Of a DNA stretch of 28,685 nt, positions 1 to 28,685 are shown in pieces. The stretch is from a virus. The DNA lies in the IMG/VR virus record IMGVR_UViG_3300028581_000184, positions 1 through 28,685 of that record, one strand, 5' to 3'. Each line of letters starts with the position of its first letter. The stretch's first letter is position 1. The notes under the pieces were generated by a model that made no database searches, was not told where the DNA came from, and saw nothing but the letters and a program-made list of their open reading frames with translations. Position numbers and translations under genes: made by a program.

Positions 1-51
1 TAAAGCGTAAATCTGTTAGAGTAGTGAATAATGCTTTTCGCTGTAATGCAA

Positions 52-86
52 AAATAGCGTTCAAGGATTTACCGTAAACGCTATTT
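52..86 (-). terminator. Terminator-like inverted repeat at the end of the leftward late operon
   Basis: A 10-bp perfect inverted repeat (AAATAGCGTT at 52-61 and AACGCTATTT at 77-86) with a 15-nt loop lies just past the stop of the last leftward gene. Read leftward, the stem ends in a short T-run. This fits an intrinsic terminator closing the structural-gene transcript, although the stem is AT-rich and the T-run is short. Nothing recognisable lies in bases 1-51. Confidence 0.55.
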
Positions 87-99
87 ATTTTCTCTTTTA

Positions 100-573
100 T
101 CATGCTTTTAAATATGTTGTTATCTTTTGTCGTAATAGTGGCATTATCTTTTCTCCCAGTATTTCAAAGTTTGATTTCGTAAGCCCAAAAATACTTTCAC
201 CATACCTTGAAATTAATTCATCTGTCTTTTTATCTTTTGATGACATTATCAATTTACCACTTTCTGCTTTTGCCCAAAATAAACTCCAAAACTCCCCAGT
301 TTCATGTAGTGATATTAATGTACTTATCGCTGGAAGTCCCTTTTGTTTTTTTAGCTTTATGGTTGTTGGCGTATATGGTTTAAATTTAGTATCGTCAGCT
401 TTTGTACCATCTAACAATTGTTTTTTATTCAATGTTGTCAGAAACTCCTCATTTTCATTTAAACATTCCTGCATAAACTCTATAAGTTTACCATTCGACA
501 ACGCTTCTAACCTATTTATAAACCATTGTAGTCCCATAATTTTAGTATGTAGGGTGGGTATCACTCCCACCAT
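100..573 (-). CDS. Putative head-tail connector or tail-completion protein
   Basis: 157 residues, unnamed by recognisable catalytic motifs. The middle reads LLDGTKADDTKFKPYTPTTIKLKKQKG, followed by an L..TGEFW segment. This resembles the 'W.PL...T...KK..G..L..TG.L' pattern of Mu gpG-like virion morphogenesis and tail-completion proteins, and the gene sits at the end of the neck and tail-tube block. A second ATG at 537 (MGLQWFINRLE) may be the true start: the stretch between the two ATGs contains a 6-bp GGTGGG/CCCACC hairpin and reads like untranslated leader. The functional call is by position and weak pattern only. Confidence 0.5.
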   Translation of the reverse strand: MVGVIPTLHTKIMGLQWFINRLEALSNGKLIEFMQECLNENEEFLTTLNKKQLLDGTKADDTKFKPYTPTTIKLKKQKGLPAISTLISLHETGEFWSLFWAKAESGKLIMSSKDKKTDELISRYGESIFGLTKSNFEILGEKIMPLLRQKITTYLKA

Positions 574-586
574 ACCTTAATTTATT

Positions 587-760
587 CTATTCTTGAACAG
601 GATCTACGACCTTTTTTTCAAAAATATGTTTGTGTACTTCGGGCTTTTCAGCCTTCATTCTGTCCTTTGCCTCTTGTGGCATTTCGTCTAAGTAGCCAAC
701 GAAAAAGGGACTTGCAATGTGCGTTCTACGAATTGGTGTTTCCATTTTTTTACGTGCCAT
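587..760 (-). CDS. Small hypothetical protein of the virion module
   Basis: 57 residues starting MARKKMETPIRRTHIASPFF. The ATG at 758-760 is chosen over an in-frame TTG six codons upstream, which overlaps the preceding stop. The protein is basic at the N-terminus and ends in an acidic/lysine mix. There are no membrane segments or motifs. It lies 10 nt behind the stop of the upstream gene in the same leftward transcript. It could be a small tail accessory or chaperone protein, but nothing in the sequence decides this. Confidence 0.55.
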   Translation of the reverse strand: MARKKMETPIRRTHIASPFFVGYLDEMPQEAKDRMKAEKPEVHKHIFEKKVVDPVQE

Positions 761-770
761 AATGATTAAA

Positions 771-1322
771 TTAGTCAATTAAAATTGTACCAGTTCCAGC
801 GAGCAATGCGTATACAGTTGCATAAGTCAAACCACTGTAAGTAGCTTGTAAATATGTATTAACTGCACCATGCAAGGCATTATTTCCACCGCTAAAATCA
901 AAGTTCACATTTTCACGATCATCCACATAAGCCTGATAAAGAATATCACCTATTGATTTTGCTGTGAGGGCGCAACCTGAACCGTAAATAGTTTTTGCTT
1001 TTGGTGCTATGAAATCTGCAAGCAGGATACATGCACCGACATTAAACACCTCGTTATTAGGAGAGTTTAATCCTGTTATTTTAGTGCCGCCACAATTAAA
1101 TATCGATGCTGCTAATTTTACTATATTACCAGCTAAGGAAGATGGCGATACACTCGTTTCCGTATTACCTTTTTCAACATAATAAGTAATTCTACCACCA
1201 GCACCTGTGTAAACTTCGTTAATTACGCCATTTAAAGTTTCAAGTATTCCACCATTAGGAAGTCTTACATAACCAGTTTTGTCAGTGTCGATGGCGAGCT
1301 TAACAACTCCACCAGTAGGCAT
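771..1322 (-). CDS. Hypothetical virion-module protein rich in Gly, Ala and Thr
   Basis: 183 residues with a beta-rich composition (many G, A, T, V; sparse K/R), typical of secreted or structural virion proteins. I see no enzymatic motif, signal peptide or transmembrane segment. It begins 20 nt after the stop of the larger putative tail-tube protein and is followed 10 nt later by a 57-aa gene, so the three are probably co-expressed. A tail tube accessory or decoration role is possible by position. The family is not recognised. Confidence 0.55.
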   Translation of the reverse strand: MPTGGVVKLAIDTDKTGYVRLPNGGILETLNGVINEVYTGAGGRITYYVEKGNTETSVSPSSLAGNIVKLAASIFNCGGTKITGLNSPNNEVFNVGACILLADFIAPKAKTIYGSGCALTAKSIGDILYQAYVDDRENVNFDFSGGNNALHGAVNTYLQATYSGLTYATVYALLAGTGTILID

Positions 1323-1342
1323 GATACCACCAGTTATAGTGT

Positions 1343-2287
1343 CTACTCCCCCAGGCGCACTCCTCCTTCCGTCTCGTAACCTCCAGCAGTAGAACTACCT
1401 ACGTTGATGGCTGCTAAGGCAGCCGGATTTGTTAATTCAAAATCAGTTGGTACTGTAATACCAGTAAATATCCACCCTTTGTAAGTCGGGCTTTGAGCTA
1501 CTGTTACACCACTTGTAATCAATTGTCCAGTTATTGTATTGGTAAGTTTCCATGCTCCAATAACTGCTAATGCAGCAGCATAGCTATCAAACAAATTCTC
1601 TTTAGAAATTGCTGTTTTAGCTACTACAACATTTGCAGCAGGCGAAGTTAATTCAACTCCCAAAATACCGTAAATGTCGTTAGACAAATCGTAGTTTTCG
1701 TCAAAGGCTACGGCTTCCAAATCGTCAGATAAAGAAGTGGCACGCTTCAAAGAAAAATCTACCATGTTTTTAGTGATACTTCCTGCACCATCGCCTACTT
1801 TAACTTGCTTGGCTTCAAAAGTACATTCGAAAGGTACTAAATCACCATCAGCATTTTTCTGTCCACCAATAAAAGCGGTGTCAACCCAGAGTGCACGAAG
1901 GTTTTTCTGATTTTTAAATTTACGCAAGTTTTTCCAATAACCTATACCCAAGTTTTCAGTATCAATTTCGGCAGTGTGAGGTTTCTCATTGCTCTTTTGT
2001 GGATTACCGTAAGGACTTTTGATTAGCTCAGCGGCTTCTGTATTGTCGGTATATCCTTCAATAACCTTGATAGGATAGCACCTATCTTTTGGCAAAGCGG
2101 CAATACTCTTTTCTTGCAAATACGCTAATGTATCAGCAAAGTCTGTTAGCTCGCTTGCAGGTACTTTAAAACCATCGTATGCCAAAATAAGCATAGTCAG
2201 TTTGTCAATCTTAAAATCGCATGAATCTTGCCCTGTGTGAGCTACTTTAGTGCTACATGCTTTAGGCACTCCTAATATTGTTCCCAT
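1343..2287 (-). CDS. Putative major tail-tube or other abundant virion protein
   Basis: 314 residues, the largest product downstream of the capsid block. The N-terminus (MGTILGVPKACSTKVAHTG) has no signal peptide. The C-terminal third is rich in Ala, Thr, Val and Gly, and the extreme C-terminus is GGVRLGE. Its place after the connector-sized proteins (163 and 176 aa) is where siphovirus maps put the tail tube protein. I infer tail tube from position, size and composition; no diagnostic motif is visible. It could instead be a major structural protein of another kind. Confidence 0.5.
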   Translation of the reverse strand: MGTILGVPKACSTKVAHTGQDSCDFKIDKLTMLILAYDGFKVPASELTDFADTLAYLQEKSIAALPKDRCYPIKVIEGYTDNTEAAELIKSPYGNPQKSNEKPHTAEIDTENLGIGYWKNLRKFKNQKNLRALWVDTAFIGGQKNADGDLVPFECTFEAKQVKVGDGAGSITKNMVDFSLKRATSLSDDLEAVAFDENYDLSNDIYGILGVELTSPAANVVVAKTAISKENLFDSYAAALAVIGAWKLTNTITGQLITSGVTVAQSPTYKGWIFTGITVPTDFELTNPAALAAINVGSSTAGGYETEGGVRLGE

Positions 2288-2298
2288 TGTTTTTTTAT

Positions 2299-2790
2299 TT
2301 ATTTACAGTTGTTTTTTATTCTAAATTGAAAGTTTCTTAATTGTATGGCATCAACATGGTCTGGGTAAATTCCCTCTTCGTAACCATTTAAACCTGTTTT
2401 ACCATAGAAGTAATGGTTAATACGCTTACCGTAGGTAGTAATGTCTAAATTCCTATCTCTGTTTAGCTTATCTTCAAATACTTCGTAGATGCGGTTTAAT
2501 ATAGGCTTAAAAGATTGTTCATCCCTTTCACGTCTACTCCATTTGCTGTCTGAATATGTTGCTATCACAATGTCCGGCACTGATACTATCACGTCAGTTC
2601 TACTGTCATGATATTCGATACCTTGAGCATTTACAAAGAAAAACGGATATTTAGCTATTGGCGTTTTTTTGTTTGCCAAGATAGCCAAAAACTCATTCAC
2701 TGTAGAACATTCAAAAGTAAGATTGTCTAACATAAGCTCTGTTTGAACTTTTGCTACTACCTTTTCTAATTCGTCTTGTATAAGTTTCAT
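2299..2790 (-). CDS. Putative neck or tail-terminator protein
   Basis: 163 residues beginning MKLIQDELEKVVAKVQTEL, an amphipathic helix followed by mixed alpha/beta sequence. No catalytic motif is visible. The size and position, one gene downstream of another connector-sized protein and upstream of the putative tube protein, match the tail terminator/completion slot of siphoviruses. Its start lies 1 nt beyond the stop of the preceding gene, implying translational coupling. Function is inferred from gene order only. Confidence 0.5.
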   Translation of the reverse strand: MKLIQDELEKVVAKVQTELMLDNLTFECSTVNEFLAILANKKTPIAKYPFFFVNAQGIEYHDSRTDVIVSVPDIVIATYSDSKWSRRERDEQSFKPILNRIYEVFEDKLNRDRNLDITTYGKRINHYFYGKTGLNGYEEGIYPDHVDAIQLRNFQFRIKNNCK

Positions 2791-2791
2791 T

Positions 2792-3322
2792 TTAGTATCC
2801 TATTTGTTTATAAAGTAATTCAGTTTCCCATTGTGAATAGTCCCAAGTGGCTGTTGTTTCAATAGCAGTAGTTTCCGCACAAATCACATAATCCCATATC
2901 CATTTCAAAATAGGTATGTTTAAATCCACCATATTGTTCCATGCTATAATCATTTTGTGTTCGGGCTGTACAGCTATCATATTGTCCTTTTTAGTCATAT
3001 AATCACCGTTATCTCCGCTCTCAAACTTATGTTCTCGTCTGTGGCGATAATACACAAAGTTTGCTATTGGAGAAATCTTATCGGTGCTATTTACTAATAA
3101 GGCTTTTAACGCGTCCCACTTCGGGTCAGTAATTGTTGATACATATTCGGCATACAATTCAGTACCCATAAGCATTGTTAGGTATTCAGGTTCAAAGCGT
3201 TTTATGCTCCTCCTTACTTCTATAAGCTTATTTGATACTACATTACCATATCCATTCGAGCTTTCAAAATCACCCAAGTAGCATGGTTCAAATCCAAAAT
3301 ATGTTTCGTCAATTAGGCTCAT
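2792..3322 (-). CDS. Putative head-tail adaptor (connector) protein
   Basis: 176 residues. Aromatic-rich and mainly helical in appearance, with the motif FEPEYLTMLMGTELYAEY near residues 43-60 and a basic YYRHRREHK stretch near residue 91. Proteins of this size just after the capsid genes are usually head-completion or adaptor proteins, and Bacteroidota phages carry a common family of this type. The start codon overlaps the stop of the 86-aa upstream gene by 4 nt (ATGA), so translation is coupled. The assignment rests on position. Confidence 0.5.
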   Translation of the reverse strand: MSLIDETYFGFEPCYLGDFESSNGYGNVVSNKLIEVRRSIKRFEPEYLTMLMGTELYAEYVSTITDPKWDALKALLVNSTDKISPIANFVYYRHRREHKFESGDNGDYMTKKDNMIAVQPEHKMIIAWNNMVDLNIPILKWIWDYVICAETTAIETTATWDYSQWETELLYKQIGY

Positions 3323-3579
3323 TTTCTAACTTGTCTTTTTACAGTTACTTTTCCTTTTGGTCTGCCTTTAGGCTTTTCAACTTTGATTACTTTTTCAACA
3401 GGTTGTTCTATCGTTTCAACAACCTCTACAACTTCTTCTTTTTGCGGTTTCAGTTGTTCTAAACTTTCCACAATATGACCTTTTTTAATAAGGATTTGTG
3501 CCGTTGTAAGATTTGTTTCTTCAACAGCAGTTCCTACCTTTTTCAGATAGGAACTTTTGCCTGTCGAATAGTATATCAT
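3319..3579 (-). CDS. Small basic-tailed protein with AT-hook-like C-terminus
   Basis: 86 residues in three parts. The N-terminus is IYYSTGKSSYLKKVGTAVEE. The middle is acidic and Val/Glu-rich (roughly residues 45-65). The tail is lysine/proline-rich and contains EKPKGRPKGKVTVKRQVRK. The GRPKGK segment resembles an AT-hook core, which would bind the minor groove of AT-rich DNA, but in a capsid operon it could equally bind packaged DNA or be a flexible linker. The gene overlaps both neighbours by 4 nt, a sign of tight coupling. Confidence 0.55.
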   Translation of the reverse strand: MIYYSTGKSSYLKKVGTAVEETNLTTAQILIKKGHIVESLEQLKPQKEEVVEVVETIEQPVEKVIKVEKPKGRPKGKVTVKRQVRK

Positions 3580-4034
3580 CGTTTAATAAGTATTTTAGCA
3601 TAAGTAATCTTTGATTTACCTCCAGTATTAGTAACAAGGTATCTCAAATATCTGTAATAAACCTTATTAGAAACCGAAGTAAAAATAGCAGTAGTATCTG
3701 TGCTTCCTACACCTGTCCATGTAATAGTAGTAATATCTGTATAAGCATCGGCGGCAAAGTATTTACCCTGAATTTTAATGGTACAAGCTCCAGCAGCACC
3801 AGTAGTTTTATCAGATACTTTTACCTTACCTACATACATTAAACCATCAGCCTTATTTACAGGAATTTCATAACTCCATGTAGTAGCTGTTACAGTTCCA
3901 AGAGTGTCAGTTGCAACTCCAGTGTACTCATTAACCCAAGTGTTATTTAAGTCCAAAGGTGCAATTACAATAGCTTTCTGTGCATTAGCAACAAAAGCAA
4001 CCATTACGAATAAAAATAAAATAACTTTTTTCAT
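3576..4034 (-). CDS. Signal-peptide protein encoded in the capsid operon
   Basis: 152 residues. The N-terminus MKKVILFLFVMVAFVANAQ is a textbook Sec signal peptide with a predicted cleavage near ANA-Q (residues 16-19). The rest is beta-rich with many Thr, Val and Gly, and without cysteines. The gene directly follows the major capsid gene and overlaps the next gene by 4 nt. An exported protein in the head-gene block is unusual: it could be a surface-acting exclusion factor, or a capsid decoration protein whose apparent signal has another role. Family not recognised. Confidence 0.65.
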   Translation of the reverse strand: MKKVILFLFVMVAFVANAQKAIVIAPLDLNNTWVNEYTGVATDTLGTVTATTWSYEIPVNKADGLMYVGKVKVSDKTTGAAGACTIKIQGKYFAADAYTDITTITWTGVGSTDTTAIFTSVSNKVYYRYLRYLVTNTGGKSKITYAKILIKR

Positions 4035-4066
4035 TTTGTTTGTTTTTTTAAATTGTTAGTATTATA

Positions 4067-4091
4067 AGGGTATCGCATTTTACGATACCCT
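4067..4091 (-). terminator. Strong hairpin between major capsid gene and the next gene
   Basis: A perfect 9-bp inverted repeat (AGGGTATCG and CGATACCCT) with a 7-nt loop lies 8 nt beyond the major capsid stop. On the leftward transcript it is not followed by a T-run, so it is more likely an mRNA-stabilising or partial-termination hairpin than a full terminator. Such an element would keep capsid transcript levels above those of downstream genes. Confidence 0.45.
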
Positions 4092-4099
4092 ATTTTTGT

Positions 4100-5332
4100 T
4101 TACGCTTGTTCGGTGGCAATAGCATCCAAAGCAGTGTCTACATTGGCAACATAGATAAGTGCCTTAATGTCCTCGTCTTCAACAAGTACTTGCTGGCGAG
4201 CGTAAACATATAAATTCCAGCTATCAGATTTTGCTACACGTTCAAATTCTGCTGTCAAATTACGTTTAATCCAATGTTGGATAGCTTTAATGTCTCCAAC
4301 GAGCATTTGCTCTGTCGCTCCACCGAATAATTCAGTAGTAATAACAGTAAGACCACCCATCATCATTGTACCATCAACCAGTTTGTTGATAATATACTGA
4401 CCAGTAGTATCTTTCGTGCGTTGCAATTTGAATGAAAGAGTTTCAGACATCCATACAGTATTTACAGGAGCGTAAGCTAATGAAGCATGTAATTTACAAG
4501 CATCAGCCAAATCAGCTACGTTTGGTTTGTCAACAGTAGGAACTAATGAAGCATCAAATGGTGTTACCTGTCCTGTTTTTACACCATACATTTCGTATTT
4601 TTTTGTAGCATCGTTACCTTCACCTTCCCAAATTTTTTGGTCTAACCAGAGTTCCATTCTGCCCATGAGTTTTGTTTGAATTCGTTGAGCTAACTGTGGT
4701 AAATCCTCAAATGAACGTTGTGATATGATAGCACGTGCTACGATACCTGAAAGCTCACGTGTTTTATCAGAAGCTACAATTTTACTGCCATCAACAGTAG
4801 TAGTAGCATCGTCAAGTTCACCAATGTATGCAACATGGTCTGTGAAAGCACCAACTGACCACAAAAGCAAGTTTTTACCTTCTTCAATAATGCCAGTACG
4901 AATACCACGACCTAAGAAAGCATTTTTTCTTTCGTTAGGGAATCTTAAATCGGCAACAGGTTTTGTCCTGAAGTAATCTCCTGTGTAGTTAGCAGCAATC
5001 AAAGGATTGTCAGCTTTCAATTCAATTTCTTGACCTTTTACTTTGTTTAAGTCTGAAAGTGATTTCAAACCCTTTTCTTCAAACATATCAACGATTGCTT
5101 TTGCAATGCTAATAGGTTCGTTATCGGTTTTTACCACTTTACTCTGTTTAGCGATTTCAACACTTTGAGCTTCAAATGCTTTCTGCAAAGTGTCCAATTG
5201 TTCTTTTGTGGCTAAATTTTCAAACTGTTTAGTTTGTTCTGTAACATAAGCCGCCATCTCGTCTTTAGTTACACCTTTTGGCAAGTTGTCCAATGATTTT
5301 TGGAACAATGCTTGCAATTCTTTCTCTTCCAT
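4100..5332 (-). CDS. Major capsid protein, HK97 fold
   Basis: 410 residues, forming the icosahedral shell. Roughly the first 65 residues are charged and helical/coiled-coil (MEEKELQALFQKSLDNLPKG onward), like the scaffolding delta domain that the prohead protease removes. The remainder (from about residue 105) is a typical HK97-type capsid domain, with the LRFPNERKNAFLGRG region, a V.YIGELDDATTT loop and a C-terminal A/P-domain-like segment. It lies immediately downstream of the prohead protease (5-nt gap) and portal, the canonical order portal-protease-capsid. Fold assignment is from pattern and context. Confidence 0.85.
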   Translation of the reverse strand: MEEKELQALFQKSLDNLPKGVTKDEMAAYVTEQTKQFENLATKEQLDTLQKAFEAQSVEIAKQSKVVKTDNEPISIAKAIVDMFEEKGLKSLSDLNKVKGQEIELKADNPLIAANYTGDYFRTKPVADLRFPNERKNAFLGRGIRTGIIEEGKNLLLWSVGAFTDHVAYIGELDDATTTVDGSKIVASDKTRELSGIVARAIISQRSFEDLPQLAQRIQTKLMGRMELWLDQKIWEGEGNDATKKYEMYGVKTGQVTPFDASLVPTVDKPNVADLADACKLHASLAYAPVNTVWMSETLSFKLQRTKDTTGQYIINKLVDGTMMMGGLTVITTELFGGATEQMLVGDIKAIQHWIKRNLTAEFERVAKSDSWNLYVYARQQVLVEDEDIKALIYVANVDTALDAIATEQA

Positions 5333-5337
5333 TGTTT

Positions 5338-6177
5338 TTAATTTTTAATGTTGTTTATTGCTTTTTCTAATGCTTTGCCAATAGTGTCGAACTGACGGCT
5401 ATCTTCTTTATTTTCTGTTGGAGTGCTTGCAAGCGGCTCTTCCGTATTTTCTTTTGTAAATATGCTCGTTGCGCTATTGCTTCCGCCAGCTACTACAAGA
5501 CTTGCTTCTTTATAAATCCTTAATTCCTCTACGCCCCAAAAATAGCCTTCTTTCTCTACTTCATCAAAATTAGCTATTTCAGATTTACGTTTTTCGTAAT
5601 AGTCTTTTTGACTTTTATGCTCAGGATTATCAGAATTAACGCCTAAATTCAGTTTTATGTAAACCATCCTAATAGAGTTTTCAAAATCAGACTGCTTTGT
5701 AAGTATTGCTTCAAGAACATCCTTCCTTTTGAATTTATCTTTAGGCAATTCCAATACTAATGCCTCTGTTTTTCCATCGTACTCTTTTCCTACCGAAGCC
5801 CAATCTATTTTTGAAACAAACATTCTAATGTTTTCCTTCCACACTACAATACTATCCCATTTCAAATCATGGTCTAATGCGTATTGTACTGTACCTTGTT
5901 GGTCTTTTACTGTTTTATCAAAGCATTTTGGGAAGTGAACATCTTTATGACTATCATAAAAATTAGTTGTAGAAACAATAGCATATACACAATCTTCTTT
6001 AGCTCCACTAATTCCCTTTACAACATCTTCTGTTATGTTTGCAATAGCAATACCAATAGATTCCTTTATTCCTGCTTTTTTAATGTCAATAAGTTTGTCC
6101 TGATTTTTTATCAAGGCATCAAACATATCTTCCTTTGTAGAAAATTTTTTATTTGGAAATTCTATGCACTTTATCAT
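5338..6177 (-). CDS. Prohead maturation serine protease (HK97 U35-like)
   Basis: 279 residues. In the family the protease cleaves the capsid delta domain and then itself. The pattern is recognisable: VYAIVSTTNFYDSHKDVHFP (about 64-83), a candidate catalytic His103 in ALDHD, and a candidate nucleophile Ser168 in FENSIRM, which corresponds to the 'HSVGM' segment of Bacteroidota homologues. A closing EASLVVAGGSNSAT block is typical of the family. The C-terminal ~45 residues are charged and low complexity. The start overlaps the stop of a 37-aa gene (ATGA). Catalytic residue assignment is by pattern and not certain. Confidence 0.75.
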   Translation of the reverse strand: MIKCIEFPNKKFSTKEDMFDALIKNQDKLIDIKKAGIKESIGIAIANITEDVVKGISGAKEDCVYAIVSTTNFYDSHKDVHFPKCFDKTVKDQQGTVQYALDHDLKWDSIVVWKENIRMFVSKIDWASVGKEYDGKTEALVLELPKDKFKRKDVLEAILTKQSDFENSIRMVYIKLNLGVNSDNPEHKSQKDYYEKRKSEIANFDEVEKEGYFWGVEELRIYKEASLVVAGGSNSATSIFTKENTEEPLASTPTENKEDSRQFDTIGKALEKAINNIKN

Positions 6178-6287
6178 TTCAGTACTATATTATCATTATC
6201 AATAGTCGCTTTCTTTTGCTGAATACTTTTCTTTAAACTGACATTGTCAGTAGAATTTAAAATATCGTCTAATTTATCTTTATCCAT
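6174..6287 (-). CDS. 37-aa nested gene between portal and protease
   Basis: An ATG-initiated frame of 37 codons, MDKDKLDDILNSTDNVSLKK continuing to IVLK. Its ATG overlaps the portal stop (TAATG) and its TGA overlaps the protease ATG (ATGA). This seamless overlap with both neighbours argues that it is a real, translationally coupled gene. The product is charged and lacks hydrophobic segments. It may be a small scaffold or assembly factor, or exist mainly to couple portal and protease translation. Confidence 0.6.
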   Translation of the reverse strand: MDKDKLDDILNSTDNVSLKKSIQQKKATIDNDNIVLK

Positions 6288-7513
6288 TATCGTAAATATG
6301 GGTCTAAATAGTCTTTTCCTTGTTCTACCGTAATAAATCCTGCATCTTTCAAAGGAACTAATGCACCTGCTGCTTGTTGGAATGCAATACTGCTATCTTT
6401 CAAACTTTGTTGATAGAAATCATGGTGCGAATCATCAGCTGTATATCTCCATGCTCTTTCGGGTATTTGTTTCAAACGGATATTATTATCGTTCATTACC
6501 TTACCCTCTGGAGTTACACTTGCATTGAAAATCTCTTTACGAGCTTCTGGTACTACCTGAAATCTTGCCTCGTTTACCACAAAAGCATTCGGTATTCCAA
6601 AACCGCTCCAAATATCAATCTTTTTAGCCAATAGGTTTTCCGGCAATTGCATATCAACAATACTACTTGTGAAAGGAGTATAGCTCAATGCACCCTTAGT
6701 AACTATATATTTCAATTGTCCTCGTAGCTTTCCGTATTCTTTTAGCTCTTTTTGCATCAAACGCTTATCTTCGTTAAGCATAAGCGACATTTCAGCATCT
6801 TTAGCTCCCATACCAATACCACCTCTTGCACCACCATCAGCTATCAATTGAGTAAACATTTGATTTGCACTAAGAATAGCACTGATAGGCTCTTTTAATG
6901 CCACCAATCGGCTTAAATGGCTTCTATCAAAACCAAAACCTTGCATTCTATCCCTTGTGATAAAAACCTCATCGCTTTGAAGCTCTATTTGCCCATTAGG
7001 AACGTTTACAAGGTATTTATCAGGTATAGCGTTAAATTCAGCATCCCAGCGTGGTTTAAAACCGTAAACTGGCGTAATAATATCATTCGGGATTATGTAG
7101 TAACTAAATTTATCCTTAAAACCTACCATTGGAACTTTCTGCTCGTAGCAAATACCAAAAATATGTAGCATTACCTTTTTTTGATGTTCGTAGTCATTGT
7201 AGCTCTGTTCTGGATTGCACCAATACAACTTCTTTAAATCCTCTTTTATGGTGCGTTTCTCAATTTCAGTACCTGCATTACCGCCAAGCCAACGACCGCT
7301 GTCGTTTATAGCTGCAATTCTCAAAGTACTATGCAACGAAGCCTTCAACTCAATGGCACTCTGAACAGGTGGGCATTTTTTATATGCTTCTATCTGTCCT
7401 TGAATAGTGCTTGTATTTATTTCGGTAGAATCAGAGTTGATAAATGTGATACCGCTTGAAAGCTGTACCTGCCCATTTATCGTCTGAATTAAATTATCTA
7501 TACTTCCTGCCAT
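6287..7513 (-). CDS. Portal protein
   Basis: 408 residues from the ATG at 7511-7513; an in-frame TTG three codons upstream was not chosen. The portal forms the dodecameric DNA entry ring at one capsid vertex. Features include an N-terminal region with YKKCPPVQSAIELKA (about residues 44-58), a central beta/helical body with DEVFITRDRMQGFGFDRSH, and a helical stem/crown region with LPENLLAKKIDIWSGFGIP. Order relative to the prohead protease and capsid is canonical. Its promoter region contains a TATATTTG box and operator-like repeats, so it begins a separately controlled leftward unit. Confidence 0.8.
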   Translation of the reverse strand: MAGSIDNLIQTINGQVQLSSGITFINSDSTEINTSTIQGQIEAYKKCPPVQSAIELKASLHSTLRIAAINDSGRWLGGNAGTEIEKRTIKEDLKKLYWCNPEQSYNDYEHQKKVMLHIFGICYEQKVPMVGFKDKFSYYIIPNDIITPVYGFKPRWDAEFNAIPDKYLVNVPNGQIELQSDEVFITRDRMQGFGFDRSHLSRLVALKEPISAILSANQMFTQLIADGGARGGIGMGAKDAEMSLMLNEDKRLMQKELKEYGKLRGQLKYIVTKGALSYTPFTSSIVDMQLPENLLAKKIDIWSGFGIPNAFVVNEARFQVVPEARKEIFNASVTPEGKVMNDNNIRLKQIPERAWRYTADDSHHDFYQQSLKDSSIAFQQAAGALVPLKDAGFITVEQGKDYLDPYLR

Positions 7514-7530
7514 ACTAATCAATTATTTTG

Positions 7531-7572
7531 CAAATATACGTACTTTTATCGATAAACGATATATTTTTATCG
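7531..7572 (-). promoter_or_regulatory. Leftward promoter and operator repeats in front of the portal gene
   Basis: On the minus strand a TATATTTG -7 box (complement of 7531-7538) lies 17 bp upstream of the portal ATG. Immediately upstream, 7543-7563 contains a 21-bp sequence that recurs exactly at 13499-13519, including an ATCGAT core. A further TTTTATCG copy lies at 7565-7572. No clear -33 TTG is seen at 19-20 bp, so activation by a factor bound to the repeats is plausible. The shared sequence suggests the same regulator acts on the portal operon and on the central divergent promoters. Confidence 0.55.
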
Positions 7573-7600
7573 AAAAACAATAAATTAAGTTTATTTAACG

Positions 7601-7635
7601 CAAAAAAAATACCACCCTTAAAAAAGAGTGGTATT
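7601..7635 (-). terminator. Intrinsic terminator after the 92-aa coiled-coil gene
   Basis: Inverted repeat AATACCAC (7608-7615) / GTGGTATT (7628-7635) with a 12-nt loop. Read leftward it is followed by a run of T (complement of the A-run at 7602-7609). It lies 22 nt past the stop of the 92-aa gene and separates that unit from the portal promoter. Confidence 0.75.
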
Positions 7636-7657
7636 GATAGTTCAAATTTTTTGTTCC

Positions 7658-7936
7658 TTATTCTATCCCCATAAAATACTTGTTAATCTTTCGTGTATCT
7701 TCCGGTTTAAGAACTTGGATATTCTCAAAGGCAAGAAGTATTTCCTTATTTATAGGCTTACGATACACTCTACCTGTTGCAACGCCGATATAGTACATTT
7801 CTTTACCGTCAATACCGTAATGCTTACGAGCGTCAGGCATTAAGTCCATTCTGTTTAATTTGTTAGTCAAAGTTCTAACAAGGTTGTTTAGCTCATCAAC
7901 CTTTTTTTCTAATTGTTCAATTTCTTCTTTTTTCAT
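7658..7936 (-). CDS. Small coiled-coil protein between terminase and portal
   Basis: 92 residues. The first ~30 (MKKEEIEQLEKKVDELNNLV...) have a clear leucine heptad pattern, predicting a coiled coil. The C-terminal 60 residues are a small mixed domain (GIDGKEMYYIGVATGRVYRKP) with no known motif. The gene is bracketed by two terminators and has its own candidate promoter, so it is a monocistronic leftward unit, unusual between terL and portal. Possible roles are a regulator or a packaging accessory; not recognised. Confidence 0.6.
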   Translation of the reverse strand: MKKEEIEQLEKKVDELNNLVRTLTNKLNRMDLMPDARKHYGIDGKEMYYIGVATGRVYRKPINKEILLAFENIQVLKPEDTRKINKYFMGIE

Positions 7937-8000
7937 GGCTTTTTTGATTGCAAAATAACGATATATAATTTTAATAGCAAAATATTATAACTTAGTTTAA

Positions 8001-8035
8001 CAAAAAAAATAGCCTACTTTCACAAGCAGGCTATT
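8001..8035 (-). terminator. Intrinsic terminator after terL
   Basis: AATAGCCT (8008-8015) pairs with AGGCTATT (8028-8035) around a 12-nt loop. Read leftward the stem runs into a long T-run (complement of the A-run at 8002-8009). It lies about 65 nt beyond the large terminase stop. Because a TATCTTTG promoter lies between the terL stop and this hairpin, it may also work as an attenuator in the leader of the 92-aa gene. Confidence 0.75.
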
Positions 8036-8081
8036 CCGAATCAATTAAAACTAAATAAATTATGTCTAAATTCAACCAATG

Positions 8082-8110
8082 CAAAGATAGTACTTTTTTC
8101 TAAATACCAA
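8082..8110 (-). promoter_or_regulatory. Leftward promoter at the end of terL
   Basis: The minus strand carries TATCTTTG (complement of CAAAGATA at 8082-8089), a perfect Bacteroidota -7 box. A TTTG lies 18 bp upstream, inside the last codons of terL. Transcription would start near 8075, upstream of the terL terminator hairpin, and lead to the 92-aa gene. Confidence 0.55.
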
Positions 8111-9839
8111 AAATATATTTAAAGAAAGTCCATACACAATACCTTGCAGCATCAAAAGCATGGTTAAACTTACTATCCTTATCAGGCAAGTTAGTTAAAG
8201 TGCCACTATCATCTTTCACATAGCAATAATTCTGTTGCTCAACTTCCAAATCTTTATTCTTAATCAGATTTATATCAAACTTTTTCATCAATGCTATTCC
8301 AGGCACAATAGCTTTCCCTTTAACTTTTTGAAATATCCAATTGTACCCATTTTGTTGTGCTTTTATATTCAAATCGGTAGTAAATTGTTGTTCCTCTGCA
8401 CCCCCACGTCCTTTATAAATATCGGCTGTATCAGTTACAACGGTAATAGGCTCGATTGGCAATCCTTTGTCGATATGGTCGTATAAAGCAGTATTTGCTA
8501 TATCGGTAGCTATATCTTTTTCGTCAATACTTGGATATACCTTAGAATAAGCTAATATACGCTCTTTTCGTAGCTCGATTAGCTTGTTGTACCACTGCTC
8601 GCTATTTGCTTCAATATAACGCCTTTTCTCCTCTTGTAGTAGTGGCTTTTCTATCAAATCAAATAATAAATCGGAAGTTCCTGTTCGCTGGTAGCAAAGT
8701 AGCTCTATATACATATCAATGCCTATATTTCCACATTTTACAAGCGCACTAACATCATTTGAAAAACCATAATCCAACCCAAAATAGCAATTATCAACCT
8801 CGTCAGGGAATTTATCTACCCATTTAGCATTTTGAAATATAGCTCCATCCTGTCCGCTTGGTACGCCCTCTCCATAAGTAAGCCATTCAGACCTGTTTAT
8901 GGTGTTATTTTCCTCGTTCAAAGCGTTTGGCATCCTGTACAAATGATAGTCCTCCTCCTTGCAGTTCTCTGGTCGCTCCTCTTTTAGCCACTTTCTACGA
9001 ATGAAACCATCGAATTTTATAGGCGATTCCTCACTTTGGTAGTATCCTGCATACCATTTCTCTAAAGTAAAGCCTTCGGGAGCTTTATAGCGTTTCAAAT
9101 TACCAAATTGGTCGGATATGTCAACCTCGAAGATGCTATCTTTAAAGTCCCACGGGCATTGTGCCTCTGCATCCGCTTTTTGTCCTGTTGGTAGCCATTT
9201 ATTATCCAAATAGGTGGTTACAGGGTAATGGAAGTTAAAACGCTTAATTCCGTAGATATAATGCACTGATTGCTTCGGGTTCCAGTCAGCCATAGTAAGT
9301 AATTCTGTACGCCTTACGATAGAATAGAAAGCATGTGGATTTTTATTCTCTAATATCTCGTTGATAAATGCTATATCACATCCTGATGCTTCTTGGTCTC
9401 CCTCTGGCATACCCATAAAATCAATTGTATGTCCTTTGTAGCGGATAGCAGGCTTAGGCGATTCTACCTTTTCGTAGTCGCCACTCATTTCATATTTTCC
9501 AGTCTTTTTGTTTCTACGCTGTTCCATAGGTAGTAGTCCTATCCTATCAAACTCTTTTATAAAATCTTTTAGCGTTTTACGTGAATCTACTGAAGTGTTA
9601 CGGTAAACAATGATATACAGCTTTTTCGGGTTGGCAGATGCTGGGTCGGCATAGTACTCCATAAAGCGAAGCGATACCTGCGCTACTGAAACGGTTTTAC
9701 CGCTACGACTGCCCCCACCAATGAGTATCACAGGTTTTGTTTGGTCGCCAGTGTTCGGGTCGGGTCTATTCCTATTCGCCAAGTACAACGTGAAAATGTA
9801 CTCGTGCAAATAGTTCTTTGTCATTTTTACTATTGGCAT
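8100..9839 (-). CDS. terL: Terminase large subunit
   Basis: 579 residues; ATP-driven packaging motor and headful/cos nuclease. Walker A is GGGSRSGKT at residues 41-49 and the Walker B-like segment is CDIAFINE at about 154-161. The coupling region is TMADWNP near 182-188. The C-terminal RNase H-like nuclease domain begins with YFGLDYGFSND (Asp356 a likely metal ligand) and ends with KFNHAFDAARYC, which supplies another conserved Asp. Length is usual for the family. It is the last gene of the terS-to-terL operon and is followed by an intrinsic terminator. The small subunit lies some 3 kb upstream. Confidence 0.92.
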   Translation of the reverse strand: MPIVKMTKNYLHEYIFTLYLANRNRPDPNTGDQTKPVILIGGGSRSGKTVSVAQVSLRFMEYYADPASANPKKLYIIVYRNTSVDSRKTLKDFIKEFDRIGLLPMEQRRNKKTGKYEMSGDYEKVESPKPAIRYKGHTIDFMGMPEGDQEASGCDIAFINEILENKNPHAFYSIVRRTELLTMADWNPKQSVHYIYGIKRFNFHYPVTTYLDNKWLPTGQKADAEAQCPWDFKDSIFEVDISDQFGNLKRYKAPEGFTLEKWYAGYYQSEESPIKFDGFIRRKWLKEERPENCKEEDYHLYRMPNALNEENNTINRSEWLTYGEGVPSGQDGAIFQNAKWVDKFPDEVDNCYFGLDYGFSNDVSALVKCGNIGIDMYIELLCYQRTGTSDLLFDLIEKPLLQEEKRRYIEANSEQWYNKLIELRKERILAYSKVYPSIDEKDIATDIANTALYDHIDKGLPIEPITVVTDTADIYKGRGGAEEQQFTTDLNIKAQQNGYNWIFQKVKGKAIVPGIALMKKFDINLIKNKDLEVEQQNYCYVKDDSGTLTNLPDKDSKFNHAFDAARYCVWTFFKYIFGI

Positions 9840-9840
9840 A

Positions 9841-10038
9841 TTATCGCTTTTTTATTATCACTCCTTCAACTCTGTCAAACAAATGCCTATAATTGAAATA
9901 TCCTTCTTTTTTGCCATCTTCATAGCATTTTTCAGCATCTTCTAAAGTGTCAAAATCATTTGTACAATCTTCAAGACCGCCTTCGGGATAAAATTCTTTG
10001 AACTCAAAAACCATGTATCGTTTAAATTTTCTGTCCAT
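9841..10038 (-). CDS. Small acidic hypothetical protein
   Basis: 65 residues, MDRKFKRYMVFEFKEFYPEG followed by an acidic middle (DCTNDFDTLEDAEKCYEDGK) and a basic end (GVIIKKR). The beta-strand/helix/beta-strand look (YMVFEF...DTLEDAEKCYEDG...GVIIKKR) is common among small phage proteins of unknown function. It ends 1 nt before the terL start, so it is coupled to terL translation. No function can be assigned. Confidence 0.6.
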   Translation of the reverse strand: MDRKFKRYMVFEFKEFYPEGGLEDCTNDFDTLEDAEKCYEDGKKEGYFNYRHLFDRVEGVIIKKR

Positions 10039-10083
10039 TTTCTTAATATTTTAAAAGCGTGAGCCGAAACCCATGCTTGATTG

Positions 10084-10323
10084 TTAAATTACTCCCTCCA
10101 ACTCTTTTTTAAGGCGTTCGATTTCAGATTGTAGTTCTTTATTCTCTTCTTCTTTCCGTCTTAAAATAACATTCTTATTATACAACATTTCACCTATTCT
10201 CCTTATGTTTTCGTTTAAAAAGTGAATTTGAATATCGTTTTCTCTTAACTGGTTTTTATAATCAAAATTATTCTTTAATGCTAAATCCATTAAATCATAA
10301 TATCCTTTTCTACTTATCCACAT
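10084..10323 (-). CDS. MWIS-type coiled-coil protein, copy 2
   Basis: 79 residues. It begins MWISRKGYYDLMDLAL, which matches the start of its upstream neighbour (MWISKERYNELEF), and then becomes a long helix. The last ~25 residues (RRKEEENKELQSEIERLKKEL) form a strong leucine-heptad coiled coil. The shared N-terminus points to a tandem duplication or a conserved targeting motif. It probably oligomerises. The role is unknown. Confidence 0.6.
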   Translation of the reverse strand: MWISRKGYYDLMDLALKNNFDYKNQLRENDIQIHFLNENIRRIGEMLYNKNVILRRKEEENKELQSEIERLKKELEGVI

Positions 10324-10331
10324 AATCTTAT

Positions 10332-10730
10332 TTATTTTGATGGTTCTTTGTAATAATTTTTCGTTTTATCTACAATTTCAAGGATGTCTCTTATTGTAAG
10401 TTTTTTAGCATGCGCCTCCAATACAACGCTTTCTATTCTTTCAAGCATGATATAAAACTCACGAATTAAATCTTTATCAGATTTTTGTTCGGTAGCGTTA
10501 TTCTTCTTATAAAGTTCAAAATGCAACCGCATATTTTCCTTTTCCAAGCGGTCTAAACGACTAAAAACGTAGTCAACGCACTCTTTGTTTAGTTGTCTAC
10601 TATGGTCTTTAGGCGTTTCTTCGTAAAAATTACTCAATGAATCAATTTTTGACAATAAATCTAAGTTCCTGTTTCTTAAAACTGTGTTCTTGAACTCTAA
10701 CTCATTGTATCTTTCTTTACTTATCCACAT
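10332..10730 (-). CDS. MWIS-type coiled-coil protein, copy 1
   Basis: 132 residues. It shares the N-terminal MWIS(K/R)xxY motif with the next gene, then is helical and charged through most of its length (leucine heptads around 20-40 and 70-85), ending with KTKNYYKEPSK. It lies 8 nt upstream of its paralogue in the same operon. The product resembles small coiled-coil proteins found near terminase genes in Bacteroidota phages. No enzymatic motif; function unknown. Confidence 0.6.
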   Translation of the reverse strand: MWISKERYNELEFKNTVLRNRNLDLLSKIDSLSNFYEETPKDHSRQLNKECVDYVFSRLDRLEKENMRLHFELYKKNNATEQKSDKDLIREFYIMLERIESVVLEAHAKKLTIRDILEIVDKTKNYYKEPSK

Positions 10731-10734
10731 AATC

Positions 10735-10998
10735 TTATTTTTTATATTTGCTTGTTACAGCGTGTTTGTACAATCTCTTTTGTAATATCAGATAGGCCGT
10801 TGCCTTAATAGGGTCATTTACAAATATCTTAAAATCTAACCCATAAAGCACCGTAAAGCGCATTCTAAAGATAGGTATTGTGATAAACCTACCTGTCCAC
10901 ACAGTATACTCCAATATCGGAACGAGGTTCGGGTCATAACCAACAACCTCATTCTCGATATAGTACCACTTCTTTAATTTACGATAAAGCCGTTTCAT
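10735..10998 (-). CDS. Small basic hypothetical protein
   Basis: 87 residues from the ATG giving MKRLYRKLKKWYYIENEVVG. A TTG nine codons upstream would extend it but deepen the overlap with the preceding gene. The sequence is basic at both ends with a hydrophobic, aromatic middle (RFITIPIFRMRFTVLYGLDF), which could sit against a membrane but is not a clear transmembrane helix. It overlaps the 131-aa gene upstream by 20 nt. Not recognised. Confidence 0.5.
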   Translation of the reverse strand: MKRLYRKLKKWYYIENEVVGYDPNLVPILEYTVWTGRFITIPIFRMRFTVLYGLDFKIFVNDPIKATAYLILQKRLYKHAVTSKYKK

Positions 10999-11374
10999 AC
11001 TTCTTTCTTTTTTCAGCTTCAACAACTTGTTTCAAACTTTTCCAACATTTATCGCCTACGCTCCAGAACTTATCAGCGAATACCTGTTCGTTCCATTTTT
11101 CGTGGTCAAAGGCTGTTATCTTGCCGAACATTGAACGATAATTACCATGCTCTACTTCTATCAGCCCCTCGTTAGAAAATGCGTAATTAAAGGCTTTTTC
11201 AAGGCTCTCAGCTTCAAAACGTTTATTACCCTTCCACTCTTCTTTAGGCTTTCGGAACATTGCCTTTTCTACATACGAGAAGATTACAGTTTTGTTTCCA
11301 CCATCTTCCTGTGCGTACCATTCGTAGCTGAATAGCTTGTCAAACTTCTTAAATGCTAATTCTTGTGCTGTCAT
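10979..11374 (-). CDS. Hypothetical protein with aromatic-rich core
   Basis: 131 residues, MTAQELAFKKFDKLFSYEWY at the start. It is rich in Trp, Phe and Lys (for example HEKWNEQVFADKFWSVGDKCW) and appears to be a compact soluble alpha/beta protein. It overlaps the stop of the lipoprotein gene by 4 nt (ATGA) and the downstream basic protein by 20 nt. No known family is recognised; phage accessory proteins of this size in the terminase operon are common. Confidence 0.55.
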   Translation of the reverse strand: MTAQELAFKKFDKLFSYEWYAQEDGGNKTVIFSYVEKAMFRKPKEEWKGNKRFEAESLEKAFNYAFSNEGLIEVEHGNYRSMFGKITAFDHEKWNEQVFADKFWSVGDKCWKSLKQVVEAEKRKKYETALS

Positions 11375-11643
11375 TGCTTTACATAAGTTTTTGTCGTTAC
11401 AAATTTATACATAGTAGTACCGTACTGCTCGGTATATATACCCTGCTTGCAGTACTCCTTTATCTCCTTTTCACTCATATCTAATACAACCTCTGTAGAT
11501 ACTCGTGTTTCTGTCCGAACCTTTATATTCGATACAGTATTCCACTGCTCAATACGTAAAGTGTTCGTTACCAACCAATCCTGATTAACCTCGCATGAAG
11601 TTAATGCCAACAATAAAATAGGAATTAATAATAGCTTTTTCAT
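11371..11643 (-). CDS. Phage-encoded lipoprotein
   Basis: 90 residues. MKKLLLIPILLLALTSC is a lipoprotein signal peptide with lipobox LTSC (Cys17), so the mature protein should be lipidated and anchored in the host envelope. The mature part (EVNQDWLVTNTLRIEQWNTV...) is beta-rich and ends KTYVKQ. Phage lipoproteins expressed from within the genome often block superinfection at the cell surface, so exclusion is a reasonable hypothesis. The sequence itself shows only the export and lipidation signals. It overlaps both flanking genes by 4 nt. Confidence 0.7.
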   Translation of the reverse strand: MKKLLLIPILLLALTSCEVNQDWLVTNTLRIEQWNTVSNIKVRTETRVSTEVVLDMSEKEIKEYCKQGIYTEQYGTTMYKFVTTKTYVKQ

Positions 11644-11855
11644 TTCTTTATAAATTTACCATCCTTACCATGCACAGGACTTAATCGCTGCACCTGTGAT
11701 TGCAGCTTTGATAACTCATTCATTAACCTGCCGTTGTGTAGGCGTAAGTTATATTTTTCGATTTGTAACTTTGAGTAATCTTGGTTGTAGATGTATTGCA
11801 TACGCTTTACTTCTCCTTCCAACTCCTTAATCCGTTTTGCCTTTTTTCCAAACAT
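11640..11855 (-). CDS. Small coiled-coil protein
   Basis: 71 residues, MFGKKAKRIKELEGEVKRMQ onward. It is nearly all helical, with a heptad pattern from about residue 8 to 58, a basic N-terminus and a GKDGKFIKK tail. The stop overlaps the start of the lipoprotein gene (4 nt). Such short coiled coils could act as spanin-like or Rz-like partners when next to a lipoprotein, but this one lacks a signal or membrane segment, so that role is not supported. Function unknown. Confidence 0.55.
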   Translation of the reverse strand: MFGKKAKRIKELEGEVKRMQYIYNQDYSKLQIEKYNLRLHNGRLMNELSKLQSQVQRLSPVHGKDGKFIKK

Positions 11856-11867
11856 AATAATTGATTT

Positions 11868-12047
11868 TTAAAATTTATACATATTGATAGTTTCTTCTAC
11901 TTGGTCATTTCTAATACTATATTCTAATACAGATATAGTATTAGATAATTTAAGAATAGTTCTATTATCATAATCTAACTTCGCTCTTAAAGAATCAATA
12001 ATTTCTTTTAATTCTTCATTTTTCTTCTTTAAATCAGCTAATTCCAT
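11868..12047 (-). CDS. 59-aa coiled-coil protein
   Basis: An ATG-started 59-codon frame, MELADLKKKNEELKEIIDSL, leucine-zipper-like over its first ~40 residues and ending NMYKF. It fills the gap between the coiled-coil gene at 11640 and the RepL-like gene, with 12-nt spacing on both sides. The genomic fit, heptad periodicity and lysine/glutamate composition match its operon neighbours. Its 3' end shares the sequence AAAATTTATAC with the 3' end of the upstream gene. No function can be assigned. Confidence 0.6.
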   Translation of the reverse strand: MELADLKKKNEELKEIIDSLRAKLDYDNRTILKLSNTISVLEYSIRNDQVEETINMYKF

Positions 12048-12059
12048 GTTGTTTTATTT

Positions 12060-12482
12060 TTAAAATTTATACTCGTTATATAACTTAATCTTTTCTCTTA
12101 CCTTACCAACACTACACTTAAACATAAACTGAGGATTTACCAAGAAGTCATCCCGACCAATACGCTTAATGTAATCATTACTACACAATGAACTTATTAT
12201 CGAAGTCAACTGCCTTTTACCTATATTCAATATCCGGCAAACATCATTCCTACGAACACTGCCCAAATAAACCGTCATGTCCTCATGGCTGCTCCAGTCC
12301 CACAACATCATCAATAAATTCTTCTCATTATTACCTAAAGCATAAAACCACTCCTTACCTAACGTTGTTCGTATCATAATAAAACTCTCTGTGTATTTAT
12401 TGGCATACAAACTATAATGTGAAACAACCTCACCTGTCAAGTGATTCTCTCTACTTACCTCTTTTATCCTTTGCTTTGCCAT
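12060..12482 (-). CDS. Winged-helix RepL-like protein
   Basis: 140 residues. The region from about 45 to 115 (NEKNLLMMLWDWSSHEDMTV, then RRNDVCRILNIGKRQLTSII, then NDYIKRIGRDDFLVNPQFMF) follows the helix-turn-helix and wing layout of plasmid RepL-type replication proteins. In those, a helix pair is followed by 'GFI.RIG.G.Y.INP..F'. The protein therefore probably binds DNA, either as a replication initiator or as a transcription regulator. Upstream, repeats of ATACACTATTTA and an inverted repeat are candidate binding sites. Family similarity is by pattern, not by a search. Confidence 0.65.
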   Translation of the reverse strand: MAKQRIKEVSRENHLTGEVVSHYSLYANKYTESFIMIRTTLGKEWFYALGNNEKNLLMMLWDWSSHEDMTVYLGSVRRNDVCRILNIGKRQLTSIISSLCSNDYIKRIGRDDFLVNPQFMFKCSVGKVREKIKLYNEYKF

Positions 12483-12565
12483 AATTCAACCGTAAATATA
12501 CACTATTTACAACAAATATGCACCATACATACACTATTTATTTCATACATATAGCAATAAATACC
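12483..12565. repeat. Operator/iteron-like repeats upstream of the RepL-like gene
   Basis: ATACACTATTTA occurs at 12498-12509 and 12529-12540 (31-bp spacing), and the first copy is nested in a perfect inverted repeat GTAAATA-N5-TATTTAC (12492-12510). The related ATACACTAT precedes the terS TATCTTTG box on the minus strand. These repeats are plausible binding sites for the adjacent winged-helix protein. Confidence 0.4.
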
Positions 12566-12883
12566 GTATAGTTAAATAACTAACTTATTGATACTCTGAT
12601 ACGGCTCTATCTTATTATTAGTCTATTGGTAGGAAAATAAACATAATACGTTAATTATTTTTAACTAAAAACATTTCGACAAAATCGGGCAAAAATTTGT
12701 GAATGGGATGTATTAGGGCACTCTTTTCTACCTGCGCCAAATGCCATAGGGGGTGCTATTCGAGTTAAGTACTACTTAATAAATGAAGTTTACATAATAT
12801 CAATTATATTACTACATTTATATTAACTATTAATCAATTGAATATAAGTACTTTACAAACACTATTAATACAGTATTGTAAGT
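12566..12883. other. Intergenic stretch with a GC-richer island before terS end
   Basis: No supported gene. Most of it is very AT-rich, but 12685-12770 is conspicuously GC-richer (GGGCACTC...CTGCGCCAAATGCC...AGGGGGTGC) and contains a GCAC/GTGC-ended inverted repeat. Its place beside the small terminase subunit makes it a candidate packaging (pac or cos) site, by inference. Bases 12849-12880 form an imperfect hairpin (CTTTACAA/TTGTAAG) just past the terS stop, possibly a weak terminator. Confidence 0.35.
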
Positions 12884-13429
12884 TTACATTTTTTCAGTTA
12901 ATTGTAAGTTGTTATTATTAACGTTATTGTTAATTACTGTATAGTCAGCACTAGTTAAATCAATTACCTGATTCCCAATATGCAAAGGCAGTGAGTTTAG
13001 AGTTACATTTGTGTCTACATGGACCGTTTCTGTCAGCCCGTTAATCCTGCTTACAATGTTACCGTTATACTCATTCAGGATAGCCCCCGAGATTTGATTC
13101 TGCTGAATATATTCGTGTACGTGTGCGAAGATAGTACGTAATTCATTGTTAATCTTAATACTTGTCTCATTCAATTCATTATCAAATTCTGCATTAAAAT
13201 AGTATTTAAATGTCTTGTAAGATACGCCGATATATAAGCAGAACTGTTGAATAGTAAGCGGACATTTTAAATATACACTTGTTTGTTCGCCCGTTTTAGG
13301 ATTAAGCATACGTTTCTCGAATGTTTGATTTTGTGCCCATTCCTTATATTCATTTACTTTAATAACGAGCTTCTCAGGCATATATTTGAAAGGAGCGCCC
13401 ACTTTTGCTTTGTATTCTATTTCATTCAT
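12884..13429 (-). CDS. terS: Terminase small subunit
   Basis: 181 residues; in this family it recognises the phage DNA and hands it to the large subunit. The order of motifs matches the Bacteroidota terminase small-subunit type: N-terminal GAPFKYMPEKL with VNEYKEWAQN, a helix-turn-helix segment TIQQFCLYIGVSYKTFKYY (about 59-77), and then the characteristic ISGAILNEYNGNIVSRINGL (about 114-133) before a variable Asn-rich tail. It is the first gene of the leftward packaging operon, directly behind a TATCTTTG promoter. Confidence is good, by pattern and by its place opening the operon that ends in terL. Confidence 0.8.
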   Translation of the reverse strand: MNEIEYKAKVGAPFKYMPEKLVIKVNEYKEWAQNQTFEKRMLNPKTGEQTSVYLKCPLTIQQFCLYIGVSYKTFKYYFNAEFDNELNETSIKINNELRTIFAHVHEYIQQNQISGAILNEYNGNIVSRINGLTETVHVDTNVTLNSLPLHIGNQVIDLTSADYTVINNNVNNNNLQLTEKM

Positions 13430-13448
13430 ACAATTATAATTTTGTGTG

Positions 13449-13456
13449 CAAAGATA
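13449..13456 (-). promoter_or_regulatory. Leftward promoter for the terS-terL operon
   Basis: The minus strand reads TATCTTTG (complement of CAAAGATA), a perfect Bacteroidota -7 box, about 20 bp before the terS ATG. The -33 region is AT-rich without a clear TTG at 19-20 bp. The operator-like repeats at 13499-13561 lie about 40 bp further upstream. Confidence 0.6.
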
Positions 13457-13498
13457 GTGTATATTTCTAAAATATATAACGTTAAAGTTTTTAAGTTG

Positions 13499-13561
13499 TA
13501 TATCGTTTATCGATAAAAGTTTATTATTTTCCGATAAAAGTTTATTATTATCTGATATTTG
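13499..13561 (+). promoter_or_regulatory. Tandem operator-like repeats between divergent promoters
   Basis: CGATAAAAGTTTATTATT occurs at 13511 and again at 13532, exactly 21 bp apart, with a degenerate third copy (TGATATTTG) near 13553. The first copy is embedded in a 21-bp sequence (13499-13519) identical to that in front of the portal gene at 7543-7563 on the other strand. Spacing of two helical turns suggests one protein bound repeatedly on the same face, controlling leftward terS and rightward transcripts. Confidence 0.6.
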
Positions 13562-13595
13562 AATGTTAAATGTTTGGTTAATAGTAATTTACCTA

Positions 13596-13626
13596 TTGTT
13601 TTGTGTTGATTATAACATTATCTTTG
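13596..13626 (+). promoter_or_regulatory. Rightward promoter of the central accessory operon
   Basis: TTG at 13596-13598, 20-bp spacer, TATCTTTG at 13619-13626: an almost ideal Bacteroidota promoter. Transcription from near 13633 would give a leader of about 187 nt before the first gene, containing the structured elements described below, and would end at the terminator near 15700. Confidence 0.75.
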
Positions 13627-13654
13627 TATCATAAAATTAAAACAAATAATCACT

Positions 13655-13712
13655 TAAACAAGCCGTTAGGAGCGGAGCCATTAAAACAGTCCGGTTCAAG
13701 TCCGGTGCAAAT
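13655..13712 (+). ncRNA. Structured leader segment A with GTTAGGAGCGG and T-arm-like hairpin
   Basis: The leader contains CCGTTAGGAGCGG (a CCG/CGG hairpin exposing TTAGGAG), repeated in front of the gene at 14021. Next comes CCGGTTCAAGTCCGG, a 4-bp stem with a 7-nt loop TTCAAGT, identical in form to a tRNA T-arm loop. No acceptor, D or anticodon arm can be drawn, so it is not a tRNA. A shared leader module or an RNA control element is likely; the class is not recognised. Confidence 0.4.
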
Positions 13713-13723
13713 TTTTAATTTTA

Positions 13724-13790
13724 TGCCTGTAAATATTGGCTTATTTGCAGGCTGCAAAACATCAAATACTATTATTTGATAGAATTTAAT
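13724..13790 (+). ncRNA. Structured element B, copy 1
   Basis: Stem GCCTG (13725-13729) / CAGGC (13748-13752) with an 18-nt loop, an 8-nt linker ending CAAAAC, an 8-bp hairpin ATCAAATA-CTAT-TATTTGAT (13761-13780), then AGAATTTAA. A second copy at 14353 has the same lengths and a compensatory base change in the first stem. It lies just upstream of the 54-aa membrane protein gene. Confidence 0.6.
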
Positions 13791-13819
13791 AACAATTAAT
13801 CAATTTAAAAATTACAATC

Positions 13820-13984
13820 ATGTACACAAAATTAATGTTTCTTTGCTGCAGCGTGGCAAGCGTACTATCTTTAATTTACGCTATTATTAATGAAAATACA
13901 AGCAGTTATATCCTTGTGCTTTTCTTTTTCGTATGTGCCTTATTTTTCGGAGCCGGTTACAAAACAGACAATTCTAAATTATAA
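13820..13984 (+). CDS. 54-aa protein with two membrane segments
   Basis: ATG-started frame of 54 codons, MYTKLMFLCCSVASVLSLIY onward. Two hydrophobic helices are evident, about residues 5-23 and 30-47, joined by a short polar turn (NENTSS) and ending with a charged YKTDNSKL tail. It is the first gene of the rightward operon and has an AT-rich leader directly behind structured element B. Small two-helix membrane proteins expressed early by phages often alter the host envelope or block other phages, but the sequence gives no proof of that. Confidence 0.6.
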   Translation: MYTKLMFLCCSVASVLSLIYAIINENTSSYILVLFFFVCALFFGAGYKTDNSKL

Positions 13985-13992
13985 TCATTTAA

Positions 13993-14018
13993 AACAGTCC
14001 GTTAGGAGCGGCACCAAG
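13993..14018 (+). repeat. Leader motif A, copy 2
   Basis: ACAGTCCGTTAGGAGCGGCACC repeats two parts of the first leader (AAAACAGTCCG and CCGTTAGGAGCGG). It sits just before the ATG at 14021, with GGAG 14 nt upstream of it. The CCG-TTAGGAG-CGG hairpin would present a Shine-Dalgarno-like AGGAG in its loop, a possible translational control site. Confidence 0.45.
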
Positions 14019-14020
14019 GT

Positions 14021-14347
14021 ATGAAATTACAAACCTCAAAAAAAACTATTAAAAACGGTTTTAATACTGTTATTTCAATTGGATATTGCAACGCACAATA
14101 TCTTTTATATTATAAAATACCTTTTGCTTATTCAGCTGGAAATTATGGCTGGTCGTGTGATTATTATCAAATAGGTGCAAAATGTATTTGTACCGGTTAC
14201 AGTCCTTTCGGTATTCAGCCGGATTACAAGTTATTGAATGATTTGGAAAATCAAGCAAACAGCATTGCACATAATAATCGGTATACATACGATGATAAGG
14301 TCAAATTAATTGATTTATTGCTTATTGAGTTATTAAACTCAATTTAA
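14021..14347 (+). CDS. Hypothetical phage protein with YYKIPFAYSAGNYGW motif
   Basis: 108 residues. The core segment YYKIPFAYSAGNYGWSCDYY followed by CTGYSPFG looks like a conserved small domain of Bacteroidota phage proteins. It is followed by a helical C-terminus (YDDKVKLIDLLLIELLNSI). Three cysteines lie close together (about residues 45-56). It lies between leader motif A copy 2 and element B copy 2, so its translation is probably under RNA control. Biochemical function unknown. Confidence 0.55.
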   Translation: MKLQTSKKTIKNGFNTVISIGYCNAQYLLYYKIPFAYSAGNYGWSCDYYQIGAKCICTGYSPFGIQPDYKLLNDLENQANSIAHNNRYTYDDKVKLIDLLLIELLNSI

Positions 14348-14352
14348 ATCTA

Positions 14353-14419
14353 TGCCGGTGTACATTGAACCGTTATCCGGCTACAAAACATCAAATAATA
14401 GTATTTGATAGAATTTAAA
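14353..14419 (+). ncRNA. Structured element B, copy 2
   Basis: Stem GCCGG (14354-14358) / CCGGC (14377-14381) with an 18-nt loop, an 8-nt linker ending CAAAAC, an 8-bp hairpin ATCAAATA-ATAG-TATTTGAT (14390-14409), then AGAATTTAA. Compared with copy 1 the fourth pair changes from T-A to G-C and the tetraloop is reversed. Lengths are the same, supporting a conserved RNA fold. It precedes the 191-aa gene. Confidence 0.6.
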
Positions 14420-14431
14420 AAATCAAAATAA

Positions 14432-15007
14432 ATGAAAACAATTAGTAAAAAGCAGTTTGAAAATGCAGTACAAAAGGTTTTATCAGACGGTAAAAGCATT
14501 TTTGTAGTAAGTGAAAAAAAATGTCCTTTATATTGGGCACGTTCTAAAGGCTATTGCAACTTACGTGGTTCAATCCCACAATATAGTAAGTATTTGGGGA
14601 ATATTGGTAGAGGTGGAAAAGAATCTGAGCAATATTTAGTCTGTTCACTTGCGCCTGGTTATGTTATTTCAGAGACTAAATCTGAAGCAAAAAAAAGAAT
14701 ATCAGACGAAAAAATAGCTTTTGAGGTTAAAAAAAACAAGTCAAAAGGAAAATACAGCGAAAAAAAACAAGCTGAAATTTTAGAGTCGCAAATGCATGGG
14801 ATTTCAGTTAAAGAATTGAGGTCAAAAAAAATAGAATTGAAAGGCATAAATGAAAAATTATATGAACAGTATTTGCAAAAGGAAAATGCTATTATATCAG
14901 AATTTAATTTTCAACTATTTAAAATAGTTGATAAGGTAAAATTAGCAAGGGTTATATATGAGCGTGGAATTAAAATCGGAACTAAATCATTAAAAGAAAT
15001 ATTATGA
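14432..15007 (+). CDS. Hypothetical protein, charged and helical
   Basis: 191 residues. The N-terminal half contains ISKKQFENAVQKVLSDGKSI followed by a GIGRGGKESEQYLV-like segment. From about residue 85 it is strongly lysine/glutamate-rich and probably a long helix. No catalytic motif is evident. The high lysine content fits a nucleic-acid-associated protein, which is only a guess. Its stop overlaps the ATG of the next gene by 4 nt (ATGA). Confidence 0.5.
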   Translation: MKTISKKQFENAVQKVLSDGKSIFVVSEKKCPLYWARSKGYCNLRGSIPQYSKYLGNIGRGGKESEQYLVCSLAPGYVISETKSEAKKRISDEKIAFEVKKNKSKGKYSEKKQAEILESQMHGISVKELRSKKIELKGINEKLYEQYLQKENAIISEFNFQLFKIVDKVKLARVIYERGIKIGTKSLKEIL

Positions 15008-15150
15008 TTGAAAAAAGATGCTCCAGGTGCCAACGTTTGTTATTAATCGAAAAAAGCGGCGTTAAACAAATAAAAGCTAATAACATAGAATACTCAGTAA
15101 ATGGTTCAATTACAGTTATTTGCAAGTGTAAACAAGTAAATAAATTATAG
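15004..15150 (+). CDS. Com-like small zinc-finger protein
   Basis: 48 residues, MIEKRCSRCQRLLLIEKSGV then SITVICKCKQVNKL. The CxxC pair (Cys6, Cys9) followed after ~30 residues by CKC (Cys40, Cys42) and the RC..C.RLLL context resemble phage Mu Com, the zinc-binding translational activator of the mom DNA-modification gene. Mu Com binds its target mRNA directly. In this phage the target is unknown; candidates are structured leaders nearby or the methyltransferase near 28 kb. It overlaps the stop of the preceding gene by 4 nt. Family call by motif spacing. Confidence 0.65.
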   Translation: MIEKRCSRCQRLLLIEKSGVKQIKANNIEYSVNGSITVICKCKQVNKL

Positions 15151-15162
15151 ATAATTAATAAA

Positions 15163-15402
15163 ATGAAAGCTACTAAAGAAAAATATTATAAGCTATGCCG
15201 ATGCATGTTTGAGGCTACAAATTTGGCATATTACATTCACAAGCCTGAGTTCGACGCAGGCACCAATTTTTTTGTAAATTTCTGGGATATGCACAAACAA
15301 GTTAAAGATTTTGTGGCCGATGGAGGCATTTTTAAATACAATTTAATTAATGCAGGTACTCACGAAAAAGTTCCTTTTATTTACAATTCACTTGAATTTT
15401 AA
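15163..15402 (+). CDS. Small hypothetical protein
   Basis: 79 residues, MKATKEKYYKLCRCMFEATN at the start, then mixed sequence with a run of aromatics (FFVNFWDMHKQ) and the C-terminus PFIYNSLEF. No metal-binding, membrane or HTH motif is evident. It is the second-last gene before the strong terminator at 15.7 kb. Function unknown. Confidence 0.5.
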   Translation: MKATKEKYYKLCRCMFEATNLAYYIHKPEFDAGTNFFVNFWDMHKQVKDFVADGGIFKYNLINAGTHEKVPFIYNSLEF

Positions 15403-15414
15403 AAATAGACAAAA

Positions 15415-15633
15415 ATGACTGAATATATTTTAAAAGAGAGTGTTTTGAATGACGATACTTTATATATAGCTGATGAAAATAAGGTATTTAAAGGGAATTA
15501 CATAGCATTTATAAAGGTTTATACATTTGCAAATGAATGGTCAAATAAAGAAATAATAAAACGTTTCAGGAACGAAATCCAGCTGAATAAGTATTTAGAA
15601 AATCATTATCCTGATTTTTATTTTTACAATTAA
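15415..15633 (+). CDS. Small hypothetical protein before terminator
   Basis: 72 residues, MTEYILKESVLNDDTLYIAD and then FKGNYIAFIKVYTFANEWSN with a helical, aromatic C-terminus (YPDFYFYN). It looks like a small beta-sheet domain followed by a helix. It is the last gene of the transcript that starts near 13630; a very strong intrinsic terminator follows 25 nt later. Function unknown. Confidence 0.5.
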   Translation: MTEYILKESVLNDDTLYIADENKVFKGNYIAFIKVYTFANEWSNKEIIKRFRNEIQLNKYLENHYPDFYFYN

Positions 15634-15658
15634 ATAAATTAATCATTAGAACCCAACG

Positions 15659-15705
15659 AGGTCTAAAAAATAAGCTGCAAGGCTTGTTTTTTAGACCTTT
15701 TTTTT
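15659..15705 (+). terminator. Strong intrinsic terminator of the first rightward operon
   Basis: AGGTCTAAAAAA (15659-15670) pairs perfectly with TTTTTTAGACCT (15687-15698), extended by AAGC/GCTT in the inner stem around a 6-nt loop, and is followed by seven or more T. It ends the transcript from the 13.6-kb promoter. Confidence 0.9.
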
Positions 15706-15905
15706 ATTCCAAAACTTTTCACCTTTGAAACGGTGCAAAGGAACAAAAAAATTAGTCAGTTAGTGAACTGCAAAATATCAATTTTAAGCTATATTTAAGC
15801 TACTTTTATTCAAAACAGTACTAATATACCAAATACCAAATAACAAATAAAGTCCGAAATTTCGAATTAAAACATATAAAAACAACTAATTAAAACTATT
15901 TATTT
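15706..15905. other. AT-rich gap before the cassette region
   Basis: No gene. A CCTTTG/CAAAGG inverted repeat lies at about 15721-15746, and AAGCTATATTTAAGCTA and repeated ACCAAAT units follow. A promoter for the 15.9-17.6 kb genes is expected here, but no full TTG-N19-TAnnTTTG match is seen; TATATTTA near 15789 is the closest. Nothing else is recognised. Confidence 0.35.
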
Positions 15906-16112
15906 ATGAATGAAATTGAAAATCTTATTGAAAATATGGTTGAAAATCATATCTATTCAAAGGTCCTATATATTAAGGACCAACAAAAAAAAGATTTGTT
16001 TTTATTTGATGTATCTCCTTACATTTCAAATAAAAAAGTAAAAATAAAAGAATATCAAAACCATATCAAATTTTATTTAGGGTTTGAAAGTTTAAAAAGA
16101 ATAGGTTTATAA
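15906..16112 (+). CDS. Cassette-region protein 1, hypothetical
   Basis: 68 residues, MNEIENLIENMVENHIYSKV onward. The N-terminal ~20 residues form an acidic amphipathic helix, followed by lysine-rich beta-like sequence (VKIKEYQNHIKFYLGF). There is no known motif. Its stop abuts the first copy of the 68-nt repeated leader. Small size, isolation from known modules and leader-punctuated context suggest an early accessory protein. Confidence 0.5.
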   Translation: MNEIENLIENMVENHIYSKVLYIKDQQKKDLFLFDVSPYISNKKVKIKEYQNHIKFYLGFESLKRIGL

Positions 16113-16179
16113 CCCCTCCAGCAAAAAATTCGATGGGGTGACAGTAAAAAATTTTAATAACAATAAAAAAATAAAACAA
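16112..16179 (+). repeat. 68-nt repeated leader, copy 1
   Basis: Identical to 16792-16859 at 67 of 68 positions. It contains CCCC...GGGG arms around TCCAGCAAAAAATTCGAT, then GACAGTAAAAAATTTT and an A-rich tail running up to the start codon of the next gene. The CCCC/GGGG hairpin and the conserved CCAGCAAAAAA stretch suggest an RNA-level leader, for example translation or stability control. No promoter box is present within it. Confidence 0.75.
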
Positions 16180-16180
16180 A

Positions 16181-16495
16181 ATGAAAACAAATGTAACATT
16201 ACCAACTGGATTTATTTTCGGCGAAAGTTGTTTAATCGGATATAGCTCCGATAAAGAAATGTATGATATATTAAGAAACGGAATTATACAACCTATTTTT
16301 TACATTGAAAATTGCTACAATGATAATCATTATTTTATTATATATGTAGACCCTAAAGATGTTGAAAAGTTAGAAACTGAATTAAATATATTTATTTCGG
16401 AAGATGATTCAGGTTGGTACTTTGTTGAAAGTGATATTCAAAAAGCGTTTGAGTTTAGGCATAAGTATGGTTGGAATTGCGAAGAGCTTAACTGA
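16181..16495 (+). CDS. Cassette-region protein 2, hypothetical, ending in a hammerhead ribozyme
   Basis: 104 residues, MKTNVTLPTGFIFGESCLIG onward, then YFIIYVDPKDVEKLETELNI, an alpha/beta pattern, and an aromatic C-terminus ending WNCEELN. The family is not recognised. The remarkable point is the 3' end: the last codons and the TGA stop are built into stem I and the CTGATGA core of a hammerhead ribozyme. It begins 1 nt after the 68-nt leader. Translation to the end would disrupt ribozyme folding. Confidence 0.55.
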   Translation: MKTNVTLPTGFIFGESCLIGYSSDKEMYDILRNGIIQPIFYIENCYNDNHYFIIYVDPKDVEKLETELNIFISEDDSGWYFVESDIQKAFEFRHKYGWNCEELN

Positions 16496-16540
16496 TGAGA
16501 GTTTTATACTCGAAACGTGCCTAAAAAGCACGTATTAAGC
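16486..16540 (+). ncRNA. Hammerhead ribozyme 1 (type I)
   Basis: All conserved parts are present in order: stem I GCTTAA/TTAAGC, core CTGATGA (16492-16498), stem II GAG-TTTTATA-CTC, GAAA (16512-16515), stem III CGTGC-CTAAAAA-GCACG, and the NUH site GTA. Cleavage is expected between 16534 and 16535. Stem I is the open helix, hence type I. It overlaps the stop codon of the gene at 16181 and separates it from the gene at 16587 on a shared transcript. Confidence 0.9.
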
Positions 16541-16586
16541 AAAATAAATTATTAATCATGGGTAATACCCAGCAAAAAAAAAGATT
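16541..16586 (+). repeat. Post-ribozyme leader, copy 1
   Basis: After the ribozyme the sequence AAATAAATTATTAATC, a small TGGGT-AAT-ACCCA hairpin, and CCCAGCAAAAAAAAAGATTATG lead to the next gene. The same block follows ribozyme 2 at 17478-17525, so ribozyme and leader form one duplicated unit. After cleavage this leader would be the new 5' end of the downstream mRNA. Confidence 0.6.
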
Positions 16587-16772
16587 ATGAATGTAGAATT
16601 AAAAAAAGCTATTGTAAACTATATGTTTGACAATGCAAAGGAATTTCAGTTGAATAATGCTACAACCGAAAAATTTAGACAGTACATTTTTACTCCCGAA
16701 GGTAGTTACTGTATTGGAGGTAACGAAGTAGCAGAGTTTATTCGTATGACAGAAAAAATAGTTAAGTATTAA
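16587..16772 (+). CDS. Cassette-region protein 3, hypothetical
   Basis: 61 residues, MNVELKKAIVNYMFDNAKEF and then FRQYIFTPEGSYCIGGNEVAEFI, ending MTEKIVKY. It looks like a compact helical protein with a central beta turn (PEGSYCIGG). It sits downstream of ribozyme 1 and its leader, with no other ATG that better uses the leader. The stop is followed by CCCAGCAAAAAAAA and the second copy of the 68-nt leader. Function unknown. Confidence 0.5.
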   Translation: MNVELKKAIVNYMFDNAKEFQLNNATTEKFRQYIFTPEGSYCIGGNEVAEFIRMTEKIVKY

Positions 16773-16791
16773 CCCAGCAAAAAAAAACCCC

Positions 16792-16859
16792 ACCCCTCCA
16801 GCAAAAAATTCGATGGGGCGACAGTAAAAAATTTTAATAACAATAAAAAAATAAAACAA
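16792..16859 (+). repeat. 68-nt repeated leader, copy 2
   Basis: Second copy of the leader at 16112-16179, differing only at the base after GGGG. It ends at the ATG of the 187-aa gene. The near-perfect identity in two places of otherwise unrelated coding sequence indicates recent duplication or strong selection on the RNA. Confidence 0.75.
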
Positions 16860-17422
16860 TGAAAATCGAAGAGTTAAACAGTAAATTAACAAGTTTATTC
16901 CACAAAGGAATTAAACTTTATGACCTGAAAAATCAGACAGCAAAAAAGTGGTACGATCAGGAATATCAGTTGTATAGTAACAGTGAGTTTCAAACTGATT
17001 TTATTTATGGTGTGAGTATTGATGGACTTATTATTTTTGACTTCAAAGTTAAGTCAATTGATAATTTATTCAAGTCATTCTATACTCAATTCATTAATAA
17101 GTATATGGTTAAGCAACTATACTTCGATGGTACTGAATATAATAATTATACAAAAGAGACCGCAGCCAAAACAATTGCTTTGTACTTATCAGAGTGCCGA
17201 GTGCACAAAAATTTTATGTATAGTACCCAATACGGAATAGGTATGTGGAATTTATTTATGCCTGAACAACTTCTAAAAACAGCATCTAACAAGCTCGAAA
17301 CGCTATTAAAAAGCAAAGGAATAAAGTTTTATAACGAATATAGCGATGCATGTTGGGTTTATAGATACTTAATTTCAGGGAATTATATCGACCATAACAA
17401 CTTATTGAATGAACTTGAATAG
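16859..17422 (+). CDS. Cassette-region protein 4, hypothetical, ending at a hammerhead ribozyme
   Basis: 187 residues, MKIEELNSKLTSLFHKGIKL onward, with many aromatic and lysine residues and an alpha/beta pattern (GVSIDGLIIFDFKVKSIDNL; YGIGMWNLFMPEQLL). No recognised family. The gene starts at the end of the 68-nt leader copy 2 and its TAG stop overlaps the first base of stem I of ribozyme 2. Like the protein encoded at 16181 it is larger than its downstream neighbour, giving a leader-gene-ribozyme-leader-gene pattern twice over. Confidence 0.55.
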   Translation: MKIEELNSKLTSLFHKGIKLYDLKNQTAKKWYDQEYQLYSNSEFQTDFIYGVSIDGLIIFDFKVKSIDNLFKSFYTQFINKYMVKQLYFDGTEYNNYTKETAAKTIALYLSECRVHKNFMYSTQYGIGMWNLFMPEQLLKTASNKLETLLKSKGIKFYNEYSDACWVYRYLISGNYIDHNNLLNELE

Positions 17423-17477
17423 CTTAACTGATGAGAGTTTTATACTCGAAACGGACTGTAACAAGTCCGTATTAAGC
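17422..17477 (+). ncRNA. Hammerhead ribozyme 2 (type I)
   Basis: Stem I GCTTAA/TTAAGC, core CTGATGA (17428-17434), stem II GAG-TTTTATA-CTC, GAAA (17448-17451), stem III CGGACT-GTAACA-AGTCCG, NUH site GTA with cleavage expected between 17471 and 17472. Core and stem II are identical to ribozyme 1, while stem III differs in sequence but keeps pairing, a compensatory pattern that supports the fold. It begins at the stop codon of the 187-aa gene. Confidence 0.9.
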
Positions 17478-17525
17478 AAATAAATTATTAATCCGGTTAT
17501 ATACCCAGCAAAAAAAAAGATTATG
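17478..17525 (+). repeat. Post-ribozyme leader, copy 2
   Basis: AATAAATTATTAATC, a weaker hairpin (GGT...ACC), then ACCCAGCAAAAAAAAAGATTATG, as after ribozyme 1. It leads only to a six-codon mini-frame (MNKVTQ) at 17523, overlapped by a 27-codon frame. Confidence 0.55.
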
Positions 17526-17539
17526 AACAAAGTAACACA

Positions 17540-17623
17540 ATGAAGACACAATTAGATTACCTCCCAACGTGTGCAGATTATGCAAGATATTTGCAAGTTA
17601 TGCGTCAGTGTAAAAAGAAATAA
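17540..17623 (+). CDS. Possible 27-aa peptide gene at the end of the cassette operon
   Basis: ATG-started frame of 27 codons, MKTQLDYLPTCADYARYLQV ending CKKK. Its ATG overlaps the TGA of the six-codon frame that follows the post-ribozyme leader (ATGA), so re-initiation is possible. It runs 26 nt into the 3' end of the convergent leftward gene. It may be the remnant of a longer fourth cassette protein. Coding status is uncertain. Confidence 0.35.
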   Translation: MKTQLDYLPTCADYARYLQVMRQCKKK

Positions 17624-17741
17624 TACGCTTTATCTGTTCGACAATTTCTTCGTACTTTTCGACAGGAATACGAAAAGTTTTTAATTTGGTTGGTTCTGAT
17701 TTTTTACGACCAGAACCAACTCTTTTACCACCGCTACTCAT
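17598..17741 (-). CDS. Small ribbon-helix-helix-like DNA-binding protein
   Basis: 47 residues from ATG at 17739-17741 (MSSGGKRVGSGRKKSEPTKL). The GSGRKKSEPTKLKTFRIPVEKYEEIVEQI arrangement, a basic arm, a short beta-strand (TFRIP) and two helices, is typical of Arc/MetJ-type ribbon-helix-helix repressors and small 'GRPKK..T' phage proteins. The ATG overlaps the stop of the upstream gene (ATGA), so the two are translated as a pair. It is a candidate repressor of the divergent promoters at 18.16-18.32 kb through the palindromes there. Confidence 0.6.
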   Translation of the reverse strand: MSSGGKRVGSGRKKSEPTKLKTFRIPVEKYEEIVEQIKRIISFYTDA

Positions 17742-18121
17742 ACTAAGTTTTCTATTTTTTGAACAGAATAAGGAAGATATGTTGACAAAATACAACGAAC
17801 CCTATCCCCTCGTAAAAAGAAATTTTGATTATCAATTACCATTTGATTAGTTGCTTCAATGCCTCTTGAATCTTCTTTTATTGCAAAAATATAAGGGATA
17901 GTTCTATCCATAGTTCTAGCAATTGAAACTAATCTTTCAGCGTCTATAATGCCATAATCTGTAATTTTATTTCCACGCTCTAAAATGTGTGCGTTGTATG
18001 CAGGTTTTTCAAGCGTCCCTACATTTGTAGATGTAAATGCTAAAATCCCCTTTTTAGTTATGTACATATTGTCCATAATTTCATTTACTTTTGTCCAGTC
18101 TAATTTATCAATGTATTTCAT
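17738..18121 (-). CDS. Hypothetical protein of a leftward regulatory operon
   Basis: 127 residues, MKYIDKLDWTKVNEIMDNMY onward, an alpha/beta pattern with GNKITDYGIIDAERLVSIAR (about 50-69) and a C-terminus NQNFFLRGDRVRCILSTYLP. No HTH is evident by eye. It is the first gene of a two-gene leftward unit set among rightward early genes, the usual place of a phage repressor or immunity module, and its promoter region contains inverted repeats. Possibly a partner of the ribbon-helix-helix protein. Not recognised. Confidence 0.5.
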   Translation of the reverse strand: MKYIDKLDWTKVNEIMDNMYITKKGILAFTSTNVGTLEKPAYNAHILERGNKITDYGIIDAERLVSIARTMDRTIPYIFAIKEDSRGIEATNQMVIDNQNFFLRGDRVRCILSTYLPYSVQKIENLV

Positions 18122-18137
18122 AATTGTATGTATTAAT

Positions 18138-18176
18138 GTACCACTTCATTGAAGTACCCTACAAATGTAATACATT
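18138..18176 (-). promoter_or_regulatory. Leftward promoter and operators of the two-gene unit
   Basis: Minus-strand TACATTTG (complement of 18162-18169) fits TAnnTTTG. It is overlapped by TGTAATACATT (18166-18176), an 11-mer repeated at 18283-18293 next to the opposing promoter. An inverted repeat ACTTCA-T-TGAAGT (18143-18155) lies in the start-site region. This is a typical autoregulated repressor layout. Confidence 0.55.
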
Positions 18177-18219
18177 ATTTTGATAGTTGTATACTTTAAT
18201 CAAAATAAATAACAATCTT

Positions 18220-18240
18220 TAACTAAGTCGGAAGGAGCAG
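18220..18240 (+). other. GTCGGAAGGAGCAGCC motif, possible third copy of leader motif A
   Basis: AAGTCGGAAGGAGCAGCC resembles the GTCCGTTAGGAGCGG motifs at 13.66 and 14.0 kb in having GGAGC(A/G)G after a GTC/GCC. Here it lies upstream of the rightward promoter and not next to a start codon. The similarity is weak. Confidence 0.25.
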
Positions 18241-18282
18241 CCAAAACTATATTGTTAATACTTATTAAATAGCACATTGCAT

Positions 18283-18315
18283 TGTAATACATTCCAATGT
18301 AAATTACTATCTTTG
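18283..18315 (+). promoter_or_regulatory. Rightward early promoter with palindromic operator
   Basis: TATCTTTG at 18308-18315 is a perfect -7 box. The perfect palindrome TACATT-CC-AATGTA (18288-18301) and the 11-mer TGTAATACATT lie directly upstream, where they would cover the spacer. A TTG lies 23 bp upstream, longer than usual. The promoter should drive the early genes from 18341, and the operator copies shared with the leftward promoter suggest a two-way switch. Confidence 0.6.
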
Positions 18316-18340
18316 TTGAACAATTTAAAAATAAATTATC

Positions 18341-18508
18341 ATGTCAGAAAAACAATTTACAGCTACTCATTTAGGTTTAATCACGGCAACTAAACAAAAC
18401 TTATTAGATTTACAAAAAGCTGGAATTATAAGCTTTGAATCGCTTGTATCATACTTAAAACAGTTGGACGATAAGTTCGACAAAATTTATAAACAATTAA
18501 ATTCATAA
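18341..18508 (+). CDS. First early gene, 55-aa hypothetical protein
   Basis: 55 residues, MSEKQFTATHLGLITATKQN and then LLDLQKAGIISFESLVSYLK. A predicted helical protein with a hydrophobic-repeat C-terminus (QLDDKFDKIYKQL). As the first gene behind an operator-controlled early promoter it takes the place of a Cro/antirepressor-like regulator, but no HTH is evident. It is followed by a small HTH gene 2 nt later. Confidence 0.55.
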   Translation: MSEKQFTATHLGLITATKQNLLDLQKAGIISFESLVSYLKQLDDKFDKIYKQLNS

Positions 18509-18510
18509 AA

Positions 18511-18678
18511 ATGAGAAAGAAAATTTTAGACAAAATTCGGGCTGATAAACTCAGCTACGAAAAAATTGCAGAAATTACAGGGCTGCATCGCAACACAGTA
18601 AGGAATTATATCCTCGCACTATCAACACCGTTGACCACTACCGAGCAAAAAATTTCGAAAGGGTTAGGGTTATGTTAG
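18511..18678 (+). CDS. Small helix-turn-helix protein
   Basis: 55 residues, MRKKILDKIRADKLSYEKIA then EITGLHRNTVRNYILALSTP. The LSYEKIAEITGLHRNTVRNY segment (about 14-33) is a clear helix-turn-helix of the kind found in Cro/ParB/resolvase-type small regulators, so the protein probably binds DNA. The C-terminus (EQKISKGLGLC) is extended. Its position second behind the early promoter fits an early regulator. Confidence 0.65.
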   Translation: MRKKILDKIRADKLSYEKIAEITGLHRNTVRNYILALSTPLTTTEQKISKGLGLC

Positions 18679-18818
18679 TAGATATTATTTTTGCAATCTT
18701 AGGATTGCTGGCGATAGTAGTAGCTGTTGCAAGCTGTAGAGCAGGAACAAGGTCAGATATGGAAATTGAGAAAATAATTAAAAAGCAAGAAAATGAAAAA
18801 AGCAATTTACAAAGGTAA
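18672..18818 (+). CDS. 48-aa single-span membrane protein
   Basis: ATG-started frame MLVDIIFAILGLLAIVVAVA followed by a charged tail SCRAGTRSDMEIEKIIKKQE. One transmembrane helix at residues 2-20, then a soluble, basic, probably cytoplasmic helix. It overlaps the HTH gene by 7 nt and the next gene by 26 nt, in keeping with the tightly packed early operon. A role in membrane association or host modulation is possible. Not recognised. Confidence 0.55.
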   Translation: MLVDIIFAILGLLAIVVAVASCRAGTRSDMEIEKIIKKQENEKSNLQR

Positions 18819-18984
18819 TCTCGTAAATGTCGAGTATTACAACCGACATGATTATTACTGCTCGGTTAATGGGGAGTGGGTGGCAAAAAAAGAGGTGGTT
18901 ATAATTCCTACAGAATGGACTACTTATGCACTGATAGCGTGTGGTGGCTGGTTAGTTGGATTAATAACAACAATGGTATTATGA
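18793..18984 (+). CDS. Small protein with C-terminal membrane segment
   Basis: 63 residues, MKKAIYKGNLVNVEYYNRHD, VNGEWVAKKEVVIIPTEW, then a hydrophobic C-terminal stretch TYALIACGGWLVGLITTMVL (44-63). A soluble beta-rich N-domain tethered by a tail anchor is the likely form. Its stop overlaps the ATG of the following gene (ATGA). Function unknown. Confidence 0.55.
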   Translation: MKKAIYKGNLVNVEYYNRHDYYCSVNGEWVAKKEVVIIPTEWTTYALIACGGWLVGLITTMVL

Positions 18985-19202
18985 AAAAAGAACAGTATTA
19001 CATTGACCTCTTCGGATGCACATTACTAGTGAAAGCCGAAATTGAAAAGCCGAGTTTTGGAACTCGTGAATGTCCTGGCGATAATGGTTCGATTGAAATT
19101 ACTGATATTCATTCTGCTGGTAGAAATGATATGTATGGAATAGTTGAACAGATACCGAATTATGAAGAGTTGATAATTGACGAAATACGGAAACAGCTAT
19201 GA
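18981..19202 (+). CDS. Small hypothetical early protein
   Basis: 73 residues from the ATG at 18981 (MKKEQYYIDLFGCTLLVKAE). An earlier in-frame ATG would overlap most of the preceding gene and is rejected. Mixed alpha/beta, with an acidic C-terminus (YEELIIDEIRKQL). It overlaps both neighbours by 4 nt (ATGA). Small conserved phage proteins of this type are common; no function is recognised. Confidence 0.55.
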   Translation: MKKEQYYIDLFGCTLLVKAEIEKPSFGTRECPGDNGSIEITDIHSAGRNDMYGIVEQIPNYEELIIDEIRKQL

Positions 19203-19408
19203 AATACGCAAAATTAAAAGTAGGATTTCACTATTTCAAAGTAGATGACAATTTCGTTGGTATAAGTGTATTTTTGAACGGCGAACACGTTGCTATAAGC
19301 ACTTATTCGGGAGGGAAATCATGGTTCGGTAAGATGTACGAAGCTATCAAAGAAGAAGAGTTTAATAACGCCTATGAGGCGGCAAAAAAAATAATAGAAA
19401 AAGTATGA
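19199..19408 (+). CDS. Small hypothetical early protein
   Basis: 69 residues, MKYAKLKVGFHYFKVDDNFV, then GEHVAISTYSGGKSWFGKMY, ending EAAKKIIEKV. A beta-hairpin-rich N-terminal half and an amphipathic helical C-terminus. It overlaps both flanking genes by 4 nt, so it is co-translated with the recombination genes that follow. No known motif. Confidence 0.55.
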   Translation: MKYAKLKVGFHYFKVDDNFVGISVFLNGEHVAISTYSGGKSWFGKMYEAIKEEEFNNAYEAAKKIIEKV

Positions 19409-20055
19409 GTAATTTACCAGCAATTAAAGAAATATATGGCGATATAGCCATAGCGCAAAAAAGCGATGAGTTAGTCGTTTTAATGAATCAGCCACCCAAA
19501 AATGATTGGGTAAAAGAACATCCTTTTATTCGTGGATATAAGTATATTCCGATTGAACGAGTTGAGTTTTTGCTCAAAACAATTTTCAAACGTTACAGAA
19601 TAGAAATTACAGGGCAAGGGACTGCTTTTAATGGCGTATGGGTAACAGTTCGAGTTCATTATATTCATCCTATTACAGGAGATTGGGACTATCACGATGG
19701 CATCGGGGCAGCACAATTACAAACAGCTAAGGGGACAAGCCCTGCTGATTTAGGAAATATCAATAATGGTGCTTTATCGATGGCTTTTCCGATTGCAAAA
19801 ACGGTAGCAGTAAAAGATGCCTGCGACCATTTCGGGAAGTTATTTGGTTCTGACTTAAATCGTAAAGATATAATTAGTTACGAAATTGATGTAACTTTGA
19901 AGCCACTCGATAAAAATCACCCGAATTGGAAAAAAGTAGTTGAGGTTTTGAAATCACAAACTTACACTGTTGCTGATATTTCAGAAAAATACACTGTTTC
20001 AGAAGAAATATTAATAAAATTAAACGGCTATTACGATGGAACAATTCAAGATTAG
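19405..20055 (+). CDS. Rad52-like single-strand annealing protein
   Basis: 216 residues. WVKEHPFIRGYKYIPIERVE near the N-terminus, the VWVTVRVHYIHPITGDWDYHDGIG strand region and GALSMAFPIAKTVAVKDACDHFGKLFGSDL are the expected order for the Rad52/Sak-type phage annealing fold, in which the last segment matches the 'A...A.KDA...G..LG' helix. The C-terminal ~35 residues (SQTYTVADISEKYTVSEEIL) form a second small helical unit. It is paired with the following nuclease, the lambda Red/RecET arrangement. It should anneal single strands during replication or recombination. Family call by pattern. Confidence 0.65.
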   Translation: MSNLPAIKEIYGDIAIAQKSDELVVLMNQPPKNDWVKEHPFIRGYKYIPIERVEFLLKTIFKRYRIEITGQGTAFNGVWVTVRVHYIHPITGDWDYHDGIGAAQLQTAKGTSPADLGNINNGALSMAFPIAKTVAVKDACDHFGKLFGSDLNRKDIISYEIDVTLKPLDKNHPNWKKVVEVLKSQTYTVADISEKYTVSEEILIKLNGYYDGTIQD

Positions 20056-20638
20056 GGCTTCGGCTGCTGGTATATTAATGACCAACCCACGAGCAAAAAA
20101 TGAGTTATTGGCAAAGACAGTAAAAACCTTTTTGCACGATTGGATTAAAGAAGGAATTTACGGACAGCGTAAAGAAATTAACTCAAAGTACATTTCAAAA
20201 GGATTAGAGTACGAAGATATGGCTATTGACAAGGCGATTGAATGGTTAGATTTACCGTTTGCATTGAAAAACAAACAACGTTTTTCGGATGATTATTTCA
20301 CTGGAGAACCTGATTTAATTCTATCTGATACGGTAATTGACATTAAAAATTCATGGGATTGTTGGACATTTCCACTTTTTGAAAATGAAATACCGACAGA
20401 CGATTATTTTTTTCAAGTGCAGGTCTATATGCACCTTACAGTAAAAAAGAAAGCAAGTGTTGTTTATGTACTTTTGAACACACCAGAAACGTTTAACACG
20501 CCTGAAATTAATTACAGTAATGTTGATACAAAATACAGAATTAAACGTTTTGATTTTGATTATCAACCTGAAATTATCGAAGAATTAAAAAAACGTGTTG
20601 AAACAGCACGAGATTATATTAACTCACTAAATTATTAA
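20036..20638 (+). CDS. PD-(D/E)XK exonuclease, lambda-Exo/RecE/YqaJ-like
   Basis: 200 residues. Motifs in order: SKGLEYEDMAID (about 54-65), GEPDLIL with Asp93, IDIKNS with Asp102 and Lys104, and FQVQVYMHL with Gln127, the classical PD-(D/E)XK set used by viral-type alkaline exonucleases. It should resect double-stranded ends to give the single strands handled by the adjacent Rad52-like protein. It overlaps that gene by 20 nt. Length is a little short for full lambda Exo, as usual for small phage versions. Confidence 0.75.
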   Translation: MEQFKIRASAAGILMTNPRAKNELLAKTVKTFLHDWIKEGIYGQRKEINSKYISKGLEYEDMAIDKAIEWLDLPFALKNKQRFSDDYFTGEPDLILSDTVIDIKNSWDCWTFPLFENEIPTDDYFFQVQVYMHLTVKKKASVVYVLLNTPETFNTPEINYSNVDTKYRIKRFDFDYQPEIIEELKKRVETARDYINSLNY

Positions 20639-20641
20639 AAA

Positions 20642-21001
20642 ATGAATTACAGTCAAAAAATCGACATTAAAAAATTGAATCGGGCTTTTGTCATGCCGAT
20701 TGTAGGAAAATCCTCAACAGTTGAATGTGTTTGCATTCCAACGTCCGAATTTTACAAAGGGAAAAACGGGGAGTTGTATTGTAATATGGAAATTATTGAG
20801 CGCAAAAACGGTGCTGGTCAGTTTGGAGATACTCACTTTGTAAAACAGCAACTCGAAAAAGCTAGTTATCAAGCATTAACAGAGGAGCAAAGAAAAAATA
20901 TACCTATTTTAGGTAATTTCCAACCATCTAAGTTTGGTAACGTTGAAACGGTAGTTGCAGAGGAAGTAAAGCCAACATCGCAAACAGAAGTACCTTTTTG
21001 A
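20642..21001 (+). CDS. SSB-like single-strand DNA-binding protein
   Basis: 119 residues. The N-terminal ~90 residues look like a beta-rich OB-type domain (VMPIVGKSSTVECVCIPTSEF, then NGELYCNMEIIERKNGAG). They are followed by a linker and the acidic tip TSQTEVPF. An SSB-type C-terminal tip ending in PF binds partner proteins in bacteria. Position directly behind the annealing protein and exonuclease supports the call. A hairpin follows the stop. No search could be made to confirm the domain. Confidence 0.6.
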   Translation: MNYSQKIDIKKLNRAFVMPIVGKSSTVECVCIPTSEFYKGKNGELYCNMEIIERKNGAGQFGDTHFVKQQLEKASYQALTEEQRKNIPILGNFQPSKFGNVETVVAEEVKPTSQTEVPF

Positions 21002-21016
21002 TAAACATTTATTAAC

Positions 21017-21039
21017 AGCACCCCTTTAATCGGGGTGCT
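21017..21039 (+). terminator. GC-rich hairpin after the SSB-like gene
   Basis: AGCACCCC (21017-21024) pairs with GGGGTGCT (21032-21039) around a 7-nt loop. Read rightward it is followed by TAAAAAAAG and not a T-run, so it may be a processing or stabilising hairpin rather than a terminator. Read leftward it would be preceded by the T-run. Confidence 0.5.
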
Positions 21040-21051
21040 TAAAAAAAGAAT

Positions 21052-21288
21052 ATGAAAACGTACAATAGAAAAGCTTTTCTCGTGCCGGACAGTCCACGTA
21101 CAATGGCTGCTATTCATTGCAAAGTGCAAGACGATGGAATTATGAAAGTTACCATTCACGACTGCAAAGGAGCTATTCAATTGCACAATGATTTGAACTC
21201 AGACGAGGAAAGATTGGAGGCGATTTACAAGCTAACGGCTTTAGAATCGGAAATTAGAAGTTTAATTAATCATTTGATAAATTTATGA
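21052..21288 (+). CDS. Small hypothetical protein
   Basis: 78 residues, MKTYNRKAFLVPDSPRTMAA, then IHDCKGAIQLHNDLNSDEER and a helical C-terminus LTALESEIRSLINHLINL. Probably a beta-strand domain followed by a coiled-coil-like helix. It lies between the SSB-like gene and the DUF4406-like gene and overlaps the latter by 4 nt. No family is recognised. Confidence 0.5.
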   Translation: MKTYNRKAFLVPDSPRTMAAIHCKVQDDGIMKVTIHDCKGAIQLHNDLNSDEERLEAIYKLTALESEIRSLINHLINL

Positions 21289-21668
21289 GAATATACATAT
21301 CAGGAAGAATAAGCGGACTTACCGAAGCGGAATATACAAGCAATTTTGCTGCTGCAGAGCGTTCAATGGTTTACAATTATCAAGCGAATTACTCGAATGC
21401 TATTTTTATCAACCCGCTTTATATAAATCCGCTATTCGGTAGAAAGAAACGAACAAAAGAAATAATAACAAAAAATGGTGTTGAATATAAAACACACTGG
21501 ACAGAACTTCACAAAGAGTGGTGGTTATGGTACATGATAGCCGATATTCAGGTGCTTCGAACCTGCACTCACATAGCAATGCAAAAGAACTGGATTGATT
21601 CACGTGGTGCATGTTTAGAATATGGTTTTGCAAAATGGATTTTTAAACAACAAATTATTTGGTTATGA
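21285..21668 (+). CDS. DUF4406-like nucleoside deoxyribosyltransferase-fold protein
   Basis: 127 residues. MRIYISGRISGLTEAEYTSN, a FINPLYINP strand segment and the closing motif NWIDSRGACLEYGFAK match the DUF4406 pattern 'iYISG.ItG......F..AE......NP...........W..S.GA..E...A'. The family has the fold of nucleoside 2-deoxyribosyltransferases and is common in phages, perhaps acting on nucleotides. The exact substrate is not known. It overlaps both neighbours by 4 nt. Confidence 0.7.
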   Translation: MRIYISGRISGLTEAEYTSNFAAAERSMVYNYQANYSNAIFINPLYINPLFGRKKRTKEIITKNGVEYKTHWTELHKEWWLWYMIADIQVLRTCTHIAMQKNWIDSRGACLEYGFAKWIFKQQIIWL

Positions 21669-21796
21669 AAAACTACGAACAATTATTTAAGCTACTTCGG
21701 GAGCTTGCAGAAATACCGAAAATGTCGATTTTTAGACAGGTAAAAGTGGAAGAGATTTTAGAAACATTTAAACAGATTGAAAATGAAAACGATTGA
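21665..21796 (+). CDS. 43-aa hypothetical protein
   Basis: ATG-started frame MKNYEQLFKLLRELAEIPKM then SIFRQVKVEEILETFKQIEN. Helical, charged, no motif. Its ATG overlaps the stop of the DUF4406-like gene (ATGA), and it is the last gene before the small-RNA promoter, so it is likely real and ends the recombination operon. Confidence 0.55.
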   Translation: MKNYEQLFKLLRELAEIPKMSIFRQVKVEEILETFKQIENEND

Positions 21797-21824
21797 ATTT
21801 GAAGAAAATTAATTAAGAAATGTA

Positions 21825-21854
21825 TTGCAGTTTAGGAAAATAGTAGTATATTTG
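21825..21854 (+). promoter_or_regulatory. Rightward promoter of the pseudoknotted RNA
   Basis: TTG at 21825-21827, 19-bp spacer, TATATTTG at 21847-21854: a full-consensus Bacteroidota promoter. Transcription is expected to begin near 21861, at the structured RNA. Confidence 0.8.
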
Positions 21855-21860
21855 CAGTCA

Positions 21861-21966
21861 AGTTCAACGGGCAGGGCGAACAACATAAGAAATTAGAACG
21901 TAAGTTCAAAACTAACCCGTTAAAGAAGCATCCTGCCCGATGCCGATTTAATGGGTTTTTTATTTT
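21861..21966 (+). ncRNA. Structured small RNA with kissing-loop potential, ending in a terminator
   Basis: Three hairpins. First, GTTC (21862-21865)/GAAC (21878-21881) with GGGCAG in the loop. Second, GAAC-GTAA-GTTC (21896-21907). Third, a terminator with outer stem AACCCGTTAAA (21914-21924)/TTTAATGGGTT (21947-21957), inner stem GCATC/GATGC, and apical loop CTGCCC, followed by TTTTATTTT. Loop GGGCAG is complementary to loop CTGCCC, up to 8 pairs if stems open. It may be a stand-alone small RNA or an attenuator for the replication genes. Confidence 0.7.
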
Positions 21967-21968
21967 AA

Positions 21969-22267
21969 AAGTGTTACCTGTGTTTATAAAAAAGTGTAAC
22001 CCCCCACGTTTTTATAAATGTTTAATAATCAAATAGTTAATGTTTTTAATATTAATCATAAACAGCTGATATTCAATTAATTAAATAAAAACTGTTACCG
22101 TGGGGGTTACACTTTTATTTTAAAAAATTATTTTTTTCTATTTCTATTTTTTTTATTTTTATATAGGGTTACACTTTGTAACCCGTTACAAAACAGTATA
22201 AATATATGACAATCAGTATTTTAAACAATAATAATAGGTTACACTTATTAAAATAAAGGTTACACTT
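21969..22267. repeat. GGTTACACTT iteron cluster, candidate replication origin
   Basis: Exact GGTTACACTT copies lie at 22105, 22167, 22237 and 22258, with a reverse copy at 21992. Variants lie at 21969 and 22090 (reverse), and the 22167 copy forms a palindrome GGGTTAC-N5-GTAACCC. The last two are 21 bp apart, and the last ends 2 nt before the primase-helicase ATG. Two copies carry an adjoining CGTGGGGG in opposite orientation. The intervening sequence is very AT-rich. Iterons plus AT-rich DNA next to a replication gene suggest an origin, or autoregulation of that gene. No gene lies here. Confidence 0.65.
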
Positions 22268-22269
22268 TT

Positions 22270-24582
22270 ATGAATAAACCAAGTATTTCACGTTGCAATA
22301 AGCTATTAGATGATGGATATTCATTGCTAACAGTGGGAGAAGGCAAAAAGCCTAATTTTAGTTGGAAAAAAAGCCAGACTAAAGCACTTTCAAAGGATGA
22401 TTTTATAAAAATATATGATTACTATGGAGGGCAATTTTATATTGAAAAGTCTACAAATGAGAAAATAGAAATTAAACCTACATTAGGAATAGGTATAATT
22501 ACAGGGTATAATCATCTTGAGGTAATTGATATTGATTTGAAGGTGTTACCAACGCTTAAAGACCAGCAAGATTTTTGGAACGAATACACAATGTATCTTC
22601 GGGAGTCAATCGATGATTTTGACAATAAGTTTGTTATTTATAAAACCGTAAACAATGGGTATCACATTATTTATAAATGTGAAAAACTTGATGGTAATAT
22701 AAAAATTGCAAAATTACAAGGATATAAAGAGGCTATAATCGAGAGCAGGGGTATAGGAGGTTATGTTTGGATTTACGACAATCAGGTAAGTAAATTTGGT
22801 TATGATAATGTTCAATTTATTTCAGAGAAAGACAGGGAGTTACTTTGGGAAATATCACGTTCATTTAATTATATTGAACAACAACCGGAGCAGCCAAAAG
22901 AAATAATTAAACAATATAAGGTAAACGAAGATGCAGTAACCCCGTGGGAAGACTTCAACAATAATAATCGCATCTGGGATTTAATAAGTAATGAATTTTC
23001 TATTGTAAAAAAATTATCAGACAAAACGGTACTTAGAAGACATGGAGCTACAAGCGCATCCAGTGGGAATATATTCAACAAAGATAATAAGCTGTATTTA
23101 TTTTCAACAGGCACAATTTATCCACACGAAAAGCCACTATCACCGTTTGATATTTACGCTATAAAAAACTACAATGGCAACTTTTCTGAAGCCGCTAAAG
23201 ATTTGTATAAAAAAAATTATGGAACTCGAATAGTAAAAGAGCAGCCGAAGGTTAATCACATAGCTGAAAAAAAAATTGAAAAATTACCATCTAAAATTGA
23301 ATTTCCACTCGAAATAATGCCAAATGATATTCAGTACTATTTTAAGTTATGCAATAGCACTTTGAATAGCAATATAGATTATATGGGTTGTTCGTTTCTT
23401 TGGTTGACTTCGCTTATTATCGGCAATTCAATAAAAATAAAAGTAAAAGGTGGATGGACTGAATCAGCTATAATTTGGATTTCATTAGTTGGTGAAGCAG
23501 GTATTGGTAAAACTCCATCGATAAATCGTGTAATTTATCCTTTGAAAAAGGTTAATAACCTTGAGATTAAAAAATACATCAAACAACGTGAGGCATACGA
23601 AAAATATAACGAACTTTCTAAAAAAGAAAAGGAAGTAAATGAGGAAGTGAAAAAACCAACAAAATCACAAATTATTGTATCTGATTTTACTATTGAAGCA
23701 ATAACAGATCTACATGAAGAAAGTAAAAACGGTATTGGTGTTTTTTGCGATGAGCTTGCTGGTTGGTATAAAGATATGAATAAATATCGTGCTGGTTCGG
23801 ATTTAGAGTTTTGGCTAAGTTCTTGGTCGAATGAAGGAATTGCAGTAAATAGAAAAACGGCTAAAAGTTCATTTGTTGAAAGTCCTATTTTGCCAGTGTT
23901 GGGAGGTATTCAACCAAAAATACTTGTAGAATTTTTTACCGAGCAAAACAAAGATAATGGATTTATTGACCGTATGCTGACAACTTATCCGGATTTAAAG
24001 GTTGATGAATATAATGAGAATGAATTGCCTGATGATATAATTCAATGGTACAATGATTTTATTGTTGATTTTTTCGATTTCATTAAAAACAAATTTATCA
24101 AAAAGGATGCAGAAGGTGAGATTATTCCTATAATATCTTCAATGAGTGAAGTGGCTAAATCAAACTGGATTAGAATTTTCAACGAAATAACTTCGCACCA
24201 AAATTCAGACGATGAAAATGAATATATGAAAAGCATGTACCCGAAACAAAAGTCCTATATTCCGAGATTTGCACTACTGCTTAATACTCTTTATTGGTTT
24301 ACAGACCCAGATAATTATCAAGTGAATACAATATCAGAAAAAGCAATGTTAGGTGCTGAAAAACTATCAAAATACTTTGTATTAATGGCTAAAAAGCATA
24401 AATTAAATACTATTGAATACACGGAAGCTAAACAGATTTCAACACAAAATCAAAGTAAAAGTACATTTGAAAAAGTTTCTGAAATGTTAAAAGCAAATCC
24501 GAATGTAAAAGTTACTCACATGGCTAATATTTTAGGTGTTTCAAGAAAAACAATATATCAACATTTAGAAAAAATGAAATGA
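22270..24582 (+). CDS. Primase-polymerase fused to DUF3987 helicase-like domain
   Basis: 770 residues. The N-terminal ~200 residues are an AEP-type prim-pol: VIDIDL at 85-90 (acidic catalytic pair) and TVNNGYHIIYKC (conserved His) near 129-140. The central region from about 330 is a DUF3987-type P-loop domain with Walker A GEAGIGKT (408-415) and an acidic CDELAGWYKD (about 493-502). The C-terminus has a small HTH, KVTHMANILGVSRKTIYQHL. It should prime and unwind DNA at the adjacent iteron cluster. It overlaps the downstream helicase gene by 4 nt. Confidence 0.8.
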   Translation: MNKPSISRCNKLLDDGYSLLTVGEGKKPNFSWKKSQTKALSKDDFIKIYDYYGGQFYIEKSTNEKIEIKPTLGIGIITGYNHLEVIDIDLKVLPTLKDQQDFWNEYTMYLRESIDDFDNKFVIYKTVNNGYHIIYKCEKLDGNIKIAKLQGYKEAIIESRGIGGYVWIYDNQVSKFGYDNVQFISEKDRELLWEISRSFNYIEQQPEQPKEIIKQYKVNEDAVTPWEDFNNNNRIWDLISNEFSIVKKLSDKTVLRRHGATSASSGNIFNKDNKLYLFSTGTIYPHEKPLSPFDIYAIKNYNGNFSEAAKDLYKKNYGTRIVKEQPKVNHIAEKKIEKLPSKIEFPLEIMPNDIQYYFKLCNSTLNSNIDYMGCSFLWLTSLIIGNSIKIKVKGGWTESAIIWISLVGEAGIGKTPSINRVIYPLKKVNNLEIKKYIKQREAYEKYNELSKKEKEVNEEVKKPTKSQIIVSDFTIEAITDLHEESKNGIGVFCDELAGWYKDMNKYRAGSDLEFWLSSWSNEGIAVNRKTAKSSFVESPILPVLGGIQPKILVEFFTEQNKDNGFIDRMLTTYPDLKVDEYNENELPDDIIQWYNDFIVDFFDFIKNKFIKKDAEGEIIPIISSMSEVAKSNWIRIFNEITSHQNSDDENEYMKSMYPKQKSYIPRFALLLNTLYWFTDPDNYQVNTISEKAMLGAEKLSKYFVLMAKKHKLNTIEYTEAKQISTQNQSKSTFEKVSEMLKANPNVKVTHMANILGVSRKTIYQHLEKMK

Positions 24583-25835
24583 TTACACTTCGAGATTATC
24601 AATCAATAATTGCAGCTAAAGCGGTGCAATTATTACAGAATAGAAAAATAGCTTATTTAGCGATGGAGGTTCGCACAGGAAAAACACTTACAGCCTTATC
24701 AGCTGCAAATGATTACGGAGCTAAAAAGGTGTTATTCCTAACTAAAAAGAAAGCTGTTGAAAGCAGTACTATTCAAAACGATTACAACGCTTTGCAGCCA
24801 TCGTTTCAAATAGTAATAGCAAATAACGAATCACTGCACAAAGTTACTGACAATGATTTTGATTTGCTAATCTCGGACGAGCATCACAGGAACGGAAGCT
24901 ATCCGAAGCCAAATAAAACTACAAAGGAAATAAAGGAACGCTTCGGATTATTGCCAATGATATTCCTATCCGGTACGCCAGCAATCGAAAGCGGGAGCCA
25001 GTGGTATCATTCATTTTGGGTTAGCAACTATTCACCATTTACGGAAAAGAACTTTTATCGTTGGGCTGAAAAATATACAACGCCAGCCATTAAGCATTTT
25101 GGAAATATACAGGTAAAAGATTACAGCAAATCAATTGACGAATTAATTAACCCTATCATTGATTCGTATTTGCTTAAATATACGCAAAAAGAGGCTGGTT
25201 TTACGGCTGAAATATCCGAACATGTGATTTACTATGATATGCCTGATAAGTTGCGCAAAATGACTGAAACACTACTTAAAGACGAATTGATACGAGGCAA
25301 TAAAGAAAACATTGTTGCGAACAATGCCGCTGCAATGTTGAATAAAATTCACCAAATCGAAAACGGAACTGTTATAACCGAGCAGCTTAATTCCTATGTA
25401 ATTGATACATATAAAGCTGAATTTATAAAGCAGTATTTCAGAGATAAAAAAATAGCTATTTTTTACTATTTTCAAAAAGAATTGGAGCTATTAAAAAATG
25501 TTTTTGGCGAAACTATTACAACCGATATACATGAGTTTAATTCGAGTTCAAAATCGTTCTGCATTCAACAAATTAGCGGTAGCGAAGCAATAAGCCTAAA
25601 GGAAGCCGAAGCACTTGTTTATTATAATTTTTCTTACAGCGGAAAAACATATACACAGGGTCGGGATAGAATGACTACTAAGGATAGGACAGAAAATAAC
25701 GTCTATTTTATCATGGCTAAAAAGAGCTTGAATGAACGGATATACAAAGCGGTAAAATCAAAAAAGCGATATAACGAAAAACTATTTATGAAACAATACT
25801 CATGGCAGCCGAAGCAAAATTACAAACAAGAATAA
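24579..25835 (+). CDS. Superfamily 2 helicase
   Basis: 418 residues. Motifs in order: LRDYQ at the N-terminus (Q-motif-like), EVRTGKTLTA with Walker A GKT (31-36), SDEHH (99-103, a DEAH variant), SGTPA (131-135), and QGRDRM (360-365, motif VI arginine). This is the layout of SNF2-type phage DNA helicases, though shorter than most. It starts inside the stop of the primase-helicase gene and overlaps the VRR-NUC gene by 34 nt, so the three act together in replication or repair. Confidence 0.8.
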   Translation: MITLRDYQSIIAAKAVQLLQNRKIAYLAMEVRTGKTLTALSAANDYGAKKVLFLTKKKAVESSTIQNDYNALQPSFQIVIANNESLHKVTDNDFDLLISDEHHRNGSYPKPNKTTKEIKERFGLLPMIFLSGTPAIESGSQWYHSFWVSNYSPFTEKNFYRWAEKYTTPAIKHFGNIQVKDYSKSIDELINPIIDSYLLKYTQKEAGFTAEISEHVIYYDMPDKLRKMTETLLKDELIRGNKENIVANNAAAMLNKIHQIENGTVITEQLNSYVIDTYKAEFIKQYFRDKKIAIFYYFQKELELLKNVFGETITTDIHEFNSSSKSFCIQQISGSEAISLKEAEALVYYNFSYSGKTYTQGRDRMTTKDRTENNVYFIMAKKSLNERIYKAVKSKKRYNEKLFMKQYSWQPKQNYKQE

Positions 25836-26065
25836 TAAATGCACTTGAATCTGATGGGTGGTTGGTAGTTAAAACTATTCAACTATCAAAAAATGGATTC
25901 CCTGATGTGTTTGCATTCAAAAACGGACGTTCAATTTTTATAGAAGTAAAAGCAAAAAACGGTATCCGTTCCGAGCTTCAAAAGTACAGAATTGAACAAC
26001 TAACAGCGCAAGGATTTATAGCTTTTTTTTGCGACGATTTTAATTACTTCAAACAACAACTTTAA
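25802..26065 (+). CDS. VRR-NUC nuclease
   Basis: 87 residues. Residues 1-15 (MAAEAKLQTRIINAL) are the usual helical entry, followed by FPDVFAF (Asp39, the PD element) and IFIEVKAKNG (Glu51-x-Lys53), then a QKYRIEQLTAQG helix. This is the compact stand-alone VRR-NUC type of phages, a PD-(D/E)XK enzyme likely acting on branched or flapped DNA. In many phages it lies next to SNF2-type helicases, as here. Its 34-nt overlap with the helicase gene indicates coupled translation. Confidence 0.8.
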   Translation: MAAEAKLQTRIINALESDGWLVVKTIQLSKNGFPDVFAFKNGRSIFIEVKAKNGIRSELQKYRIEQLTAQGFIAFFCDDFNYFKQQL

Positions 26066-26080
26066 ATTAGGAATATATCT

Positions 26081-26323
26081 ATGAAACCACAAATCATCTC
26101 ATTTAAAAGCATTTCAAGTCAAGGTCTGAAAGCCAAAACATACGTAGGCGTTTTCGGAGGAGCTGTTAGGATTATACAACGTGGATTTATTAAAGGAAAT
26201 CCACATTCATCTTGTGAGGTGCTTAGAAAGGTTGGGGAATACTATTTTATTCAAACTGAAATAGCATTTAAACCCGAAAGTTGGCTGTTTATTAATCAAA
26301 TAGTTGATTTTATTCTTAAATAA
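26081..26323 (+). CDS. Small hypothetical protein after the nuclease
   Basis: 80 residues, MKPQIISFKSISSQGLKAKT and VGVFGGAVRIIQRGFIKGNP, beta-rich and basic, ending INQIVDFILK. It may bind nucleic acid, being basic and next to the replication genes, but no family is seen. It is the last gene before the large noncoding region. Confidence 0.5.
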   Translation: MKPQIISFKSISSQGLKAKTYVGVFGGAVRIIQRGFIKGNPHSSCEVLRKVGEYYFIQTEIAFKPESWLFINQIVDFILK

Positions 26324-26335
26324 TGTTAATAGTAG

Positions 26336-26366
26336 TACCAACTTTGGTATTAATGTAGTATATTTG
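26336..26366 (+). promoter_or_regulatory. Promoter and palindrome before the large noncoding region
   Basis: TATATTTG at 26359-26366 fits the -7 box, in the context TAGTATATTTGCA that is also present at the small-RNA promoter near 21.85 kb. A perfect palindrome TACCAA-CT-TTGGTA (26336-26349) overlaps the expected -33 region. No TTG at 19-20 bp is seen, so the promoter may need an activator or be controlled by a protein on the palindrome. Confidence 0.6.
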
Positions 26367-26990
26367 CATCGTGTTACAAAACACTGCGGGTAGGTAAGCC
26401 GAACAAAAGCCAAACGAGACGAACAAAGTCAGACCATGCAGCCGTTGTTAGACTGCATGGTAGCGAATAACAGGTGTTGCGCACTCCACCTAAAAACAGT
26501 GCGGTTAGTCTCTAACTTAGGGAACGGTTCATCGTATCAGATTATAAACGGTTGGCAGCTCGGAAAGACGAGCAATAACGGGGCGTAAACTGATAGGCAG
26601 TTAAGCGGTAGAGGCTGAAAAGTACCAAGACCAAGTACATAGTGGTTCGAATCCACTCCCCCGACAATGGCAATAGTGTCATTCATTCAAAAATAAAAAA
26701 TAAATTAATCAAGTGCCGCACTTAAAGGAGTGTGTGAGGTGAAAGCCCCTCTGGAACTTCTGCCATTGGTCGGTAAACCGCACTCGAAGCCTGAATGAAC
26801 CTACAAAGATTGATAAGTTGCTTATTGCTGAATGCTATTTAATTAATATGTGCCGTATCAGGCGGTAAATTCTGATTACAGACTACGTGTAGGAGTTAAA
26901 ATTACCAACGGTAGAAAAAAAAATCGAATATCTGACGAAGCACAGTAATCAGATTGAAGCGTGGGAACTACGATAGTGCCATTAGTTGAA
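26367..26990 (+). ncRNA. Large structured RNA candidate with tRNA-like T-arm
   Basis: About 620 nt without a supported gene. Helices include GTGTT/AACAC at 26371, an 8-bp CCATGCAG/CTGCATGG (26434/26453), an H-type pseudoknot AGGTG/CACCT with CGCACT/AGTGCG (26472-26503), GTTAG/CTAAC at 26504, GCTCG/CGAGC at 26558, TATCAG/CTGATA, and T-arm AGTGG-TTCGAAT-CCACT (26641-26657). That arm is followed by CCCCCGA pairing with CGGGG at 26579. Long-range pairs are CAATGGCA/TGCCATTG (26665/26761) and CTGATTAC/GTAATCAG (26872/26945). Size, a promoter and phage context suit large ornate RNAs such as GOLLD or ROOL; the class is not identified. Confidence 0.6.
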
Positions 26991-27006
26991 TTTTAAAACA
27001 AACTAT

Positions 27007-27165
27007 ATGAACGAAATCAAACAGCTAATGCTGGAGCGAAAGATTAAGCCTCCGCAAATGATAGCATTAACAGGCATTCCTCGAAATACGTTCTACAGAA
27101 ATTTCAGAGGTGAAAATGAAATTTCAACTAAAAATTATTTGAAATGCATGGCGGTGTTGAAATAA
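27007..27165 (+). CDS. 52-aa helix-turn-helix protein
   Basis: ATG-started frame of 52 codons: MNEIKQLMLERKIKPPQMIA, then LTGIPRNTFYRNFRGENEIS and a helical end. The segment ERKIKPPQMIALTGIPRNTFYRNF has the Cro/CI-type helix-turn-helix look and the C-terminus is the expected helix 4/5. It probably binds DNA as a dimer. It lies directly behind the large RNA region, possibly on the same transcript, and could regulate the palindrome-containing promoters nearby. Confidence 0.65.
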   Translation: MNEIKQLMLERKIKPPQMIALTGIPRNTFYRNFRGENEISTKNYLKCMAVLK

Positions 27166-27296
27166 ACGAACAAAATATGAAAAACACATAAAATGAAGTG
27201 GTAGCTTATTTTACTATGTGGGTTGGGAGTACTGTTGTGTTATGGCTTAGTGCTTTATTTTCTTAATCGAATTATTAATTTTAAACATATAACAAA

Positions 27297-27734
27297 ATGA
27301 ACAAACTAAAATTAAATGAATTAGCTCCTTATTTGCCTTATAAATTAAAGGCTTATTTCAAACAAAAAAATACAAAAACTTGTCGTAAAATGGTTATTGG
27401 TACAATTGGCGGAATTTATTCAAACTGTTCAATTGTTTGCCACGACACAGTAAATGCAACTCCTGATAAATTTTTTCCAATACTTCGAACTATTTCAGAA
27501 GCTGATTCGATAATGAAAAACGAATTTTTAAAGTATAATACTGGTGAAAAGTATGACAATATTCTTGTAGAATTATTTTGCTACGAGCATACTGGTACAT
27601 CTGAACTACTTTCCGAAATTGATTTATTAAAATTACCTTTCGATTCTGTTTCTTGGCTTATTCAAAATCATTTTGACGTTTTTGGGTTAATTGAGAAAAA
27701 ACTTGCTATTAACGCAAACGCTCTTTTTTCTTAG
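27297..27734 (+). CDS. Hypothetical protein beside the methyltransferase
   Basis: 145 residues, starting MNKLKLNELAPYLPYKLKAY. This KLNELAPYLPY opening is familiar from Bacteroidota phage proteins of unknown function. Later segments (FFPILRTISEADSI; LPFDSVSWLIQNHFDVFGLI) are helical, with the DVFGLIEKKLAI end. It may be a regulator or small enzyme subunit, but no motif is decisive. It sits 79 nt before the methyltransferase gene in the same direction. The 130 nt upstream (27166-27296) holds no clear gene except a possible 16-22-aa hydrophobic peptide. Confidence 0.55.
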   Translation: MNKLKLNELAPYLPYKLKAYFKQKNTKTCRKMVIGTIGGIYSNCSIVCHDTVNATPDKFFPILRTISEADSIMKNEFLKYNTGEKYDNILVELFCYEHTGTSELLSEIDLLKLPFDSVSWLIQNHFDVFGLIEKKLAINANALFS

Positions 27735-27758
27735 CATTAGCTATAACGTTTCCGCTAT

Positions 27759-27787
27759 GTGCAGTTTGGGAATTAAAATCACTGCAC
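27759..27787. repeat. Hairpin of the left flank of the methyltransferase gene
   Basis: GTGCAGT (27759-27765) pairs with ACTGCAC (27781-27787) around a 15-nt loop. The surrounding TATAACGTTTCCGCTATGTG block resembles part of the sequence after the methyltransferase stop (28643-28685), suggesting related flanking repeats. No recombination core site can be defined. Confidence 0.35.
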
Positions 27788-27813
27788 TTTCAAACTTAAC
27801 AAATGATAATTAA

Positions 27814-28638
27814 ATGAACGAAATATCGAATACCACTGACCACCAAATTGCATATAGCGAGTGTTGTACGCTGCCTTTTGTTAATCTTTATAATGAAGAT
27901 TGTATCGAAACAATGAAGCGAATACCCGATGGTAGTATTGATTTAATGCTTACAGACCCGCCATATAATACAACTAATTGCGATTGGGAATATGAAATAA
28001 ACCTGCAGCAATTATGGCTTGAATGGGAACGTATTTTAAAACCTAATGGTATTTGGGCAATATTTTGTAATGACCCATTTACAAGCGATTTAATAATGAG
28101 CCGCAGGGGCTTTTTTAAATACAAATGGATTTGGGATAAAGATAGTGCTGCAGGTTTTTTGAATGCTTATAAAATGCCTTTGACTGGTTATGAAGAAATA
28201 GTAATATTTAGCCGTGCGAAAATGGGCAACCATACTTATAACCCACAAATAACTGATAAAGCTAAAAACTTAGTAAGACCGCCAAAAACAGACGGCAAAG
28301 AATACTCAGCCACTTACAATAAATTTAAAAGTTTGAGCCGTGAAAAAGATACAAGTAAAGCGTTTCCGAAAAACATAATTACAATTGGCAAAAATGAAGC
28401 TGAATGCAATTCTTTAAATAGATTTCATCCAACACAAAAACCAACTAATTTAATGAGATACTTAATATTGACTTACACAAATAAAGGCGAAACGGTTTTC
28501 GATGGTTATTCAGGCTCAGGAACGACAGCCGAAGCCTGTATGATTGAGCAAAGAAACTTTATAGGTTCGGAGTTGAAGAAAGAGTATTTCGATAAATCAG
28601 TTTTAAGGCTCAAAAATGTACCGCAGTCGCTTTTTTAA
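27814..28638 (+). CDS. DNA methyltransferase, beta class (N6-adenine or N4-cytosine)
   Basis: 274 residues, complete. The catalytic motif IV TDPPYN is near the N-terminus (47-52) and the SAM-binding motif I FDGYSGSGT near the C-terminus (229-237), preceded by FHPTQKP. This order (IV, target recognition, I) defines the beta class of amino-methyltransferases. No restriction endonuclease gene is present in the window, so it probably protects phage DNA or modifies the host as an orphan enzyme. The adjacent flanking repeats suggest acquisition as a module. The target sequence cannot be read from the gene. Confidence 0.9.
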   Translation: MNEISNTTDHQIAYSECCTLPFVNLYNEDCIETMKRIPDGSIDLMLTDPPYNTTNCDWEYEINLQQLWLEWERILKPNGIWAIFCNDPFTSDLIMSRRGFFKYKWIWDKDSAAGFLNAYKMPLTGYEEIVIFSRAKMGNHTYNPQITDKAKNLVRPPKTDGKEYSATYNKFKSLSREKDTSKAFPKNIITIGKNEAECNSLNRFHPTQKPTNLMRYLILTYTNKGETVFDGYSGSGTTAEACMIEQRNFIGSELKKEYFDKSVLRLKNVPQSLF

Positions 28639-28642
28639 GGTT

Positions 28643-28685
28643 GCGTACAACGACTAAGGCTAAGCGCATTTGGCGGTTTGCGGGA
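28643..28685. repeat. Right-flank sequence of the methyltransferase gene
   Basis: The segment after the stop (TACAACGACTAAGGCTAAGC, then GCATTTGGCGG and GCGGGA) shares AACG, CTA.G.GCA and TTTGG elements in order with the left flank near 27745-27770. It is cut by the window end, so its full form is unknown. It is noted as a possible cassette boundary. Confidence 0.3.

Follow-up and report, generated by a model that had tools for sequence, protein, structure and literature searches.

Here, we report that two elements on the + strand of the window, i.e. the whole 28,685-nt stretch of virus record IMGVR_UViG_3300028581_000184, are type I hammerhead ribozymes, since stem I is the open one and stems II and III are closed by loops. 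It is likely that both are active and punctuate a phage operon of small genes; we infer their self-cleavage from the sequence. A preliminary description had reported two complete type I hammerheads lying 936 nt apart on the + strand at gene ends, which is borne out by both sequence and minimum-energy (MFE) folds. The features discussed below are as follows.

16181-16495, + strand: 104-aa ORF, whose UGA stop codon (16493-16495) belongs to the CUGAUGA core of hammerhead 1
16486-16540, + strand: hammerhead 1, type I (sequence; MFE fold; covariance model R2, 59.1 bits, E 4.6e-14)
16486-16491 and 16535-16540, + strand: stem I of hammerhead 1, GCUUAA/UUAAGC, 6 bp, open
16492-16498, 16499-16511 and 16512-16514, + strand: CUGAUGA core, stem-loop II and GAA of hammerhead 1
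16515-16533, + strand: stem III of hammerhead 1, followed by H17 (A16534)
16534/16535, + strand: predicted cleavage site 1 (GUA/U), H17 position
16535-17471, + strand: RNA of 937 nt predicted to be released by both cuts (arithmetic from the cut sites)
16542-16591, + strand: leader copy 1, downstream of cut 1 (repeat search; 88% identical to copy 2)
16587-16772, + strand: 61-aa ORF between the cuts, starting 52 nt after cut 1
16859-17422, + strand: 187-aa ORF between the cuts, UAG stop codon at 17420-17422
17422-17477, + strand: hammerhead 2, type I (sequence; MFE fold; R2, 58.8 bits, E 5.5e-14)
17422-17427 and 17472-17477, + strand: stem I of hammerhead 2
17428-17434, 17435-17447 and 17448-17450, + strand: core, stem-loop II and GAA of hammerhead 2
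17451-17470, + strand: stem III of hammerhead 2, followed by H17 (A17471)
17471/17472, + strand: predicted cleavage site 2, H17 position
17478-17527, + strand: leader copy 2, downstream of cut 2, preceding ORFs of 6 codons (17523) and 27 codons (17540)

In standard numbering, the hammerhead core reads C3U4G5A6N7G8A9 - stem II - G12A13A14 - stem III - U16.1 H17, and cleavage leaves a 2',3'-cyclic phosphate and a 5'-OH end. We take the cut sites to lie at H17 of this numbering; the new 5' ends named in the preliminary description, 16535 and 17472, are the same. The core, all three stems and the GUA/U triplet are intact in both elements, with U16.1 and A17 following stem III in each. Stem I (GCUUAA/UUAAGC) and stem II (GAGU-UUUAU-ACUC) are common to both, whereas stem III reads ACGUGC/GCACGU in copy 1 and ACGGACU/AGUCCGU in copy 2 and pairs in either case, which confirms the earlier statement that core and stems I and II are shared and that stem III differs yet remains paired. 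The cores are 936 nt apart and the predicted cuts 937 nt, the difference being an extra base in stem-loop III of copy 2. The core pattern is present at 2 places in the window, whereas 100 dinucleotide shuffles did not yield it once. For both 65-nt segments, the minimum-energy structure and the centroid structure are the hammerhead (copy 1, -14.7 kcal/mol, z -3.2; copy 2, -18.1 kcal/mol, z -4.0). The same pair is carried by a second public contig, which is 99.88% identical over 7441 nt and matches the 32-nt pattern exactly in either copy; a local assembly error is thus less likely. Only these two copies are present in the 43 kb of that contig.

The preliminary description had suggested a check with Rfam, and this check did not recover the elements. 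Searches with Rfam 15 at E <= 1 (whole window) and at E <= 10 (16400-17560) detected no hammerhead family in either copy; the sole match over copy 2 at E <= 10 was an sRNA family that scored 13.1 bits, at chance level, where its gathering score is 94. On the other hand, the independent covariance model R2, which was trained on 30 non-window copies from other phages, finds both copies with the scores given above, the next-best place in the window reaching 10.9 bits. We read the Rfam miss as low model sensitivity: gathering scores, which are a practical and not a defining criterion for hammerheads, were reached by neither window copy and by 3 of 92 descriptor copies (see below) in 27 loci, the other 89 also being missed at that threshold. 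The Hammerhead_1 model (RF00163) has the same topology and core as the window copies, which fall outside its matches even at E <= 10. Five relatives score 27-36 bits with this model; a 2.5-kb stretch contains five copies, of which two match it at 30 and 27 bits, below its gathering score of 34, and the remaining copies are matched by weaker hammerhead models only. Judged by sequence and model, the window elements are hammerheads of a compact phage subfamily. Most copies in the scanned loci fall below the Rfam cut-offs, so that phage hammerheads are probably more numerous than has been estimated.

Relatives were sought by their core alone in two pattern scans of IMG/VR, the second of which gave at least 120 stretches (together loci L006-L149), and also with a descriptor. 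These searches identified at least 230 distinct relatives on viral contigs besides the two of the window. The raw patterns matched at least 24 and at least 123 distinct places in L006-L149, of which 19 and 116 form stems I and III (at least 5 bp in stem I and at least 3 bp in stem III). Both stems are thus formed by 135 of the 147 distinct raw matches listed, compared with 44 of 7350 when the 3' segments were random, and by 141 of the 153 matches listed when genome loci L150-L157 are added. With the descriptor, at least 277 copies were obtained in the loci, 2 of them from the window and 2 from its near copy, L001, whereas the reversed sequences gave none. The sets used below comprise 238 distinct copies, 232 copies after another de-duplication (the window's 2 and 230 others) and 189 non-redundant copies (222 clustered at 80%, after 10 without flanks had been dropped); L001 was excluded from all three as a near copy, and the window's own copies were included.

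An alignment of 32 sequences was compared with 500 shuffles. All of its 512 cells are paired, as against 67.6% in the shuffles; both sides are changed in 157 cells, as against 43.1; and the covariation score amounts to 0.813, as against 0.161, with no shuffle reaching any of these values. By contrast, 11 of 16 pairs are changed on both sides, a number that 72 of the 500 shuffles also reach and that is therefore not beyond chance. This set was chosen by the descriptor, which requires pairing, and the independent check is the stem count of the raw pattern matches (135 of 147). The loss of core pairing among aligned homologues, which the preliminary description had put forward as evidence against hammerheads, did not occur in this pairing-selected set. 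Among the matches listed, stem I is 6 bp long in 264 of 277 descriptor copies, a 13-nt stem-loop II is present in 186 of 232 copies and an A lies 5' of stem I in 204 of 232. With regard to a possible tertiary contact between stem I and loop II, loop II and the A flanks are conserved across relatives; AACTGATGAG was fixed in the search patterns, which means that the two A's in front of the core were partly selected, whereas the preceding U was not. The A at H17 in the window is a minority choice (26 of the 232 copies, among the matches listed), and its loop II, UUUAU, differs from the commonest form, UNAAU, at the third base; on both grounds the window copies may cut more slowly. The length of stem I in the window copies, only 6 bp, was likewise counted against activity. 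In both window copies, loop II UUUAU is complementary to the 3' flank AUAAA. Watson-Crick pairing between loop II and the 3' flank was rejected as a family feature, with a complementarity of at least 4 in 30 of 185 copies and 37.6 in shuffles.

An indication of a role in mRNA comes from the placement of these ribozymes relative to stop and start codons. In the window, the stop codon of the 104-aa ORF forms part of the core of hammerhead 1, and stem I of hammerhead 2 begins with the G of the UAG stop codon of the 187-aa ORF. Among the matches listed, the upstream stop codon lies inside or touches the ribozyme in 122 of the 189 non-redundant copies and at most 12 nt before it in another 42; that is, it is inside or within about 12 nt in 164 copies. 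The other 25 are exceptions to the rule, with the stop codon farther away (13) or no upstream ORF stop found (12). For 5068 shifted places, the corresponding control values are 15.8% (inside or touching) and 3.4% (at most 12 nt); for the opposite strand, they are 25 and 6 copies out of 189. ORFs were called mechanically, with upstream ORFs counted from 50 codons and downstream ORFs from 30 codons. The stop codon is strictly inside the ribozyme in 98 of 189 copies, mostly as UAA at the end of stem I (44) or as UGA of the core (34), the CUGAUGA core itself containing two UGA codons in one frame. Stop placement thus partly follows from the motif, because UAACUGAUGA holds stops in two frames; what these stops do not explain is that genes reach up to the ribozyme at all.

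An AUG follows the cut in 188 of the 189 copies at a median of 24 nt (10-90% range, 18-72), compared with 63 nt (9-159) at shifted places. The gap between stop and start codons has a median of 71 nt at ribozyme junctions (n=158) and of 5 nt at other junctions of the same loci (n=973), so the ribozyme largely fills the gap. In addition, all copies lie on one strand in each of the 60 multi-copy loci among the matches listed. This positional rule (a stop codon in or beside the ribozyme, a start codon shortly after the cut, and a single strand) supports punctuation of messages, and it makes the hammerhead role testable in phages with arrays.

From 120 of the 144 loci L006-L149, 116 distinct virus records were obtained, which were selected for the motif, so that counts among them are not a prevalence; R2 at E <= 1e-5 matches 114 of them, with at least 2 copies in 71, at least 5 in 15 and a maximum of 13. 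The view in the preliminary description that a duplicated pair is unusual is therefore not upheld, clusters having also been published in 2011 (PMC3088659). Four records have 10 or more copies (10, 11, 12 and 13); they are not independent, as three share match spacings and look closely related. The richest record (39.8 kb) has 14 copies on one strand by model R1 at E <= 0.001. The ORFs next after the copies (202 among the matches listed) are diverse, falling into 151 clusters, and small, with a median length of 86 aa. Among ten larger downstream ORFs, PHROGs identified two RNA polymerases (with the N4-like family among them), one DNA ligase and one MazG; the other six matched unknown PHROGs families only or none. 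The phage RNA polymerase-matching genes, at L115:3476-5860 and L076:301-1860 (the N4-like family being among the matches), are the next ORFs after hammerheads. On this sequence evidence, we suggest that N4-like phages carry this hammerhead subfamily.

One match was also found in a cultured phage of the family Schitoviridae:

L166:3958-4011 (MT234338.1): hammerhead in Agrobacterium phage OLIVR1, one match, 54.2 bits

It lies between gp12 and gp13, 26 nt before gp13 and about 130 nt after gp12, with no annotated feature at that position; this placement runs against the stop-codon rule, and the copy was missed by the descriptor. A short blastn match in Streptomyces phage Rooney was rejected, as no model match was present there. 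With stricter filters, 1 of 295 Bacteroidia genomes matched, namely the seed genome itself, and a pattern scan of genome contigs recovered 8 stretches, among them two from Mucilaginibacter and one each from Daejeonella and Aquimarina. Thus, hammerhead copies in bacterial genomes are rare but not absent. A 5.8-kb contig binned as Aliivibrio (L152) has 6 pattern matches, and the genome has 8 model matches on one contig; it is perhaps a misbinned phage fragment.

Based on these data, we propose that RNA polymerase would produce a polycistronic + strand RNA in which each ribozyme, once transcribed, would fold and cut once, between 16534 and 16535 and between 17471 and 17472. The upstream message would then end 39 or 49 nt past its stop codon in the hairpins of stems II and III with a 2',3'-cyclic phosphate, and the downstream RNA would begin with a 5'-OH and a short leader, so that neighbouring messages could be uncoupled in stability and translation without a nuclease; the effect may be on mRNA stability, on translation or on both. 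Processing into shorter messages fits the strand, the stop codon, the start codon and the copy number. In the early mRNA of phage T7, RNase III sites are cut between genes and a hairpin is left at the upstream 3' end. Those sites need a host protein, whereas here the RNA itself would cut, and the likeness is an analogy only. Should splitting be confirmed, RNA catalysis would do in some phages what host RNase III does in T7.

The splitting of a polycistronic mRNA, as put forward in the preliminary description, stands as a likely role for cut 1 and fits cut 2 less well. Ordinary ORFs lie on both sides of cut 1 only. Cut 2 is followed, at 51, 68 and 108 nt, by ORFs of 6, 27 and 34 codons, respectively, so it is less clearly a gene boundary; it may serve mainly to trim a 3' end. 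A broader proposal is more tentative, and we regard it as possible but rather doubtful: in many phages, an abundant hammerhead subfamily, mostly below the Rfam cut-offs, overlapping or adjoining a stop codon at most copies and reaching 10 or more copies per genome, would split a long transcript into short messages without protein, and cleavage might be timed by translation of the upstream gene, since a ribosome finishing that gene must cover the ribozyme core.

Among other explanations, circularisation is a live rival to message splitting, although a weaker and unlikely one. The pair would excise the 937-nt RNA, whose ends would be joined by a host RtcB or by the ribozyme to give a circular mRNA or a retrozyme-like element. 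Two hammerheads on the same strand with common stems I and II and a repeat downstream of each would suit such a unit, and the cyclic-phosphate and 5'-OH ends are what RtcB needs. RtcB was, however, found in 0 of 30 hammerhead-bearing virus records, the control being found in 9 of 14 genomes; a host enzyme is possible. Copies in other phages precede many different genes (151 of 202, counted as clusters) and can form larger arrays, which speaks against this rival. Plant retrozymes, for their part, propagate through circular RNAs with hammerheads (PMC4918200), and related work likewise has hammerheads releasing unit RNAs (PMC7229834), whereas here the genes between copies differ among phages. For clusters similar to those described here, circular or spliced products were sought and not detected, as stated in PMC3088659.

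It is also unlikely that a duplication left the elements behind as decayed or passive relics whose cleavage is now too slow to be useful. The repeats downstream of both cuts point to local duplication, and A17 and the non-consensus base of loop II could be read as decay; yet all core positions and stem pairs are intact even though stem III differs between the copies, which is the pattern expected from selection for pairing. A role of the copies in the DNA itself is very improbable; they would then be shared linkers aiding recombination of small accessory genes between phages, with cleavage being secondary. The small and diverse genes that follow the copies would agree with this, but only the short core is conserved and the stems vary with pairing kept, which indicates RNA structure and not DNA identity, and both the strand and the distances to stop and start codons are constrained. 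Finally, we give almost no credence to hairpin terminators or plain 3'-end stabilisers that merely resemble hammerheads: stem III is a GC-rich hairpin shortly past a stop codon, but a U-run is absent after both copies, and a terminator would need neither the core and GAA, which are kept in all relatives (by the way in which these were found), nor paired stems far above chance.

The ribozyme class and its clustered arrangement were already known (PMC3088659; PMC6155905; PMC7761336; PMC10085705). Hammerhead clusters flanking phage genes were published in 2011 for prophages of Clostridium scindens, Azorhizobium caulinodans and Agrobacterium tumefaciens; three cluster arrangements cut in vitro, one of them also in E. 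coli, and the splitting of phage transcripts was proposed for prophage clusters (PMC3088659). Such clusters, like those described here, contain the same ribozyme class in several copies that flank single genes or short blocks, and the window pair, two + strand copies around two ORFs in a phage genome, agrees with that definition of a gene-flanking cluster. In contrast to the elements of PMC3088659, those described here are of a compact type I form, with an open stem I of 6 bp, a stem II of mostly 4 bp and a 5-nt loop, and usually overlap or adjoin a stop codon, a phrase that is absent from the main text of that paper. Its data set may nevertheless contain related phage copies. Hammerhead clusters around genes also appear in a review of 2017, which treats the role of hammerheads in prokaryotes as an open question of the field (PMC6155905). 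According to work cited in PMC10085705, bacterial hammerheads are enriched near Mu-like phage genes and other ribozymes, an association with phage genes and a clustering of ribozymes that are also seen here. The HHphage element of haloviruses HF1 and HF2 is a hammerhead of a lytic virus located 13 nt upstream of a start codon; it differs in being a high-salt variant of archaeal viruses and, in the account of PMC3088659, is not described as a member of an array. Searches of the open-licence literature of PubMed Central brought up no mention of stop-codon placement or of arrays of at least 10 copies. What is added here is the positional rule for phage hammerheads relative to stop and start codons.

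The window also encodes terminase, portal and DUF3987 helicase-type genes, and its record is a virus record. The preliminary description had assigned it to a Bacteroidota phage, which was supported weakly: of the 56 phage records in which a similar terminase was found, 53 belong to phages of Phocaeicola, Bacteroides, Parabacteroides or Cellulophaga, but the identity to them is 24-30% (best 30 of the 56 records) and the best single match, among the matches listed, is a Rhodobacteraceae phage. A Bacteroidota host is therefore likely, with weak support. No PHROGs or Pfam family was found for the 104-aa and 187-aa ORFs, and no PHROGs family but a sub-threshold Pfam match for the 61-aa ORF. The 187-aa ORF had no tblastn match at E <= 0.01 among 50,697 phage records, blastn of the 1.7-kb region gave no match in phages, and when viral contigs were searched with the terminase and with the 187-aa protein, only the near-identical contig was returned.

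Several repeats were observed around these genes. A 10-codon ORF (16558-16590), located 23 nt after cut 1, overlaps the start of the 61-aa ORF by ATGA, and translational coupling is possible. The 11-mer CCAGCAAAAAA occurs at window positions 16118, 16569, 16774, 16798 and 17505, always on the + strand and never on the other; each copy lies within about 90 nt before the start of an ORF of the operon, as an unexplained leader motif. A 68-nt repeat (16112-16179 and 16792-16859, 99% identical) precedes the ORFs at 16181 and 16859; it contains a possible CCCC/GGGG hairpin and folds no better than shuffles. Farther upstream, direct repeats of 96 nt (73% identical) are present at window positions 13714-13809 and 14343-14438; one of them contains a 20-mer whose exact reverse complement is found in the other.
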